Assembly: GCA_029243485.1 (NCBI GenBank)
Contig: JAQWRY010000079.1
Coordinates: 1 to 64,000, forward strand
DNA: 64,000 nt
Reading direction: 5' to 3'
Source: Candidatus Binatia bacterium
GTDB taxonomy: Bacteria; Desulfobacterota; Binatia; UBA12015
Part shown: positions 1 through 64,000 of the stretch, one piece after another
Numbering within the stretch: position 1 is the first letter of the stretch
Layout: the number at the start of each line of letters is the position of its first letter
Position numbers and translations under genes: made by a program
Notes under the pieces: model-generated
What the model was told of the DNA's origin: nothing
Seen by the model: only the letters and a program-made list of their open reading frames with translations
The model's database searches: none

Positions 1-97
1 CTCGCGATTTTTGTTTAGTCGCGGTGGAACTTCAGCTTGGATCGGAACGTTCGGCGTCCGCGACTAAACAAAAATCGCGAGACTAACCAACGTCCCC
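1..97. repeat. Palindromic 3'-end element, copy 1 (cut by window start)
   Basis: The left arm begins inside the window edge (ctcgcgatttttgtttagtc), and the right arm at about 58-97 is its inverse complement extended by gactaaccaacgtcccc. The outer end (97) touches the stop codon of the receptor pseudogene (TGA, complement of 98-100). Read from that gene, the element continues in frame as GGG GAC GTT GGT TAG. The loop (about 25-57) is clearly related, in reverse complement, to the loop of copy 2. No transposase is visible nearby. The form resembles REP/BIME or MITE-like elements, but that class assignment is inference. Confidence 0.9.
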
Positions 98-2392
98 TCA
101 GAAGCGGTAGCTGAGCTCCGCGCCGTAAGTCCGCGGCGGCGCGTAGTACCAGACCAAGTTCCCGAATGTTGAAACGAACGGTGAGACGAAGTTGAAGTTG
201 GCTTCGTCGGTCAGGTTCCGGCCCCACAGCGCGACCTGTGCTCGGTCATCGAGAAAATCGTAGCTGAGCCGAGCGTGGAGCAAGTTGTAGCCACGCTGCG
301 TCGCCTGGGGCACTTCGGTGCCCGCCCAATTGATCGCAGCGTTGTAGGCCCAATCGACGCGCGGCGTGATCCAGCCATCGAGCCACCCGGGACCGCCCGC
401 CTCGATCCCGAAGGAATACTGAAACGAGAGGTACGACTGGAGGTCGGGAACGCCGATGAATCGCTGACCGGCGCGGTCGATCGGCTCCCCATCGAGATCG
501 CTGATGGATTCAAAGGTGTCGTACGTCGCGTCGAGATAGCCGATCGAACCGCGAATCTGCGCACCCTCGAACGGGACCGCGAGGATCTCGACCTCGACCC
601 CCTGTGTGGCCGCCTTCCCGGCGTTCAGCGTCTGGCGATTCGTCTGAATCCCGCCGGGCGCGTCAGGGTCTTCGGCGACCTCGAGGACCCGTGACCTGCA
701 GATCGCTATAACCGCCGTAGAAGAGCGCCAGATTGAACGTCACTCGCTGGTCGAAGCCGATCGTCTTGAAGCCGAGCTCGTCCATGTCGAGCGTCTCCGG
801 ATCGAATGGCAGCAGCTCCTCCACCTGCGGGTTGATGACTCCGTTGAAACCACCACCTTTGAAGCCTCGCGAGTAGGTGAAGTAGCCCATCAGGTGATCG
901 AGGGGCGTGTCGCCCATCAGATCTTCGGGCAGGGTGAACGCGAGACTACCCATCGGCGTCCATGCGTCGAACGTCTTCGAGTTCGCCTCGTCGACGGTCG
1001 GCGGGGCGTCGGCACGAGGGTCGCGACTGATGATCCCGAGCTCCTTCTTGTCCGACGTGTAGCGGACACCGCCGGTGAGGCTCGCCCACTCCGTCATGTC
1101 CCTCGTGGCCTGGCCGAAGAGCGCCCAGGTGAAGTTGTCTATCTTGGTCGTGCCCTCGGTGACGGAGTTCAGGACCTCGGGGACGGCCTGGGTCACGCTG
1201 ACGTCGTTGCCGTTCTCCCAGAAGAGGAACGCACCGGTCACGTAAGAGAGCCCACCCTCGAGCGCTTCGCCGTTCACCTGGAACTCCTGACTGACCTGCT
1301 CCTGCAAGCGGCCGTCACCGTTCAGCGGGTCGCCGCCGGAATTCGAGAGCTGCAACAGCTGAAACTAGGTCATGTCGAGGTCGTCACGGCGGCGCGGCTT
1401 TTGCTGGCGCCACGAGGTGAGAGACTTCAACTCCAGGCTCTCCAGTGGGCCCAGATCACCGGTGTCCCACTGAATCGTCCCCCAGGTTCCGTAGCTCTCG
1501 ACGTCCAGGATCTGCGCGACGTTCGGCGAGCCTTCGAACAGCTCGCTCTTCTCGCACGCGTCGTAGAAACCGGGCACGAGCGTACCCAGGCCTTCTCGAA
1601 GAATGACCTCGCACTCTCCGCCTTTCCCAAACGTGTGTTGCCGCGACCACGAACCACTCACGTCGATCGTCACGTCGTCGACGGGAAGAACCCGGACCGA
1701 GCCGAGAAACGACAGCGAGTTGCGGTTGCTGTACCCATGATCGCGGAACGAGTTCTCGAAATAGCCCGCATCGTTCTGACTTCCGAACGCGAACCTCGCG
1801 AAGAGGCGGTCCTCGATCACGGGGAGGTTCACCATGGCTCGGGTATCGATCGTTCCCAGGCTGCCGGGACGCACGAAGGCGAAGCCCTCGAATTCTTCGC
1901 TCGGTTTGATGGTCGTGATGTTGATCGCGCCGCCGACGGTGTTCTTTCCGAACAGTGTCCCCTGGGGCCCACGCAGAACTTCGACCTGCTGCACGTCGAG
2001 CACGTCGATGATGCTGCCGAACGACCTGGGGAGGAAGACCCCATCGACGTAGATCCCGACGCCCGGATCGAAGGCGATCTCTCCGGTCGACGTCCCGACG
2101 CCGCGGATCTTGACCGTGCTCTCGAGATTTCGACCGGCGGTGAACTCCATGTTCGGAACGAGATCCTGAATCTCGTCCAGCCGTGTGATGCCCGCCTCGC
2201 GGAGGGTCGTCTCCCCCAGCGCGGTGACCGAGACCGGGGTGTCCTCGAGAAGCTCGTCCCGACGTCGCGTTGGTACTCAGACGGGGATTCGATCCGTTCG
2301 GCGCCGGCCGGCCCGGGCCACGACTGCGGCCCCAGGGCCAGTAAGGCTAAACCGGCGATGGCGGAGTGCTTTCCAGCTCGTGAGTTCGGCAT
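98..2392 (-). pseudogene. TonB-dependent receptor, pseudogene (three lesions)
   Basis: This is a paralogue of the intact receptor at 4620-6944, sharing QVEVLRGPQGTLFGKNTVGG, FDPGVGIYVDGVF, a GFKGGGFNG segment and a C-terminal ELSYRF beta-signal ending in Phe. The likely start is the ATG at 2390-2392, preceded by GGGGAGGA and followed by a signal peptide. Three lesions are visible. Near 2250-2290 the frame changes where the TonB box (EEIIVTARRR in the paralogue) should be. At 1365-1367 a TAG stands where the paralogue has a CAG Gln codon. Near 665-710 a frameshift separates SDLQV from the rest of the barrel, which then continues in another frame to 98. Rejoined, the pieces make a nearly complete outer-membrane importer. 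It is divergent from the lipoprotein gene at 2495. Sequencing indels could explain the frameshifts but not the stop substitution. Confidence 0.88.
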
Positions 2393-2494
2393 GAGTCCTC
2401 CCCGAACGAGCTTCTGGCACAGCACAACGAAAGCGTCGACGAGACGGAGAAACCCGCTCGTTCGCGATGCCCTACCGGTGCTAGGCTCGCCGCA

Positions 2495-4543
2495 ATGCGC
2501 GCCCAAACTCGCCGTGCACCGACCGCAGGTCTTCTGGTCCTGATCCTCATCGCGGGCTGCGGCGACAGCAGCAGTTCCGGCGAAACGTCGGACGGCCGCG
2601 GCGATGGCGGGAGCCCTTTCGACGGCACCATAGAGCTCAACGTCCCAGACGCCGAATTCTGCGAGGCACTAGATCGCCGACACTGCCTGCTCCCGTTCCC
2701 CAGCGACTTCTTCACCGAGACCGACGACGCCACCGACACGGGGATCCACGTTCTCCTTCCCACGGATGCGATGCCGGTCAACGTTCATGGCGTTCCGGTC
2801 GACACGACCGAGTGGAATCGAAACGATGGATTTTCGCCGGGCGCCCAGATCCTGACGTATGTCGGCAAGGTCGACCTACCCGCCTCCGGCGCAGCGCCGA
2901 TCACGGACATGGCCCGGTCTCTCGAGCCCAACGCACCGATCGTGCTCCTAGACGTGGAGACCGGCGAGCGCATTCCGCACTGGGCCGAGTTCGACGCCAA
3001 CGTCGAGAGCGATGCCAATCGCGTTCTGTTCGTGCGACCCGTGAAGAACCTCCTGGAAGGGCATCGACACATCGTCGCGTTGCGCGGACTCGTCGATACT
3101 TCGGGGGAGGCGATTTCAGCATCGGATGAGTTCCGCGCTTACCGCGATCGCCTCGAGTCCACCGTCCCGGCAATCGAAGACCGCAGAGAGCACATGGAGG
3201 GCCTCTTCGCCTCGCTCGACGGTGCCGGCGTGGATCGCGCCGACCTGATTCTCGCGTGGGACTTCACCGTCGCAAGCGAACGCAACCTCTCCGAGCGCCT
3301 GCTCCACATGCGGGACGACGCGTTCGCGCGCCTCGCCGATGCGGCTCCCGCGTTCGCCGTGACGGAAGTCGAGGTCGATCTCGACGACAACGTCGCGCGA
3401 CGTATCACAGGAACGTTCGAGGTCCCGCTCTACATGACCGAGGGCGGAATCCCCGGGGCGCGCCTCGCCTACGGCGACGACGGCCTTCCGGCCCACACGG
3501 GCACGTATACAGCTGCCTTCCGCTGCATCGTCCCGGGCGTGGCTCTCGCGGGCCCAGACGGCACTGCCGTGCCCGCGCGCCCGAGCGTCTACGGACATGG
3601 GCTCCTCGGGAGCGAACGCGAGGTGAGCGCCGGGAACGTACGGGCGATGTCGAACGAGCACCGGTTCGTGTTCTGTGCGACGAAATGGCTCGGCATGTCC
3701 GAAGAGGACATCAGCAACGCCGTCGGGATCCTCAGCAACTTCGCCAACTTCCCGACGCTTGCCGACCGTTGCCAACAGGGAATCCTGAACGCGTTGTTCC
3801 TCGGCCGGCTGATGATCCACGCGGACGGACTCGGCTCGCACGAAGCGTTCCAGGGGAGTGGCGGCGCCTCCGTCATCGATCCAAGCGAGCTCTTCTACGA
3901 CGGCAACAGCCAGGGCGGCATCATGGGAGGTGCAGCGACCGCCGTGGCGATCGACTGGACCCGCGCCGTGCTCGGCGTGACCGGAATGAACTACTCGATC
4001 CTCCTGCAACGCAGCGTCGACTTCGACACCTATAACGCCATCTTCGAGCCCGCCTACGAGAACGAGATGGAGCGAAGCCTTCTCCTCGTCATCGCGCAGA
4101 TGCTCTGGGACCGCGGCGAAGCGAATGGGTACGCCCACCACATCACCGAAGACCCGCTTCCGGGTACGCCCGCGCACGAGGTCCTGATGCACGTCGCGCT
4201 CGGAGATCACCAAGTCGCGCAAACAACGGCCGCCATCGAGGCGCGCACGATCGGCGCGAAAATCCACCGGCCGGCCGTCACCAAGGGGCGACTCCAAGAC
4301 CTCACCCCGTTCTGGGGCATCGACCCGATTCCGGCCGACCCGTACTCGGGCTCCGCCCTGGTCATCTGGGACAGCGGCTCACCGGCACCTCCGCTCGAGA
4401 ACGTTCCCCCGCGAGAGGGCGAGGACCCCCACGAACACCCGCGCGCGGACGAACAGGCGCGCGTGCAGAAGTCAGAGTTCCTGCGCACGGGGGGCACAGT
4501 GGTGAACGTTTGCGGTGACGCGCCCTGCATGGTTCCGCGCTAG
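2495..4543 (+). CDS. Lipase-like alpha/beta-hydrolase lipoprotein
   Basis: A 682-residue exported lipoprotein. The N-terminus has a basic stretch, a hydrophobic core and a lipobox (LIAGC, Cys22), followed by a Ser/Gly-rich tether. The mature part opens with a segment rich in Cys, Phe and Pro (HCLLPFPSDFF) of a kind I associate with the bacterial lipase/virulence-factor lipase family. A nucleophile elbow GNSQGG lies near residues 469-474, after a YGHGLLG segment near 365-375 that could form the oxyanion region. The likely role is hydrolysis of esters or lipids at the cell surface; the substrate is unknown. It lies between two receptor genes, so release and uptake of a lipid-like compound is a reasonable inference. 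The gene ends with TAG, 76 bp before the intact receptor. Confidence 0.75.
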   Translation: MRAQTRRAPTAGLLVLILIAGCGDSSSSGETSDGRGDGGSPFDGTIELNVPDAEFCEALDRRHCLLPFPSDFFTETDDATDTGIHVLLPTDAMPVNVHGVPVDTTEWNRNDGFSPGAQILTYVGKVDLPASGAAPITDMARSLEPNAPIVLLDVETGERIPHWAEFDANVESDANRVLFVRPVKNLLEGHRHIVALRGLVDTSGEAISASDEFRAYRDRLESTVPAIEDRREHMEGLFASLDGAGVDRADLILAWDFTVASERNLSERLLHMRDDAFARLADAAPAFAVTEVEVDLDDNVARRITGTFEVPLYMTEGGIPGARLAYGDDGLPAHTGTYTAAFRCIVPGVALAGPDGTAVPARPSVYGHGLLGSEREVSAGNVRAMSNEHRFVFCATKWLGMSEEDISNAVGILSNFANFPTLADRCQQGILNALFLGRLMIHADGLGSHEAFQGSGGASVIDPSELFYDGNSQGGIMGGAATAVAIDWTRAVLGVTGMNYSILLQRSVDFDTYNAIFEPAYENEMERSLLLVIAQMLWDRGEANGYAHHITEDPLPGTPAHEVLMHVALGDHQVAQTTAAIEARTIGAKIHRPAVTKGRLQDLTPFWGIDPIPADPYSGSALVIWDSGSPAPPLENVPPREGEDPHEHPRADEQARVQKSEFLRTGGTVVNVCGDAPCMVPR

Positions 4544-4619
4544 TGTACCGCCGGCTACCCTCAGCGACCTGACCGCGCGGTTGCTTGCGACCGAGGTCGA
4601 GTCCGGTCTATGACCCCAC

Positions 4620-6944
4620 ATGATGGCGCGGTCGCTCTGGGTCGTTCTACTCTTGCTCGATCTTCTCGTCGTCCCGACACCCCGGACATGGGCCCAAGAC
4701 GCCCCCCCGGAAGCCGAGAAAGACAGGGGTCGGATCGAGGAAATCATCGTTACGGCCCGCCGTAGGGAAGAACTCCTCGAGGACACGCCGATCTCGATCA
4801 CGGCGGTCACGGCGGACGCACTCCGCGAGACCGGCGTCACGCGCCTGAATCAGATCCAGGAACTCGTCCCTAACCTGACCTTCTACTCAGGCCGCTCCGG
4901 AACGACCTCCGCCGTCTTCATACGCGGCGTCGGGCAGGTGAATTCCATCATCACGTTCGACCCCGGCGTCGGGATCTACGTCGACGGGGTCTTCCTCGCA
5001 CGCGCGGCCGGCTCGGTGCTGAACGTATCGGACATCGCACAGGTCGAGGTCCTGCGCGGCCCCCAGGGGACGCTATTCGGCAAGAACACGGTCGGCGGTG
5101 CGATGAACATCACCACCGTGCAGCCCAAGGAGGAGCTCGAAGGCTGGGCGTTTGTCCGAGCCGGTAGCTTCGACTCGGTCCAAACGCGCGCAATGGTCAA
5201 CATTCCGGTCGACTTCGGCTGGCTCGAGGACAAGCTCTTCACCCGCTTCTCGTTCTCCTCCGAGAACAGCACGGGCTACACGAAGAACACTTTCCAGAAT
5301 CGGAACGGGAATACGAGGAACTCCCTCGCGTTCCTGGGAGCCGCTCGCTTTCTGCCCACCGAAGACATCGAGTTCCTCTTGAAGGGGAGTTGGTTTCGCG
5401 ACCATACGACGAGCAAGGGCGGAGAATGCGTCGTGGTGACGGATCCGTCGCCGCTCTCCGGGCTGATCCAGGAACCGGGCTTCCTGCCCGCGTGCCGCGA
5501 TAGCCAACCATACCGCTTCCAAGCCGACACCGCGTCCATCGCGGACCTCGAGAGCTACGGCCTGTGGGGCGTCGGCACCTGGGACCTCGGCGATGCCGGC
5601 CCCGCCGAGAACCTCTCACTGAAGTCGATCACTTCGTGGCGCGAGCAGGTTCCTCAGATCCGCGAAGACGGCGACATGACGCAGTTTCGCGTTCTGCAAT
5701 TGAACGACATTCCCGGCGATCCACCGTTCAATGGAGAGGCGGGCCATCAACAACAGATCAGTCAGGAAATCCAACTCCAGGGCGATGCCCTCGAAGGCAA
5801 CCTCTCCTACATCGGAGGCTACTTCACCTATTGGGAGACGGCGGACGCGACCCAGACGATCGAGTCGCTCACGAAAGCGCCGGCGAGTCTCGGCGGAAGC
5901 TCGCGAGCCCACGTCGCCGTCGACAACTGGTCGTGGGCCCTGTTCGCCCAAGCTACGTACGATCCGCTCGAGTGGCTGAGCCTTACCGCCGGGCTCCGGT
6001 ACACCGAGGAGAAGAAGGGCTTCGCGAAGAATCAGATGAACGTCTTGAACGGCGACATCATGGTCGACGCAGACGAGAGCGAGGTCTTCACCGCGTGGAC
6101 TCCGATGGCGAACTTGTCCATCCGCGCACCCGACGATTGGATCGACTCAACACCCTTCGATCACTTGCTCGGCTACCTCACCTACAGCCAAGGCTTCAAA
6201 GGCGGTGGCTTCAACGGCAACACGCGCAGCGGTGTCCCCGATCAACTCCAACCGTTCGACCCGGAGACGCTCGACTCGTACGAGATCGGCTTCAAGACGA
6301 TCTCATGGGAACAGAAACTCATCTTCAACGTCTCGCTCTTCTATGGCGACTACTCCGACATCCAGGTCTCCACCGTCGTTCCGGGCAGTGGCTTCCTCGC
6401 GGAGATCGTGGTGCGGAACGCGGCAAAGGCGACCACGAAAGGCGGTGAGTTCGAGCTTACCGCCCTCCCCTTCGACGGCGCGCAGATCATCGGCTCGATC
6501 GGCTTCGTCGATGCCACCTACGACGACTTCTCGAGCGTGAGCGCTCTCGACAATTCCGTGATCGACCGGGCGGGCGAGCCGTTCAACGACATTCCGGCGT
6601 TCCAATCACGCCTGACATTGCAGTATTCCTACGAGCTCCCTGCGTTCGGGCCCGACTGGCTCGACGGCTGGATCACACCGCGACTCGACTGGTTCTATCG
6701 AAGCGCCGTGAACTACCAGTTCCCGGAACTCACCCAGGCCGTACAAGGCGGATACAACTTGCTCCACGGCCGCCTTTCCTACGATTTCAACAACGACCGC
6801 AGCCAGGTCGCGTTCTGGGCCCGAAACCTGACCGACGAAGCCTACTTCCAGCAGGTCCTCCCAACAGCCAGCACCCTCGGAACCGCAACGAGGTACTACG
6901 AATCCCCGCGCTCGTTAGGAGTAGAGTTGAGCCACCGCTTCTGA
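4620..6944 (+). CDS. TonB-dependent outer-membrane receptor
   Basis: A 774-residue receptor with a complete domain order. There is a signal peptide ending near residue 25 (TWAQD), a TonB box EIIVTARRR at about 41-49, a plug domain with VEVLRGPQGTLFGKNTVGGA, and a 22-strand-type barrel ending ELSHRF with the terminal Phe expected for BAM recognition. It imports a ligand across the outer membrane using TonB/ExbBD energy. The family resembles the large group used for complex organic compounds as well as siderophores, and the ligand cannot be told from sequence. ATGATG gives two adjacent starts; the first is used. The stop TGA (6942-6944) is immediately followed by palindromic element copy 2. The broken paralogue at 98-2392 has the same arrangement. 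Confidence 0.93.
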   Translation: MMARSLWVVLLLLDLLVVPTPRTWAQDAPPEAEKDRGRIEEIIVTARRREELLEDTPISITAVTADALRETGVTRLNQIQELVPNLTFYSGRSGTTSAVFIRGVGQVNSIITFDPGVGIYVDGVFLARAAGSVLNVSDIAQVEVLRGPQGTLFGKNTVGGAMNITTVQPKEELEGWAFVRAGSFDSVQTRAMVNIPVDFGWLEDKLFTRFSFSSENSTGYTKNTFQNRNGNTRNSLAFLGAARFLPTEDIEFLLKGSWFRDHTTSKGGECVVVTDPSPLSGLIQEPGFLPACRDSQPYRFQADTASIADLESYGLWGVGTWDLGDAGPAENLSLKSITSWREQVPQIREDGDMTQFRVLQLNDIPGDPPFNGEAGHQQQISQEIQLQGDALEGNLSYIGGYFTYWETADATQTIESLTKAPASLGGSSRAHVAVDNWSWALFAQATYDPLEWLSLTAGLRYTEEKKGFAKNQMNVLNGDIMVDADESEVFTAWTPMANLSIRAPDDWIDSTPFDHLLGYLTYSQGFKGGGFNGNTRSGVPDQLQPFDPETLDSYEIGFKTISWEQKLIFNVSLFYGDYSDIQVSTVVPGSGFLAEIVVRNAAKATTKGGEFELTALPFDGAQIIGSIGFVDATYDDFSSVSALDNSVIDRAGEPFNDIPAFQSRLTLQYSYELPAFGPDWLDGWITPRLDWFYRSAVNYQFPELTQAVQGGYNLLHGRLSYDFNNDRSQVAFWARNLTDEAYFQQVLPTASTLGTATRYYESPRSLGVELSHRF

Positions 6945-7057
6945 GGGGACGTTGGTTAGTCTCGCGATTTTTTTTTAGTCGTGAACGCCGAGCGTTCGGG
7001 CCCGAGCTGAAGTTCCATCGCGACTAAACAAAAATCGCGAGACTAACCAACGTCCCC
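6945..7057. repeat. Palindromic 3'-end element, copy 2 (shared by two convergent genes)
   Basis: The arms start ggggacgttggttagtctcg and end with its exact inverse complement. The stem is about 37 bp, with a G-to-T mismatch in the left arm (ttttttttta versus tttttgttta). It begins on the base after the receptor stop codon. Its right arm contains the stop codon of the convergent sugar-kinase gene: GGG GAC GTT GGT TAG reads as the last four residues GDVG plus stop. The loop matches the reverse complement of the copy 1 loop with scattered differences. It could act as a bidirectional transcription end or RNA-stabilising hairpin. Mobility is inferred only from copy number. Confidence 0.93.
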
Positions 7058-7963
7058 GACCCGACAGGCGACCTCGGCGGCGGTGGGTATCGAGGGGCCG
7101 GCGCCGGCTCGCTCGACGCAAATCGAGGCGGCGAGGTTCGCGTAGGAGAGCGCGCCTTCGAGATCGTCGCCGGCGGCCGTGCGCGCAGCGAGAGCGCCGA
7201 CGAACGTGTCGCCGGCGGCTGTCGTGTCGACGACTCTCGCGGGATGTCCGGCGAGGATGATTTCGCGGTGTCCGGCAAGCGCTACCACGCCGTGCCCACC
7301 CAGGGTCGCTACGACGGTCTGAGACGAATCGGTCCGGGCGGCGCGCAGGCCCGCGAACACTGCGGCGGTGTCCGACGGGTTCGGCTCGGGCCGCTCGGCC
7401 AAGTAGGCGAGCTCGCTCTCGTTCACGACGAGGACGTCGGCGCAGCCGAGACTCGACGCGCCCCCTGGAAGAGACGGCGCCGCGTTCAGGATCGTGGTCG
7501 CGCCCGCGGCACGGGCCCGGCCGAGAACCGCGGCGACCGTGGGCAAGGGGATCTCGAACTGACAGACGACGACGTCGCCCTCGGAGAAGTCGGCGACGAC
7601 GTCGTCGGGCTCGACGCGACCGTTGGCGCCGGGAACGACGACGATCGAATTCTCACCGTCCGAGGCCACGACAATCAGCGCCACACCCGTGGCGACGCCT
7701 TCGGTCCGAACGACGTGCTCGACCCGCAGTCCCTGCGCTCCGAGGAACGCCATCTGCTCCCCACCGAAGCCGTCGTCGCCGACCCGACCGACCATCCAGG
7801 TCTCGGCACCAAGCCGCGCCGCGGCCACCGCCTGATTCGCCCCCTTCCCACCGGGATGCGTCGCGAACTCCATCCCCACCAACGTCTCACCCGGCCGAGG
7901 CTGCCTATCCGCTCGAGCGACGAGGTCCACGTTGATTGATCCGACGACGAATACCCTCGACAT
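7043..7963 (-). CDS. rbsK: Ribokinase-type sugar kinase (PfkB family)
   Basis: A 306-residue kinase that phosphorylates ribose or a related sugar with ATP in the cytoplasm. The N-terminus has the PfkB pattern VGSINVDLV and the sugar-binding GGKGANQAVAAARLG segment (residues 38-52). The C-terminal signature DTTAAGDTFVGAL starts at residue 246, with Asp252 as the expected catalytic base. The length is normal for ribokinase. The last four residues (GDVG) and the stop codon are encoded by the palindromic element at 6945-7057, so the native C-terminus was replaced or extended. No ribose transporter or regulator is adjacent. The true substrate could be another pentose or nucleoside. Confidence 0.9.
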   Translation of the reverse strand: MSRVFVVGSINVDLVARADRQPRPGETLVGMEFATHPGGKGANQAVAAARLGAETWMVGRVGDDGFGGEQMAFLGAQGLRVEHVVRTEGVATGVALIVVASDGENSIVVVPGANGRVEPDDVVADFSEGDVVVCQFEIPLPTVAAVLGRARAAGATTILNAAPSLPGGASSLGCADVLVVNESELAYLAERPEPNPSDTAAVFAGLRAARTDSSQTVVATLGGHGVVALAGHREIILAGHPARVVDTTAAGDTFVGALAARTAAGDDLEGALSYANLAASICVERAGAGPSIPTAAEVACRVGDVG

Positions 7964-8046
7964 TTCTCACTCCATGCCACGATCTGCCGCCGTAACGCCA
8001 TGGCAATCCACTTATCGGATCTCGCCGGGACGCCGATATCCAAGTC

Positions 8047-8238
8047 GTGGCCGGAGGGTGGACCGGCGTGATCTCGAACGAGCTGTGCGATTGGGGCCTA
8101 GAAGCTCCCGTCGCCGACTCGTTCGCCTGCGAGTTCTTCGTGAACCAACCCTACGACGTTGCGACCGGGACCGTCCTTCTCTGCAAACGCCTCGGAGTTC
8201 TAGGCCCGGAAGAACCGGCGGCCGGAACGATCGGCTAG
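8047..8238 (+). other. Short open frame, possible gene remnant
   Basis: A GTG-initiated frame of 63 codons lies in the gap between the sugar kinase and the ThuA-like gene. The same frame is open a little further upstream (ADIQVV before the GTG). The product mixes hydrophobic, aromatic and Cys residues in a protein-like way (NELCDWGLEAP, CEFFVNQPYDV), unlike the Arg/Pro-rich shadows typical here. There is no clear ribosome-binding site. I do not recognise a family. It may be the tail of a deleted gene or chance. Confidence 0.25.
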
Positions 8239-8253
8239 CGCGGCGAACGCCGT

Positions 8254-9111
8254 CTAGCAGTCGCCTTCGAGGCCGGCCGCCCACGCGATTCCGCCCTCGA
8301 GGACGCCGACGTACAGCTCTTCCTCGTACGCGCTCGCTGCGTGCCCCATCGCAGAGTAGAGCGATCTCCCCTCGCCGATGCACTGGCTCCAGAGAACCGG
8401 GTGATCTTCGCCCATCCGAAGGTCCGTATTGATGAAGTAAAAGAGATGCATCTCCGGCGAGTAGGTGGTCTCGTCGAGCTTCGCCAAGACACGCACCCCT
8501 TTGTTTCGCGGGCTCTCTTCGAAGGAGTACCACTCGTCGGTGCGCACCCAGTTCGCCGGCAGGTGCTTGGAGGCGGGGTGCTCCGAATCTTCCACGATGA
8601 CGGTCGCCTCTTGAAACTGAGGCCCCATGGGGTGTCCGGTGAACTGCGCGCCGATCAGATCAGTTCCGTACCAGCCCCACTCGTAGCTCGGGTCGCCGCC
8701 GGCACCGTGGATCCCGACGAAGCCACCACCCTTCTCGACCCACGAACGCAAGGCAGTCTCCTGCGTCTCACTCAGAATCGGGCCGCTCGTATTCTGGAAG
8801 ACGACGACGTCGAACTTGGTGAGATCGTCGTCGTTGATGACGGCGCCGTTCTCGGTGGCAAAGAGCGACCAGCCTCGCTTCTTCGCAATGGCCTCCAGTG
8901 CCGTGTGGGCCGCGGGAATCGCTTCCTCATGCCGGAAGCCGTTCGTCTTGGAGAGGACGAGGACGGCGGGACGGCTCAACTCGGGGATGTCCGGAGGGTC
9001 GGTATCGTGATCGTGGCTGGGAAAGATCACGCGCAGCCCGCTGCACCCACCCAGGAGGAGGAGTGCGGACAGAAGCGCGGCGGCGGGTTGGCAGCATCCG
9101 GTCATCCTCAT
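8254..9111 (-). CDS. ThuA-domain lipoprotein
   Basis: A 285-residue lipoprotein: the N-terminal signal peptide ends in LLGGC (Cys23). The rest is a ThuA-like, glutamine-amidotransferase-type fold: VLVLSKTNGFRHEEAI, then FDVVVFQNTSG, then GGGFVGIHGAGGDPSYEW, then a region with HPVLWSQCIGEGRSLYSAMGH. ThuA proteins are linked to trehalose and disaccharide use, including 3-keto-sugar routes, but their chemistry is poorly defined. The class I amidotransferase Cys is not present in the GIHGAGG loop, as is usual for ThuA. It is transcribed leftward and is divergent from the cupin gene at 9202. A DUF1080/Gfo-Idh sugar cluster lies about 11 kb away, with which it may cooperate (inference). Confidence 0.85.
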   Translation of the reverse strand: MRMTGCCQPAAALLSALLLLGGCSGLRVIFPSHDHDTDPPDIPELSRPAVLVLSKTNGFRHEEAIPAAHTALEAIAKKRGWSLFATENGAVINDDDLTKFDVVVFQNTSGPILSETQETALRSWVEKGGGFVGIHGAGGDPSYEWGWYGTDLIGAQFTGHPMGPQFQEATVIVEDSEHPASKHLPANWVRTDEWYSFEESPRNKGVRVLAKLDETTYSPEMHLFYFINTDLRMGEDHPVLWSQCIGEGRSLYSAMGHAASAYEEELYVGVLEGGIAWAAGLEGDC

Positions 9112-9201
9112 TTAGTAGTCCCCCGCCTTTCGACGATCAAACAGAACCCCGCGGCCGGACTCGCAAGTAGCGGCCCCCTGCGAATCGTGGCACTAGGCAG
9201 C

Positions 9202-9687
9202 ATGCCGCAAACGACCACTCCCACCTGGATCGACCACAGCCTCCTCGACGAAGTGAGCACCGCCGCCGCCGAGTCGCCGCGCCGTCGGCGCAATCGGAAC
9301 TTCCACGGCGAGGACACCTCCGCGTGCCATCGCCTGCTGAACGGGATCGAGCCCGATTCCTACATCCGCCCCCACCGGCACTCCCATCCGGACAAGGACG
9401 AGTCTATCCTGTGTATCCGCGGCCGGCTCGGTGCCCTCTTTTTCAACGCGGACGGCACGCTCACGGCGACCAAGGTTCTCGACGCGGGAGGTCCGACGAT
9501 TGGTGTCGACATCCCGCACCGAACGTTCCACTCGCTGGTCGCCCTGGAGCCCGGCACCGTCTTCTTCGAGGCAAAGGCCGGCCCCTACGAACCCCTCGGA
9601 GAAGACGATATCGCGTCCTGGGCTCCGGCCGAAGGCGACAACGAAGCGACGAGCTACCACGCGCAGCTCGCCGCGCACTTCGAGTAG
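9202..9687 (+). CDS. WbuC-like cupin metalloprotein
   Basis: A 161-residue single cupin. A long frame is open upstream, but the ATG at 9202 matches the family start and leaves 90 bp to the divergent ThuA-like gene. The metal-binding pattern is seen in HRHSHPDKDESI followed by a GRLGALFF strand, with a later HRTFHSLV strand supplying the second His cluster. WbuC-type cupins are often near polysaccharide genes; their reaction is not well established. The product ends just before the convergent DAHP synthase gene (stop-to-stop gap of 4 bp). Cytoplasmic. Confidence 0.8.
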   Translation: MPQTTTPTWIDHSLLDEVSTAAAESPRRRRNRNFHGEDTSACHRLLNGIEPDSYIRPHRHSHPDKDESILCIRGRLGALFFNADGTLTATKVLDAGGPTIGVDIPHRTFHSLVALEPGTVFFEAKAGPYEPLGEDDIASWAPAEGDNEATSYHAQLAAHFE

Positions 9688-9691
9688 GTCT

Positions 9692-10753
9692 CTACGCAGA
9701 GGCCTTCGCACGGCGCACGGCGTCGGCGATCTCGTCGAGCAACTTCTCGGTCTCGTCCCAACCAATGCAGGCGTCCGTGATTGAGACGCCGTACTCGAGA
9801 GGCACGTCCGGTTTCCAGCTCTGCTTCCCGGGCGCGAGATTGCTTTCGATCAAGAGGCCGCACACGGCCGACTGCCCGTCTTCGAACGTCTTCAAAACCT
9901 GGCGACACACTTCGGCCTGGCGCGTGTGGTCCTTGCCGGAATTGTCGTGCGAGGTGTCGATCATCACCGGCCGGGCCGCCTCGAAGTCGGCGACGAGTTG
10001 CACGGCCTCGGAGATCGCCTCCGCACCGTAGTTCGTTCCGTCGCGGCCGCCGCGGAGCACGACGTGCCCATCAGCGTTTCCCGTGGTCTTCACGACGGAC
10101 GTCAGGCCGTCCGCATTGATCCCGAGGAACGAATGGGAAGATCGCGCCGAGATGAGGGCGTTCTTAGCCGAGTCCAAGCGGCCGTCGGTTCCATTTTTGA
10201 AGCCGATGGGCATCGAGAGTCCGCTCGCCATCTCCCGGTGCGTCTGACTCTCGGTCGTGCGGGCGCCGACGGCGGCCCACGAGAGCAGGTCCGCCACGTA
10301 CTGCGGCGTGACCGGGTCGAGGACTTCGCTCGCGCACGGCAGACCGAGGCCGTTCACCTCCACGAGGAGAGCACGCGCACGATCGAGCCCGGTGCTGATG
10401 TCGCACGTCCCGTCCAGGTGGGGATCGTTGATGAGCCCCTTCCAGCCGACGGTCGTGCGCGGCTTCTCGAAGTAGGTGCGCATGACCACAACGAGGGACT
10501 CCTCCACGCGGTCGGCCACGGTCTTAAGGCGGCGTGCGTACTCGAGCGCGGCGTCGGGATCGTGCACGGAGCAAGGGCCGACGACGACGAAGAGGCGATC
10601 GCGATCGCGGCCGTGGAGAATGTCGCGAATCTTCTCGCGCGTGCGCACGACGAGCTCTCCGATCTCCGCTGTGACCGGATGAGCCCTGCGAATCGTTCGC
10701 GGCGTCTCAAGCGGCTCGAGGACCTCGGTGTTCAGATTGTCGAGTGAAGCCAT
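9692..10753 (-). CDS. aroG: 3-Deoxy-7-phosphoheptulonate synthase (class I DAHP synthase)
   Basis: A 353-residue enzyme of the AroF/AroG/AroH type that condenses phosphoenolpyruvate with erythrose 4-phosphate, the first step of aromatic amino-acid synthesis. Family marks are VVVGPCSVHDP (residues 56-66, Cys61 as metal ligand), RTYFEKPRTTVGWKGLINDP, GARTTESQTHREMASGLSMPIGFKNGTDG in the middle, and a C-terminal MIDTSHDNSGKDH segment. The length matches enterobacterial AroG. Which feedback class (Phe, Tyr or Trp) applies cannot be judged, so the symbol denotes the family only. A hairpin at 10808-10842 lies upstream, between this gene and the interrupted RTX gene, so it may have its own promoter in 10754-10807. 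Confidence 0.95.
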   Translation of the reverse strand: MASLDNLNTEVLEPLETPRTIRRAHPVTAEIGELVVRTREKIRDILHGRDRDRLFVVVGPCSVHDPDAALEYARRLKTVADRVEESLVVVMRTYFEKPRTTVGWKGLINDPHLDGTCDISTGLDRARALLVEVNGLGLPCASEVLDPVTPQYVADLLSWAAVGARTTESQTHREMASGLSMPIGFKNGTDGRLDSAKNALISARSSHSFLGINADGLTSVVKTTGNADGHVVLRGGRDGTNYGAEAISEAVQLVADFEAARPVMIDTSHDNSGKDHTRQAEVCRQVLKTFEDGQSAVCGLLIESNLAPGKQSWKPDVPLEYGVSITDACIGWDETEKLLDEIADAVRRAKASA

Positions 10754-10807
10754 TTCCGATCCGTCTACGGGACCGCGACCCGGCCCGCCACCTGGGACCC
10801 AAACGCA

Positions 10808-10842
10808 GATCGGCTCCGCCCTGCTGGAAGGCGGCGCCGATC
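10808..10842. terminator. GC-rich hairpin, possible terminator of the RTX-like gene
   Basis: gatcggctccgcc and ggcggcgccgatc pair over 13 bp with one mismatch and a 9-base loop. It lies about 30 bp beyond the final in-frame stop (10871) of the leftward RTX-like gene and 55 bp before the aroG start. There is no T-run, so intrinsic termination is uncertain. Confidence 0.5.
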
Positions 10843-10870
10843 GCGCTGGTGCTTGTGGTGCAGGCCCGAC

Positions 10871-11386
10871 CTAGAACAGGTCGGCTGGCATCTCCATGAA
10901 GGCGCGAACCGCCGAGCCGTACGGAGGCGCAGGAGTCGGCTCCGGCCTAGGCGCCGGGGTCGGATCCAGAGTCGGTGCGGGCGTCGGCCCCGGGGTCGGT
11001 CCGACCGTGCTCTCGCAGCCCTTCACCTTCTCGCCATTGATGCAGATGTCATTGCCACCGCGCCCGCGGATCTTGTCGCTACCTGGGCCGCCATCGCCGA
11101 AGTCGCCCCACGAGCCCTAGGTGATGTTGTCGGTGCCCTCGCACCCCCAAAGGATGTCGTTCCCGCCGCGACCCTTGAGGCGATCGTTGCCGCCCATTGC
11201 GCATAGGATGTCTTCGCCGGGCGTCCCTGTGAGCCGATCCCGGCCCTCGGACCCGATGACCGCGCCCGAACTCGCACACGCAGTCGCACAGTCGTTCGCC
11301 ACCGCGCCCGCACTTGCAGGGGTCGCGGCCGACAGGACCAGAAGGCCGGCAGCAACCAGCGAGAGGTCCCTAAAAGTGCGCCGCAT
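10871..11386 (-). pseudogene. Secreted RTX-type calcium-binding protein, interrupted by in-frame TAG
   Basis: The start at 11384-11386 has a GGAGGAGAG site and begins a clean signal peptide (MRRTFRDLSLVAAG to ASAGA). Nonapeptide repeats of the hemolysin type follow (GNDRLKGRGGNDILWG). A TAG at 11117-11119 stops the frame after DNIT. The same frame then continues with more repeats (GGPGSDKIRGRGGNDIC), a CINGEKVKGC pair, a PTPGPTPAPTLDPTPAP-type linker and a short hydrophobic tail, ending with TAG at 10871-10873. The quality of the downstream part suggests a recent nonsense change or stop-codon readthrough rather than chance. A small secreted Ca-binding surface protein is the likely original role. 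TAG is an ordinary stop elsewhere in the window, so recoding is not favoured. Confidence 0.75.
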
Positions 11387-11510
11387 CGGCTTCTCTCCTC
11401 CGGGCAGGCCCGGAAACCACAGACTATGAGTGAGCATGCGGAATGTGCCCTCCCCAACCGAAAGGCGCAGGCCGACTGACAAAGGGGATGAGTCTACAGG
11501 CGCCAGGCCG

Positions 11511-12572
11511 TCAGCCCCTGCCAGTGGCCGATTCGCCGTACGCGCCGACGGCGTCCGTCTCCGCTCGCCCCGCCGCCTCGCGCCCCAGGAGCTGGTTCCC
11601 GGTCCGGCACGCCGCCACGAGGGCCGCGCGCTCTGCGGGAGGCAGACGCGCCAGGCGAGGCGGGGGCACCTGGCGCACCAGCCCAGCCGCCCTCGCGACC
11701 CAATCCCCCGCGCCGAGGTCCATCTCGAAGAATCCGGCTATTTCACGAAGCGTCTCAACCGGTGACACGACGAGATCCTCTAACCGGACCTCCCGGTACT
11801 GCTCGGGTCGTAGACTCTTCACGGCGCGGTAGCCCGAGGCGAGCTGATCGGCCCAGAACCTGCCGAAGTGCTCCGCCGCCGGGCGACGCTCCAGAAGTCT
11901 CGCGAGCGGATCATCCTTCCCCTCTTCGGGGCGAACGTGCGCCAGAGCCGTCGCCACGTCGACCTCTGGATCGAGGTCGTAGACAATCGACACGGCGAGT
12001 CGAAACGCCGCATGCTCGCGCATCGAGAGCGCGGTCTCCTCGCCGGAACGATGGATGTGGACGAAGCGCGCGTCAGGATACAGGCCCGCGAGCCCCTCCG
12101 TATAATCGATCCCGGAGCCAGAGCGCTCGTTCCACAACGTGCCGCCACTCTTCTCGGCGAGCCAACCGAAGAGATCTCGGTAATGCTCCGCGCGCGGCTG
12201 CTCGGGCCGTGCATTCACGAAGGCACGCGCCTCGTCGAACAGCGCGTCTGGGTCCTCGGTGAGTCTCGGCAGGACGGCGACGAGCAGCCACGGAAGATCA
12301 TCGTTGCGACCGTAGCGCATCCCGGGTTTGTCGAACGGGTACGCGACCTCGTCCACCAAATGCCCTCGACTCGTCACCATCGTGACGAAGGCGTGCGGCG
12401 CCGTGACCATCTCCCAGAAGCCCGGACCGTCGATCATGCCGGGCGAAAACCGACCGACCCCGTGCAGGCCATTGAAGAACTCGTTGATCGAGACCATCTC
12501 GGGCGCGAGGCCGAGCATGGTCGACAGAAGCGTCGAACCGCACCGACCGGTCCCAATGATGAAGCGTTCCAC
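11511..12572 (-). CDS. Sulfotransferase-family protein
   Basis: A 353-residue cytoplasmic enzyme expected to transfer sulfate from PAPS. The 5'-phosphosulfate-binding loop IGTGRCGSTLL sits at residues 6-16. A 3'-phosphate-binding type segment FVHIHRSGEETALSM follows near residues 168-182, and REVRLEDLVVSP near residue 275 is also typical. The GTG start (12570-12572) overlaps the TAG of the upstream DUF1214 gene by one base, which indicates translational coupling. It is the last gene of a leftward operon starting at 16944. The acceptor is unknown; the operon context (thiolase-fold and DUF35 proteins) would fit a sterol- or lipid-like alcohol, but that is inference. Confidence 0.88.
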   Translation of the reverse strand: MERFIIGTGRCGSTLLSTMLGLAPEMVSINEFFNGLHGVGRFSPGMIDGPGFWEMVTAPHAFVTMVTSRGHLVDEVAYPFDKPGMRYGRNDDLPWLLVAVLPRLTEDPDALFDEARAFVNARPEQPRAEHYRDLFGWLAEKSGGTLWNERSGSGIDYTEGLAGLYPDARFVHIHRSGEETALSMREHAAFRLAVSIVYDLDPEVDVATALAHVRPEEGKDDPLARLLERRPAAEHFGRFWADQLASGYRAVKSLRPEQYREVRLEDLVVSPVETLREIAGFFEMDLGAGDWVARAAGLVRQVPPPRLARLPPAERAALVAACRTGNQLLGREAAGRAETDAVGAYGESATGRG

Positions 12573-13753
12573 TAGTAGCGGTACCGAAGCTGCACCGAGC
12601 GGCGGCGGCGCTCGAGCGTGCGGCGACGTTCATCCGGCGAGACGGCCGGTGTCGCTTCCGGCAATGCCTCTCGTACCGCTGCGACCGGGACGGTCCGGAA
12701 CGTCGGCTGGGTAACGCGGTCCGGGAAGAGATAGCGGATTCCGATGGTGCCGCTCTCGTGCCCCTCCGGATCGATCCAATTCGGCACACAAGGGTCGACG
12801 TGCGCAATCACGCCGCGGAACATGCCATCTGAATCGAGCACGGCCTGGCTTCCGTTGAGACTGCTCTGCCGAGCGCCGAACTCCATGCTCTCCCAAAACC
12901 AACCGGAGAGCTGAACGCCCCACATCAGACACTCGGGCGGCTCGAACTCTACGATCACCGCCTCGTCGGGCCCGCATTCATAGTGGCCGAGTCCATACGA
13001 CTGGCCGCGCAAGCCGGCATTCCCCTCGAGGGGCTTCGTCATCTCAATCTGGTTCGGGGGCGTCGCGAGGATGAGCCTACTCATGTTCTCCCAGCTTCGA
13101 GCACCGGCGGAGAGCCACGTGACGAGCTCGTCCATCCGAGCCGCGATCCGTTCCGGGGTCAGGGCCGGCTGCGGGTACTCCGCGTCGATCCGCTCGATAA
13201 ATAGATCCGCCGGGCGTTCGTTCTCCCAGTCGCTCATGTACTGGCGCAGCAGGAGGAACGACGCGTCCGGGTCGAGCGCCATCCAGTTGCCCGGCTGCGG
13301 TTCCGGCGAGAGCACGATCTCGAAGCTCCCATCGGGCTCGCTCACGAGTTCGCGACCGTGGATGGAGGAGACGGTCCGCCATCCGCCGACGTTGCCGTCG
13401 CCAAAATGGCCGGTGTTCACCTGGAACTCGAGATGGCGCGCGCTCCCACGGTTGCCACCGATCCGATAGCTCGCATCGCCGCGTACGCGCGCCCACGAGT
13501 AGTTGCAGTCCGGATTGTCGAGCCCCCAGCTCATGCCGTTCTCGATCATCCGGCAGAACTCGGGGTAGTCGGGGTCCCCCGCCGGCACGACCACCCGGAT
13601 CCCCGAGCCGAGGAAGCGTAAAAGATAGCGCCACCCTTCGGCCCGGTCTTGCGGACGAGCGGGAACGTCGTCGGCCAGGACAAGCGATCCCAACCCTTCC
13701 AGCGCGGCTATGAACTCGCGCCAGATCTCACCGGAAAAGACGCGATCGGCCAT
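12572..13753 (-). CDS. DUF1214-type protein
   Basis: A 393-residue protein starting at the ATG 13751-13753, 7 bp after the upstream thiolase-like gene; an upstream in-frame extension is Arg-rich and unlikely. Marks of the DUF1214 group are DNPDCNYSWARVRGDASYRI, then a HLEFQVNTGHFGDG stretch, and near the C-terminus DPCVPNWIDPEGHESGTIG followed by the end. No catalytic motif is known for this family, which often occurs in gene sets for lipid or steroid breakdown. Its stop codon overlaps the next gene's GTG start. Its function is unknown; the tight coupling suggests it acts with the sulfotransferase or the thiolase-like proteins. No signal peptide is seen. Confidence 0.75.
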   Translation of the reverse strand: MADRVFSGEIWREFIAALEGLGSLVLADDVPARPQDRAEGWRYLLRFLGSGIRVVVPAGDPDYPEFCRMIENGMSWGLDNPDCNYSWARVRGDASYRIGGNRGSARHLEFQVNTGHFGDGNVGGWRTVSSIHGRELVSEPDGSFEIVLSPEPQPGNWMALDPDASFLLLRQYMSDWENERPADLFIERIDAEYPQPALTPERIAARMDELVTWLSAGARSWENMSRLILATPPNQIEMTKPLEGNAGLRGQSYGLGHYECGPDEAVIVEFEPPECLMWGVQLSGWFWESMEFGARQSSLNGSQAVLDSDGMFRGVIAHVDPCVPNWIDPEGHESGTIGIRYLFPDRVTQPTFRTVPVAAVREALPEATPAVSPDERRRTLERRRRSVQLRYRY

Positions 13754-13760
13754 CGGACCT

Positions 13761-14915
13761 CTACGGCTTCTCGCTGCCGACGATCCAGGTCGAGAAGTAC
13801 TGCGAGCCGCCACCGTAGGCGTGGCCCAGTGCCTTCTTCGCACCGTCGACCTGGTGCTCGCCCGCCATGCTGCGCACCTGCAGCGCCGCCTCGGCGAACC
13901 GCAGGAGACCCGATGCGCCGATCGGATTCGAGGACAGCACGCCGCCCGACATGTTCACCGGGAAGTCGCCGTCGAGCGCGGTGGCTCCGCTGAGAGTCAT
14001 CTCCCAACCCTTGTTCCGCTCGGAGATGAGCATGCCTTCCATCCACATCGGCTCGTACCAGGCGAACGGGACGTAGATCTCGGCGCAATCGATCTCTTTG
14101 CGGGGATTGGTGATGCCCGCCTTCTTGTAGAGGGAGGCCGCGTTGTCCAGCGAGGCCTGCGGCATGACCTGATCGCGTCCGGAGAACATGGTGGGCTCAC
14201 TGCGCATCTCGGTCGCGTGGATCCACGCCGGCTTCTTGCAGCTTCCAGCGAGCTTCTCGTTCGTCAAGACCATCGCGCAGGCGCCGTCCGACGAGGGGCA
14301 CGTCTCGAGGTAGCGGATCGGGTCCCAGAGCATGGGCGACTCGCGCACCATGTCCTCGGTAATGTCTTCCATGTGCAGGTGCGCGTAGGGATTTTTCAGC
14401 GCGTTCAGGCGGTCCTTCACCGCAACCTTGATACCCACGTCTTCGGGGCAATCGGAGCGGGCGATGTACCCACGAATAAGCGGGGCGAAGTAGCCGCCCG
14501 CGCCGACTACGGTCGCGACCGCGAACGGCATCGAGATCGTGAGCGCCCAGGTCGCATTCGACTCCGACTGCTTCTCATACGCGACGCAGAGAACCCGGTC
14601 GTGAATCCCGGCCTGCACGAGGCTCGCGGCGACGACGCCGGTCGAGCCACCGACGCTTCCGGCGGTGTGAACACGAAGCATCGGCTTGTACGCTCCGCCG
14701 ATCGCATCGTTGAGGAAGAGCTCGGGCATCATAATGCCTTCGAACATGTCGGGAGCCTTCCCGATCACGACGGCGTCGATGTCCTTCCAGGTGCACTGGG
14801 CGTCTTCGAGGGCGCGCTCCGCGGCCTCCCGAATGAGGCCGGCCTGCGAAACGTCGATGCGCTTCGCCGCGTGGTTGGTCTGTCCGATTCCGACGACAGC
14901 GGTGAGCTCGGCCAT
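13761..14915 (-). CDS. Thiolase-superfamily protein (lipid-transfer/Ltp2-like), A
   Basis: A 384-residue thiolase-fold protein. The start is the ATG at 14913-14915, with GGAGGGG upstream and 2 bp after the stop of the second thiolase-like gene. It has the thiolase pattern of an N-terminal VVGIGQT strand, an RVHTAGSVGGSTG turn and a C-terminal MSGGVLSSNPIGASG loop. The nucleophilic Cys expected in the HTAGSVGGS region is absent, and the C-terminal loop has Asn where degradative thiolases have the His of GHPxGATG. This fits the steroid side-chain aldolase group (Ltp2-like thiolase fold with a repurposed active site), whose partners carry DUF35 domains. Two DUF35 genes lie upstream in the same operon. 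An inactive structural subunit is an alternative. Confidence 0.82.
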   Translation of the reverse strand: MAELTAVVGIGQTNHAAKRIDVSQAGLIREAAERALEDAQCTWKDIDAVVIGKAPDMFEGIMMPELFLNDAIGGAYKPMLRVHTAGSVGGSTGVVAASLVQAGIHDRVLCVAYEKQSESNATWALTISMPFAVATVVGAGGYFAPLIRGYIARSDCPEDVGIKVAVKDRLNALKNPYAHLHMEDITEDMVRESPMLWDPIRYLETCPSSDGACAMVLTNEKLAGSCKKPAWIHATEMRSEPTMFSGRDQVMPQASLDNAASLYKKAGITNPRKEIDCAEIYVPFAWYEPMWMEGMLISERNKGWEMTLSGATALDGDFPVNMSGGVLSSNPIGASGLLRFAEAALQVRSMAGEHQVDGAKKALGHAYGGGSQYFSTWIVGSEKP

Positions 14916-14917
14916 GA

Positions 14918-15973
14918 TTAGTTCCCCTCCAAAACGCACACGAGATTTTGCTGCAAGCAGGGCCCCGAGGTAGCGTGTGCCACCGCGCGGCCGGCGCTGC
15001 CGTCCCAGATGCGCTTGGCCGCTTCGCCGATGCGCGAAAGCCCGACGGCCATCATCGGGTTCCCTGCCATGGCGCCGCCTGACGGGTTGATGTTCGTGTC
15101 GGCGCGGAGGCCGAGCGCACGCTCCACGAGGACTTCCTGGTGTGAGAAGGGCGCGGAAAGCTCCGCCACGTCCACCTTGGCCTTGCCAACACATGCCTTC
15201 TCCGCAGCGATCTCAGTCGAACGCGACCGGGTCAGATCGCGCACGTTCAGATCGAGGGGCTCGCAGATGTGCTCGATGCCTTTGATCCAGGCAGGCCGAT
15301 CGCAGTAGTCTTTCGCTCGGTCGCCCGCGACGAGCAGGACCGCAGACGCGCCGTCGGAAATCGGCGAGCAATCGTGTTTCCGCAACGGGTTCACCAGGTA
15401 CGGATCCGCGAGGATCTGCTCCGGTGTAAAATCGCCTTTGACCTGCGCGTAGGGATTGTCCTTCGCGTTACGCCGGTCGCGGCTTGCGCACTCGGCCATC
15501 TCGCGATCCGTGAGAACGCCGCCCTCGAGACAGATGCGAGCCTGAAGCGCGGCCATGCTGACGGCATCCGGCCACAGCGGCGTCTGGGTATAGGGATCGA
15601 GCTGCAGCGCCATGGTGAGCGGAAGATCGCCCATCGACGGCTTGCCGAAGCCGTAGACCAACGCCACTTCGGCGTAGCCCATCTGAATCTTGACCCAGGC
15701 CTCGTACAACGCCCAGGCACCGTCCATCTCCACGTGGCTCTCGCAGACCGGAGGCCACGCGCCGACCGCATCGAGACCCATCACGAAAGCGAAGGGCGCG
15801 CCGGCGAGATAGTCACTCGAGCCGGAGCAGACGAAGTCCATGTCCTCGTTCTTGAGGTTCTTGCTCTTCTTGAGCTCATCGATCACCGGGATCACGATCT
15901 CGGTGTCGTTCAGGTTCACCTCGCGTCGCTTCGACTGCGACTGGGTGAACGCGACGACGGCAACGTCACGCAT
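14918..15973 (-). CDS. Thiolase-superfamily protein (lipid-transfer/Ltp2-like), B
   Basis: A 351-residue paralogue-like thiolase fold. The ATG (15971-15973) overlaps the TGA of the upstream DUF35 gene by one base (TGATG), so the two are translationally coupled. It begins RDVAVVAFTQSQ. The loop that normally carries the catalytic Cys reads ESHVEMDGAWAL, without Cys. The C-terminal loop reads NPSGGAMAGNPMMAVG, again without the His of classical thiolases. It is shorter than typical thiolases (about 390). Together with gene A it could form a heteromeric retro-aldolase or a heteromeric acyl-CoA lyase with the DUF35 proteins. A standard 3-ketoacyl-CoA thiolase is unlikely because both key residues are missing. 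Confidence 0.8.
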   Translation of the reverse strand: MRDVAVVAFTQSQSKRREVNLNDTEIVIPVIDELKKSKNLKNEDMDFVCSGSSDYLAGAPFAFVMGLDAVGAWPPVCESHVEMDGAWALYEAWVKIQMGYAEVALVYGFGKPSMGDLPLTMALQLDPYTQTPLWPDAVSMAALQARICLEGGVLTDREMAECASRDRRNAKDNPYAQVKGDFTPEQILADPYLVNPLRKHDCSPISDGASAVLLVAGDRAKDYCDRPAWIKGIEHICEPLDLNVRDLTRSRSTEIAAEKACVGKAKVDVAELSAPFSHQEVLVERALGLRADTNINPSGGAMAGNPMMAVGLSRIGEAAKRIWDGSAGRAVAHATSGPCLQQNLVCVLEGN

Positions 15974-16479
15974 CAGATGTGCTCCTTGTAGGAATCGTAG
16001 TCGGCGTCCGGCTCGTCGAGCGGCTCGAAGTAGATGATGTTCGCCACCGACTCCTCCCACTCTTCCTTGGGCTTCCAGACCGCCTTCAACCGCATTCCCA
16101 TGTGCACCTTCTCGAGATCGCAGTTGCTCAGCAGATGCATGAGGATCGTGTCGGCACCGTCGAGCAGGACCTGGATCGTCACGAACGGGATGTCGAGGGG
16201 CACCGTGTCAGCCGGGATGCGGACGATCGAGAACGTCACGAGGGTTCCGATGTCCGCCAACTCGACGGGGTCGCCCTCAATCGGCACACCGTGCTGCGGA
16301 CACGAGCCGCGGCTCGGGAAGTACACGCGCCCATCGACCGGGCACTTCTGACCGATCAACTTCCCTTGCTTGATCGAACGCAAAAACCGCGAGGCGGACC
16401 GGCCGGCCGAATAGCTGTACTCGAGCTGAACGGGCGTGCGGATGACCTTGACAACTTCGTCTTTGGCTTCGTCACTCAT
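15973..16479 (-). CDS. DUF35/OB-fold thiolase partner, 1
   Basis: A 168-residue protein with the DUF35 plan: an N-terminal helical part, a rubredoxin-like zinc-ribbon region, then an OB-fold (DIGTLVTFSIVRIPAD, then PFVTIQVLLDGADTILMHLL, then GMRLKAVW). The ribbon retains only two Cys (46 and 60, in QKCPVDGRVYFPSRGSCPQ) instead of four, so zinc binding may be lost. DUF35 proteins bind CoA thioesters and form complexes with thiolase-fold enzymes or MaoC hydratases. The operon position, overlapping the thiolase-like gene B, supports this partnership. Start ATG with an upstream GGAG-type site (cgcggagatatcgactc). Confidence 0.85.
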   Translation of the reverse strand: MSDEAKDEVVKVIRTPVQLEYSYSAGRSASRFLRSIKQGKLIGQKCPVDGRVYFPSRGSCPQHGVPIEGDPVELADIGTLVTFSIVRIPADTVPLDIPFVTIQVLLDGADTILMHLLSNCDLEKVHMGMRLKAVWKPKEEWEESVANIIYFEPLDEPDADYDSYKEHI

Positions 16480-16500
16480 GAGTCGATATCTCCGCGCGGC

Positions 16501-16944
16501 TCAGGCCGGCTCGAAGCAGGCAATGTCCTTGATGGAACCGATGGTCTCGTCGGCCCAACGGGCTTTCACCCGCATGCCGGTCTTCATCGCCCCTTCGCTG
16601 CCACCGTCGACAGCGTGCAGGAAGGACGTATCGGCGCCATCCAGCTGGATGAGTGCGTACGCGAAGGGCTTGTCGAGCGGCTGCTGCTTTCGCGGCACCG
16701 CCACCCAGGCCCAGCTCGTGACGACCCCGGTGTCCTTCACCGGAACGAGTTCATCGATCGATTCGCTCGTATCGGGATCGTACTCCTTGGGCGGAAAGAG
16801 GACGGAACCGTCCTTCCGTTTCACGCCGAAGAGCTTCTTGTCTCGTAGGCCCGTGAAGAACTTCGACAGGACCGCGCCAAGAGAGCGCTTGTACGTGTAA
16901 TCCAGAATGTGCGGAGCGCTGAGGGATTCCTCAGTGGAGTTCAT
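16501..16944 (-). CDS. DUF35/OB-fold thiolase partner, 2
   Basis: A 147-residue protein similar in plan to the DUF35 gene downstream of it: helical N-terminus with KRSLGAVLSKFF, a ribbon-like segment (KKLFGVKRKDGSVLFPPKEYDP) entirely without Cys, then an OB-fold (DTGVVTSWAWVAVP, LIQLDGADTSFLHAV, GMRVKARW). It is the first gene of the leftward operon. The upstream frame to 17217 is open but low-complexity, so the ATG at 16942-16944 is chosen. Presence of two DUF35 and two thiolase-like genes suggests two cognate pairs or one hetero-oligomer. The absence of zinc ligands in this copy is unusual for the family but occurs. Confidence 0.82.
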   Translation of the reverse strand: MNSTEESLSAPHILDYTYKRSLGAVLSKFFTGLRDKKLFGVKRKDGSVLFPPKEYDPDTSESIDELVPVKDTGVVTSWAWVAVPRKQQPLDKPFAYALIQLDGADTSFLHAVDGGSEGAMKTGMRVKARWADETIGSIKDIACFEPA

Positions 16945-17100
16945 CGCGCGACCTCGCTTTTTCACTCGAAAATCGGGGCGATTTCCGATGGTGCGGGAAA
17001 TCAAACATGCGCCCCGAGCGGTGTCCACGTCACGGGGCCCCAATTTTTTGGGACGGAGGAGAAGTCCACCCGGGCGGCAGGGCCGAACCCCCTGGTAGAT

Positions 17101-17119
17101 CCGCCCTGGAGAAGGGCGG
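17101..17119. terminator. Small GC hairpin in the leader of the decayed DUF4331 gene
   Basis: ccgccct and agggcgg pair perfectly with a 5-base loop. It lies in the 204-bp gap between the DUF35 operon start (16944) and the DUF4331 remnant, about 20 bp upstream of its ribosome-binding site. There is no T-run. It could be a leader structure or a terminator, and the evidence is weak. Confidence 0.35.
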
Positions 17120-17148
17120 CCCACCCAAAAACCCGGGAGGATCCCATC

Positions 17149-18121
17149 AAGCGCATTTCCATCATCACGTCGCTCTGCGTCTTGGCTTTCGCTGCGACCG
17201 CCTTCGGCGCCAACCATCGGGAAGCGCCAATCACGGCGCTCGATGGGCCCGGCTCGGAAGGCTTCAGCTTGCGGCAGTCCTTCCCGGTGAACCTGCAGCG
17301 GAACGGCGCCCCCCGAGACCCCTGGAACTCGGCAACGGCGAGACTCTCTTCGCCGTTCCGAGCAACGTCGGCCCGCGTACTATGCCGAATTAACCCGACC
17401 TGGCGGACCAGGGGATCTACCATCTCGACAACGGTGTTCGTGTGTTCGCCGGCACCGTCGAAGATCCGTTTTGGATCGATCTTGGTGCCGCGTTCGATTC
17501 GCTGAACTTCCCACCGGGGGCGTTCGACACCAGTGTCCCCGGAGTACCGGACGACGCACAAGACGCCGATGACCAAACGAACTTCGCGGCGGACGACGGT
17601 TCCGGCTTCGACGTAAACGCGATCGTCATTGAAGTTCCGATCCGGATGCTCACGCAGGACCGAATGACACACGCGGCGAACGACCCCTCGCGCGGGGCGT
17701 GCTGCCAGTCGCCGAGCCGCCGCGGCTCGACCTGCTCCCGCTGGTGAACTACGCCCCGCCGATCGCCGCAGAGGGGACCCCGCCGGGTCCAGTGGCCGAC
17801 CTCCTGCCCCTCAACACCGGCGCTCCGCCAACCGCAGAAGCGGATCGCAGCCGGCTGGGCCTCTTGGCCGGTGACCGCCCGGGCAACCCCAACGGGCTCC
17901 GAGTCTCCGACGACGTGACCGACATCGCGAGCCGGGCCATCGCGGGCGTGCTCGCCGGCCCACCCTTCGACGGCTTTGCCCACAACCAGATCGACGACGG
18001 CGTGAATGCCAACGACGCGCCCCACCTCGAGACCTTCCCGTATGTCGGCTACGCCCACTGCGGCGTCGATAGTCGCCACGTGGACCCCAGCGAGATCGGC
18101 TGCACGAGAACGTGCCCCTAG
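17149..18121 (+). pseudogene. DUF4331 family exported protein, decayed
   Basis: Pieces in three frames match the DUF4331 pattern. The first is a signal peptide followed by ANHREAPITALD (the family's HREAP motif). The second has a GETLFAVPSNVGPRTMPN block and a GTVEDPFWIDLGAAFDSLN block. The last, 17699-18121, has LDLLPLVNYAPPIA, VSDDVTDIASRAIAGVL and a C-terminal FPYVGYAH. Lesions: the expected start codon after GGGAGG is ATC instead of ATG (17146-17148). About 60-80 residues are missing after HREAP. There is an in-frame TAA at 17391-17393. A second internal deletion plus frameshift lies near 17650-17700. DUF4331 proteins are exported and of unknown function. The number and kinds of lesions make a sequencing artefact unlikely. 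Confidence 0.85.
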
Positions 18122-18159
18122 GGCGCTCCACGGCGCAGAGCCCATAGGCGGAGAACCGA

Positions 18160-18190
18160 CGGCCGCCCCTCGTTGCGCGAGGGGCGGCCG
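18160..18190. terminator. Strong hairpin after the DUF4331 remnant
   Basis: cggccgcccctcg (18160-18172) pairs perfectly with cgaggggcggccg (18178-18190) around a 5-base loop. It is followed by aattgcgttg rather than a clear T-run. It separates the DUF4331 remnant from the next gene and argues that translation of that gene starts after it, not at the TTG inside the loop. Confidence 0.7.
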
Positions 18191-18232
18191 AATTGCGTTG
18201 CACATACAGGCCTCGCAGCGGAAACTCGGGGG

Positions 18233-20422
18233 GTGAAGCGCGAGGAGATCGCGCGGCTGCTCTTCGTGTTCGTAGCCGCGGTCGTAGTGCAGTGGCCCAT
18301 CTACGACCGGTGGCTGCCGTTGTTCGACGAGGGATTCCTCTACCAGATCGCCGACGAACTCCGGCAGGGAAGCGTGCTGTACCGCGACGTCGCGCACGTC
18401 GCGTTTCCGGGCTCGTTCTACTTCACGTCGTTTCTGTTCGCACTCGGAGAACCGAGCGCTCTCGTCGCCCGGTACGCCGCCGTCGGAGTGTTCGCCGTCG
18501 CGACCACGTCCGTCTACGTGCTCGCTCGCACCGTCGTCCGCCCCGGGTGGGCGCTCGCTGCCGTCGCCCTCTGCCTCGCGCAACGCCCGTGGGCGTTTCC
18601 GCAGTGGCAGATGCTCCACTACTCGACGCTCGCGTTGACCTCACTGCTCGTCGCGATGATCGTCTTGGTGCCGGGGCTGCTGCGGATCTCGCGCGGACGA
18701 CTCTTCGGAGCCGGCCTCGTCCTCGGCGTAGCCATCCTCTTCAAGCAGGACTACGGCGGCGCGGTCACAATCGGCATAAACCTGTTGCTGCTGCTCTCCT
18801 CGAGCGCCGGCGGCGCGTGGAGCGAGCGGCTCAAGTCTATGCTCGCTCTGAACACCGGCATCGTGTGCGCGGTCCTCCCCCCGATCCTTCTCCTCGCCAG
18901 CGCCGGCGGTATCACGGACTTCGTGCAGCAGACCGTGCTGGCGCCACTCGTGCTCCAACCGATCTGGCGTCCAGGGGCGAGCGACTACGTTCCCTTCCTC
19001 GATCTCTGGCCGCTCTTTTCCCAAAGCCCGCAACTCCACGGGCCCCAGGCCTTCAGCTACTTCCCCACCTTGCTCGTCGACCTTCACTTCCAGCTGCTCG
19101 GGAGCGCCGTCTTCCAGAACACGATCCTGCTCGACCTCCTGCTGAAGTCGCTCTACGTCGCGCCCTACGGGATCATCGCCGCATCCGCGTGGTCGCTGTG
19201 GCGACGGCGCGACGCCGGCGGCCCGTGGCACGAAGAGCTCGCTCTCACGGTCTTCGCTGCGGCACTGCTGGCCTCGTTCAACAAGCCACGCGACTGGGCA
19301 CACTTCGTCGTCGCGGCGTTCCCGACCCTGTTGCTGCTCCTGTTCCGCGTCGCCCGTATCGCGGAGACCGACGGCGTTCGACGCACCGTCGCCACGTTCG
19401 GCGCGGCGGCGCTCATCGGAACCATCGGGCTTTCGGGCGCCTACCTTTGGTACGGACTCGCGCAGAAGTACGACACGCCTCTGCCGTTCGCGCGTGCCCC
19501 TCTCCGCGTCGAAGCGAGCGAAGCCCAGACGTTCGCGGACCTCGCCTCGCACCTCGACGCGAATCTCCCTGCGGGGGCCGCCGTGCCCGTCTACCCGTAC
19601 CACCCGTCCGTCAACTTCGTCCTCGGACGCCCCGGCATCGGACGTTACCGAACGATCGAGCCGGTGAGTGCGTTCGAGGGGCGTGACCAAGAAGTAATCC
19701 GCGCGCTCGAATCAGAAGAGCCGAAGTACATCGTCGTCTCGTTCGTCGAGCTGAACTCGCAGCCGCGCTTCGCCGACTACGCGCCGGAGCTGCATGCGTA
19801 CCTCGTGAGCCACTACGCGGTGGGTGAGGTCTTCAGCTGCCACCATCACCGGTGCATCTTCGGCGCGCTCGAGCGGCGCGAAGCGGCGCCGGAGGACGTG
19901 CGGAACGACCTCCTGGCCGAGCTGCCCGAGGCGCGCGTCAGCATTGCTCTGCCCAGCGACGGAGAGCGAACGGTCGATGGAGCCGCGCGCGCGCGCCACG
20001 TCGCGACCATGGCGTGGCCGTACATCGACCCCGTCCTCGCCCTGCGCGCTCCGGAGAACGGCGGAATGACGCGTCTCGCGTTTCCACTCGCAGCCGGCGA
20101 AGGACATCTGCGCACGCGGGTCGGCGTCAATCCCGATCGATGGAGCGCATTCGATTTCGGTGCGGTCGAAGTCTCGGTCCGCCGAGTGGATTCCTCGGGT
20201 GAGCACGTGCTGTGGCACCGCATTCTGGACCCGCAGCGACGGGAAGCCGATCGGTCCTGGATCGACCTCGATCTCGCGGTCGGCGGAGACGAGCCCGGAA
20301 CCCTCGTCTTGACCGCCCGGACCGAGCGTCCGACGGGTCTCCCGCTCGACCACCTCGGTTTCGAGGCCCCCCGCATCGTCCTCACGGGCGCAGACGTCTC
20401 GACCGCCCAGCTCAACCGGTAG
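18233..20422 (+). CDS. Multi-pass membrane protein, glycosyltransferase-like (GT-C type)
   Basis: A protein of about 729 residues using the GTG at 18233. An earlier in-frame TTG lies in a hairpin loop and is not credible. The N-terminal about 430 residues contain many hydrophobic helices, with YDRWLPLFDEGFLYQIADEL just after helix 1, a position where GT-C enzymes carry acidic catalytic residues (DEG). A soluble C-terminal domain of about 300 residues follows, with a CHHHRC cluster (SCHHHRCIFG) and a beta-rich end. GT-C enzymes move sugars from polyprenyl phosphates on the outer face of the inner membrane. The acceptor is unknown. It stands alone, with 85 bp to the MaoC gene, so it may or may not be part of the sugar operon. 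Confidence 0.65.
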   Translation: MKREEIARLLFVFVAAVVVQWPIYDRWLPLFDEGFLYQIADELRQGSVLYRDVAHVAFPGSFYFTSFLFALGEPSALVARYAAVGVFAVATTSVYVLARTVVRPGWALAAVALCLAQRPWAFPQWQMLHYSTLALTSLLVAMIVLVPGLLRISRGRLFGAGLVLGVAILFKQDYGGAVTIGINLLLLLSSSAGGAWSERLKSMLALNTGIVCAVLPPILLLASAGGITDFVQQTVLAPLVLQPIWRPGASDYVPFLDLWPLFSQSPQLHGPQAFSYFPTLLVDLHFQLLGSAVFQNTILLDLLLKSLYVAPYGIIAASAWSLWRRRDAGGPWHEELALTVFAAALLASFNKPRDWAHFVVAAFPTLLLLLFRVARIAETDGVRRTVATFGAAALIGTIGLSGAYLWYGLAQKYDTPLPFARAPLRVEASEAQTFADLASHLDANLPAGAAVPVYPYHPSVNFVLGRPGIGRYRTIEPVSAFEGRDQEVIRALESEEPKYIVVSFVELNSQPRFADYAPELHAYLVSHYAVGEVFSCHHHRCIFGALERREAAPEDVRNDLLAELPEARVSIALPSDGERTVDGAARARHVATMAWPYIDPVLALRAPENGGMTRLAFPLAAGEGHLRTRVGVNPDRWSAFDFGAVEVSVRRVDSSGEHVLWHRILDPQRREADRSWIDLDLAVGGDEPGTLVLTARTERPTGLPLDHLGFEAPRIVLTGADVSTAQLNR

Positions 20423-20507
20423 CCCCGCACGATCTTGCGTGCCCTGGGTCGCGATTGTACCTCGTTCATCGCTGCCGCCGTTCCGGCGGCGAAAGAAAGG
20501 ACACACC

Positions 20508-21344
20508 ATGCCAATCGATCCCAGTGCCGTAGGAGCCGAAGGAGCCCCCACCCGCCACAAGTGGAGTTCGAAGGACACCCTGCTCTACTCCGTCGGCGTC
20601 GGTGCCGGCACGCAGGAACTTCCGTTCACGACCGAGAACACCGCGGACACTCCTCAGCGCGTCCTGCCTACCTTCGCAGTCATCGCCGGCACCGGCGGTC
20701 TCCCGTTCGACAAGATCGGGACGTTTAACATGGCAATGCTCGTCCACGGCGAGCAGGGGATCGAGCTGTACGACGAGATCCCGGCGCAAGGTGAGGTCGA
20801 GAACACCGGCAAGATCACCGCGATCTGGGACAAGGGGAAGGGCGCCGTCGTCGAGATGACGTGCGAAGCGGTCGACGTCGCGACCAAGAAACCGCTGATG
20901 AAGACGCGAATGTCGGCGTTCATTCGTGGTGAAGGCGGCTTCGGCGGCGAGCGCGGCCCCTCGGCGAACACCGATATGCCGACGCGCACTCCCGACCATC
21001 AGACCACCTATCAGACGACAGGCGACCAAGCGCTGCTCTACCGCCTCTCGGGCGATCGCAATCCGCTTCACTCGGATCCCTCGTTCGCGGCGATGGGCGG
21101 TTTCGATCGACCGATCCTGCACGGGTTGTGCACGTACGGCTTCACCGGGCGCGCCCTCCTCCAATCGTTGTGCGATGGTGACCCGAGCCGCTTCACCGCG
21201 ATGGACGGCCGCTTCTCGAAGCCGGTCTATCCCGGCGAAGCCCTCACGATTTCCATGTGGGTCGACGGCAACGAGTGCACGTTTCAGACGAAGAACCCGG
21301 CCGGCGAGGTCGTCCTCGATCAAGGCAAGATGACGTTCAAGTAG
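20508..21344 (+). CDS. MaoC-like (R)-specific 2-enoyl-CoA hydratase
   Basis: A 278-residue double hot-dog protein of the hydratase-2 type. The C-terminal half carries the hydratase signature YRLSGDRNPLHSDPSFA followed by GFDRPILHGLCTYGFTGRA, giving the catalytic Asp/His pair. The N-terminal half is the catalytically silent repeat with its own hot-dog strands. The reaction is reversible hydration of trans-2-enoyl-CoA. The ATG at 20508 follows a GAAAGGA site; the frame upstream is open but unlike the family. The DUF1080 gene starts 4 bp after its TAG, which suggests co-transcription with the sugar genes although the chemistry is different. Confidence 0.92.
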   Translation: MPIDPSAVGAEGAPTRHKWSSKDTLLYSVGVGAGTQELPFTTENTADTPQRVLPTFAVIAGTGGLPFDKIGTFNMAMLVHGEQGIELYDEIPAQGEVENTGKITAIWDKGKGAVVEMTCEAVDVATKKPLMKTRMSAFIRGEGGFGGERGPSANTDMPTRTPDHQTTYQTTGDQALLYRLSGDRNPLHSDPSFAAMGGFDRPILHGLCTYGFTGRALLQSLCDGDPSRFTAMDGRFSKPVYPGEALTISMWVDGNECTFQTKNPAGEVVLDQGKMTFK

Positions 21345-21348
21345 GGCG

Positions 21349-22020
21349 ATGTCGTCTTCCGGCCTGCTCCTCGCAGCGGCGACCCTGACACTCGTCGGGG
21401 TCGCCGGTACGGCCGTCACCGACCCGGCGCAGTCCCTGTTCAACGGACGCGGCGAAGACCCCAACGGCGTGTACACCGTCGTCGAAGAGGACGGTGAGCC
21501 GGCAATCCGGATCTCCGGCGAAATCTGGGGAGCCCTCGTCACCCGGAACGAGTTCGAGGACTACCACCTACGCCTCGAGTACAAGTGGGGCGAGGACCGC
21601 CATGGCCTGCGCGCCGACGCCCCGCGCAATACCGGCGTCCTCTATCATTCCGTCGGTCCCGACGGCGCGTTCTGGAGCTACTGGATGCGCTCGGCCGAGT
21701 TCGAGGTCATGGAGGGCCGCACCGGCGACTTCACCTCCGTGGACGGCATCGAGGCCACGATTCCGACCAAGTGGGGCCTCCGCCACCAAGTCGACGGCCA
21801 CGAAACCCCCCTCACCCGAGGCTCCATCCAACTCCAATCCGAAGGCGCCGAAGTCTTCTTCCGCCGCCTCGAACTCCTCCCCCAGAGTGGGGACGTTCCC
21901 CCAGAGTGGGGACGTTGGTTAGTCTCGCTGATTTTGTTTAGTCGCCGCACGCGGTATACGCGGGGCGCCCACCGGTTCACCACGGCTTCGGCCGCGACTA
22001 AACAAAATCAGCGAGACTAA
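21349..22020 (+). CDS. DUF1080 (3-keto-disaccharide hydrolase-like) protein with element-encoded tail
   Basis: An exported protein with an N-terminal signal peptide (ending near residue 24). It has the DUF1080 beta-sandwich pattern LFNGR near residue 30, then RNEFEDYHLRLEYKWGED, then RNTGVLYHSVGPDG, a segment with EFEVMEGRTGD, and GAEVFFRRLELLP at the natural C-terminus. DUF1080 enzymes act on 3-keto-glycosides, as hydrolases or lyase/hydratases. After residue about 178 the frame runs through palindromic element copy 3, adding about 45 residues unlike any DUF1080 end and stopping at TAA in the right arm. A 19-bp tandem duplication at 21879-21916 caused this: removing one unit gives the ending LLPQSGDVG plus TAG. 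It is likely functional unless the tail interferes. Confidence 0.82.
   Translation: MSSSGLLLAAATLTLVGVAGTAVTDPAQSLFNGRGEDPNGVYTVVEEDGEPAIRISGEIWGALVTRNEFEDYHLRLEYKWGEDRHGLRADAPRNTGVLYHSVGPDGAFWSYWMRSAEFEVMEGRTGDFTSVDGIEATIPTKWGLRHQVDGHETPLTRGSIQLQSEGAEVFFRRLELLPQSGDVPPEWGRWLVSLILFSRRTRYTRGAHRFTTASAATKQNQRD
21879..21916 (+). repeat. 19-bp tandem duplication at the element border
   Basis: cccccagagtggggacgtt occurs twice in direct succession (21879-21897 and 21898-21916). The unit spans the gene/element junction, containing the outer ggggacgtt of the palindrome plus ten bases of flank. Its length (not a multiple of 3) shifts the DUF1080 reading frame into the element. Confidence 0.95.
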
Positions 22021-22031
22021 CCAACGTCCCC
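21908..22031. repeat. Palindromic 3'-end element, copy 3
   Basis: The first 37 bases (starting ggggacgttggttagtctcg) pair perfectly with the last 37. Relative to copies 1 and 2, both arms carry the same change (ctgattttg for cgatttttg), so pairing is preserved. The loop is longer and unrelated to the other loops. It lies between the DUF1080 gene and the isomerase gene. A TGGAGGTGATTC ribosome-binding site for the latter begins directly after the element, so the palindrome sits in a probable polycistronic transcript. Confidence 0.95.
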
Positions 22032-22044
22032 CTGGAGGTGATTC

Positions 22045-23286
22045 ATGTCTGTTCGTGCGTTCGAGCCGGAGTTCATGCCGATTGGTGTGCTTACGGCGGC
22101 GTTGCAGGAGTTGACGCCGCGCGAAGTGCGCGACCCTGATCCGGATCGGGCCATCGAAGAGTGGCTCGAGTTTGCGGCGGAGCTCGGGGCGGACGAGATT
22201 CAGCTGGCGGCGGCACTGCACCCGGATGAGTCCGACGTGCCGGCGGAAGCGATGATGGACCCGGTCGCGAACACGCTCGACCTCCGGGCGCCCTTCGATC
22301 CGAAGCGGGCGGATCGTGTGCTCGCCTCGGTAAAGTCGACGGGTGTCGGGGTCGCAGACCTCGGCTATTTCGACAACATGCTGCACGCTGACGCAGCGGT
22401 TCGGAAGAAGAAGCATGACTTCATGGTGCGGGTCTTTGACGCGGCGGCGCTCCTCGGCTCACGCGCGGTCTGCGGATTCGTCGGTAGGAATCAAAACAAA
22501 ACGGTCCAGGAGAACCTCGACGAATTCGAGCAGGGGTTCATCCCGCTCCTCAAGGAAGCGAAGAGCCGCGAACTCGAATACCGGATCGAACAGTGCCCGA
22601 TGCCCGGCTGGACGCTCGACGATTCGTTCCACAACAACATCGGCTACACGCCGGGCACGTGGATCGCCCTGCACAAAATATGCGAGAAACACGGCGTCGG
22701 CGATCAACTCCGGATCCACTACGACCCGTCGCATGCGATCTTGATGGGCCAGGATACCCGGTCGATCTTCCAGTACCTGAAGGACGAGGGATACGCCTTC
22801 CTCGTCGCGGGCTTCCACGTGAAGGGCCAGGTAATCGACCCCAAAGGGCTCGCGGCCTGGGGCTACGGCGGCCAAACGATCGACCGCGGCGACTACGTGA
22901 ACGGCAAGCCGTCGGAGAACCCCGCCGATCACGGCAACGCGTGGAAGAAACAACTCAGTATCTGCGAGCACGAACTCCCGGGCACCGCCCGCCACGACCC
23001 CCTTGCCTATCTCCAGAACCGCACGGTCGATTGGCTCGACCACCAACTCGCCGCGCGCGAACTCCTCGAGATCGACGTTCTCGATACGCCCCTGATCGTC
23101 GAGCACGAGTACGGCGCCGCACGCGTGCAGGACCGCGAGAGCCTGAAACCGATCCTGCAAGGCTCGATCGCCTTCACCCGCCACATCGACGAGGCCGCCG
23201 CGTGCATGTTCTCGCTGCAGAACGAGGTTCTCGCCGCGCAAGACATCCCCGTACAAGGCGTGGGCCGACGCGCCTACTACACCTGA
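22045..23286 (+). CDS. Sugar phosphate isomerase/epimerase-like TIM barrel
   Basis: A 413-residue protein of the xylose-isomerase-like (AP endonuclease 2) fold. Metal-site features along the barrel include [12 protein letters not shown] (Glu ligand), [14 protein letters not shown] (the Asp/His pair after strand 6), [11 protein letters not shown] (His) and a late HEYG segment. The length is greater than the usual about 280, with inserts and a C-terminal extension. In 3-keto-sugar clusters such proteins act as epimerases, isomerases or lyases on keto intermediates. Here it follows a DUF1080 gene and precedes a Gfo/Idh oxidoreductase. A strong ribosome-binding site (GGAGGTGA) precedes the ATG. 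Cytoplasmic. Confidence 0.88.
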
Positions 23287-23310
23287 ACCCCTGAGCAGGA
23301 GCGCAACTCG

Positions 23311-24423
23311 ATGAAGTCCCTCAACATCGCGATGATCGGCTACCAGTTCATGGGCCGCACGCATTCGAATGCCTGGCGTCAGGTCGGCCGATTCTTCGAC
23401 GTGCCCGCACAGCCCGTCATGAAGGTGGTGTGCGGCCGGGACAAGGGCGGCGTGAACGCAGCCGCAGCCAAGCTCGGCTGGGAAGAGTCCGCCACTTCGT
23501 GGGAGGAAGTCGTCTCTCGCCCGGACATCGACGCGATCGACATCTGCACCCCAGGCGACTCGCACATGCCGATCGCCATCGCCGCCGCCGAGGCCGGCAA
23601 GGCAATCCTATGCGAGAAGCCGCTCGCCAACACCCTCGAGGAGGCGGAGAGGATGCTCGCCGCCGTGAAGAAGGCAGGCGTGCCGCACATGCTCTGTCAC
23701 AACTACCGACGCGCGCCTGCCGTCGCGCTCGCCAAGCGTCTCATCGACGACGGTCGGGTCGGCAAAATCCACCACTACCGCGGCACGTACCTCCAAGACT
23801 GGATCGTCGATCCCAAGTTCCCACGCGTGTGGCGACTCGAGAAGGCAAAAGCGGGCAGCGGCGCACTCGGCGACATCGGCTCTCACTCGTTGGATCTCGC
23901 ACGCCATCTCGTCGGCGAGATCACTGAGGTGAGCGGACTCCTCGAGACCTTCATCGACGAACGACCGCTTCCCGAAGGCGGTGGCACGGGCAAGGTCGAC
24001 GTGGACGATGCGGCGCTCGCCCTAGTTCGCTTCCAAAACGGTGCCATCGGCAGCATCGAGGGCACGCGCTTCGCGCCGGGCCGCAAGAACTACAACCGCT
24101 TCGAGATCAACGGCAGCAAGGGCAGCCTCGCCTTCGACCTCGAGCGCATGAACGAGCTCGAGGTCTACGAGGAGAACGGCCCCGACAGCGGGTTCCGCAC
24201 GATACTCGCGACCGACGCGTCCCACCCCTACGTCGAAGCGTGGTGGCCACCCGGACACGTCCTGGGATACGAGCACACCTTCACGCACACGGTGCTCGAC
24301 TTCCTCGGCGCGGCCTGCGGCAAGTCCCCGGTCACGCCTAACTTCGAAGACGGCGTCGCCAATCAACGCGCGCTCGATGCCATCGAACGGTCGGCGGCAT
24401 CTCGCCGGTGGGAGTCCGTCTAG
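23311..24423 (+). CDS. Gfo/Idh/MocA-family oxidoreductase
   Basis: A 370-residue NAD(P)-dependent sugar dehydrogenase. The N-terminal Rossmann motif is atypical ([17 protein letters not shown]). The family's CEKPLA motif is near residues 106-111 with its catalytic Lys, and the [14 protein letters not shown] segment carries the second catalytic His near residue 195. No signal peptide is seen, so it is cytoplasmic. It probably oxidises a glucoside at C3 or reduces the keto intermediate. It starts 24 bp after the isomerase gene, and its TAG directly touches the ATG of the transporter gene, so the three are clearly one operon. Confidence 0.92.
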
Positions 24424-25743
24424 ATGACGTCGTCCGAAACCAGTTTTCCCGCGTCGAAGATCTTCTTCCTTAGCTCGGCCGCCCTCTTCACCGCCGGCCT
24501 CAGCTTCTCGCTCCGCGGGGCGATCGCCGGCGGCATCGAAACCGAAGTCCTTTCCAAGATCGACCCCGCCAACTCGGGCATGCTCACCGGGCAGGTCCTC
24601 GGCATCGCGTTCACGGGCTTCGCGATCACCCTGTTCCTCGGCAGCGTCTTCCTCGATCGGCTCGGGATGGGCCGCTCCCTGATTCTCGCGAGCCTCTCCT
24701 TCACGACCGGCACCCTTGTCGCCGTATTCTCCGACCGCCTCGGCGGGGAGAGCGGCAGCTACACGTTCCTGTGGCTCGGCTACCTGCTCTCGGGACTGGG
24801 CTGGGGTTTCGTCGAAGCGGCCACGAACCCGCTCATCACGGCGCTGTACCCCGAGGACAAAACACACCGACTCAACGTCTTGCACGCCTGGTGGCCGGCC
24901 GGTGTCCTCGTCGGGGGAGTCACGGGAGGCGCCTTCGGCGCCATCGGCTGGCGAATGCAGTTCGCTCTCGTCGTAATCCCGGCAATCGTCGTCGGCGTCC
25001 TCTGCATCGGCACGCCGTTCCCTCGGACCGAACGGGCCGCTCGCGGCGTCGCTTGGGCCGACATGTGGCGAGAGATTCCCCGGCGTCCGATGTTCCTCGT
25101 GTGGTTGGCGTGCATGTTCCTGACCGCCGCATCCGAACTCGCCCCCGGTCAGTGGATCGACTTCACGCTCACGCGGACGGTGGGCATGCGCGGCATCTGG
25201 CTGCTCGTCTACGTGAGCCTGATGATGTTCGTGTTCCGACACTTCGCCGGAACGGTCGTCCATCGCCTCGGTTCACCGATCGCCCTGCTCACCTGGTCGG
25301 TGGCGCTCTCGGCGCTCGGACTGATGCTCCTGCCACGCGCGACCTCTCCCGTGATGGGACTCCTAGCCGCCACGGTCTGGGGCCTCGGCGTGTGCTTTCT
25401 CTGGCCGACGATGCTGGCAAACGTGTCCGAGCGTTACCCGCGCGGCGGCGAACTCTTCATCGGATTGATGGGCGTCGCGGGCGCGATGGCAATTCAGTTC
25501 GTACTGCCGGCACTCGGCGCGATCTTCGACCGAGCCAAGGTGGACCTCGCAGGTTCCGACGATACCTTCGCCGCACTCCAGGGTGATGAGCTGCAAGAGG
25601 TTCTGAGTCAGGCCGCACTGGTCTCGTTCGAGACGAACGCAATCCTACCGGCGATCCTGATTTTCGTGTTCGGCGCCATCTGGATCTACGACCGCGCACA
25701 CGGCGGCTACCACCCCGAGAAGCTCGAAGACGAAGGCCGCTAG
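24424..25743 (+). CDS. MFS sugar transporter
   Basis: A 439-residue, 12-helix major facilitator. Helix 1 begins at about residue 12 ([20 protein letters not shown]). The arrangement [20 protein letters not shown] resembles the FucP/GluP-like hexose:H+ symporters, and MFVFRHFAG-type and [16 protein letters not shown] segments lie in the second half. It would import the sugar or keto-sugar handled by the preceding enzymes. No spacer separates it from the oxidoreductase gene. It is the last gene of the cluster; leftward gene debris follows. Confidence 0.9.
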
Positions 25744-25764
25744 CCGACGCCCCTCGACGCGCGA

Positions 25765-26284
25765 CTACTGGGGGCCGTACTTGTCCGAGGTTCCGTTATC
25801 GCGGATCTCCACCTCGGACCGCTCCTCTGCGGACAAGTCCGGCGAGAAGGCCACCAGCGGGCGCGACGCGCCGGCGAGCCCCACAGAGTTGTTCGTAACG
25901 CGGATGTTCCGCAGGCGAGGAAGGTCCTCACCCGGGGAAGCCGTACTGAAGATGTCGACGGGAGCCCCCCCATCCCATCAGAAGATTCCCCTCGATCCCG
26001 ACCGCCGCGCAGGCCATGGCAGACCCCGCCCCGCCGAAACGAACGAGGGAGGCCGTCGGCTTCGAGGTGTGAATGGTGTTGCCGGACAGCAGGGTGTGCC
26101 CCGTGCAACCGTCCACAACACCCGGGCTCCCGATCCAGAACCCCGCTGCCCCCGCACCGAGCCAGGTGCAATGATTGGATTGTACGTGCCACCCCGTCAG
26201 CAGCACGGCACACCCGCGCATCAAGCCCATCATGTTGTTGCCGACCAACCGACCACCGTGAACGAGGAATCCTCGACCTGCACT
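25765..26284 (-). pseudogene. Parallel beta-helix protein, truncated and frameshifted
   Basis: In the leftward strand two frames join to give a repetitive right-handed beta-helix pattern. One frame has GGRLVGNNMMGL, WHVQSNHCTWLG, HTLLSGNTIHTSK and VGIEGNLLMGWGG. After a frameshift near a run of seven C (about 25965-25971) come LRNIRVTNNSVGLAG and a C-terminal EIRDNGTSDKYGPQ ending at TAG (25765-25767). Regular Asn every about 22-25 residues fits an Asn ladder. The N-terminal part is gone: upstream is an SDR stub. Such proteins bind or cleave polysaccharides or decorate the surface. The homopolymer frameshift alone could be a sequence error, but the missing front cannot. Confidence 0.75.
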
Positions 26285-26291
26285 CGGACAT

Positions 26292-26390
26292 TCAACGCTC
26301 GCAGACCGCCCCGACAGCCTTCGACGGCCGCGTCCCGATACCCCGTCCCGCACCGGTCACCAGCGCGACTCTTCCCGTCAACTCGAACAT
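26292..26390 (-). pseudogene. 5' stub of a short-chain dehydrogenase gene
   Basis: An ATG (26388-26390) after a GAGAAGAAGG site begins FELTGRVALVTGAGRGIG, an unmistakable SDR N-terminus with the TGxxxGIG cofactor motif. The similarity stops after about 20 residues, and the frame ends at TGA (26292-26294). The next sequence in the same direction is the beta-helix remnant, so a deletion has joined the front of one gene to the rear of another. Confidence 0.8.
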
Positions 26391-26428
26391 GGACCTTCTT
26401 CTCTCGTAACAGCGGTCGCCATCCGGAT

Positions 26429-26917
26429 ATGCCGAGGCTCATGCCAAAGTCATCCAACCGGGTCTTTACCGAGGACGAACTCGCCATCGCAGCCACACGC
26501 TCGGTCGATGCACTCGCCGATGCATTAGCCACCGGCGATCGAGCCGGGGCGCTCGGCAAGGTGATGCAGAGCGGCATGCTCGGCGATGCCGGGTTCCGCG
26601 AGCGCGCCGAGATGTTGATGCATTTCACACGCGTCCACCTACAGCCGTTCGAACTGCAGGAGGATGACGAAAAACTCACATTCCTCTGCTCTGTCTGCCC
26701 GAGCGCAGGCCGCCTTCTGCAGGCCGGGCGCTACGAGGGCGACAGCGCCGACCTTCCAGTGCAAGGACCGCGTCCTCTCACCTACGACCCCCCGGAACTG
26801 CCGGCGTACTGCTGCCACGAACCGGTGATGGAGAAAGCCTCGATCCGGGATACGGGCGCCCCGCTGTTCATCGTCGATCCATCCGAGCGGCTCGGCGAAG
26901 AGCCGTGCCGCACCTAA
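26429..26917 (+). CDS. Cys-rich protein of unknown function, probably frameshifted at its end
   Basis: A 162-residue product (a second ATG at 26441 is possible). The N-terminal half is helical (TEDELAIAATRSVDALADAL). The C-terminal half has Cys/His pairs CSVC (87-90), YCCHE (128-131) and Cys160, suggesting a metal or cluster site. The frame stops at TAA just after EEPCRT. If one A is removed at the TAA, the frame continues YLYKDAADIPERCYTRLG and runs without a stop into the crotonase gene that follows. So the real C-terminus is probably about 30 residues longer, or the two were once fused. I do not recognise the family; the long Arg/Pro-rich upstream frame is not coding. Confidence 0.55.
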   Translation: MPRLMPKSSNRVFTEDELAIAATRSVDALADALATGDRAGALGKVMQSGMLGDAGFRERAEMLMHFTRVHLQPFELQEDDEKLTFLCSVCPSAGRLLQAGRYEGDSADLPVQGPRPLTYDPPELPAYCCHEPVMEKASIRDTGAPLFIVDPSERLGEEPCRT

Positions 26918-27005
26918 TCTCTACAAAGATGCGGCCGATATCCCCGAACGCTGCTACACGAGGCTCGGGATGGAGAAGCCGCCCCGCGGCCGCTACGACG
27001 AGCCC

Positions 27006-27812
27006 ATGTCCGCCAACTGGGTGACGCTGGAGCGCGACGGACCCGTCGCGATCGTGTCTTTGAACCGTCCGGATCGTCTGAACGCCTATGGATGGGAGCT
27101 CGGCGGCGTATTCGCAGAGCGAATCAACGAGGCATCGAGCGACCCTGAGGTCCGAGCCATCGTCGTACGCGGGAACGGCCGGGCCTTCTGCGCGGGCCTC
27201 GACCTGAAGAGCAACGTGCAGGATCGCATCGTGGGCCGCTCGCCCGCGGAGCAGGTCCGGAACTACTACGAGCGGTTTCGCATGTCGCACCGCCGCACGC
27301 AGGCGATCGAAGACGTTCCCCAGCCGACGATCTTCGCGCTACACGGCTACTGCTTCGGCGCCGGGATGGAAATCTCCCTCCTCGGCGACATCCGCGTCGC
27401 CTCCGAAAACGCGGTCTTCTGTGCGCCCGAAGTCAAAATCGGCGTCGCAATCGACGGCGGTCTCGACATGCGCCTTTGCGAAGAGGTCGGCCCCGGGTGG
27501 GCGAAGTGGATTACCCTGACGGGCCGGCGGTTCGACGCGCGAAAGGCGCTCGAGATCGGGCTCGTGCAAGAGGTTCATCCCGCGGACGAGCTCCGCGACC
27601 GCGCGCTCGAGTTGGCGCACGAGATCGCCGAGAACGCCCCCCTAGCCGTGCAGGGGACGAAGCGCACGATCAACATGTGGAGCAAACGAGGACTCAATGA
27701 CGCGCTCAAGTTCGAGGCGATGAGCACCTCGACGTGCTTTGTCTCCGAGGACCTGCTCGAAGGCTACGCCGCGGGCGGCGAAAAGCGCAAAGCGCGCTTC
27801 GAAGGAAAGTAG
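27006..27812 (+). CDS. Enoyl-CoA hydratase/isomerase (crotonase) family protein
   Basis: A 268-residue crotonase. The CoA-binding segment RAFCAGLDLKS near residues 60-70 and the second oxyanion segment HGYCFGAGMEISLLGDIRV near residues 110-130 are intact. The residue after GAGMEISLLGD, where classical hydratases have Glu, is followed by APEVKIGVAIDGG, so Glu is present in that loop region. The family includes hydratases, isomerases and hydrolases, and the specific reaction cannot be fixed. The ATG at 27006 is chosen; an earlier in-frame ATG (26970) lies in what is probably the tail of the preceding protein. The SDR gene follows after 10 bp. Confidence 0.9.
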   Translation: MSANWVTLERDGPVAIVSLNRPDRLNAYGWELGGVFAERINEASSDPEVRAIVVRGNGRAFCAGLDLKSNVQDRIVGRSPAEQVRNYYERFRMSHRRTQAIEDVPQPTIFALHGYCFGAGMEISLLGDIRVASENAVFCAPEVKIGVAIDGGLDMRLCEEVGPGWAKWITLTGRRFDARKALEIGLVQEVHPADELRDRALELAHEIAENAPLAVQGTKRTINMWSKRGLNDALKFEAMSTSTCFVSEDLLEGYAAGGEKRKARFEGK

Positions 27813-27822
27813 GAGAGAATTC

Positions 27823-28662
27823 ATGAGCACTACACACGACTTCACGAACAAGAGCGCGCTGGTCACCGGCGGAGCCACCGGTATCGGCAAGGGCTGCGCC
27901 AAGTTCCTGCTCGGGACCGGCGCCCACGTCACAATCGCCGGTCCCGATTCCGCCGCACTCGATGCCGCGATCGCGGAACTCGAGGAGGCAAGAGCCCAAG
28001 GGGCTCGCCTCGAGGCCGTGCTGTGCGACGTGACCGACGAAGAGCAGGTCCGGGGCGCCGTCGACGCCGCCGCCGCGGACGGGAACCTCGACATCGTCGT
28101 TTCAAACGCGGGCACCGGCTACCCGGCCCCCATCCTCTCGCTCGACGCCGAAGGCTGGCTGCTTCCGTTTCGCGTAAACGTGATGGGCACGGCCTTCTGC
28201 ATCAAACACGCGGCGCAGGTGATGCGCGGCCACGGCGGCGGCACGATCATCGCCATCTCGACGATTGAGGCGTGTCGAGCCCCGATGTTCATGGCGCCGT
28301 ACCCGGTATCGAAGGCCGGCGTCGATGCGTTGGTTCGCTGCGCGGCGCGTGAGCTGGCGTCGTTCGGAATCCGCGTGAACGGAGTTCGGCCCGGGTACGT
28401 CGACACCGAGTCGGCGCGGGCGGCCTTCAGCGACGAGATGGTCCGGAACTGCCTCGACAGCACGTGGCTCGGGCGCGCCGGGCAACCCCTCGACATCGCC
28501 CAGGCGGTCGGATTTCTGGCCTCTGAGCATGCCGGGTGGATCACCGGAGAAATGCTCAACGTCGACGGGGGTTTCGGCGTTCACGACGGCGAAAACTTCG
28601 AGTACACCGCACGAATGGTGGTCGGGGACGCGGTCGTCGACGATGCCAAGGGACAACCATGA
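27823..28662 (+). CDS. Short-chain dehydrogenase/reductase
   Basis: A 279-residue SDR: cofactor motif TGGATGIGKG (residues 18-27), VSNAGTG (NAG motif) and the active site Ser with YPVSKAGVDAL (YxxxK). The C-terminal WITGEMLNVDGGFG is the classical SDR end, followed by a 20-residue extension. It oxidises or reduces a hydroxyl group with NAD(P), probably on a CoA ester or sterol-like substrate given the crotonase directly upstream. The ATG follows GGAGAG. Both genes appear co-transcribed. Confidence 0.92.
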   Translation: MSTTHDFTNKSALVTGGATGIGKGCAKFLLGTGAHVTIAGPDSAALDAAIAELEEARAQGARLEAVLCDVTDEEQVRGAVDAAAADGNLDIVVSNAGTGYPAPILSLDAEGWLLPFRVNVMGTAFCIKHAAQVMRGHGGGTIIAISTIEACRAPMFMAPYPVSKAGVDALVRCAARELASFGIRVNGVRPGYVDTESARAAFSDEMVRNCLDSTWLGRAGQPLDIAQAVGFLASEHAGWITGEMLNVDGGFGVHDGENFEYTARMVVGDAVVDDAKGQP

Positions 28663-28669
28663 CAAGTAG

Positions 28670-28735
28670 TTAATTAGGGCTAAAGTATGGGCCCGAGACC
28701 GACGAATTAATATAGCAGATGAGGGGACCCGGAGA
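28670..28735. other. AT-rich patch between SDR and TetR remnant
   Basis: A short stretch with gttaattagggctaaag and gaattaatatagcag is markedly AT-rich for this window. It may hold the promoter or operator of the decayed TetR gene that follows, or mark a deletion junction. No clear dyad or element match is seen. Confidence 0.35.
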
Positions 28736-28798
28736 TGGGACTGCCATTTCGTTTACCCCTGCCGGCGCCCAAACCAGCGCCGAACGCACCCACCCCGG

Positions 28799-29279
28799 AT
28801 GGCCAACCCAAGCGACCAATCCGGCTCCGGCCCGCGATGGTCGGCACGCGCGCGCGCAACGCACGCATCAAGCCATCCTCGACGGCCTGGGCCAGTGCCT
28901 GGAGATCGGTATCCTGCTGCCCACGGCCAAGCAGACCCCGAAGCGAGCCGACTCGTTCCTGAGAGGCTGCGCACGGATCTACGAAGGCACCGCCGCCGTC
29001 CGGCGAGCTCTGCAGCGGTACGGTGCGGCGTCTGAGAAGCTGGAGCGTTAACGGGACCAACAGCGCCGGCACGGACACAAGAAGATCATGGCGTTGTTCG
29101 ACAGAGAGCTCGCGGCTCTGACATCCTCGGCGCGCCGCGAACGCGGGCAAGAGATCTCAGTCCTCACGACTTGGAACCAGTGGGAAGAGCTCCATCGGCA
29201 CGAGGGATTTTCGGTCCCGCGAACGCGCCGGGTTCTCTCTCGCGAGATGCTCGCCGCGCTCGCTCCCGAGACGAACTAG
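28799..29279 (+). pseudogene. TetR-family regulator, pseudogene
   Basis: One frame shows a TetR DNA-binding start (ARDGRHARAQRTHQAILDGL, then LPTAKQ) and a helical ligand-domain core (LRGCARIYEGTAAVRRALQRYG). After an in-frame TAA at 29049-29051 comes the remainder (KKIMALFDRELAALT, TTWNQWEELHRHEG and RVLSREMLAAL) to TAG at 29279. Lesions: the likely ATG at 28799 is in a different frame from the HTH. About 50 residues holding the recognition helix (normally RAGVSxxxxFxHF) are missing after TAKQ, and the TAA interrupts the ligand domain. The gene is therefore non-functional and the neighbours it controlled may now be constitutive. Confidence 0.82.
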
Positions 29280-29387
29280 GAGCCGGCCCCAAGAGGGGTC
29301 ACGCTCCTAGCCGCGCGAGAGCCCCGCGGCGGTCTTCGGACGTGCGTTCGATCCCGCATTCGGTACGCTGTCGGCCAGAGGAAGCAG

Positions 29388-30833
29388 ATGCCGTCCTACA
29401 GCTACGAACGCATGAGCCCCGAGAGCGCGTCCTTTCTTGAACGCGAAACGCCGCGAATCCACGGCCACACCACGTCGATTCTGGTGTTCGAGCCCGGCCC
29501 TCTCACGAAGCCGGGCGGCGGTGTCGACTACGTCGCCATCCGCAGCGCCATCGAGGCCCGTCTCCACCAGGCCCCCCGTTTCCGGCAGAAGCTCGCCTGG
29601 GTCCCCTTCGAGAATCACCCGGTGTGGGTGGACGACCGCGACTTCCGGCTGAACTATCACCTGCGGCACTCCAGCCTTCCCCGCCCCGGCAGCCTCGAGC
29701 AGCTCGAGAACACGATTGCACGCATCAAGGTTCAGCCGCTGAATCGATCGCGCCCGCTGTGGGAATGCTGGGTACTGGAGGGATTGGCCGATGATCGCTT
29801 CGCACTGCTCCTGAAGACCCACCTCTCGATGCTCGACGACGCCGCGGGCTCCGACCTGCTGCAGGCAATTCTGTCGCCGAACGTCGAAGAGCCGCTCCCC
29901 GAGCCGGTCCCGTATGTGCCGCGGCCGCGCCCGTCGGCGCGAGAACTCGTCATGGACGAGATCATCCAGCAGGTCCGCCTCCCACGACAAGCTCTCGATC
30001 GCCTGGTCCACATGGTGAGCGATCTCGATCGCCTGATGTACGAGGTCCGAAGCGGAACCCGCTCGCTCGCGGCCCTGCTCGGCTACTCCCTTCGCCCGCC
30101 GGTCGAGACGCCATTCAACGGGCGAATCGGCCCTCATCGCCAATCCGCCCTGTTCGACACCCCGCTCGCGGACGCGCGAGCGATCGCCGGAGCACTCGAC
30201 GGGACCGTCCACGACGTAATCCTCGCAACCGTTGCCGCGGGCGTGCGAAAGTTCCTCGGCTCGAGGCTCGTGAGCCCCGCCGCGCTCGACCTTCGCGTTT
30301 CGACCCCGGTGAGCCTCGATACCGGTGAAGACGCCGCGCCGGAGAAATCCAACGTGGTGGAGTGGGTCGTCGATCTACCTATTTGGGAGAAGAACGAGAA
30401 AACCCGTTTTGAAATGATCCGCGACCGCACCCGTACGCTCCGCGAAACCGACGGCGCCCTCCCCGCGCGATCGATCGCCGACGAAAAGACCTGGCTGTCC
30501 GCGCGAATCCTCTGCCTCGGGGCTCGAGCTCTCGCGAGCCACACACCGGTCAATCTCACGGTGACGAACGTGCCCGGCCCACAGGGTCCACTGTACTTCC
30601 AGGGCGCCCGCCTCCTGGAAACCTACGGCATGGTCCCGTTGCGCAACGGACACGGTCTCGGGATCGCCGTGATGAGCTACGACGGCAAGATCTTCTGGGG
30701 CGTGAACGGCGACGTCGATCTGCTGCCCGACCTGCAGCACCTAGCCCGATGCGTCCAGGAGGCGTTCATCGAGCTTCGCGATTCGATCACGAGACTCGCA
30801 TCGGTCACGCCGCTCTTCGAAGCGACGTCCTAG
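29388..30833 (+). CDS. WS/DGAT-family acyltransferase with altered active site
   Basis: A 481-residue member of the wax ester synthase/diacylglycerol acyltransferase family: YERMSPESASFLERE at the start, RPLWECWVLEGL before the catalytic loop, and near the end LTVTNVPGPQGPLYFQGARL and MVPLRNGHGLGIAVMSYDGK. The condensation motif HHxxxDG aligns with H145-LSML-D150-D151, so the second His, the expected general base, is Leu and the Gly is Asp. Other conserved parts are well preserved, so it is not obviously a pseudogene. It may be inactive, structural, or use another base. Membrane-associated neutral-lipid synthesis would be the usual role. Confidence 0.85.
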   Translation: MPSYSYERMSPESASFLERETPRIHGHTTSILVFEPGPLTKPGGGVDYVAIRSAIEARLHQAPRFRQKLAWVPFENHPVWVDDRDFRLNYHLRHSSLPRPGSLEQLENTIARIKVQPLNRSRPLWECWVLEGLADDRFALLLKTHLSMLDDAAGSDLLQAILSPNVEEPLPEPVPYVPRPRPSARELVMDEIIQQVRLPRQALDRLVHMVSDLDRLMYEVRSGTRSLAALLGYSLRPPVETPFNGRIGPHRQSALFDTPLADARAIAGALDGTVHDVILATVAAGVRKFLGSRLVSPAALDLRVSTPVSLDTGEDAAPEKSNVVEWVVDLPIWEKNEKTRFEMIRDRTRTLRETDGALPARSIADEKTWLSARILCLGARALASHTPVNLTVTNVPGPQGPLYFQGARLLETYGMVPLRNGHGLGIAVMSYDGKIFWGVNGDVDLLPDLQHLARCVQEAFIELRDSITRLASVTPLFEATS

Positions 30834-30846
30834 TGCACCGCACTAG
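30830..30846. terminator. Short dyad between convergent genes
   Basis: ctagtgc and gcactag pair around acc. The dyad includes the TAG stop of the WS/DGAT-like gene and ends just before the stop of the convergent hydrolase gene (30850). It is too short and lacks a T-run, so termination is only possible. Confidence 0.3.
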
Positions 30847-30849
30847 CGC

Positions 30850-32025
30850 TCAGACCATCTGAGTGTCGCGCAGGGACTGCTCGACGAAAGCGCGCGCGGC
30901 GGGGTTTGCGATCGCGAGAACGTGCCCACCGGCGAACCAATGGATCTTCGGCCGGTCCCAGTGGCGCCAGAGAGCGCGCGCGTGGACAGGGCGCGCGACA
31001 CGGTCCGCCGTACCCGCATAGATGAACCGTCGGTTGCGCGGCGCCAGCGGCGTGAACGACAGCGGCGAGACGACGTGGGAAATCGATCGAACGAGGTCCC
31101 AGGGAACGGAGAACTCGTCGGTGTATCGCCGGATGATGTAAGGCTCGTTGTCGCGGGCAAGACTCGAGAAGTCCACGGCGGGGATCCCGGCGATGACGCA
31201 ATCCAGGTCAGGCTCCATCGCCGACACCATCGACGCGTTGTGGCCACCGAGCGAGATTCCGTAAATGCCGATCTTCGGTGCACCACGCTCGCGGACCCAG
31301 CTGATCGTGCGCCGCACGTCCCAGATCGCCTGCGAAAACGTGTGGACGACGTTCAGGTAGTCGGGCTGAAGCAGCTCACCGCCACTCATCGTCGTGCTGC
31401 TGCGCGGCCCGTGCAACGGAAGACACGGGAAGATCAGATTCAGCCCGAGCTCGTGGTGCAAACGCCGCACGTCGAATCCGATGAAGTTGACCATCGGCGT
31501 GCCCATCGTGAACCCGTGCACGCAGACGAGCCAGGGCCGCGGTTCGCCCTCGTGCTCGAGAACGTACGCGTGCTGTCGTTGGTTGTGCTCCTTGGCGACC
31601 CACTCCTCACCGCCGGGCTCGCCGGGGCGGGTCTGGAAGCCACTGTCGAATTCGAGGTGCTGGTAGGGCTGACGGGTGGCGCCGTACCAAGCGGTCTCGT
31701 CGCGCAGCGTCCACTCCCGCGGCGCGGCCGGGCGCTGATGGTACCCCAGAGGGCTCTGGAGCCAGCCTCCCTCCGACAGGAAGGCCTGCATCCGGACGAC
31801 GTCTTCGTTCGCCTTTCGGATCTGCTCGGGCGCCGGGACTCCGATGAGGAGGTTCACGAGGACCCCGAACGTCTGATCCATGACCGACTCGCCGATCAGC
31901 CTCATCGACGCTTCGACCGGAGGAACGTCGGTCCACTGGGAAGCACCCGTGTAGGCCGCCCAGGTTTCGGAGACGAAAGAGGCGACCGGCTGACCCGATG
32001 CACTGACGAAACGCAGTAGATCCAA
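30850..32025 (-). CDS. Alpha/beta hydrolase
   Basis: A 391-residue cytoplasmic hydrolase. The oxyanion strand is WLVCVHGFTMG (near residues 165-175), the nucleophile elbow is YGISLGGHNASM, and the final His is in HWFAGGHVLAIANP. An N-terminal region of about 150 residues precedes the fold and is unlike the common cap domains. A role in ester or thioester hydrolysis is likely; the substrate is unknown. It is convergent with the WS/DGAT-like gene and divergent from the flavin monooxygenase-like gene (106-bp gap, which must hold both promoters). Confidence 0.82.
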   Translation of the reverse strand: MDLLRFVSASGQPVASFVSETWAAYTGASQWTDVPPVEASMRLIGESVMDQTFGVLVNLLIGVPAPEQIRKANEDVVRMQAFLSEGGWLQSPLGYHQRPAAPREWTLRDETAWYGATRQPYQHLEFDSGFQTRPGEPGGEEWVAKEHNQRQHAYVLEHEGEPRPWLVCVHGFTMGTPMVNFIGFDVRRLHHELGLNLIFPCLPLHGPRSSTTMSGGELLQPDYLNVVHTFSQAIWDVRRTISWVRERGAPKIGIYGISLGGHNASMVSAMEPDLDCVIAGIPAVDFSSLARDNEPYIIRRYTDEFSVPWDLVRSISHVVSPLSFTPLAPRNRRFIYAGTADRVARPVHARALWRHWDRPKIHWFAGGHVLAIANPAARAFVEQSLRDTQMV

Positions 32026-32131
32026 ACTCGGCTCTCCCTTTTGGCGCCCCGATTTGGAGCACCGCGTCGTTGCTACGCCATATGACGCAGTGCATGCAAG
32101 AGATCCGTCGCTGCTTTGTTAGCTCGCATTG

Positions 32132-33241
32132 GTGCCGAATCCGAAGCTCCAAGCTGCCCGGGACCTGTTCTCTCTCATCAATCGCAACGTGGAGGCTGCC
32201 CCAGATGCGGCCGCGATTGCCCAGGAAACCGTAGAGGCGGTGAAAGCCGCCGGCCTCTACGGGGTATCCGCCCCTCGCGAGGTCGGGGGCGAGGAGCTCT
32301 CTATCCCCGAGGCGATCGAGGTCTTCGCAGAACTCGCGCGCGCGGATGGATCGGTGGGCTGGTCCGTGATGGCGGGCGCGGTTCTCGTCTCGTACTTCGG
32401 CGCCTACTGCGACCAGGACTTCGTCGACCAGATGTTCGGCGCCGGCATGCCCATCGGCGCCGGCCAATTCGCACCCAACGGAACCGGAGTGCCCGACGGC
32501 GACGACTTCGTCATCTCGGGCAAGTATCAATTCGGCAGCGGGATCTCGCACGCGAACTGGGTCGGCGCCGGCGTCTTCGTGACGCCGGCCGAGGGCGATC
32601 CCGAGCTCCGCTTCATGGTGTTCCCCCGCGAATGCGCAGACGTGCAGGGCAATTGGGACGTCCTCGGCCTGCAGAGCACCTCGAGCTTCGACTACGAGGT
32701 AAAGGACGTGCGGGTTCCACGGGGCGCCACCTTCCCGTTCTTCGGCCCGACGCGCCGCCGCGGGGGCAAGACCTACGAGCTCGGCGTGCTCCCGCTCACG
32801 GCCGTCGGACACGTAGGGTTCGCGCTCGGCGTCGCGCGCCGCGCGCTCGACGAGCTGATCGACATCGCTCGCACGAAACAGCGGATGGGAGCCACTGCCG
32901 CGCTGCGGGACAGCGACCTGTTCCTCGACTCGCTCGGCACCCTCGAGTCACGCTATCGGGCGTGCAGCTCGTGGTCGTACGATGTCTTCGGGAAGATGGA
33001 GCACACGGTCCGGGAGACCGGCATACCCAACCCGGTCGAGATGAACCTGGCCCGCCAGGCTACCGTCTTCGTGACCCACGAAGCGGCCGACGTCATCCGA
33101 CAGGCGTACCTCCTCGCCGGCACGAGCGGGCTGCGCGCCGGGCCGCTCCAGCGGTGCTTCCGCGACATTCACGCCGGCACGCAGCATTTCTTCGCCAGCC
33201 CGGCCGCCACGGCCGACATGGCGCGAGACCTCCTCGCCTAG
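32132..33241 (+). CDS. Acyl-CoA dehydrogenase-fold flavin monooxygenase-like protein
   Basis: A 369-residue protein of the acyl-CoA dehydrogenase fold, closer to the two-component flavin monooxygenases (HsaA/C2-hydroxylase type) than to dehydrogenases. It has GLYGVSAPREVGGEELS at the N-terminus, WSVMAGAV in the middle, a beta domain with ISGKYQFGSGISHANW and FMVFPRECADV, and a C-terminal helical part with SGLRAGPLQRCFRDIHAGTQH. The catalytic Glu of dehydrogenases is not evident. It would use reduced flavin from a separate reductase, and none is adjacent. The start is GTG 32132 (TTG 32129 is also possible). Confidence 0.8.
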   Translation: MPNPKLQAARDLFSLINRNVEAAPDAAAIAQETVEAVKAAGLYGVSAPREVGGEELSIPEAIEVFAELARADGSVGWSVMAGAVLVSYFGAYCDQDFVDQMFGAGMPIGAGQFAPNGTGVPDGDDFVISGKYQFGSGISHANWVGAGVFVTPAEGDPELRFMVFPRECADVQGNWDVLGLQSTSSFDYEVKDVRVPRGATFPFFGPTRRRGGKTYELGVLPLTAVGHVGFALGVARRALDELIDIARTKQRMGATAALRDSDLFLDSLGTLESRYRACSSWSYDVFGKMEHTVRETGIPNPVEMNLARQATVFVTHEAADVIRQAYLLAGTSGLRAGPLQRCFRDIHAGTQHFFASPAATADMARDLLA

Positions 33242-33422
33242 TCGCGCCACGCAACGGACTCCTCGCAACTCCGCGCTCTTGCCTGCGAGACATCGCAGCC
33301 GCCAGCCCGAACGCCTTGCCGGGTTCAAGCCTCATTTCGGCATCGCCCGCCGGGTGAGTCCGCGCACGACCACCGCTCTCCCATCGTCGACCGTGTCCGG
33401 CCTCCGTGCTAGGTCCAAGCCG

Positions 33423-35456
33423 GTGAGGGTAACCCGGAATCACCCCTTCGCGTTCCGCGCCGCGTGCTGCTTCGGCGTCCTCGCCGCGCTCGTCAGCGCG
33501 TGCTCCGAGCCACCGCAGAAGACCCTGCTCGAGCCCATCTTCCGCCTCGCAACCGAGGCAAGCCTGAGCCCGCCACGCTGCGCGGCCGGGAATGAGTTCC
33601 GACCGAGCCTCGGCTGCCCACCGTTCTTCCTCCTCCAGCCTACGGTCGGAAAGGGAAAGAAGAGCGGGCAGCGCTTAAAGCTCGTGAGCAAGACGCCGGC
33701 GCACCTCCGCGACAAGGCCATCGTCGCCATGCCCATCACCCGGCTCGGCCGGGGCCAGGCGCAGATCGACCTCGACCCACGAGTCATCGCCAAGACGCGC
33801 CCGCAGATCACGCTGAGCTGGCCGTTCGATTCAAAGCGCCTCGCGAAGGCTTCTCCCTGGCGGCTTCGCGTGCAGGTCCTGGAACCGACGGTGCGCGAGT
33901 TCCAGAGGAGCCCGGTGACCATTCCCATTGCAGCCGAACTAACCGTCGGCCTAGCCGTTTCCCCCCTCGCCGCCAAACTCGACGTCGGGAGTACCGAGTT
34001 CGTGATCGAAGCCCACTTCGAAGACACGGTGAAAGAAGTCTTCCGTGAAAACCTCCCAGCGGACGAAGGCGGGAAGTGGCACAACCGACGCGTGGACCTG
34101 AGCGAGCTTGGAGGGCGCGAGGTGCGCTTCCATTTCATCACCCGCGCAAACGCACACCCCGACACTCCCGGGTTGTCCGCTGCATTCCCCCTCTGGGGGG
34201 CCCCCGAGGTCCTCGCGGCGCGTCCCCGGAATGAGAGACGCAACGTGCTTCTGATTTCCCTCGACACGGTGCGTGCCGACTCGATCGGCGCAGTCACCCG
34301 CGGCGCGCGGCTGACCCCCTGGTTCGATCGACTGTCTGGTGAGGGCGTCGTCTTCCGCAACGCCGTCTCCACCTTCAGCTCGACCTCGGCGGCGCACATG
34401 AGTCTCTTCACGGGCACGTACCCCGCGACCCACAAGGTGCGGTACGCCACCCACCACCTGGACGCTTCGATTCGAACTTTGCCCGAAGCCCTCGCGAAGG
34501 CCGGATACTCGACCGGTGCCGTGACCGAAAACGCAATGATCCTCGCCGGCTCCGGATTCGCCCGCGGTTTCGACTCCTACCGAGAGAACAAGGACAGCCT
34601 GAGACACACGGGCTCGATCGATCGAACCTTCGCAGACGGGGTCGCGTGGCTCGAAGCCCACCGGGGCGAGCGCTTCTTCCTGTTCCTCCACACCTACGAA
34701 GCCCACACACCCTACGCACCCAAGCCGGAAGCGCTCGCCGACGTTCCCGAGATCGACGTGGACGGCCTCCGCGAGAACGAGCTGCCCTGGGAACAAACCC
34801 GACGTCGCTACGAGGCCGAGATCCACTACATCGACGGCGCTCTGGAACACCTCTTCTCGGAGCTCCGTCGACTGGACGTCCTCGACGACACAATGGTCGT
34901 CATCACGTCCGACCACGGTGAAGAGTTCGGGGAACACGGCGGGCTCGGCCACGCGAAGTCCGTCTACGACGAAGTCTTGCGAATCCCTCTCCTCTTCTGG
35001 AATGCCGCTGGGACGACCGCCGGCCAAGTCGTCGACGAGCAAGTGTCCCTCATCGACGTGACGCCAACCATCCTGGAGTTCGCGGCAATTTCGCCGCCCC
35101 CTCGAATTCCGGGGCGCAGCTTGATCCCGGCGATGAACGGCGACCCACTCCCGGGAAGCGAGGTGCGCTTCGCCGAAGCACCAGTCAGAAACACGCGCCA
35201 TGTCACGGCGCGCACGAAGAACCACAAGTGGATCTGGCGAAGCAACGAGGAGGGGCTTCTCGTATTCGACCTCACCGCCGATCCCGGCGAGAAGACGCCC
35301 CTGCAGAACGAAAACCTCAGCGCGGAGGGTCAGGTCCTCATCGATGCATACCTCGCCCTAGACGACCTACCGCAAGACGACGAAGAGCCCGCACCGGCGC
35401 GGGTCCTCGACGAGCCGACTCGCCAGAAACTCGAAGCGCTCGGGTACGTGGAGTGA
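33423..35456 (+). CDS. Sulfatase-family lipoprotein
   Basis: About 677 residues from the GTG at 33423, which places a lipobox (LVSAC, Cys27) correctly; earlier starts add a non-signal sequence. An N-terminal about 280-residue beta-rich domain precedes the sulfatase domain, which begins NVLLISLDTVRADS (metal Asp residues). The nucleophile region reads FSSTSAAHMSLFTGTYP, so the Cys/Ser of the CxPxR signature is absent. A Thr in TSAAH aligns with the nucleophile of phosphotransferase-like relatives. TSDHGEEFGEHG gives the other metal ligands. It may act as a sulfatase, phosphatase or transferase on surface glycans. The PhyH gene overlaps its stop by 4 bp. Confidence 0.82.
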   Translation: MRVTRNHPFAFRAACCFGVLAALVSACSEPPQKTLLEPIFRLATEASLSPPRCAAGNEFRPSLGCPPFFLLQPTVGKGKKSGQRLKLVSKTPAHLRDKAIVAMPITRLGRGQAQIDLDPRVIAKTRPQITLSWPFDSKRLAKASPWRLRVQVLEPTVREFQRSPVTIPIAAELTVGLAVSPLAAKLDVGSTEFVIEAHFEDTVKEVFRENLPADEGGKWHNRRVDLSELGGREVRFHFITRANAHPDTPGLSAAFPLWGAPEVLAARPRNERRNVLLISLDTVRADSIGAVTRGARLTPWFDRLSGEGVVFRNAVSTFSSTSAAHMSLFTGTYPATHKVRYATHHLDASIRTLPEALAKAGYSTGAVTENAMILAGSGFARGFDSYRENKDSLRHTGSIDRTFADGVAWLEAHRGERFFLFLHTYEAHTPYAPKPEALADVPEIDVDGLRENELPWEQTRRRYEAEIHYIDGALEHLFSELRRLDVLDDTMVVITSDHGEEFGEHGGLGHAKSVYDEVLRIPLLFWNAAGTTAGQVVDEQVSLIDVTPTILEFAAISPPPRIPGRSLIPAMNGDPLPGSEVRFAEAPVRNTRHVTARTKNHKWIWRSNEEGLLVFDLTADPGEKTPLQNENLSAEGQVLIDAYLALDDLPQDDEEPAPARVLDEPTRQKLEALGYVE

Positions 35457-36364
35457 CCGCCCTGACGACCGCCCCCAAGGAAACCGATCTCCTCACGACG
35501 AGGGACATGGCTCGATTCGTCGCGCGCGGTTTTCTGCGCTTCGACGCGCTCATCCCTGCGGTGCTGAACGAGCGCGTGATCGACGAACTCGACGCCCTCA
35601 CGCGCGACCGATGGGTACCCGGCGCGCCGACGAAGCCACCCGCGACCGGCACCCCGCTCTCGCAGTGCTACCCGCCCCCTTCGGTCATCGGAGAGATCCT
35701 ACGCCTCCCCCGCATCCGCGGGATCATCCAGTCCCTCGTAGGCCGGGAGCCGGTGTTCGACCACGACTTCGTCCACCTCCGAGAGCCCCGCGACCTGTGG
35801 GAGCAACATCTGCACGCCGACGCCATCCTGGACCCCACGAGCTTCGCCTTCGACGTTCAGCTCTTCTATTTTCCGCAGGAACTCGGCCCGGGCGAAGGCG
35901 GGACCCGCTTCGTGCCCGGAACCCACCTCCGGCGGGTGAACGAGCTGCAGGTCGGGCGCTACCAACATCTGCTGGGAGAGAAGCACGTCAGCTGTCCCGC
36001 CGGGACGATCGTCGTGTTTCATCAAGGCCTGTGGCACGCGGGGCAGCCGAACGCCTCGGATCGACGGCGGTGGATGTACAAGATTCGCCTCAACGCGACC
36101 GAGCCGCAACGACGGCTCTGGAACACGGACGATCTCAAAGCCCTTCAAAACGGACCGGACGATCACATCTTCGCCCGCTTCGCCGACGACTCGGTTGCGA
36201 AACAACTTCGCCATGTCGAGCCCTGGTGCGACAACGCCGACTACCGACTCGAGCAAGTCCAACGCACACAGCTCTGGCGCTACCTGACCGGCGACGAAAC
36301 CTTCGACGTCGACTACTACCTGACGCGCATCGACCGACACCGGCGCCTGGAACAGGGCTCGTGA
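35453..36364 (+). CDS. Phytanoyl-CoA dioxygenase-family (PhyH) protein
   Basis: A 303-residue Fe(II)/2-oxoglutarate dioxygenase-like protein. The GTG start (35453-35455) overlaps the upstream TGA as GTGA, indicating coupled translation. The iron triad is visible as H121-A-D123 (QHLHADA) and H195 (LWHAGQPN), with RRWMYKIRLN giving the 2-oxoglutarate Arg. The length is normal. It would hydroxylate an alkyl chain or small molecule in the cytoplasm. It lies between the sulfatase-like gene and a small conserved-looking gene with another GTGA overlap, so the three probably act in one pathway, not yet identifiable. Confidence 0.88.
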   Translation: MTALTTAPKETDLLTTRDMARFVARGFLRFDALIPAVLNERVIDELDALTRDRWVPGAPTKPPATGTPLSQCYPPPSVIGEILRLPRIRGIIQSLVGREPVFDHDFVHLREPRDLWEQHLHADAILDPTSFAFDVQLFYFPQELGPGEGGTRFVPGTHLRRVNELQVGRYQHLLGEKHVSCPAGTIVVFHQGLWHAGQPNASDRRRWMYKIRLNATEPQRRLWNTDDLKALQNGPDDHIFARFADDSVAKQLRHVEPWCDNADYRLEQVQRTQLWRYLTGDETFDVDYYLTRIDRHRRLEQGS

Positions 36365-36636
36365 GCGCGGTTCGCCAGCAGGTTCTGTATCTCTGGCTGG
36401 ACACGTCGTCGCTCGACGGGCGCGCCCTCGGCTGGGCATTTCACGACGGCACCCGAGGCCAGGGCCCTGCACTCCCCTCCGAGGAGCCTCCCTACGCGAG
36501 CGGCGTCGCCGCGATGGAGGACGGGTGGTGCCTAATGCAATCCTCGCAGCTCATTCCACCCTACCCGGGCGTCGAGCACACGACCTCGTTTCTACAGCAC
36601 GAGTTCGTGTTCGAGCGACGGATCGATATCGACTGA
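36361..36636 (+). CDS. Small protein of unknown function, coupled to PhyH gene
   Basis: A 91-residue product from a GTG at 36361 that overlaps the PhyH stop codon (GTGA). It starts SAVRQQVLYLWLDTSSLDG and ends EFVFERRIDID. The composition is well ordered with Trp and Tyr, has no signal peptide and no Cys pairs. I do not recognise a family. The third-gene position in an overlapping set argues that it is real. A strong bidirectional hairpin follows its stop by 1 bp. Confidence 0.65.
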   Translation: MSAVRQQVLYLWLDTSSLDGRALGWAFHDGTRGQGPALPSEEPPYASGVAAMEDGWCLMQSSQLIPPYPGVEHTTSFLQHEFVFERRIDID

Positions 36637-36637
36637 C

Positions 36638-36664
36638 GGCGCCGAGGGGAAGCCCCTCGGCGCC
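36638..36664. terminator. Bidirectional terminator-like hairpin
   Basis: ggcgccgagggg (36638-36649) pairs perfectly over 12 bp with cccctcggcgcc (36653-36664), loop aag. It lies between the convergent small gene (ends 36636) and TPP enzyme gene (ends 36673). There is no T-run in either direction, but position and strength favour transcription termination. Confidence 0.75.
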
Positions 36665-36672
36665 AGGTCGAG

Positions 36673-38316
36673 TCAGACGTAGGTGCTACCCTTCATGCCG
36701 GTGTCGACATCCTGGCGGATCTTCACGTTCACCAGAGCCGGCTTCCCGGAGGCGAAGGCACGCTCGAGGGCCGGGCGGATCTGATCCGGCTCCTCGACGT
36801 ACTCACCGTGACCACCCATCGCTTCGACGATCTTGTCGTAGCGGGTGTAGTTGAGCAGCGTAGCGACCTTCCGCTCGCTGCCGAACAAGGCCACCTGCGG
36901 GCGGAGCATCTGCCCCCACGCCGCGTCGTTGCCGACGATTCCGACGATCGGCAGGTTGTGCCGCACCGCGGTGTCGTACTCCATCCCGTTGAAGCCGAAG
37001 GAGCCGTCGCCGTAGATGATCAGGACCTTCTTGCCGGGGTTCGCGAGCTGCGCCGAGAGAGCGAACGGCATCCCGACACCCAGCGTTCCGAGAGGACCCG
37101 GATCCATCCAGGCGCCTTCACGCATCACGGGAACAACCTTCGATGCCTGCGCGACGATGTCGCCACCGTCGCCGATCAGGATCGTGTCGCTGTCGACGAA
37201 GTCTCGGATCTCCTTGCACAGGCGGAGGGGATCGATCGGAACCTCTTTCGAGTTGAGCTGTGACTCGAACGCCGCGGAGAGAGCGGTCTCGTTCTCGCGA
37301 AGCGAGTCTCTCCAACCGGTGAACTTCAGGCCGGGCGACTTCTCGGCGACCTTCTCGCGAAGCATCTGGAGTGAGACACCCAGATCACCGACCAACGCCG
37401 CGTCGGCCGACCGGTTGTGCCCGACCAAGGTACCGTCAACTTCGAACTGTACGATCTTCGCGTCGGCCGGAATGGTCTGGCCGAACCGAAGCCGGAAATC
37501 GAAAACGGAGCCGGCCAGGAGGAAGACGTCGCACCGGGTCATCGCGTCTTTGCGGACCTGCGAGAACAGGTTGGGCGAATCGTACGGGATCTGCCCGCGC
37601 CCCATTCCGTTAACGAAGGACGGCATGTCGACGTGGTTGATGAACTCGTTGAGATCCTTCGCGGCCTGGCACCACTTGATGCTCGTACCTGCGAGCAGAA
37701 CCGGCTGCTTTGCAGCGGCGATGATGCCTGCGGCCTTCTCGACGTCCGTCGCCGGGGGAGCGACCTTCGGACGCTCCGTGCTGATCTTCGGCATCTCGAC
37801 CTCGCCTTCGGCCATGCCGCTGAAGACGTCCATCGGGATCTCGAGGAACGCGGGGCCGGGCATCCCGGACGTCGCATGGCGAATCGCGATCGAAATGTAC
37901 TCGGGGATGCGCTTCGTGTCGTAGCAAGCATCCGCCCATTTCGTGATCGGCTTCATGAGGGAGACGTGATCCATCTCCTGCAGCGAGCCGCGGCGAAGGT
38001 TCGCGAAGGGCCCCTGCCCACCGATCACGAGGATCGGGCTGTTCGCCCGCCATGCGTTGGCCACCCCGGTGACACCGTCGGTCACGCCCGGCCCGGCCGT
38101 GAGAACCGCAACCCCGATCTTGCCCGGATTCACCCGACTCCACGCATCTGCGGCATGGACGGCCGCCTGCTCATGGCGCACGTCGATAACCTTGATTCCT
38201 TCGTCGAGGCAGCCGTCGTAGATGGCCATGACATGGCCTCCACTCAGCGTGAAGATGACCTCTACTCCTGCCTCTTTCAGCGCGCGCGCGGCGAGCTTTC
38301 CACCGTGAGTCGTCAT
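36673..38316 (-). CDS. Thiamine-pyrophosphate enzyme (acetolactate synthase-like)
   Basis: A 547-residue ThDP enzyme of the acetolactate synthase / oxalyl-CoA decarboxylase / 2-hydroxyacyl-CoA lyase group. The catalytic Glu49 lies in DVRHEQAAVHAADAW. The ThDP-binding motif is GDGSFGFNGMEYDTAVRHNLPIVGIVGND with the GDG near residue 427, preceded by WMDPGPLGTLGVGMPFALS. The N-terminal region reads GGKLAARALKEAGVEVIFTLSGGHV. The absence of a small regulatory subunit gene nearby speaks against a biosynthetic acetolactate synthase. 2-Hydroxyacyl-CoA lyase or a decarboxylase is more likely, with PhyH as a possible upstream partner (alpha-oxidation logic), which is inference. Confidence 0.88.
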   Translation of the reverse strand: MTTHGGKLAARALKEAGVEVIFTLSGGHVMAIYDGCLDEGIKVIDVRHEQAAVHAADAWSRVNPGKIGVAVLTAGPGVTDGVTGVANAWRANSPILVIGGQGPFANLRRGSLQEMDHVSLMKPITKWADACYDTKRIPEYISIAIRHATSGMPGPAFLEIPMDVFSGMAEGEVEMPKISTERPKVAPPATDVEKAAGIIAAAKQPVLLAGTSIKWCQAAKDLNEFINHVDMPSFVNGMGRGQIPYDSPNLFSQVRKDAMTRCDVFLLAGSVFDFRLRFGQTIPADAKIVQFEVDGTLVGHNRSADAALVGDLGVSLQMLREKVAEKSPGLKFTGWRDSLRENETALSAAFESQLNSKEVPIDPLRLCKEIRDFVDSDTILIGDGGDIVAQASKVVPVMREGAWMDPGPLGTLGVGMPFALSAQLANPGKKVLIIYGDGSFGFNGMEYDTAVRHNLPIVGIVGNDAAWGQMLRPQVALFGSERKVATLLNYTRYDKIVEAMGGHGEYVEEPDQIRPALERAFASGKPALVNVKIRQDVDTGMKGSTYV

Positions 38317-38732
38317 GAATTCGTCACTCCTTTACGGGTGCGGGTAGCAAGCGATCTTCGGCGGGGGAAGACGCCCACCCGGCGGGCGGGATTCGCCCCT
38401 TGACGGCAACCGGTTCGAGGTCCGGTGATGGCGCCGAGTCTGAATCATGCCGAGTCCCAACTTCATTCTCGACTGCGTGGCCTGCGCCGTGTTGCTCGTG
38501 TTCGACGGCTACATGACCCGCCGGGGCCGAGCGAACGCGCGCATCCAACCGCGGCGCTAGCCACCCGGTCGCTCCCCGGCGGCCGAACCGCATGGCAGGC
38601 CCTGCGGCCACCGGCCCGGAACCCGGGCAAGCATCGGCCCGCCCGGCCCCTGCTGCAAAATCGCTCTGGATTTGGGAAAGCTGTTGGCTCTAAACTTCAC
38701 TACGGAATCCACCTGGAGAGGGGACTACGAGG
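38317..38732. other. Intergenic region with no assured gene
   Basis: A divergent gap of 416 bp between the TPP enzyme (leftward) and the PQQ dehydrogenase-like gene (rightward), so both promoters should be here. Sequence near 38690-38730 becomes less GC-rich and ends in a GGAGAGGGG ribosome-binding site before 38733. It contains GC-rich inverted segments and one short open frame (38447-38560, listed separately). I see no clear operator. Confidence 0.6.
38447..38560 (+). CDS. Possible 37-residue membrane peptide
   Basis: ATG to TAG encodes a peptide with one hydrophobic stretch (FILDCVACAVLLVFDGYM) followed by an Arg-rich tail, which fits an inner-membrane small protein. There is no convincing ribosome-binding site and no comparison was possible. 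It could equally be a chance frame. Confidence 0.2.
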   Translation: MPSPNFILDCVACAVLLVFDGYMTRRGRANARIQPRR

Positions 38733-40433
38733 ATGCGTTCAACCTTGATTTACCGGCTCGGCGCCATGACAGCCGCCTATTCGTTCTTGCTCATCACACC
38801 CACAGTGACCCGCGCGCAGGACATCACCTACACGACCTTCGCCACGGGCCTCTCGCAGATCACCGACATCGCCCACGCCGGAGACAGCCGACTGTTCGTC
38901 ACGCAGCAGTCCGGGCAGATTCGAATCGTGCAGAGCAACGGGTCGGTCAACGGAATTTTGTTCCTCGATCTGAGCGCCCTCGTGTCGAGCGGCTTCGAGC
39001 GAGGACTGCTCGGCCTAGCCTTCCATCCGAACTACGCCGTGAACGGCTACTTCTACGTCAACTACACCAACCTCGGAGGCAACACCGTCGTGGCGCGCTA
39101 CACGGTCTCCGTCGACCCCGACATTGCGGACGCGGGAAGCGCCTCCACGACCCTGACGCAGAATCAGACGTTCTCGAACCACAATGGCGGCGATCTGAAC
39201 TTCGGGCCGACTGACGGTTACCTCTACATCGGATTCGGTGACGGCGGCTCCGGCTGCGATCCGAACGACGACGCACAGGACCCGACCACATTCCTCGGCA
39301 AGATGCTGCGCATCGACGTCGACGGTGGCAGCCCGTACGCCATCCCGCCGAGCAACCCCTTCGTCGGCGTCGGTGGCGTGCTCGACGAGATCTGGGCCCA
39401 GGGCCTCCGCAACCCGTGGCGCTTCGCCTTCGACCGGCAGGCCCCCCACGACATGTGGATCGGTGATGTCGGCCAGAACGCGCGCGAAGAGATCGACGTT
39501 CAGCCTGGCGGGAGCTCCGGCGGCGAGAACTACGGCTGGGATTGCATGGAGGGCTTCCAGAACTCCTCGATTTCCAGCTGCACGACCACCGCCACATGCC
39601 CCGCCACGAACGACACCGACCCCGTCCACGACTACGATCGCAGCGGCGGCCGCTGCTCCGTCACGGGCGGCTACATCTACCGAGGAAGCGCCCACCCCGG
39701 ATTCGTCGGAGAGTACTTCTTCGCCGACTGGTGCACCGGCGACATGTACAGCCTGCGCGACAACGGCGGCGGCTACACGCATACGACCTATACGACCAAC
39801 GTCCCCGGAAACCCGCGGACATTCGGCGAAGACCAGGACGGCGAGCTCTACCTCGCAAACGGCAACACGATCTTCCGGCTCGACGACCCCACACCTCCGG
39901 TCACCGGGTGCCCGACGTCGCCAGACCCGACGTGTAACCTCCCTGGGAAGTCGGTGCTCTCGATTCGCGATACACCGCCGTCCGGCACCAGCATCAAAGA
40001 CAAGGTCGTCTGGAAATCCGTGCGCGGACCCGCGGAAGCGCAAGCCGGGTTCGGCACGCCGACGGGCAACACCAACTACCTCTGGTGCCTCTACGCCGGT
40101 CCGTCCTCGAGTCTCATCGCGGAAGCCGGCGTCGCGGGTGGGGCCGGCTGGCAGACGACCGGATCGACCGGGTACAAGTTCGGCGATTCGTCGGGTGCAC
40201 AGGACGGCGCGACCCGCATCCTCCTTCGCGGCGACGCGGCGCTGCCTCGCACGCGGGTGCAGTGGAAGGGCAAAGGCAACAACCTTCAACTCCCAAGCCT
40301 GCCTCTTTCACAAACGGACGACGTCTCCGTTCGTGTGCACAACTCGGCGAACGCCAACTGCTGGGGCGCCAACTTCGCTCCGAGCACCACCGTCCGGAAC
40401 GATGCGAAGGTCTTCAAGGCAAAGACGCCCTGA
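38733..40433 (+). CDS. Secreted PQQ-dependent sugar dehydrogenase-like protein with C-terminal Cys domain
   Basis: A 566-residue protein. A signal peptide ends near residue 28. The six-bladed beta-propeller of the soluble aldose (glucose) dehydrogenase type follows: GLSQITDIAHAGDSRLFVTQ, GLLGLAFHPNYAVNGYFYVNY, SNHNGGDLNFGPTDGYLYIGFGDGG, then ENYGWDCMEGFQ. These contain residues of the PQQ/calcium region (the HNGGDL His equivalent is present). From about residue 395 a separate domain starts after a Cys-rich hinge, with SIRDTPPSGTSIKDKVVWKS and ending TTVRNDAKVFKAKTP. A related domain forms the front of the large protein at 43484. Periplasmic or extracellular sugar or polyol oxidation is likely. 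Confidence 0.82.
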   Translation: MRSTLIYRLGAMTAAYSFLLITPTVTRAQDITYTTFATGLSQITDIAHAGDSRLFVTQQSGQIRIVQSNGSVNGILFLDLSALVSSGFERGLLGLAFHPNYAVNGYFYVNYTNLGGNTVVARYTVSVDPDIADAGSASTTLTQNQTFSNHNGGDLNFGPTDGYLYIGFGDGGSGCDPNDDAQDPTTFLGKMLRIDVDGGSPYAIPPSNPFVGVGGVLDEIWAQGLRNPWRFAFDRQAPHDMWIGDVGQNAREEIDVQPGGSSGGENYGWDCMEGFQNSSISSCTTTATCPATNDTDPVHDYDRSGGRCSVTGGYIYRGSAHPGFVGEYFFADWCTGDMYSLRDNGGGYTHTTYTTNVPGNPRTFGEDQDGELYLANGNTIFRLDDPTPPVTGCPTSPDPTCNLPGKSVLSIRDTPPSGTSIKDKVVWKSVRGPAEAQAGFGTPTGNTNYLWCLYAGPSSSLIAEAGVAGGAGWQTTGSTGYKFGDSSGAQDGATRILLRGDAALPRTRVQWKGKGNNLQLPSLPLSQTDDVSVRVHNSANANCWGANFAPSTTVRNDAKVFKAKTP

Positions 40434-40437
40434 CCCT

Positions 40438-41229
40438 TCAAGACGACAACCGTGCCGCGCCTCCAAGAACCGGCGTGCCGGCGCCGGTGTCCCGGGCGGA
40501 GACCTCGTACCACTCTGCGGTTCGACCCGCGGTCACTTGAACACCACCCTCTGCCGTGAACTTCAGCGCATTCGTGACCAGGTTCTTCACGAGGAACTTG
40601 AGCTTGCAGCGATCCGTCAGAAATATCGACTCGCTCGCCTCCACCCGCCAGGCCAGGTCGACACCTACGGGGCGTGACAGCGCCCAGAGTCACGTGAAGG
40701 GGGCTGCTCAATCTCAAAGGCCGGGGCGCCCGAGGAGCGTGAGAAGCTGAGAGAGCCAAGCAACTCTCCATCTTGCGTCATCGGTGCGATCAACAGGGGC
40801 TTCACACCACCCGTCGTCAGGAGCCATGCGAGTAGCCCCATGGAAATCGCGATCTGCGGTCGAACGCCCCTCGGAAAGAAGAGCGCTCCGGCGATCACGA
40901 CGATGATCAACCAACCGACAAATATCTCGAACTTCGCCGGGACGAGCTCGACTGTGAACGGCATGAACGCAGCCAGGAGCAGACGGAACGCAGCCGACAG
41001 CGCCTCCGGCCAACCAATATGCGGCACTGCAGGCTGCAAGCTGGAGGAAAACACTGAGGAACCAGCTGCCACTGAAGCCTGGCTCGAGCACCGAACTGAG
41101 GACCATCGCGGTGGTGCTCGCTGCGGCCGCGCACACCGCCGTGAGTCGAAGCCGGGCGAGAACAGTGGTGCGCCGGTCTGTCAAAAATTGGGGCGGCGCC
41201 TCCACTCGTCGACGAAGAGTTTCCGCCAC
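40438..41229 (-). pseudogene. Membrane sensor histidine kinase, decayed
   Basis: Leftward pieces give a sensor kinase outline. The front (from 41229) has RLRLTAVCAAAASTTAM and membrane segments (SWFLSVFLQLAACSAAYWL). After a frame change near 41050 there are further helices (EIFVGWLIIVVIAGALFF) and a sensor-like MTQDGELLGSLSFSR. A last piece (40438-40644) carries the ATPase N-box LVKNLVTNALKFTAEGGVQV and the G1-like ARDTGAGTP. The His-box region and the last part of the ATPase domain are missing, so it cannot signal. No response-regulator gene is adjacent. Confidence 0.75.
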
Positions 41230-41291
41230 CCCTCCCCCGAGCCGTCTCTAGGATTGCAGACCGGGGGTCAAACCCTCCTCAAGCGCTTCGT

Positions 41292-42131
41292 TCATTTCGA
41301 CGGGTCCTTCTCTGTGCTCGGCGGCCCGTAGACGTACTCCCCGGAATCCGGATGGTGATACCAGCCGGCCGCCGCGTGGGTGCCTCCGTCGACGTGCAGG
41401 GTTTCTCCGGTCAAGTATCTAGACATCTCGGAGGCGAGGAAAACAGCAGCTCCAGCGAGATCGGACGGATCGCCCAGCCGACCGAGCGGTACGGTGCGGG
41501 TCGCGCGCTGGATTGCCTCTTGCGTCATCAGAGCCTTCAACCCCTCGGTGAGGCAGATGTCCGGCGCGAGCGCGTTCACCCGAATGCCGTGGGGAGCGAG
41601 TTCCAGGGCCAGCGTCTTGGTGAAGTTGATCGCGCCAGCCTTCGCCGCAGCGTAGGTCGCATACAGGGGAGCGGCACGGACACCCTCGATCGAGACGACG
41701 TTGATGATGCTCCCACCGGCGCCCCGCTCGACCATTGCGCGGCCGACATGCCGGGTGCAGTGGTAGATGTGTTTCAAGTTCGCGCGATGAAGGGCGTCCC
41801 AGCCCTTCTCCGTGGTCTCGAGAAACGGAGCCGCGAACACGCCTCCGGCGTTATTCACCAGGATGTCGACATGCCCGAAGCGCTCACACGCCGCAGCGAC
41901 AGCCTCCTCGACAGCCTCTCCCTCGCGCACGTCGACCGTGAGCGCCAGGACTTCCGCTCCGGTCGCGCCGATCTCGGCGGCCGTCTCTTCTGCCCGCGCG
42001 GGATCGCGCTCGAACAGCACCACCTGCGCGCCGAACGATGCGAAGCCCTGGGCGATTCCCCGACCGATCCCCGCGCCGCCTCCGGTGACGATCGCCACCT
42101 TTCCGGTCAATAGGATGCTGCCTGGATTCAC
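41292..42131 (-). CDS. Short-chain dehydrogenase/reductase
   Basis: A 279-residue SDR: TGGGAGIGRGIA (cofactor), ILVNNAGGVF, the active-site Ser in NVVSIEGVRAAP with YATYAAAKAGAINFTK (YxxxK) and the end LTGETLHVDGGTHAAAGWYHHP. NAD(H) preference is suggested by the acidic FERDPARAEE after strand 2. It is the second gene after a P450 (12-bp spacing), so the pair may hydroxylate and then oxidise one substrate. Cytoplasmic. Confidence 0.92.
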   Translation of the reverse strand: MNPGSILLTGKVAIVTGGGAGIGRGIAQGFASFGAQVVLFERDPARAEETAAEIGATGAEVLALTVDVREGEAVEEAVAAACERFGHVDILVNNAGGVFAAPFLETTEKGWDALHRANLKHIYHCTRHVGRAMVERGAGGSIINVVSIEGVRAAPLYATYAAAKAGAINFTKTLALELAPHGIRVNALAPDICLTEGLKALMTQEAIQRATRTVPLGRLGDPSDLAGAAVFLASEMSRYLTGETLHVDGGTHAAAGWYHHPDSGEYVYGPPSTEKDPSK

Positions 42132-42143
42132 GACCGCACCACC

Positions 42144-43253
42144 TCAATCCCACTTCGGCGTAAAGGAGAGCGGCAGCGTCACTGGACCGAAGACCCCCGT
42201 ACGCGGGCGCCACGCGACATCCGGCCCGACCTTCGCATCCGGCATCCGCCGCGCGAAAATCGGTAGAGCCTCCTGCATCTCGGCTCGGGCGAGGCTCGCA
42301 CCAAGGCAGTAGTGCGGTCCGCCCCCGAACGTGAGCTGTGGCTCGCGCTCCACGGAAATGTCGAACATCTGCGGCTCCTCGTAGACGGCCGGATCGTGGT
42401 TGGCCGCGGCCGTCCCGAGCGACACCAGGGTTCGTTTGGGGATGTGGTACCCGGCGATCTCCATGTCCTCTGCCGCCATACGTGGCGCCACGGCTATCGC
42501 GCCGAGGAACCGTAGGCTCTCTTCCACAACGCGGGACGCCAATTCGGGTTCCGCGGCGAGCCGCGCCCACTGCTCGGGGTACTCCGCGAAGAGCGCGAGA
42601 CTGATCCCCAGTTGATTACGCGTCGTGTCGTACCCCGCGAAGAGCAAGCCGGCGATCATGCTTCGCAACTCGATCGGACCCAGTCGGTCACCGCCATCCT
42701 CTGCGAGAATCAGTGCGCTCAGCAGATCGTCCCGAGGCTGTACACTTCGCTCGACAATCAGATCGTCGATGTAGCTCGACAGGCCCTCGAAGCCCTGGCG
42801 GACTTCGTCCAGTCGGTTCGCGAGCTCGAACGACAACACCCAAGTAATCTGATCGTTCCAGCGCGCGAAATCGTCGTGGTCTCCGGAAGGAACACCCAGC
42901 ATCTCGCAGATGACCTGTACGGGGTGGTGGTTCGCGAACTCCGCCATGAACTCGCACGAACCGCGACCTGCGAAGCCATCGATAAGTTCTTCGGTGAGGG
43001 AACGCATCGCGCGACGGAGTCTCTCTACCGCTCGCGGCGTGAAGGCGCGACTGCCGAGCTTGCGGCGCCGCACATGGTCGGCGCCGTCGAGAGCGAGCAG
43101 AGCCTCCACAGTGCCGTGGTCGATGACCAGGCCCCCGATGGCCGTCTGCAGCGTCGGGGCGTGCGACCGCAGCTCGCCCAAGATCGGGGCGGGATCCGCC
43201 TGGAACTCCGGAGACAGGAAGTTCAGGAAGGGCAGCTCGTCGACACGCTTCAT
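42144..43253 (-). CDS. Cytochrome P450
   Basis: A 369-residue soluble class I P450. I-helix motif AGLLFAGYDTTRNQ, K-helix VVEESLRFLG (ExxR), and the heme loop FGGGPHYCLGASLAR with the Cys ligand are all present. The protein is short for the family (about 400). The part between the first beta-strand (GGLVIDHGTVEALL) and the RRRKLGSRAFTP segment is about 30 residues shorter than usual and lacks the B/B-prime helix where substrate is gated. This is a natural variant or an in-frame deletion. It needs a ferredoxin partner; none is nearby. The SDR downstream is probably co-transcribed. Confidence 0.88.
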   Translation of the reverse strand: MKRVDELPFLNFLSPEFQADPAPILGELRSHAPTLQTAIGGLVIDHGTVEALLALDGADHVRRRKLGSRAFTPRAVERLRRAMRSLTEELIDGFAGRGSCEFMAEFANHHPVQVICEMLGVPSGDHDDFARWNDQITWVLSFELANRLDEVRQGFEGLSSYIDDLIVERSVQPRDDLLSALILAEDGGDRLGPIELRSMIAGLLFAGYDTTRNQLGISLALFAEYPEQWARLAAEPELASRVVEESLRFLGAIAVAPRMAAEDMEIAGYHIPKRTLVSLGTAAANHDPAVYEEPQMFDISVEREPQLTFGGGPHYCLGASLARAEMQEALPIFARRMPDAKVGPDVAWRPRTGVFGPVTLPLSFTPKWD

Positions 43254-43283
43254 TGGTCCCTCTCAGGTGAGGAGTCTAGGCCA

Positions 43284-43370
43284 CCCGCCGAGGGGCGTCG
43301 ACACGGGCCCCGGCGCCCCCTGCGGGCGTGGCCATCGCCCCCCCCCCACCGGGGGCCCCCGCCCCGTGAG
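43284..43370. other. Extremely GC-rich fold-back region between divergent genes
   Basis: Near-palindromic runs (cacgggccccggcgccccc against gggggcccccgccccgtg) with a run of ten C in between, inside the 230-bp gap between P450 and the giant secreted protein gene. It could form a strong hairpin or be an error-prone stretch. The remainder up to 43483 has no evident element beyond an A/T-richer block just before the ATG. Confidence 0.4.
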
Positions 43371-43483
43371 AGCGGATGCCAGCGATTTGTCTCTAGACAA
43401 CTATCGACCCGACCCGTAGCCTGGCCAGAGACGAACAAACGCTCGTTTGGATCCCAAAAAACCCAAAGCTACGAGGCCTTACG

Positions 43484-46400
43484 ATGCTTCTGCAACGACT
43501 TTCGCTGCTAACGACAGCCCTCCTCCTGACCGCTAGCGCCGCCTCCGCGGCAACGATCACGATGACGGGCGGACGTGCCGCCGTTTTCCGTTCGACGCCG
43601 ATCGCAGCGAAGAACAAGGCGACCATCAAGTTCGTTAAGGACAATGCGATCTCGCCGGTCACGGTGCCGATCGAATGCCCGACCACGACGCCGACCCTGC
43701 GGATCACGGCGAGCAACGGATACGACTCCGGCACGATCGACCTACCCTGCGGCAACTGGACGGCGACCAACTCCGGCTACAAGTACAAGGATAGCCTCGC
43801 GGCCTCGGGCGGGGTGAAGACCATCCTCTATGGCAACACGAAGATGGTCGTGAAGCTGAAGGGCGCTCAGTACCCCGCCCTCATCGGACCGCTCGACGTT
43901 CCGACCTACGTCGAGATGACCCTCGACACGGGGACCGACGCGTACTGCGGCAGGTTCGAGAGCTTCAAAAAGAACCAACCGACGAAGGTCCAGGCCAACA
44001 AGGGCTCCGTCGCTTGCATCCCCGAAGAAACGACCTGCCCCGCAGGCCTTACGTGTGCCGCCTACAACGTCGTGCCGGGTCCGGGCGATCTTCTTCCCGT
44101 GGACGACGGCGCGTCGACCTGGCTGCGCGTGTTCGACTTCACCGGCGCCAGTCTCTTCGGCAATGCAACGAATGGAGCCTTCGGCCCAAGCCCAATTCAG
44201 CTCGCCAAGGGCACCGAGAACGGCAGCGGCGTCGCGCCGCTCGAGTTCGTCGGCCCCGCGTACCTCGGCGCCAACTTCCTCGACATCGCGCAGGGCCTCG
44301 GCACCACCGGCACGATCTGCGTGAAGATCGAACAGGATCCGGCCAACACCGGCTGGATCGATTGCGACGGCGGAACGGACGCCACGGTCGATCTCAGCAT
44401 CGATTCGAACGGAGCCGGCGCGGCCGACCCCGCGGCCCTCACCGTTCCAGGCGGAGCTGCGGCAAGCCCGTCGGGCGAAGCACTCGTCCGCGTTCTCATG
44501 CAGTTCGCGATCGACTCTCAGAACGACGCTGACTGCTCGTCGCTGAGCTACCTCGGTACGCCTTCCATCGCGACCGCGTTCACGAGCGGACAGGCGACCA
44601 GCACGATCACCGATGATTGGATCAACGGCGCCCCCGGCGTAGCGACGAATGCCGTCTCTCTCGGCGGCATTCCGCTGACCTGCGGAACCTGGGGAGCGAC
44701 CAGTGGACCGACGTCCAGCCTCTCTGCGCCGCTCTACGCGATGGACTTCCTCGCACCGGTCGTGAGCCAGGTCGTGGACGTCTCGCAGGTCTTCCGCCTC
44801 GAACTCGAGCCGACCGATCTGCCGGGTGGCCCGACCCCAACCCCGACCCCCGGCGGCGGCCCGACCCCAACCCCGACCCCAGACCCCACGCCGACCCCGA
44901 CGCCCGACCCGACGCCGACCCCGGATCCGACGCCCGACCCGACGCCGACGCCGACGCCAGAACCAACCCCGACCCCCATGCCGACGGCCACCACGATTCC
45001 GGCGACCGTCGATGGGCTCACGATTACGGACAGTACGCCGAACTACGGCCCGAACTACCAGGCCTTCGGCAACTGCTACGAGCAGGTGAAGACGTCTGCG
45101 GCGATCCTCGCGCAGGGCGCCGGCACGTTCTCCACCCGACTCCAGCAAAGCGTCGCGACCGATTGCGAAGCCGTCCTGACCGGCGGCGGTGGCATTCAGA
45201 GCGACGCCTCCACCGACTACACGATCGACTTCGACCTCACCTGCCCGGCTGGTTCGACGTATGAGATCCGGGTGGACACGTCAGCCGCGGGCGCCCTCAC
45301 GATCAACCGCGACAACCTCGACGGCTGCGATCTGCCGTTCTTCGGAGACACGGGCAACTCCACCGCCAGCGTCGGCATCATCGCCGGCTCGCAGTCCGGT
45401 GGCATGCTCGACTCCGGCAACCTGAGCCTCGCCTCCCTCGGCGGCCTCACGAGTGCACCGGACGCTAACTCGACGATGGCGGACGCCTCGAGCGCCGTCA
45501 TCATCGGCAACGGCACCGGCGCCGCGATCTCACACAGCTTGACGTTCACCTGGGCGGCGAGCTGCTCCAGCAACGGAAACACGACCGACACCGGCTCCGA
45601 GTGCGCAGTGCGCCTCGGACTGGACTCCAACCTCGCTCCCAACGGCATCAGCAGCTGCACCGATGCGGACGACTACCCGGGCGTAGGAGGCCGCACGGCG
45701 GCGAACGACGGACACTTCGTCGATGTGATCGCCGAGTGCACGTTCCTCGGTGTCCCCCCGACGCCGACCCCGCAACCGACTAACTCCCCGACCCCGACGC
45801 CTCCGGCACCGCTCGGCACCCTCAGCTTCACCGTAGCGACCGGCCAAGGCGGCTACTGCCCGAGCGACTCGTCGAACGGATCGTTCCTCAAGACGCACGG
45901 CAACCCGACCAGTGGCATCCCCGGGACGGTCTGCAACGGTTCGCAGGGCAACTTCAGCTCCGGGCTTCTGGCCATCAACGCCGGCATTCCCGACATCGAC
46001 GGCAAGGCGACGCTGACTCTCACCTCGGCCGCCGTGCTCGGTGCCAACCTCGACACCCAGACTCCGAATTGCGGCGGCAACTGCGTCGCCTGCTGGCGCT
46101 TCGAAGATGACGCGGCCACAACGAGCTTCGTCGACTGTGACGGCGGATCGAACGCCGACATCACACTCGACGTCGACAGCAACAACACCTCGGCACCTCC
46201 CGCACCGGACTTCAGTAGTGCCTGGGTGACAGTCCCGGCCGGAGCCGGCGACGACGGTGCGGGCGCGGCGATCCTCTACGTGAAGGCGAAGCGCCTGCGC
46301 GTGAACGGCTCCTCAATCTGCCCGGGCGTGAGTGACTCCGCGTGGAACTCAGCCCCCGAGGAAAGCGTGGCGCTGGTCACGGGCCAGGCGACAACCACCA

Positions 46401-46618
46401 TCAGTGATCGCCGACAGTGCTCCGGGAGCCTCTTCGGTACCGGGTGCCCGAGTGCGAACCCCTACACGGTCAGCCTCGGCGGCACGAACCTCAACTGCTC
46501 GAATTGGAACACGGGCTCGGGTGGCCGACTGGTCACGACGTTTGCGAATCTCGACGAGAACATCGGCGGTTCGTTCGGCACCGGCGACATCGCCCAGGTG
46601 CTGCGCCTGAACGACTGA
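43484..46618 (+). CDS. Very large secreted protein with Pro-Thr linkers and internal duplication
   Basis: A 1044-residue product. Signal peptide to about residue 22 (ASAASAAT). Residues about 22-180 form a domain with SGYKYKDSLA, PTYVEMTLDTG and YCGRFESFKKNQPTKVQANKG that resembles the C-terminal domain of the PQQ protein at 38733. Module A (about 185-445) and module C (about 777-1044) are related: GWIDCDGGTDATVDLSIDSN versus SFVDCDGGSNADITLDVDSN, and TSGQATSTITD versus VTGQATTTISD. Module B (about 507-757) is unrelated and Cys-containing. Linkers of PTPTPTPDPTPTP type lie at about 447-505 and 757-777. Paired Cys suggest disulfides outside the cell. It may be an adhesin or surface protein; no enzyme motif is seen. 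Confidence 0.75.
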   Translation: MLLQRLSLLTTALLLTASAASAATITMTGGRAAVFRSTPIAAKNKATIKFVKDNAISPVTVPIECPTTTPTLRITASNGYDSGTIDLPCGNWTATNSGYKYKDSLAASGGVKTILYGNTKMVVKLKGAQYPALIGPLDVPTYVEMTLDTGTDAYCGRFESFKKNQPTKVQANKGSVACIPEETTCPAGLTCAAYNVVPGPGDLLPVDDGASTWLRVFDFTGASLFGNATNGAFGPSPIQLAKGTENGSGVAPLEFVGPAYLGANFLDIAQGLGTTGTICVKIEQDPANTGWIDCDGGTDATVDLSIDSNGAGAADPAALTVPGGAAASPSGEALVRVLMQFAIDSQNDADCSSLSYLGTPSIATAFTSGQATSTITDDWINGAPGVATNAVSLGGIPLTCGTWGATSGPTSSLSAPLYAMDFLAPVVSQVVDVSQVFRLELEPTDLPGGPTPTPTPGGGPTPTPTPDPTPTPTPDPTPTPDPTPDPTPTPTPEPTPTPMPTATTIPATVDGLTITDSTPNYGPNYQAFGNCYEQVKTSAAILAQGAGTFSTRLQQSVATDCEAVLTGGGGIQSDASTDYTIDFDLTCPAGSTYEIRVDTSAAGALTINRDNLDGCDLPFFGDTGNSTASVGIIAGSQSGGMLDSGNLSLASLGGLTSAPDANSTMADASSAVIIGNGTGAAISHSLTFTWAASCSSNGNTTDTGSECAVRLGLDSNLAPNGISSCTDADDYPGVGGRTAANDGHFVDVIAECTFLGVPPTPTPQPTNSPTPTPPAPLGTLSFTVATGQGGYCPSDSSNGSFLKTHGNPTSGIPGTVCNGSQGNFSSGLLAINAGIPDIDGKATLTLTSAAVLGANLDTQTPNCGGNCVACWRFEDDAATTSFVDCDGGSNADITLDVDSNNTSAPPAPDFSSAWVTVPAGAGDDGAGAAILYVKAKRLRVNGSSICPGVSDSAWNSAPEESVALVTGQATTTISDRRQCSGSLFGTGCPSANPYTVSLGGTNLNCSNWNTGSGGRLVTTFANLDENIGGSFGTGDIAQVLRLND

Positions 46619-46621
46619 TCT

Positions 46622-46662
46622 CCCGGGATCGGGAGCGGCCGACCGCCGCTCTCGCTCCCGGG
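46622..46662. terminator. Hairpin after the giant secreted protein gene
   Basis: cccgggatcgggagcgg pairs with ccgctctcgctcccggg over 17 positions with two mismatches, 7-base loop, starting 3 bp after the stop codon. There is no T-run. The position makes it a plausible terminator before the thioesterase gene. Confidence 0.6.
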
Positions 46663-46720
46663 TATCGACGTTCTACGGTGCGCTCGCACCAAAACGCCCG
46701 AGAGGTTACGCCTACTGGGA

Positions 46721-47434
46721 ATGGCCGACGACGATCGCGACCGGTATCGCCCCCGCTGGGAAGCCAAAGACTTCACCGGCACCGGCATCTGGCAGGTCCG
46801 CCGACGCCTCGCCGCCGCGATGCGGACAGTGATCGAGCGCCTCACGATCAGCGACGCCCCCGAAGCCGAGCTTCAGGTCGCCGCGGAACGCCTGGAGGAG
46901 TACGGCGAACGCCTGCAAACCCACCCACGCCGCAACCGCTACGAGGGCTTCGGCGAGACCGCGGTGGCCTCCCCCGATCAGCAGGACGGCGGCGGGCATT
47001 TCGACTTCAGCCCACTCATCGGGCTCTCTAATCCCCTCGCCCCGCCGATCTCGATGGAGTCGCGCGACGAGCGCGTCTTCGCCTCGGTCACGTTCGGCTC
47101 GGCGTACGAGGGCGCCCCCGGATGCGTCCACGGTGGATGCGTCGCGGCCGCATTCGACGAGATCCTCGGCTACGCACAGACGTTCAGCGGCCAGCCCGGT
47201 ATGACCGGAACGCTGACCACCGTGTACCGCTCCCCGACGCCCATCCACACGGCGCTTCGCTTTGAAGCGTGGATCGAGAGCGTCAACGGACGCAAGGTGA
47301 TCTGCAACGGCACTCTGCACGCGGGCGATCGCTTGTGCGCCGATGCCAACGCGATCTTTGTATCGCTCCGGCCGGGCCGCTACGAAGAGCTCGTACGCGC
47401 AAGGGCAGGTCGTAAGGCGCCCGACGACGCATGA
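46721..47434 (+). CDS. PaaI-type hot-dog thioesterase
   Basis: A 237-residue protein. The N-terminal about 110 residues are helical and charged (VIERLTISDAPEAELQVAAERLEEYGERL). The C-terminal half is a single hot-dog domain with GAPGCVHGGCVAAAFDEILG, the helix bearing the His-Gly-Gly signature and Asp/Glu expected for acyl-CoA hydrolysis. The length exceeds plain PaaI thioesterases because of the N-terminal extension. Its TGA overlaps the ATG of the membrane protein gene (ATGA), so the two are coupled despite different functions. Confidence 0.85.
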   Translation: MADDDRDRYRPRWEAKDFTGTGIWQVRRRLAAAMRTVIERLTISDAPEAELQVAAERLEEYGERLQTHPRRNRYEGFGETAVASPDQQDGGGHFDFSPLIGLSNPLAPPISMESRDERVFASVTFGSAYEGAPGCVHGGCVAAAFDEILGYAQTFSGQPGMTGTLTTVYRSPTPIHTALRFEAWIESVNGRKVICNGTLHAGDRLCADANAIFVSLRPGRYEELVRARAGRKAPDDA

Positions 47435-49500
47435 CCGAGCCCTGGTCGCGCGGCGCTCGCGTCTCCTTTGCTTTGGCGGCGCTGCTGTACCTAGTCACCG
47501 CCCTGTTCACCCTGCGAAACGTCCTTCCCGACCCGACCGTCCGGCTGCCCTTCAACTCCGGAATCGATGCGAGCAGTCGGCAGATGGGCCACTTCGATCA
47601 ATCGATGGTGGTCTCCGTCATCACGCGCAACGCGGACGTGCTTCTGACCGAGCCATCGAACCTCCTCGGGGAAGGCCAGTGTTACCCGTTCCCGCGGTCC
47701 TTCACCCTTGGCGAGCACATGTTCGGCGAGGGCTTCCAGATGGTTCTGCCTTGGTTGCTCACGGGCGATCCGATCCTCGCGTACAATCTGCTGCTGGTGC
47801 TCACCCTGTGGTTGCCCGGCATCGCGATGTACCTGCTCGCGCACCACTTCACGCGACACCCCGGCGCGTCGTTCGCGGCGGGCCTCCTGTTCCAACTGTC
47901 CCCCGTTCGGATCATCGACGGCGGCCACCCGTTCCTCCACGCCGAGTTTTGGCTCCCACTCCTCCTTCTCCTCCTTCACCGCCTCTTCACGACGGATCGC
48001 AGGTGGCTGAGCGCCGCGGGGATCGGGCTCCTGCTGGCCCTCGAGGCCCTCGAGACCATCTACGTCCTGCTCGCGTGCTCGATCGTCGCAGGCATCTACG
48101 GGCTCCACCTCGCCATCCGGTACCGAGCCCGGCTGCCGCGCATCCTCCTGCCTCTCGGAACGGGCCTCGCGTTCGCGCTCAGCGTCGCGTGGCTCGTACT
48201 CGGTCCCTACTTCGAAACGCGGGAGACGTGGGACGTGCTCTCCGGCCGCCCGACGGTGCTGATCCCGCTTGCGACGTACGGCCCCGGCACGCCGTACTTC
48301 ATCGGCGTCGTAGCGGCCGTGCTGGTCGCGATTGCTCTGGCCGACCGCGTGCGGAGACGGCGTGATGTCTCTGGAGAAGATCCGCGCGTCCCCATCTTCA
48401 TCGCCGGAGTGGCGGTCGTCTGGGCGTCGATCAGTGAGATCCCGATTCCCGGCACCGGCGCCGCGATCCCCGGACTCATGGCCTTGCTCTCGCGCGTGGT
48501 GCCCGGCCTCGACGCGGTTCGAGGGCTCTTCGCGGTGACGATCGGCCTTTGGGCGTGCGTCTCGCTTCTCGCGGGCTACGGCGTTCTGAGTCTCGTCGAA
48601 CGAATGCGCGCACCGATGATGGTCGGCGCCGTGGCCGTGTTGTCCCTCCTCATCCTCACGGAACGCTTCGCCCACCCGGTCTCGCTCTGGAGCTTCGGGA
48701 CACCGCTCGACCTCGCGGCGTGGGATGCGCGCCCCGCGGAGGACGATATTGCGCTCATTCGCTCGGAGACCGAGGGCCGCGTGCTCGACGTGCCCATGGC
48801 GCCGCCATCGAACGCATTTGCTCGCATGGCGCTCAGCCGGAACCTTCTGCTGCAGAGCTGGTCACCCCGGCCGTCGTCGAGTTGCTACAACTCGTTCGAT
48901 ACGCCGATGGCGTCGCAAGTGTTTCAGCTGAGCGATGCACTCCCCAACGCGAGCGCCGCCGAAGCTCTCGCCGCGCTCGGATTCAGCACCGTCCTGTCGC
49001 ACAGCGACTCATGGTGGCCGCCCCACCTCGTTCGCTGGAATGCCCGAATGAAGAACGATCCCGGCATTCGCCAAGTCATGCCTCTGCGAGCCGAGAGCAC
49101 CGGACTTGCAGCGTATCGCCTGAAACCACAGGCCGCGGTCCACGACGATCTCTCCCGCCTCAGCGGGCGGGCGCTCGGACCTCCGGCCAAGCTCGAGCCG
49201 GCCGAGGACGGCGCGCTGATCATCCCCTTCGTCTTCCACAACCCCGGCCCTGAGACGTTTCGCCACCCGCCGCCTCTCACCCCGAGTGACGCCCTCGCCC
49301 AGTGGCACCGCGACGGTCACGCGGTAGGGGAAGCCGAGCAGGTGCGCGTCCTGTGGCCGATCGCCCTCGGCCCGAACAGCATCATGCGCGTCGATGCCCG
49401 ATCCCGAACGCCGCGTGAGCCCGGGACGTATCACGTCACACTCACAGCAGCCTCCGACCCATCTCGTGTCGTCGCGACCCGCGACGTCGTCGTACCATAG
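47431..49500 (+). CDS. Large membrane protein, GT-C-like (paralogue 1)
   Basis: A 689-residue protein with about ten N-terminal membrane helices. The first luminal loop contains GIDASSRQMGHFDQSMV and an acidic pair, and loop 2 has EGQCYPFPRSFTLGEHMFGEGF. This resembles polyprenyl-sugar-dependent glycosyltransferases or O-antigen-ligase-like membrane proteins of unknown type. The soluble end (about residues 430-689) has a periplasmic beta domain (VLWPIALGPNSIMRVDARS). A nearby gene at 49599 has the same plan. The start ATG overlaps the upstream TGA. I cannot tell the substrate. Confidence 0.65.
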   Translation: MTEPWSRGARVSFALAALLYLVTALFTLRNVLPDPTVRLPFNSGIDASSRQMGHFDQSMVVSVITRNADVLLTEPSNLLGEGQCYPFPRSFTLGEHMFGEGFQMVLPWLLTGDPILAYNLLLVLTLWLPGIAMYLLAHHFTRHPGASFAAGLLFQLSPVRIIDGGHPFLHAEFWLPLLLLLLHRLFTTDRRWLSAAGIGLLLALEALETIYVLLACSIVAGIYGLHLAIRYRARLPRILLPLGTGLAFALSVAWLVLGPYFETRETWDVLSGRPTVLIPLATYGPGTPYFIGVVAAVLVAIALADRVRRRRDVSGEDPRVPIFIAGVAVVWASISEIPIPGTGAAIPGLMALLSRVVPGLDAVRGLFAVTIGLWACVSLLAGYGVLSLVERMRAPMMVGAVAVLSLLILTERFAHPVSLWSFGTPLDLAAWDARPAEDDIALIRSETEGRVLDVPMAPPSNAFARMALSRNLLLQSWSPRPSSSCYNSFDTPMASQVFQLSDALPNASAAEALAALGFSTVLSHSDSWWPPHLVRWNARMKNDPGIRQVMPLRAESTGLAAYRLKPQAAVHDDLSRLSGRALGPPAKLEPAEDGALIIPFVFHNPGPETFRHPPPLTPSDALAQWHRDGHAVGEAEQVRVLWPIALGPNSIMRVDARSRTPREPGTYHVTLTAASDPSRVVATRDVVVP

Positions 49501-49598
49501 CCCACCAGGCCGGACGCCCGGGCAAGCCGCGACGCAGGCCCCCCACTCGGCCGGGCTCCACATTGGCCCAACCGGGTTCAGCTGATACTTTCGTGCCA

Positions 49599-51773
49599 AT
49601 GATCGCGCGCGCACGCCGCATCGCTCCGGCCGCCGGCGCCCTGCTTGTCTACGCGATCGCCGTCCCATGGGCCTTTCGCCCCTGGTTCCTCGGCCCCGAT
49701 CTCGTCCCCCACACTGAGGGTCCGATAGGCTCTCTCGTCGATGCCGACCTGAACCTGAACATCTGGATCCTCGCATGGGTCGCTCATGCGGTGTTCTTTG
49801 ACCCCGCACAGCTGCTCGACGGGAACATCTTCCACCCAGCCCTGAACACGATCGCCGGCTCGGAGAACATGCTCGCGCATGTGCCGTTCACAGGGCCGGT
49901 ACTCGCCTTCACCGGGAACGCCGTCACGATGCTGAAGGCATACGTGCTCGAGAGCGTCGCGCTGTCCGGGCTCGGGATGTTCATGTACGTCCGGCACCAC
50001 ACGAAGGACAACTGGGCCGCGCTCGTGGCGGGTGCAGCTTTCACCTTCACTCAGTTCCGTGTGGAGACCGTGCCGCAGCCGCAGTACCTCGGGATGGCGT
50101 TCTTGCCGCTCGCATTGCTGGCAATCGATCTCAACCTCGAAGATGGGCGCCGACGTTGGCTCGCCGCGTTCGCCTCCGCGCTCGTCCTCCAAGCCCTCTG
50201 CTGCGTCTACATCGGGTTCTTCGCGTTCATCCTTTGCCCCGTGTACATCCTCGCGCGCACGATCCCCGCAAGCGTGAGCGTCACTGCGTGGATCGCGCCG
50301 ACTGCCCGCCTCGCGGCAGCAATGATCGCAGCAGCGATCGCGCTGATCCCGGCGGCCCTGCCGTACCTGCGTGGTCGGAGCGACGGCATGATCCCCGAGC
50401 ACGACCTTCTCTTCATCCAGAACGCCGCGTGGGCCCCCTGGCGATACATTTCGACGGAGTTCGTTTGGTGGACCGGAATCGTGGCGGTCTTGCTGGTGAG
50501 TCTCGACCTCGCGCGGCGGGTGTGGAACCGCGGTGCGCGCAACGAGCCTCTCGGGCCCGCTCGCGCGCAAAACCCCCGCACGGCGCTCTGGATCCTGATC
50601 GCCGTCACCGCCGTCCTCGCTGCCGGACCGTACCTCCCGTTGCCCGGCGGGGGCCTTCTGCCCCTCCCCTACATCGCGCTCTACGAGATTCTTCCCGGCT
50701 TCTCATCCATCCGCGTCCCCGTTCGCTTCCTTCTGGTCATCGCAACCGCACTCTCCGCGCTCGCGGGTCTCGCCTTCGCGATGTTCAGCCGGAATCAACC
50801 GACGAGCCGGACCGCGGGCGCCGCCGCTGCCCTCACCGTGCTCGCCGTGGTCGGAGCCGCGCCGAGTCCGCACTCAGCGATGTCGGCGCATCTCGACGAT
50901 TCGACGAGCGACGTGTACCGATGGCTCGCCGAGGAGCCAGAACCGGGCGCGGTCCTCGAGATCCCCGGCCAATCGACCGAGCAAGACGTCGTCGGCAACT
51001 TGCGCAACAGCAGATACATGGTCGCGAGTTCCATCCATTGGCGCCCGCTGTTGAACGGCTATACCGCGTACCCGCCTCCGTCTGCCGGGTTCTACTCCGC
51101 AGCGATTCGGGAACTCCCCGCTCCTGCGGCGCTCGCGCTGCTGGTCGAGACGAGTGACCTGCGTTGGGTCATCCTCCATCGAAACGAACTCACCCCGCTC
51201 GAAGCCGCCCGCTGGCCGACCGAGGCACCCGACGGACTGCAGCTCGTCGCTCGCTTCGACTCCGACGAACTCTACGCGGTGACTCGCGAGCGCGTCACCG
51301 ATTGGAGACAAGAGGTACGGGCCCGCATGGCCGGAGAGATCAGCAGCTCCCTGGGCGGCACGAGCCTCGAAGCGCTGCCCGAAGAGTGTCGCAGCGGGAG
51401 AATCCTCACGGTCGACACCCCAGAACGAATCCCACCCTTCCCGCTCGCGCGCCACATTCCGGTCCGAATCGCGAACGACAGCGACTGCGTGTGGCCGGCA
51501 CTCGGCCTACTCGAGAACGGACTCGTGGGCCTCGACTACCGGTGGATCCCCAAAACCGGCGCCCCCGCCGTCGCGCAGGTTCCGGTCCCGATGTTCCGTC
51601 TTCTGAGCGACGTTCCCGCCGGCGGTGAAGTCGACGGTGCACTGATGCTCACGCCACCGAAGGGACCGCCGGGAGACTGGACGCTGGAGGTTCGGCTCGT
51701 GCAGAAGGGCGTGAACGTACCGATCGCCACGGCGCGCGAACGGATCCACGTTCGCACGCCGCGGGGCCGGTAG
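49599..51773 (+). CDS. Large membrane protein, GT-C-like (paralogue 2)
   Basis: About 724 residues from the ATG at 49599; an earlier in-frame start at 49563 is less likely. The plan is as in the preceding gene: helix 1, then a DLVPHTEGPIGSLVDADLNLN loop with acidic residues, a HNTIAGSENMLAHVPF-like second loop (ALNTIAGSENMLAHVPFTGP), a long set of helices, and a soluble C-terminal part (about 390-724) ending with a small beta-sandwich (WTLEVRLVQKGVNVPIATA). Similar size and order of loops show the two arose by duplication. Role in cell-envelope glycan or lipid modification is probable but unproved. Confidence 0.65.
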   Translation: MIARARRIAPAAGALLVYAIAVPWAFRPWFLGPDLVPHTEGPIGSLVDADLNLNIWILAWVAHAVFFDPAQLLDGNIFHPALNTIAGSENMLAHVPFTGPVLAFTGNAVTMLKAYVLESVALSGLGMFMYVRHHTKDNWAALVAGAAFTFTQFRVETVPQPQYLGMAFLPLALLAIDLNLEDGRRRWLAAFASALVLQALCCVYIGFFAFILCPVYILARTIPASVSVTAWIAPTARLAAAMIAAAIALIPAALPYLRGRSDGMIPEHDLLFIQNAAWAPWRYISTEFVWWTGIVAVLLVSLDLARRVWNRGARNEPLGPARAQNPRTALWILIAVTAVLAAGPYLPLPGGGLLPLPYIALYEILPGFSSIRVPVRFLLVIATALSALAGLAFAMFSRNQPTSRTAGAAAALTVLAVVGAAPSPHSAMSAHLDDSTSDVYRWLAEEPEPGAVLEIPGQSTEQDVVGNLRNSRYMVASSIHWRPLLNGYTAYPPPSAGFYSAAIRELPAPAALALLVETSDLRWVILHRNELTPLEAARWPTEAPDGLQLVARFDSDELYAVTRERVTDWRQEVRARMAGEISSSLGGTSLEALPEECRSGRILTVDTPERIPPFPLARHIPVRIANDSDCVWPALGLLENGLVGLDYRWIPKTGAPAVAQVPVPMFRLLSDVPAGGEVDGALMLTPPKGPPGDWTLEVRLVQKGVNVPIATARERIHVRTPRGR

Positions 51774-51783
51774 AAACGTCGCT

Positions 51784-53340
51784 TCAGGCAGGGACGCCGA
51801 GGAAGTCGCGCCAGCGCGTGAGACTCAAGAACTCACGACGGGAGCGAGGACCACCGGGCTGCTCGAAGGCCCACCGGCGGCCGCCGAACGTCGCATCGAG
51901 CTCGTTCTTGGCGAGCTGAAGCTGGTTCGTATCGAGCGTACAGCGCACCTCGTCGGGATCGATGCCGTAGATACGGGCGGCGTTCAGCCCGAGCACCTTC
52001 TCTTTGATCTCCTGCGTGAGAGCCGGGTACCCAAACTCTTCCTGGAACTCCTCTGAAATCTGGAGCGCGCGGAACGCCTCGATCTGCCGCTGCGGCGAAC
52101 CGAACCACACACACTCCGATCCCCACAGGAGGTTATCCTCGCCGAGATACTTGAGGAGCTTGCCGACGTAATGCTGCGCGCCAACCGAGTTCCCACTCGC
52201 GAGGAGCCAGGCGCTACCCATCTCGGCGTAGACGTTCTTTCCTTTCAGGTCGTTGTCGAGAACGGTCTTCACGAGTCGATCGACCCCGACGCCGTCCCGG
52301 TCGTACCCGAGTTCCAAGTTCGAGGACTCGTAGGCCGAGTGATAGATCACGAAGTTCACGTCGGGGTGCTTCAGGGCAGCCGGGCCCACGTCCTTCGGGT
52401 CGGTATGGACGCGGTCGAAGCCCGGAAGCGGGAAACCCTTGTGGACACAGATCAGCGGCTCGCCGAGCGCCTTGGCCTTCTCGATGAAGGGATCGCCGAT
52501 CAACGGGTCATCGAGCCACCAGCCCGAGCCCTCGGTTCCCCATGGCGGATAAACCTTCCACCCGTGGTTGCCGTGCTCGGCGCGAATGCGCTCCATCATC
52601 GCCGACTGCGCCTCCCACCGGTCGTTCGGGGAGACCTGACAGTGCTGCACCATACGCTGGCTTCCTGCGACGCCATTGATCAGGTCGCGCCAGTACGCCA
52701 TCGCGTCATTGCTGTTCAGGTTGGTGCACATCGTGCCGTCGTCACACATCGGGGACGGAAAGCCGGAGAGAACCGCGACAGTCGTGTCGCTATCGAGGAA
52801 GATCTTCTCAACGTACGTCTGCGGCCCGATACACGCCGACCGCGGCGAGAGATCGCAGTTCCAGAAGGTGATGAAGCTCGCGAAGCCTTCACCGGTGTAC
52901 TGACCTCCCGGGTGGCGGTCACGCCACGTCTCCTCGTCCTCGATGTGGTGCGTCTGGAGGTCGAGGATGAACTCGTTGCCCGACAGAAGCTCCGTAGCTT
53001 CATCGCAATCCATCGCCGGCGGCTCCGGCACTTCGAATCCGCCGCCGCCGTTGCTCGTCGGACCGCTGCCACTGCCGCCACACCCGGACGCCAGGTTCAC
53101 CACATAAAGCGACGCGGCCATGCCCATCGAGCTCGCCAGGAACTCGCGGCGATCCATCCCGTGGCGGGATGCCTGCTCCGAGGCGATCCGCAGGATCTCA
53201 TTACGGATCTTCCGATCCCGTGCTGTCTGGTCGAGGAAAAACTCCCCGTTCGACTTGTTGCCGAGAAGAATTGGAGGCTCGAGCGGGATCTCGGGATCCG
53301 TCTTCTTGCCCATCTTGAGCCACGGGAAACGGTTCTTCAT
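51784..53340 (-). CDS. Tat-exported TIM-barrel amidohydrolase-family lipoprotein
   Basis: A 518-residue protein. A 60-residue front (MKNRFPWLKMGKKTDPEIPL and so on) precedes a twin-arginine signal RREFLASSMGMAASLYVV, which ends in a lipobox-like LASGC (Cys87). The rest is an amidohydrolase_2-type barrel: LDLQTHHIEDEE, LICVHKGFP, FVIYHSAYESS, LLWGSECVWFGSPQRQIEAF; metal ligands are the His in QTHH, HKG and YHS plus the acidic end. GGAGGTGTGTGA provides a strong ribosome-binding site. The long segment before the Tat signal is unusual and may be a cytoplasmic anchor. Decarboxylase or hydrolase activity on a polar compound is likely. Confidence 0.8.
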   Translation of the reverse strand: MKNRFPWLKMGKKTDPEIPLEPPILLGNKSNGEFFLDQTARDRKIRNEILRIASEQASRHGMDRREFLASSMGMAASLYVVNLASGCGGSGSGPTSNGGGGFEVPEPPAMDCDEATELLSGNEFILDLQTHHIEDEETWRDRHPGGQYTGEGFASFITFWNCDLSPRSACIGPQTYVEKIFLDSDTTVAVLSGFPSPMCDDGTMCTNLNSNDAMAYWRDLINGVAGSQRMVQHCQVSPNDRWEAQSAMMERIRAEHGNHGWKVYPPWGTEGSGWWLDDPLIGDPFIEKAKALGEPLICVHKGFPLPGFDRVHTDPKDVGPAALKHPDVNFVIYHSAYESSNLELGYDRDGVGVDRLVKTVLDNDLKGKNVYAEMGSAWLLASGNSVGAQHYVGKLLKYLGEDNLLWGSECVWFGSPQRQIEAFRALQISEEFQEEFGYPALTQEIKEKVLGLNAARIYGIDPDEVRCTLDTNQLQLAKNELDATFGGRRWAFEQPGGPRSRREFLSLTRWRDFLGVPA

Positions 53341-53493
53341 TCACACACCTCCAGAGTCGAGCCTAAGCTATCAACTGATCGGGAGAGGAGAAACCGAGTT
53401 TGGATGAAGGGTTCGAAGAATCGCGCATCCGGCTCGAGCCCGACTTGAAAGCCCGCACGCGCACTGCATCATTTCCTGCTAGGAAGCGGATCC

Positions 53494-53727
53494 ATGCGTA
53501 CCGAGCCGTCGTTCCTGCAGCTGGCGAGCGAGCGGTCGGTGGTCCGCCGCGCGCTCGCGCTGGCTCTCGTCGTCGGACCGATCCTGATCGCCATCAACCA
53601 CGGCGACCGCCTCGTCGCCGGCGACGTCGACGGGGTCCGGCTCTTCAAAATGAGCCTGACTATCCTCGTGCCATATTGCGTCTCGACGTACTCGAGCGTC
53701 GGCGCGATCCGCGCGGACAACTCGTGA
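53494..53727 (+). CDS. nrtS: NrtS-like small membrane protein
   Basis: A 77-residue protein with two hydrophobic helices (ALALALVVGPILIAINHGD and LTILVPYCVSTYSSVGAI). It resembles the NrtS family, small proteins described as nitrate/nitrite transport components: both helices and the LVPYxVxTYSSVGA-type motif are in place. It stands alone between the amidohydrolase (divergent) and the phosphotransferase (convergent) genes. The symbol is used for family resemblance; function here is unconfirmed. Confidence 0.6.
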   Translation: MRTEPSFLQLASERSVVRRALALALVVGPILIAINHGDRLVAGDVDGVRLFKMSLTILVPYCVSTYSSVGAIRADNS

Positions 53728-53811
53728 CCTACATTCAGAATTCGTCAGCCAGGCCCAGGTCCGGTCGCAGGGTGAACGTCTCGTCGGCGGGGAGCAGTGG
53801 CGCGATGGAGT

Positions 53812-54930
53812 TCATTCCCAGTAACTCCCGTCGAGCATCTTCTCGATCAGACCGCGGTGCATGATCGGGGCGTCGATATCCTCCCCCCACACCGCTTCAC
53901 CGAAATGCACCTGGCGCGCGAAAATGCGGGCCATGATGATGCCGTGCCGGATCGCCGCGTACATCTCGAAGAATTCGAGGTTCCTCACTTCGTGGCCGGT
54001 CTTCGCCTCGTACGCTGCGGCAACGTTCTCGCGACGCAGAAAGTCCGGCATACCGGCTAGTCCTGCACCCTTCGCGATGTCCTCGAAGAACGCGTGCAGA
54101 AAGATCATCCAGGAAACGTCGAGCTCGCGCGGTGCGACACCGCCCATCTCCCAATCGAGAACGGCACTCGGCTCGAAGCCATCGTACATGATGTTGCCGA
54201 TTCGGGAGTCACCCCAGTTCACTACCGTCTCCCCCTCGTCGGCGGGCCAGTGCTCTTCCAACCAAGCAAAGCCGCGATCGAGGATCGGGTGTCGACGATC
54301 CCCGCGGGCCCAGTCGTAGTACTGTCGCCAATCCTCGACATGGCGCCGCAGAGGCGTGTCACCGGGAACGTCGAGTTCGAGGAACGAAACGTCCAGCGAC
54401 GAGACGTCCAGCGAGTGGAGCTCGGCGAGAATGCCCACCGAGTGATCTTCGAGCTGCTTCTGCTCTACCGGCGTCGCGGCGAGCAACCAGCTGTCCATGT
54501 TGTAGGGCATTACGTCCGGTGGAACGCGCCCCGAAACCCGATCCATGACGAAGAACCGCGCACCCAGCGCTTCCGACCCGCGCTCGATCCAACGCGCATT
54601 CGGGACCGGGACCTTGGTATTCTGGCCCACGAGCTGCATCAGGCGAAACTGCAGGTCGAGATCATACTTCCGGAAGACTGGAACGTCGCTCGGATCCGGC
54701 TCGACCCGCGCCACGAACTTGCCACTGCGCTCGGCACCCCCTTCGGTCCAATTCGCGTCGAACAGAAGAGTCTCACTCGACATGCCGTTGGACGACGGGC
54801 TCGTCACTCCCGGAACACGCGGGGCCGCCCCATCCGGCAGCTGTCCCGCAAGCCATCGCTCCATCCGTGCACGCAGCTCTTCAGGGTCTCGACTCGATCG
54901 CTTCGGGTTGGGGGCTACGGTCTCGCTCAT
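53812..54930 (-). CDS. Aminoglycoside-phosphotransferase-family kinase
   Basis: A 372-residue protein kinase-like fold: FVARVEPD with preceding strand as the Lys region, then VVNWGDSRIGNIMYDG (Brenner motif, Asp catalytic; the usual His is Trp) and AVLDWEMGGVAPRELDVSWM (metal-binding DWE). The start ATG at 54928-54930 is chosen from a long open frame, because the upstream frame is shadow of the synthetase gene. Members near acyl-CoA genes often resemble ACAD10/11-type hydroxyacyl-CoA kinases. The acyl-CoA synthetase gene at 55000 is divergent. The substrate could be a hydroxyacyl-CoA, choline or aminoglycoside. Confidence 0.85.
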   Translation of the reverse strand: MSETVAPNPKRSSRDPEELRARMERWLAGQLPDGAAPRVPGVTSPSSNGMSSETLLFDANWTEGGAERSGKFVARVEPDPSDVPVFRKYDLDLQFRLMQLVGQNTKVPVPNARWIERGSEALGARFFVMDRVSGRVPPDVMPYNMDSWLLAATPVEQKQLEDHSVGILAELHSLDVSSLDVSFLELDVPGDTPLRRHVEDWRQYYDWARGDRRHPILDRGFAWLEEHWPADEGETVVNWGDSRIGNIMYDGFEPSAVLDWEMGGVAPRELDVSWMIFLHAFFEDIAKGAGLAGMPDFLRRENVAAAYEAKTGHEVRNLEFFEMYAAIRHGIIMARIFARQVHFGEAVWGEDIDAPIMHRGLIEKMLDGSYWE

Positions 54931-54999
54931 GGCGCAAAAGTAGCGAATCCCCTCCGGGCGTGCGACCCACTCTAGGATGCGCCGGGCGCCGGAAATCCC

Positions 55000-56523
55000 A
55001 TGAGCGACAACCTCTTCGAGACGCTGTACGCAGGCTTCGAGCCACGGCTCGACGAGCCATTCCTGCGACCGCAATCGGGCCCCGCCTGGTCGTACCGCGA
55101 CGTCGTGGCACGGAGCGGCCGGTTGGCCGGCGCTCTCCGGCGGGCCGGGGCCACCGTCGGCGATCGGGTCGTCATCCAGGTCGACAAGTCCCCCGATGCG
55201 ATCGCCACCTATCTGGCCTGCCTGCGAATCGGCGCCGTCTACATGCCCCTGAACGTCGCGTATACTGCGGACGAGATCGGGTACTATCTGGGAGACGCTG
55301 CACCGACCACCTTCGTCTGTCGGCCCGCGAATGAGGCACGGCTCGCCTCCGTTGCGACGGCACACGATGTGCGCACCGTCCTCACGCTGGACTCCGATGG
55401 AGGCGGCACTCTCCTCCGAGAGGCCGAACACGGCAGCCCCTTCGACGACGTCGTGCCACGCACGACATCCGACCTCGCGGCGATGCTCTACACGTCGGGA
55501 ACGACCGGCAAGCCGAAAGGCGCGATGATCACCCACGAGAATCTCGCCACGAACGCGCGCGCACTCTACGAGACGTGGGGCTGGCAACCCGAGGACGTGT
55601 TGCTTCACGCGTTGCCGGTCTTCCATGTTCACGGCCTGTTCGTGGCTCTGCATTGCGCGATGCTCGGCGGCTCCGCGGTCGAATTTCTTCCTCGATTCGA
55701 ACCAACGGCCGTGCGCGCGGCCCTCGCTCGATCGTCCGTCATGATGGGCGTCCCGACGTTCTACAGCCGACTCCTGGCAGAGCCCGCCTTCGATCGCGAG
55801 GAATGCACCGGCATCCGACTCTTCATCTCCGGCTCGGCCCCCCTGCCCGAAACCGTCTTCCGAGCGTTCGTCGAGCGCACCGGTCACACCGTCCTGGAAC
55901 GGTACGGAATGACCGAAACCGGGATCCTCACATCGAACCCGCTCGACGGAGCGCGAATCGGGGGGACCGTGGGCTTCCCGCTCCCCGGCGTGGAAACGCG
56001 CGTCGTCCGCGATGATGGGCGCCCCAGCGCACCGGGAGAGACGGGGAGCGTGGAGGTCCGAGGTCCCGGAGTATTCGCCGGTTACTGGAACAACCCGGAA
56101 AAGACCAAGGCCGAGATGCGCGACGACGGCTTCTTCCGCACGGGCGACCTCGGAACACAGGCCGCAGACGGACGCATCGCGCTCGTCGGGCGCTCGAGCG
56201 ACATGATCATCAGCTGCGGGTACAACGTGTATCCGAAAGAGATCGAGCTCTGCCTGGACGAGCTTCCGGGCGTCGTCGAATCGGCCGTCGTCGGGCTTCC
56301 CCATCCCGACTTCGGCGAAGCCGTGAGTGCCTTTGTCGTCTGCGGCGCGACGAAACCCGGTGCGGCGCAGCTCCTGGCCGGAATGGAAGGCCGCCTCGCC
56401 CGATTCAAACACCCTAAGCGGATCTTCTTCGTGGATTCCCTTCCCCGAAACGCAATGGGGAAGGTCCAGAAGGCGGTGCTCCGAACAGAGAACGCCGCAG
56501 CCTTCGCGTCAGAGGAAGGCTGA
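55000..56523 (+). CDS. Acyl-CoA synthetase, malonyl-CoA synthetase-like
   Basis: A 507-residue ANL adenylating enzyme. The P-loop-like LYTSGTTGKPKGAMITH lies near residues 164-180, the ALPVFHVHGLFVALHCAMLGG stretch is characteristic of malonate/methylmalonate-CoA ligases (MatB-type), YGMTETG near 307 is the A5 motif, GFFRTGDLG the A7 motif, and PRNAMGKVQKAVLR at the end carries the catalytic Lys. It activates malonate or another short dicarboxylate with ATP and CoA. The following YkgJ-like gene starts 4 bp after its stop. It is divergent from the phosphotransferase gene. Confidence 0.9.
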   Translation: MSDNLFETLYAGFEPRLDEPFLRPQSGPAWSYRDVVARSGRLAGALRRAGATVGDRVVIQVDKSPDAIATYLACLRIGAVYMPLNVAYTADEIGYYLGDAAPTTFVCRPANEARLASVATAHDVRTVLTLDSDGGGTLLREAEHGSPFDDVVPRTTSDLAAMLYTSGTTGKPKGAMITHENLATNARALYETWGWQPEDVLLHALPVFHVHGLFVALHCAMLGGSAVEFLPRFEPTAVRAALARSSVMMGVPTFYSRLLAEPAFDREECTGIRLFISGSAPLPETVFRAFVERTGHTVLERYGMTETGILTSNPLDGARIGGTVGFPLPGVETRVVRDDGRPSAPGETGSVEVRGPGVFAGYWNNPEKTKAEMRDDGFFRTGDLGTQAADGRIALVGRSSDMIISCGYNVYPKEIELCLDELPGVVESAVVGLPHPDFGEAVSAFVVCGATKPGAAQLLAGMEGRLARFKHPKRIFFVDSLPRNAMGKVQKAVLRTENAAAFASEEG

Positions 56524-56527
56524 GAGT

Positions 56528-57145
56528 ATGCCCGACACTGGCCGATCCTGCGGATCGTGCGACCTGTGCTGCACGGTGTTGCGCGTCGACGAACTCGAGA
56601 AACCGGCGCGCGTTTCGTGCGAGAAGCTCCGAGCCGACGGCGACGGCTGCTCGATCTACGCGACTCGGCCGAGCATCTGCAGAACCTACAAGTGCGCCTG
56701 GCTCCTCGGCTCGCTCGGGGACGACGATCGCCCAGATCGGCTCGGCGCCGTGCTCGACATCACCTTGCGCGGCGACCGCCTCTGGCTCGAGATTCACGAA
56801 GAGAGCCCTGGTGCCTTCGAACGCTCCGAGCGCTTGCGCGAGATCGCCCAGGAGTACCGACCTTCTGCCCATGTTCGCGTGAGCGACGCCGACCGGGCCG
56901 CGGAGCCCGATCGCCCCTTCCGGATCCTCCTCGCGGACGGCATCGAGCAACGCGTCCACGGCACCCGCATCGACGTGTTCCAGAACGGAGCGCTCATCGA
57001 CTCGACCGAGATCGGCTGGCTCCGGCGAACCGCAGCTCGCCTGCTGCAAGCCTGGAGACTCCGCCACGCCCCCGAGGGTGCCCTACGTCGCGGAGACCGC
57101 GGGCTCGCGCATCCAGAGCGCGAGGATGAACGAAACGACCGCTAG
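56528..57145 (+). CDS. YkgJ-type Cys cluster protein
   Basis: A 205-residue protein with the YkgJ pattern of Cys residues at the N-terminus: C8, C11, C14, C15, C31, C41, C51 and C56 (CGSCDLCC, then DGCSIYATRPSICRTYKC). It is suggested to bind a zinc or iron-sulfur cluster; the function is not established. The ATG at 56528 is 4 bp after the synthetase stop, so they are probably one transcript. Its 3' 63 bp overlap the convergent transporter gene, tail to tail. The last about 35 residues are Arg-rich and may be extended beyond a natural end. Confidence 0.8.
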   Translation: MPDTGRSCGSCDLCCTVLRVDELEKPARVSCEKLRADGDGCSIYATRPSICRTYKCAWLLGSLGDDDRPDRLGAVLDITLRGDRLWLEIHEESPGAFERSERLREIAQEYRPSAHVRVSDADRAAEPDRPFRILLADGIEQRVHGTRIDVFQNGALIDSTEIGWLRRTAARLLQAWRLRHAPEGALRRGDRGLAHPEREDERNDR

Positions 57146-58516
57146 GCCCGCACCAAGCAGAAAGGCATTCGCGAACGACTGGGGTTCATTGATACCGCCG
57201 TACACCATCGTGAGCGCCGTGATGCCGAACGCGACACCGACTTGTGACGTGAGACGGTTGGTCGCGGCGGCGATGCCGAGATCCTGATCGGGAACCGCGC
57301 CCACCGCCGCGGCTGTCAGCGGCGGCTGCGCGAAGCCATGCCCGAGCCCCTGAAGCACGAGCCCCACCGCCATCACGGGCAGCCAAACCTGCGCGGCACC
57401 GAACGAGATCAGCAGGAGCCCCGCCACCATCACCGCACAACCGATGAGCGCGGCTCGACGTTCTCCCAGGTTCGTACCGAGGCGCCCTCCGATGGGCGAA
57501 CCCACGGTCAGACTGAAGGTCCGCAGGAGCATAATCCCGGCGGTCGCCGTAATGGAGTACTCGAAGACCGAGAGGAACAGCAGAGGCGCCACCGCAAACG
57601 CACCCATGTACGCCGCAGCGTTGAACGCGTTCGACGCGATGGAGGCGCTGAAGTTCGCATTCGCGAAGAACTCGAGCGGGAGAAGCGGAGCCACCGCGCG
57701 GCGCTCCACCCAGACGAAGGCCATCAAGGCCGCGATCCCGAGACCGACGGCACTCCACAGGACCGGATCCGAAGCGGAGACATCTCGAACGCGCCCAAGC
57801 GCGAACATGAGACAGCAGACGCCCAGCCCGAGCACTGCGGTCCCCACGACGTCGAACCGCGCGTTGCGACGAGGCGTCTCCCGAAGCACGACGTACGCCA
57901 AGGCCAGAGCAAGGGCCGACAGACCCGCCTGAACGACGAACACCGTCCGCCAGCCCAGCAGTTCGACGAGGGGCCCGCCCGCGATGAGCCCGAAGGCCGG
58001 CGCTGCGGCCGACGTCATCGACCACCAGCCCATCGCGCGAACCCGCTCCTCGGGGCGATGTACGCTCAGGATGAGGGCCATGGCCGTAGGCTGCGTCGCA
58101 CCGCCCACCACCGCGGCCACGGTCCGTAGCCCGATCAAAGACAGCAAGTCCCAGGCGAACGCCGTAGTCACTGCGGCCACGGTGGCGATCCCGAATCCGG
58201 TCAGGAAGACGCGGCGATGGCCGTGTAGATCTCCGAGCTTCCCGAGCAGTGGCAAGGCGACGGCCGACATCAGAAGCGGCGCGGAAATCACCCACGCAAC
58301 CGTCGTCTCCTTCGCGCCGAACTCCTCCGCGATCGAGCCCAGCGAGATCGTGAGGATCGTCACCGGGAACGTCGCAGCGAACGTGCCACCGAGCGCCGCG
58401 AACAAGACCCACGAGGGATAGGTTCCACGCGAGTCGAGCCGCGCGACGAGCCGTCCCCGCCAGCCCTCGGGGGGAACCTCGGAGGCCGGGTAAAGAGATT
58501 CTTGGACGGGTTTCAC
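57083..58516 (-). CDS. MFS efflux transporter
   Basis: A 477-residue, 14-helix-type major facilitator (drug:H+ antiporter DHA2 style). Family signs: GTFAATFPVTILTISLGSIAEEF with AWVISAPLLMSAVALPLLGKLGDLHGHRRVFLTG, the A-motif, and GLQTVAAVVGGATQPTAMALI in the position of helix 4 (RTVAAVVGGATQ). The short polar N-terminus is cytoplasmic. It could export a lipid, drug or metabolite. Its 3' end overlaps the YkgJ-like gene by 63 bp, so the two genes are convergent. Confidence 0.88.
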   Translation of the reverse strand: MKPVQESLYPASEVPPEGWRGRLVARLDSRGTYPSWVLFAALGGTFAATFPVTILTISLGSIAEEFGAKETTVAWVISAPLLMSAVALPLLGKLGDLHGHRRVFLTGFGIATVAAVTTAFAWDLLSLIGLRTVAAVVGGATQPTAMALILSVHRPEERVRAMGWWSMTSAAAPAFGLIAGGPLVELLGWRTVFVVQAGLSALALALAYVVLRETPRRNARFDVVGTAVLGLGVCCLMFALGRVRDVSASDPVLWSAVGLGIAALMAFVWVERRAVAPLLPLEFFANANFSASIASNAFNAAAYMGAFAVAPLLFLSVFEYSITATAGIMLLRTFSLTVGSPIGGRLGTNLGERRAALIGCAVMVAGLLLISFGAAQVWLPVMAVGLVLQGLGHGFAQPPLTAAAVGAVPDQDLGIAAATNRLTSQVGVAFGITALTMVYGGINEPQSFANAFLLGAGLAVVSFILALWMREPAVSAT

Positions 58517-58627
58517 GAGAGCGCCGGAACACCCGGAACGGTAGCCGTCGAAGCCTGCTGCTGCACCCTGAGTGCAGCAGCTTCCCGCAGCACCTGCGCC
58601 GCGTGTCGGCCCGGAGCAGTCGCCGCC

Positions 58628-59302
58628 TCAGCGAAGAGGCGTGACCCAAGCCAGGATCAAGATCGTGACGAGGCCGCTGAACAGGCAGAGCATCGTGCCG
58701 TACATGCGCAGCTGAACCTTCGTCTCCGCTAACTCGCCGCCGACCTTGAACTTCGTCAGCCGACTCGGCCGACCCACCACCTGACGCGTGCTCTGACGGA
58801 TCTTTTGGTGGTAGAAATCCTCGACCTGGTCTTCGACCGGCTTGGCGATCGCCTTCGACAAGAAGTACGCCGGAAGCACCCACACGGCAGCCTGCAGGCT
58901 GACCAGAAGCGCCCCCAGAATCAACCCGAGAAAGTACCCTCCGGCGGTATCGAGCGCGATCTGCATCCCTTCGAGATACGCGCCGCCAGCAACCTCGGAC
59001 GGGCGCCACACGACGTCTTCCACCGCGGTGTACATCGCGGGAAAGATCTTCCACACGTAGAACACCCCGACGCCGAGCGGGATGCCGGCGGGGATGTTCA
59101 GCAACTCCCGCTTCCGCACCTGATACGCGCGAGGCAGGTACGACTTGAGATGGAGAGCCGTCAAGCACATGGGCCCGATCACCGCGAAGAACATCCCGGT
59201 ACTCAGCACGCGTGCATCACGCATGCCGGCGTACGTCATCCCCGCGACAACGAGGAAACCGAAGGCCGAACTGACGATGAACACTTTCGCACGTCTGTCC
59301 AT
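58628..59302 (-). CDS. Integral membrane protein of unknown function
   Basis: About 224 residues from the internal ATG (MDRRAKVF); a GTG 93 bp further upstream would add a very basic front. Hydrophobic helices occur at VFIVSSAFGFLVVAGMTY, STGMFFAVIGPMCLTAL, IPLGVGVFYVWKIFPA, GLILGALLVSLQAAVWVL and TMLCLFSGLVTILILAW. A cytoplasmic stretch with EDQVEDFYHQKIRQSTRQVV follows. I do not recognise a family. No partner gene is evident; the MFS gene is 111 bp downstream. Confidence 0.6.
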   Translation of the reverse strand: MDRRAKVFIVSSAFGFLVVAGMTYAGMRDARVLSTGMFFAVIGPMCLTALHLKSYLPRAYQVRKRELLNIPAGIPLGVGVFYVWKIFPAMYTAVEDVVWRPSEVAGGAYLEGMQIALDTAGGYFLGLILGALLVSLQAAVWVLPAYFLSKAIAKPVEDQVEDFYHQKIRQSTRQVVGRPSRLTKFKVGGELAETKVQLRMYGTMLCLFSGLVTILILAWVTPLR

Positions 59303-59634
59303 CGGCACCGCGTGCTGCAGCACTGGAACGCGGCGGCGTTTGGTTCGGCGGCCGGGAACGTGGCTTCGGGCGGTTATCTTTGCGGCGGGCTTCACGGGAA
59401 GTGACCCAAGTTTCGGAAGTTAAGTATAACCTTCGCGCAGGCGGGGCCTCAAGGAAAAGTTTGCCAATATGATGGCGCATTCGCCGTGTAATGTGTGGCG
59501 TTTCACAAGAAGAAGTACTCATCAAAGTTCGCTCGCCGCCCCGACGAGGCATCTACCATAGGTTCCGAACACGAATCTGCTAACGCCGACCCGACGGGGT
59601 GACAAGCCGTCAATCGCCGGGCCGGCCAGGCCGA
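59303..59634. other. Intergenic region with no gene seen
   Basis: A 332-bp gap between the leftward membrane protein (start 59302 or 59395) and the leftward lipase foldase (end 59635). From about 59420 to 59570 it is less GC-rich than its surroundings and contains agttaagtataac, which could be part of a promoter for the membrane protein. Near 59620-59640 a GC-rich inverted segment ccgggccggccaggcc may be a terminator. Nothing else is evident. Confidence 0.5.
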
Positions 59635-60663
59635 CTAGGAGGTCGACGCCTGCTCCGAGATGCGCTCCAACGCCTCCATCCGGAGGCGCTCGGGTCCTTC
59701 GAAGTTCTCCTCGAGCAGCGCCTGCAGAGCATCGCTTCGTTCACGCTCCGACAGCCTTGGCGCCGCGAGGAGTGCATCGCGCTCGTCCTGGTAAACAGAG
59801 ACCCGTTCGTTCCATGCAGCGCGCGTGCGGTCCAGTTCGGCGAGTCGCGCGGCTGCGGCATCACCGAACGCCTCCCGGCGGTGCTCGTCGAGATCCGCCG
59901 GCTCCGCCCCCAACGAATGTAAGTTCGCCTCCTTCCGCAGGAGCCGAGCGGGCGCGGTCGCCCGCTCCCGGGCCGCGCGCTCTCGCTCGGGCAACTCGGC
60001 GTACAACGCCTCGATGAGGGCGGCACGTTCCCCCGTTTCCAACGCCGGATCGGCCGCAATCTCGCGCTGCGCTAGCGCCATCCGAGTGCGCGCCTCATCG
60101 CGCCCGAAGAGGAGGTCGGCATCCGCGCCAAAGACACTCCGTCGAAGCTCGACGACCGCTTCGAACGTCTCGGCCGGGGAACGCCCCGGATCGGTGCCTG
60201 CCGCCAGGGCCTCCGCCTGATGTCGGTAGTCGAGGTATCGATCGAGAAGAGCGAGTGCCGCGTCCGAGGCGGGGGGATCAAGGCGGCGATCGATCTCGGA
60301 CGCGACCCGCTCAACGATCTCCTGGTCCGACTCCTCGCCGCGGGCGACGAAGAAGTACTCGAAGAGATCGAGGGCATCCGGGGTGACGACGAATCGCCCG
60401 GACGCGTCGACGACGAAGCCTCCGTCGACATCGGTCCCGCGTAGCGAGCCCGGCTGTCGGGGCCCGCGGGAGACCGACGGACGCCCCTCAGAGACGAATC
60501 GACCTTCTACTTCGCCGCGCGCAACCGGCTCGGAGCGACCCGTGCCGGCGATGCGCTGCGAGGCTGCAGTCCCGACCTCCGGCCGAAGGGCTCGGTCGCC
60601 GATCGTCACGGCGATCACGCCGACCACGAGCAGCAACGCGCCCCAGCCGATCTTGCCCATCAC
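59635..60663 (-). CDS. lifO: Lipase-specific foldase (LifO)
   Basis: A 342-residue membrane-anchored periplasmic chaperone that folds its cognate lipase. The N-terminal helix (WGALLLVVGVIAVTIGDRAL) is the anchor, then a variable linker. The family motif PGSLRGTDVDGG is followed by DLFEYFFVARGEE (the RxxFDYxLSAxGE region). The long alpha-helical body, rich in Arg, Glu and Ala, wraps around the lipase. The start is ATGATG at 60661-60663. It follows the lipase gene by 19 bp in the same direction, as in known lip-lif operons. Confidence 0.9.
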   Translation of the reverse strand: MMGKIGWGALLLVVGVIAVTIGDRALRPEVGTAASQRIAGTGRSEPVARGEVEGRFVSEGRPSVSRGPRQPGSLRGTDVDGGFVVDASGRFVVTPDALDLFEYFFVARGEESDQEIVERVASEIDRRLDPPASDAALALLDRYLDYRHQAEALAAGTDPGRSPAETFEAVVELRRSVFGADADLLFGRDEARTRMALAQREIAADPALETGERAALIEALYAELPERERAARERATAPARLLRKEANLHSLGAEPADLDEHRREAFGDAAAARLAELDRTRAAWNERVSVYQDERDALLAAPRLSERERSDALQALLEENFEGPERLRMEALERISEQASTS

Positions 60664-60682
60664 ACCCCTCGAAGCCCCGACG

Positions 60683-62607
<1,925 letters not shown>

Positions 62608-62675
62608 GAACGTCGATCGCGCGGCCTCCGGGCCAAAACCTTGACTCTTCGCGGGCCGATCACCATCCCTCAGGG

Positions 62676-63464
62676 ATGGAATTCGAGAGCGTCTTGTACG
62701 AGGTGCGCGACGGTGTCGCCCATGTGACTCTGAACCGGCCCAAGGCCGCGAACGCGATCGACCTGGCCGTCGCGCAGCAGCTCGCGTACGCCGCGATGGA
62801 GTGCGACGAAGACCCCTCGGTGCGCGCCGTCCTCATCAAAGCCGCACCCGAGAGCAAGATGTTCTGCGCCGGAGGCGACCTGCGCTCCTTCGGTGCGGCG
62901 GGCGATCGAACGCCGATCCTCTTGAAGGAACTCACGATGTACCTTCACGCGGCGATCTCCCGCTTCGCCCGCCTGCGCGCACCGGTCATCGCCGCCGTGA
63001 ACGGGGCCGCTGCCGGCGCCGGCTTCAGCCTCGCCGTATCGACCGACCTCGCGATCTGCGGAGAGTCGGCCAACTTCACGATGGCCTACACCGCCGCCGG
63101 ACTCACGCCCGACGGCAGCTCCACGTTCTTCCTCCCCCGTGTTCTCGGACGTCGCCGTACTCTCGAGCTGATGATCTCGAACCGCCAGCTGAGTGCCGCC
63201 GAAGCCCTCGACTGGGGACTCGTCAATCGCGTCGTGCCGGATGCCGACCTCGCGGTCGAGGCCGAGAAGCTCGCCACTACGCTCGCCGCGGGGCCGACCG
63301 AGGCCTACGGGCTCCTGAAGAAACTCGTCCTCTCTGACGAGAGCCTCGAAGGCCAGATGGAACTCGAAGCACGCGCCATCGCCGACGCCGCCCGGACCTC
63401 GGATGGACGAGCAGCGATTCAAGCATTCCTCGAAAAGAAGCGCCCCACTTTCGAAGGCCGCTAG
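62676..63464 (+). CDS. Enoyl-CoA hydratase/isomerase (PaaG-like)
   Basis: A 262-residue crotonase: VTLNRPKAANAID at strand 2, MFCAGGDLRSF (first oxyanion segment), NGAAAGAGFSLAVSTDLAI (second oxyanion helix), and AGLTPDGSSTFFLPRVLG, where Asp replaces the Glu of typical hydratases, as in the isomerase-type PaaG/PaaB-like members. The C-terminal helices end EKKRPTFEGR, the usual ending. It is expected to act on an enoyl-CoA, as a hydratase, isomerase or ring-forming isomerase. Only 68 bp separate it from the lipoprotein gene. Confidence 0.92.
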   Translation: MEFESVLYEVRDGVAHVTLNRPKAANAIDLAVAQQLAYAAMECDEDPSVRAVLIKAAPESKMFCAGGDLRSFGAAGDRTPILLKELTMYLHAAISRFARLRAPVIAAVNGAAAGAGFSLAVSTDLAICGESANFTMAYTAAGLTPDGSSTFFLPRVLGRRRTLELMISNRQLSAAEALDWGLVNRVVPDADLAVEAEKLATTLAAGPTEAYGLLKKLVLSDESLEGQMELEARAIADAARTSDGRAAIQAFLEKKRPTFEGR

Positions 63465-63565
63465 AGCACCCTCGCGTGGCCCCGGGGTTTGGCAGACCGC
63501 CGGCGACGTGCGTATCGTTACCCTGCGCGTGGCCATCTTTTGAAGTCGCCGCGGAGGGAAGATCG

Positions 63566-64000
63566 ATGCAGACACTCCACCTTTCCCGCTCTGCCGGGGT
63601 CCATGGGCTCGCCCTGTTCCTGGCGTTCCTGGTGGCCCTACCACCGGCGTGGGCACAGAGTAGCGGCTCGTCCGACTCCGCTCCGCTCAGCACCGAGCAA
63701 CTCGAACAGCTCGTGGCGCCGATCGCACTCTACCCGGACTCACTGGTCGCACAGGTCTTGATGGCCTCGACGTACCCGCTCGAGGTGGTCGAGGCAGCAC
63801 GTTGGGTAAAGAGCAACCCCGACCTCAAGGAGAAGGCTCTCGAGGATGCACTCGAGAAGCAGTCCTGGGATGCGAGCGTCAAGTCGCTTACCGCGTTCCC
63901 GCAGGCGCTCGACATGATGAACGACAAGCTCGACTGGACTACCCAGCTCGGCGACGCGTTCCTCGCTCAGCAGAAGGACGTGATGAACTCGGTCCAGGTG
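63566..64000 (+). CDS. DUF3300 family exported protein, cut by window end
   Basis: The first 145 residues of an exported protein. ATG after GGAGGGA, signal peptide to about residue 31 (PPAWAQ), then the DUF3300 pattern LSTEQLEQLVAPIALYPDSL, QVLMASTYPLEVVEAARW and DKLDWTTQLGDAFLAQQKDV. Function of DUF3300 is unknown; members are membrane-associated or periplasmic. The remainder lies beyond the window. Confidence 0.9.
   Translation, partial: MQTLHLSRSAGVHGLALFLAFLVALPPAWAQSSGSSDSAPLSTEQLEQLVAPIALYPDSLVAQVLMASTYPLEVVEAARWVKSNPDLKEKALEDALEKQSWDASVKSLTAFPQALDMMNDKLDWTTQLGDAFLAQQKDVMNSVQV

Follow-up and report, generated by a model that had tools for sequence, protein, structure and literature searches.

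The palindrome that recurs in the window (i.e. the whole stretch of DNA analysed, the first 64,000 nucleotides of contig C79 of a Candidatus Binatia bacterium) is likely a miniature element mobilised by a RAYT/TIRYT-type transposase, which survives at the 3' ends of genes where a stop codon in its arm takes the place of the native one. It would be a REPIN-like dimer of terminal inverted repeats, non-autonomous and moved by a RAYT/TIRYT-type HUH/tyrosine transposase; an autonomous copy elsewhere in the genome carries a gene for such an enzyme between matching arms. Copies are almost confined to gene 3' ends, chiefly tight convergent junctions. A gene in frame with the arm stop would need no stop of its own and would end with four extra residues (GDVG or RDVG in this genome); in the other frames a longer tail would be gained, so that the native stop must stay.

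The palindrome in the window and in the genome

All three copies were located where the preliminary description had placed them (1-97, 6945-7057 and 21908-22031), although the first does not have a complete stem: contig C79 begins at base 1, which removes the outer left arm and leaves the inner stem (1-24/58-81) and the right arm (58-97). The second copy consists of a left arm on the plus strand (6945-6984; GGGGACGTTGGTTAGTC, a spacer and TTTTAGTCG, consensus GTTTAGTCG), a loop of 33 nt (6985-7017) and a right arm on the minus strand (7018-7057) that is the inverse of the left. Its 40-nt arms are 95% complementary, and the 41-nt arms of the third copy (21908-21948, plus strand; 21991-22031, minus strand) are 98% complementary; the folding z-scores against shuffled sequence are −12.0 and −14.1, respectively. 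An Rfam search of the window gave zero matches, by which a known RNA family was ruled out as the identity of the palindrome.

The genome-wide search for the arm, proposed with the preliminary description, revealed the element far outside the window. In the source genome (G000; 6.55 Mb, 88 contigs) there are 90 half-sites of GGGGACGTTGGTTAGTC with at most two mismatches, versus 1 match for a reversed-pattern control, which rules out a chance repeat; this census comprises the pattern matches and approximately 55 fetched neighbourhoods. The typical element is 113 bp long, with arms of ~ 37 bp composed of GGGGACGTTGGTTAGTC and GTTTAGTCG with a spacer, usually of 11 nt, between them, followed by a loop of ~ 33 nt and the inverse arm; each arm contains a terminator-like stem and a T-run. 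Between copies the spacers have a mean identity of 57%, yet they are identical in both arms of 15 of 23 copies, compared to 3% between copies. The dispersed unit is thus two inverted repeats in a hairpin with a compensated stem, a trait described for REPINs (PMC3116915). In the sister family of genus-mate G002 the spacers match between arms in only 1 of 25 copies, so arm-to-arm matching is not required for dispersal. The arm of G000 was not found in the three genus-mates searched, and scanning the GTDB genome collection for the exact pattern gave 0 matches; the family is new by sequence.

A second subfamily (AGGGACGTTCGTTAGTC ... GTTTAATCGTCAC) is present at L037:11558, L044:3515, L064:3570, L070:3503, L073:3527, L077:3515 and L081:3535. 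It is conserved over just one arm of ~ 40 nt, for which no partner arm was found, and is probably older than the main family. The palindrome also marks the assembly itself, since at least 10 contigs terminate inside it (e.g. window position 1, C2, C3, C13, C18, C48, C52, C63, C86 and C88). The right ends of C3 and C63 carry a TatD and a SnoaL gene that are adjacent in G001, and the element could therefore serve scaffolding; the end of C49 (L053:3521-3640) folds back on itself across the palindrome and is an assembly artefact.

The transposase and its relatives

A RAYT gene between matching palindrome arms, a further check suggested at the outset, was found on contig C71 (locus L068), where inverted arms of the palindrome's family at 3538 and 4578, 1.04 kb apart, enclose the gene of a 293-aa Y1 transposase. 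The protein matches Y1_Tnp (PF01797, E = 6.8e-8, 33 bits against a cut-off of 23), its alignment contains the HVH motif and the conserved tyrosines, and its closest NCBIfam model is the REP-associated tyrosine transposase, with 67.4 bits (68.7 for the homologue in G002 and 85.4 for that in G343, at a cut-off of 80). The gene ends within the right arm, which provides its stop codon (GAC GAC TAA A). Homologues with 56% identity in Deltaproteobacteria Bin_38_12 (G343) and 51% in G002 are encoded in the same arrangement, between arms of their own (GGGGACGTGCGTTTAATT and GGGGACGTTCGTTACC, respectively), within which these transposase genes likewise end, and each of the two genomes holds ~ 60-80 half-sites of its own arm. 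Long recurring inverted repeats thus enclose a transposase gene in all three genomes. Among the RAYT loci examined across the phylum, the majority are bounded by inverted ends starting with GGGGACG, or else by a GTCAG-type end, in units of ~ 1.0-1.1 kb. A PDB sequence search with the RAYT gave no match, and a RAYT search of viral contigs found none. A second, weak Y1 match in G000 (C88) has no arms nearby.

Following these results, it is highly probable that the palindrome is the non-autonomous element of a RAYT-type transposase, and the protein encoded on C71 may well be the one that transposes it. Among known elements, TIRtrons/REPINs come closest. As in TIRtrons (Di Nocera et al. 2013, PMC3733652), a tyrosine transposase gene lies between long terminal inverted repeats, and the repeats are also dispersed as dimers or singletons, share a G-rich start motif and are found near gene ends. 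The differences are that the arm start in G000, GGGGACGT, fits only 6 of the 8 positions of GGGGWSAS (arms of other members of the phylum carry GGGGTCAG, which does fit), that the present arms hold a short motif twice, and that the supply of stops tracks the stop frame across three related families. With REPINs and their RAYTs (Bertels and Rainey 2011, PMC3116915; Nunvar et al. 2010, PMC2817692) the element has in common an inverted-repeat hairpin of ~ 70-110 nt, compensatory changes in the stem, a cognate RAYT between the same repeats, and coevolution of RAYT and repeat. The present arms, however, are long and TIR-like, without the short palindrome tagged by GTAG or GTGG (no GTAG tag was found at the foot of the G000 arm), and there are ~ 60 copies rather than hundreds.

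Gene ends and reading frame

The three copies in the window touch four gene ends, which had been described as sharing one register (GGG GAC GTT GGT TAG). At both TonB receptor genes a TGA directly abuts the arm, in register (TGA|GGGG): at 98-100 on the minus strand for the first receptor (copy 1), and at 6942-6944 on the plus strand for the second (4620-6944; copy 2). The PfkB-family sugar kinase (7043-7963, minus strand) uses the TAG in the right arm of copy 2 (7043-7045) as its actual stop, its protein ending in ...CRV|GDVG*. The fourth gene, of the DUF1080 type and by Pfam a 3-keto-disaccharide hydrolase (21349-22020, plus strand), is preceded at its arm by a 19-bp tandem duplication of CCCCCAGAGTGGGGACGTT (21879-21916, units 21879-21897 and 21898-21916, plus strand), which repeats the arm's nine outermost bases and moves the gene into another frame. 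According to frame arithmetic, the gene would read ...LLPQS|GDVG* without it, as had been claimed; with it, the frame runs through most of copy 3, and the readthrough yields a C-terminal tail of ~ 40 residues that is mostly encoded by the palindrome. The single register is present at the receptor and kinase ends, and would be at the fourth without the duplication, but these are not clearly four independent events, since the receptors are paralogues (52-59% amino acid identity, their gene ends and elements matching over 150 nt at 84%) and the kinase and one receptor have an element in common. The first receptor gene (98-2318, minus strand) has a frame break at ~ 625-690 relative to its paralogue, which makes it either a pseudogene or the product of an assembly error.

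For the whole of G000, genes beside arms were called with a home-made dicodon coding model that had been trained on the fetched loci. By these calls, 67 of the arms have the 3' end of a gene in front of them, which bears out the location first seen in the window. The register depends on what precedes the arm. Without an upstream native stop (30 of the 67 arms), 25 genes read GGG GAC GTT GGT TAG in frame, 3 use the second stop (+31) and 2 read through. Where a native stop stands no more than 25 nt ahead of the arm or is created at its edge (30 arms), the frames are 8/10/12, and in both G000 and G002 such retained stops lie at variable distance (0 to about −25 nt) in all three frames. A fixed register of insertion, as originally proposed, is thus rejected, while the register does hold where no native stop is present (some copies, e.g. 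those at the two receptor genes, may be non-independent, and each species is represented by one genome). In a slightly broader tally, 26 predicted genes stop at the TAG of an arm (GDVG* 20, RDVG* 4, GDVR* 1, GDVD* 1), so the element indeed carries stop codons for its neighbours. This stop lies 12-13 nt inside the outer end and lengthens the protein by four residues. A point against the preferred explanation is that the second stop (ten-residue tail; 3 cases) is avoided more strongly than tail length alone would lead one to expect. In the clear cases Pfam domains are complete before the arm (TatD, 4-264 of 268; amidase; amidohydrolase; molybdopterin-binding), which rules out gene truncation as the general case.

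A comparison of the three families indicates what the register follows. In G343 (a sample of 30 loci) a TAA is the first stop of the arm; its frame is not that of the TAG in G000, and it is the frame used by 11 of the 12 open genes. The arm of the G002 family has no early stop, and just 2 of 53 genes extend past its edge; the others end at a stop of their own, which mostly lies 0-16 nt ahead of the arm (frames 13/12/15). The families differ accordingly (Fisher tests: p = 1.8e-7 for G000 versus G002, p = 9e-7 for G343 versus G002). The register therefore tracks the stop codon and not the insertion: the arm stop makes the native stop dispensable, and survivorship would cause the frame bias. Retention owing to a tolerated stop, which the preliminary description had offered as one of two options, is accordingly the best-supported reading. 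That the copies in G000 and G002 descend from common insertions is rejected, as among about 50 loci in each genome there is a single junction in common (patatin/DUF4340, convergent genes), making the copies largely independent insertions. At this junction G002 has an autonomous element (L204:2766-3790) where G000 has a miniature copy, which may be a hotspot or a coincidence.

Convergent junctions and the order of events

Of the outcomes that had initially been named as speaking against the proposal, copies in all three frames do occur, while random placement in intergenic space does not: copies are found at gene 3' ends, and most of them where two genes converge. In G000, 15 of 24 element pairs occupy convergent junctions, versus 54 of 293 background adjacencies (18%; p = 8e-6), and in G002 15 of 25 do, versus 12 of 71 (17%); divergent junctions with element pairs number 0 and 1, respectively. 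Together with the strong hairpin and the terminator-like stem and T-run of each arm, this location would suit a bidirectional transcription terminator or mRNA stabiliser that is selected by the host and is not mobile. That explanation is very improbable, however, given that the families are species-specific and each matches the ends of its own RAYT, that only one junction is shared among the loci of G000 and G002, and that the window has no Rfam match. A secondary benefit of the hairpin to the host may exist.

Orthologues in G001-G003 end at the edge of the arm or at most 4 codons beyond it, with one case ending two codons before (the orthologous ends of TatD, amidohydrolase, alpha/beta hydrolase and the sodium:sulfate symporter were retrieved with one joined four-fragment C-terminal query, the others with single proteins). 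Upon in-silico excision of the element, several genes are without a stop for 30-100 codons (the FabI-like and alpha/beta hydrolase pair in L084, and both genes of L071), so that a simple precise insertion is not sufficient and native stops must have disappeared as well, either on insertion or afterwards. Which of these came about bears on two further explanations. In one, the transposase would target stop codons or convergent stop-stop junctions and replace them, always in the same register. The arm edge does lie exactly at, or 1-4 codons ahead of, the native stop of the orthologues in several genes. Moreover, the TatD/SnoaL junction of G001 has overlapping stops (CTAG) and the kinase/amidohydrolase junction of G002 abutting stops (TAGCTA), exactly where in G000 the arms serve both genes with an arm TAG. 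These two junctions are compatible with insertion into tight junctions as well as with directed replacement. As retained stops are found 0 to about −25 nt away in three frames in both G000 and G002, and the flanking consensus is weak (roughly GGA), directed insertion is unlikely. The same low probability attaches to its stronger form, in which the transposase would recognise convergent stop-stop junctions and exchange them for its own arms, rewriting two gene ends in register, with the depth of the stop having evolved for tolerance; if true, one mobile element would rewrite two gene ends simultaneously.

The other explanation is a version of the preferred one, that of a miniature element surviving where its stop replaces the native stop, and differs solely in the order of events. 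Here the element would land a few bases 3' of the stop, and the native stop would decay through small deletions or substitutions where the arm stop is in frame. It accounts for the equal frames in the class with retained stops and the skew in the class without, as well as for the native-length proteins and the lack of nearby stops after excision. On the other hand, the outermost 17 nt of the arm would have to stay unchanged through many such losses, and among the 30 copies with a retained stop, phase 0 is not clearly under-represented (8 copies). Later loss is a serious candidate, of slightly less than even probability.

That REPs lie near 3' ends and that REP termini give a TAG to ORFs has already been reported (PMC3733652). 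In GTAG-tagged REPs, too, the termini provide TAG to flanking ORFs near the 3' ends of convergent or same-strand genes, but these belong to a different sequence family, and the present stop lies inside the arm and produces a tail. What the three-family comparison adds to this literature is an explanation for the register. Why REP-like elements cluster at the 3' ends of genes has long been asked, and three related families here form a natural experiment: a gene can do without its native stop solely in the frame in which the element brings one. This would give a direct account of how mobile elements are tolerated at gene ends, and of a common C-terminal tail on approximately two dozen unrelated proteins.

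Follow-up and report, generated by a model that had tools for sequence, protein, structure and literature searches.

Recurrent tandem duplications at the feet of miniature palindromic elements, one of which shifts the reading frame of a DUF1080 gene

Introduction

Why does a gene encoding a DUF1080 protein read straight through a palindromic element and stop in its far arm, when most genes that cross the edge of this element end within its first bases? The gene lies on contig C79 of an 88-contig draft genome of a Candidatus Binatia bacterium, in the stretch of 64,000 nucleotides analysed here (the window). The features of the window to which the argument refers are the following.

21349..22020, plus strand: DUF1080 (3-keto-disaccharide hydrolase family) open reading frame of 223 residues that crosses the element (PF06439 and translation)
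21879..21897, plus strand: first repeat unit, made up of 10 bp from the gene end and 9 nt that copy the element tip
21898..21916, plus strand: second repeat unit, whose last 9 nt are the true element start
21908..22031, unstranded: miniature palindromic element of 124 bp (palindrome search, family comparison and fold)
21908..21948, plus strand: left arm, 41 nt, 98% complementary to the right arm
21991..22031, minus strand: right arm, 41 nt, 98% complementary to the left arm
21920..21922, plus strand: element TAG, the stop of 27/32 edge-crossing genes, out of frame in the window gene
22018..22020, plus strand: TAA stop in present use, in the right arm (reading of the open reading frame)
22045..23286, plus strand: next gene, xylose isomerase-like TIM barrel (PF01261, 57.5 bits), with its start codon 13 bp past the element
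6945..7057, unstranded: second element copy, which gives GDVG-TAG to a minus-strand PfkB-family kinase (stop 7043-7045)
1..97, unstranded: third element copy, cut by the contig start

The tandem repeat and the reading frame

The 19-bp direct repeat that the first-pass annotation had placed at the gene/element border is borne out in the assembly: CCCCCAGAGTGGGGACGTT is present twice in exact tandem (21879-21897 and 21898-21916), and the two copies are identical, with 0 mismatches. The register of the repeat can be moved one base leftward, and the palindrome starts at the GGGG of the second unit. No further CCCCCAGAGTGGGGACGTT was found in the window at up to 3 mismatches (0.02 expected per shuffle), nor was the 19-mer found in the genome beyond 21879-21916 at up to 2 mismatches. 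As control DNA from the same genome (397 kb) holds 18 exact tandem duplications with units of 9-40 bp, a unit of 19 lying exactly at the element edge is not a chance match. The hexamer CAGAGT was considered as part of the element and rejected, being exact at the window locus only.

Because 19 is not divisible by 3, the element TAG is out of the DUF1080 frame. The frame shift and read-through described in the same annotation stand, since after the duplication the open reading frame crosses the palindrome and reaches the TAA at 22018-22020 inside the right arm. Its estimate of a tail of approximately 45 residues is matched by the 45 residues counted after LELLP; the element proper, which 186 residues of the reading frame precede, encodes about 37 of these. 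Reading a single unit likewise gives what had been claimed, a protein of 184 residues that ends LELLPQSGDVG and then TAG; the kinase at 7043 ends RVGDVG and then TAG.

A family of hairpin elements and its putative transposase

The tip of the element recurs throughout its own genome. The sequence GGGGACGTTGGTTAGTCTCGC was found at 67 tips with up to 2 mismatches, and the looser tip GGACGTTNNTTARTC occurs 104 times in this genome versus 0 times in 13 other genomes of the family; 38 other relatives gave one lone tip match, with one mismatch. A search of genome_contigs and viral_contigs, a set in which the own genome is possibly not included, returned 0 exact 20-mer tips. Complete small copies mostly measure about 110 bp from tip to tip and have variable loops, and the single-strand fold of the window element has z = -12.

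The sole PF01797 gene of the genome sits in a long copy on contig C71 with the same inverted ends (L045, G000:C71:19800-23900), where the long terminal inverted repeat GGGGACGTTGGTTAGTCTCGCC... is found at 1538, with its inverted partner at 2577. The encoded protein matches PF01797 with 33-35 bits, above the cut-off, and NF047646 REP_Tyr_transpos with 67.4 bits, under the cut-off of 80. Its translation contains SNHVHIV and IRYVHANP, candidate sequences for the HUH motif and the catalytic tyrosine. A PDB search with this protein found no relatives. In the named genomes, 24 loci with relatives of the transposase were found, among which L113, L114, L116, L120, L122, L124 and L126 have inverted repeats with GGGGAC or GGGACA. 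Judged by these sequence features, the palindrome is a predicted miniature element of a RAYT/TIRYT-type Y1 transposase and a putative non-autonomous relative of the C71 copy. No target-site duplication was evident in 28 paired copies, where the shared flank word was mostly 1-4 nt and once 7; the absence of a larger target-site duplication is a feature of IS200/IS605-type insertion. The foot tetranucleotides at 77 ends include GGAG (16), GGTA (6), GTAG (1) and many others, and that of the window is AGTG.

Among known systems, the C71 element and its repeat family fit the TIRtrons of Di Nocera and colleagues. As described in the available part of PMC3733652, TIRtrons/TIRYT likewise have a RAYT-like Y1 gene between long inverted repeats, with the same repeats dispersed and moderately abundant. 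The TIRtron motif GGGGWSAS, found in some TIRs only according to the same partial text, is matched by GGGGACGT at the first six positions, whereas the last two are GT for AS. A likeness to REPINs and REP sequences with their RAYTs also exists, judging by the excerpted text of PMC3116915: an inverted pair of ~110 bp, a single hairpin, a position near gene ends and a single-copy transposase. Unlike REPINs as presented there, the present arms are near-perfect inverted repeats of 38-41 bp and the GTAG head is not fixed (GGAG at 16/77).

A second class of tips, AGGGACGTTC(T/G/C)TTA(A/G)TC, was observed at L080, L086, L099 and L103 and at similar loci of the own genome. These tips are often headed GGT/AGT and have no obvious partner arm; they are perhaps REP-like singlets of the same family.

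Stop codons donated by the element

For a survey of gene ends at the element, 106 element ends were gathered from the own genome, and the C49 fold-back end (L060, minus strand) and the second C63 copy were dropped before counting. The three flank frames were scored by codon usage trained on 29 long open reading frames of the window, so that frame calls are codon scores plus Pfam support. At 76 ends a strictly called gene heads towards the element; 36 of these genes end 4 nt or more short of it, 8 end at its edge and 32 run past the edge. The TAG of GGG GAC GTT GGT TAG ends 27 of the 32 edge-crossing genes (p 3.8e-9 vs one third), and the other five stops lie at +31 (three), +98 (one) and +110 (one, the window gene). 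With looser gene calling 29 of 38 edge-crossing genes stop at the element TAG, and Pfam backs the frame in 23 of 26 scanned TAG-ending proteins of this loose set of 29. The GDVG-stop ending, with RDVG and a few other variants, is a signature found genome-wide, from which the window gene departs because of its duplication. The transposase copy itself gives DVG-TAG to the genes on both sides, a protein kinase-like gene and an amidohydrolase gene.

The elements thus put the same short C-terminus and stop on many unrelated proteins, an arrangement that a small foot duplication breaks. That REP termini often supply TAG stops is known (PMC3733652, available in part); there, stop donation is given for GTAG REPs, and the frame bias of the present element was not found described in that part of the paper. 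The bias may stem from a preference in where the element inserts or from selection that disfavours longer tails.

Near the other two copies in the window, the stretches 1-809 and 6252-7041 are inverted paralogous gene copies approximately 6 kb apart (74-84% complementary), both of which end TTCTGAG directly at the element, as though the element had been copied along with the end of the gene. Not all element ends are independent, since the copies near 1-97 and 6945-7057 stand at paralogous gene ends and were maybe co-copied.

Foot duplications in the own genome

A foot duplication was defined as an exact tandem duplication with a unit of 9-40 that ends within -3 to +11 of the foot. After the C49 fold-back end (L060, minus) had been dropped, 6 of 105 ends carried one, versus 0.06 expected from two events in 52 kb of flank; against the intergenic rate of the same genome (6 in 66 kb) the excess has p 1e-8. 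Ordinary gene 3' ends, taken from control genes called with the codon score only, showed a duplication in 2/301 cases (Fisher p 0.005 vs element feet). The six exact cases lie on C18, C79 (the window), C88, C21, C86 and C1; further cases are found on C63 (unit 7) and at C86:596571 (unit 21, imperfect). Among the six, the window duplication alone shifts the frame of a called gene: that on C21, with a unit of 9, leaves the frame intact, and the genes on C18, C86, C1 and C88 have already stopped before the element edge. A 13-bp near-repeat on C11 (L034), of which 9/13 bases recur, was not counted.

Less exact traces are also in excess. With both L060 ends left out, imperfect duplications (up to 15% mismatch) occur at 9/104 ends versus 7/1030 control windows, and truncated tips of 8-10 nt lie just upstream of intact feet at 2/104 ends, one being that of the window, versus 0.07 expected. 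The flank part of the duplications is 5-12 nt long; the unit in the window is one of the longest. Over all cases, those in Elusimicrobia (below) included, junction homology is 0-1 bp and the inner breakpoints fall 1-9 nt inside the stem. No shared dinucleotide or cut-site consensus was found at the outer junctions.

Foot duplications in Elusimicrobia and Clostridia

Three Elusimicrobia genomes carry a related but different GGGGAC element, and here 5/106 ends are duplicated versus 0.5 expected (p 1.7e-4); these ends represent a part of the tips located and, as the three genomes have some orthologous elements in common, are not fully independent. In all five cases the unit takes 10 nt from the flank and 2-3 nt from the tip, give or take a slide of one base. 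One orthologous element has a duplication in G148 and a single unit in G149 and G150, and at another a duplication is present in G149 and absent from G148. At least these two therefore arose at elements already in place and are not insertion targets. Duplications with up to 15% mismatch were found at 8/106 ends versus 10/795 control windows, and truncated 8-10 nt tips upstream of intact feet at 3/106 versus 0.05 expected. Two Clostridia genomes, with tips taken from 40 places in G154 and 20 in G155 out of a larger number, gave 1/74 versus 0.12 expected, which is consistent but not significant.

Collectively, foot duplications are shown statistically to be a recurrent product at such elements in two element families. 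Seen in two phyla, and with a ruler-like geometry, this recurrent scar at the junction represents a genomic signature that can be tested in isolates. Within the literature consulted, namely partial texts under open licence, stop donation by such elements is already reported, whereas foot duplications were not found described, including in the available part of PMC3733652.

How the duplications may arise

At the window locus, the DUF1080 gene has at its 3' terminus a miniature hairpin element that is predicted to depend on a transposase. The single-unit reading and its 27 parallels suggest that the reading frame at first closed at the element TAG, which gave the gene product the tail GDVG. Later, a tandem duplication across the foot would have copied about 10 bp of the gene and the first 9 nt of the element. 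Taken as a whole, this account of a transposon hairpin, a donated stop, a later foot duplication and a tolerated tail is probable in our judgement. The non-significant Clostridia result (1/74) and the variable flank in the own genome (5-12 nt) count against it.

As to what makes the duplications, the Y1 transposase may nick the DNA 5-12 nt outside the hairpin foot; synthesis by a polymerase from the 3' end so released may then run into the first few bases of the hairpin, and once this strand is sealed to the displaced 5' end, flank and tip would be present twice. The chemistry assumed here resembles that of TnpA-REP, for which cleavage on either the 5' or the 3' side of the hairpin is described: after cutting by HUH enzymes, a 3' OH is available to prime synthesis or to rejoin by attacking the 5' phosphotyrosine (PMC8266576, from the part available). 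Excised REPINs, moreover, carry a 5' tail, according to the portion of PMC3116915 at hand. Differences from TnpA-REP are that its accessible text describes no tandem duplication and that the REP transposases under study there cleave at CT or CA (PMC8266576), a consensus absent at the present junctions. The absence of a common outer dinucleotide counts against nicking. On the movement of REP-like elements in general, the printed evidence, as far as these partial texts go, consists of cleavage in vitro and a small number of excised reads (PMC8266576; PMC3116915). Taken on its own, nicking, extension and rejoining by the transposase is offered tentatively as the likeliest cause, a little below an even chance.

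Its close rival is replication stalling, in which the polymerase would halt in the first stem bases and restart approximately 10 nt back, with no transposase involved. Most of these facts would also fit replication alone as the cause: the hairpin is very stable as a single strand (z = -12), and the inner breakpoints lie 1-9 nt into the stem. Slippage normally requires homology, however, and the junctions have no more than 0-1 bp of it, while the Elusimicrobia flank is constant at 10 nt, making stalling a possible but doubtful explanation.

The third candidate is the scar of a lost second element, whereby a second copy with its own short flank, inserted or duplicated in tandem, was later lost and its first bases were left. 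A repeat of 8 nt of flank and 67 nt of element before the start of a second element on C63 resembles what such a loss would begin from, excised REPINs leaving about 6 bp have been described (PMC3116915, partial text), and immediately upstream of feet truncated tips of 8-10 nt are commoner than expected. This origin is nonetheless unlikely, as the C63 case sits at a contig end and most extra copies retain just 1-2 nt of tip. The C63 locus (L044, G000:C63:75787-75889) is a 75-bp tandem repeat at the contig end, and could be an intermediate form or an assembly artefact.

An assembly or sequencing artefact at the hairpin is more improbable still. Assembly trouble is to be expected at the element, because contig ends of the draft often fall there (for example C79:1-97, C88:1-59, C86:1-84 and C49:21020-21196), and at the C49 end (L060) the flank is repeated as a fold-back copy. 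Further, the window duplication could be an assembly error, as it is known from one assembly of one strain. However, the window copy is interior to its contig, the pattern is repeated in three Elusimicrobia assemblies from unrelated projects, and units of 9-19 bp are shorter than the usual assembly words.

Returning to nicking by the transposase, the broader reading that RAYT/TIRYT-type transposases leave a diagnostic scar, a homology-free duplication of a near-fixed ~10 nt of flank and the first 2-9 nt of the element, seems to us doubtful at present. If true, one genome would suffice to read past transposase action on an unmoved element, and the window duplication would be a scar that switched a gene's stop codon.

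The DUF1080 gene and its tail

The protein that carries the read-through tail is itself incomplete. It matches PF06439 with 45.7 bits (cut-off 26.8), with the best stretch covering profile positions 2-95 of 187, and it holds part of the profile and not the whole domain, two stretches being missing. Two homologues were found in 148 genomes of the class, one in G031 and the other the genome's own paralogue on C22. Both have two internal stretches of roughly 30 and 60 residues that are missing from the window protein (21349-21878) with the frame unbroken. The conserved part of the window protein stops at LELLP, immediately before the repeat. The homologues end in ELQPIESLEAAWEMSPEVGR (G031) and RPAQPEG (C22), and the comparison of homologue ends that had been proposed as a check finds the tail absent from both. 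These features suggest that the gene is probably decaying, which may be why a frame-shifting duplication was tolerated. Given the two missing stretches, the 45 residues of the tail are most probably an accident that a decaying gene has tolerated, with no function.

That the tail is a selected, functional C-terminus is very improbable: the frame is open across 45 residues, and in-frame palindromic elements, some of them expressed, are described for Rickettsia proteins (PMC3733652, available text), but neither homologue has a counterpart, one other long tail of such kind (on C72) is found among the 32 edge-crossing genes, and the protein has lost the two internal stretches, its domain match being confined to profile positions 2-95 of 187. 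A search for similar plasmid DNA gave a single weak DUF1080 match.
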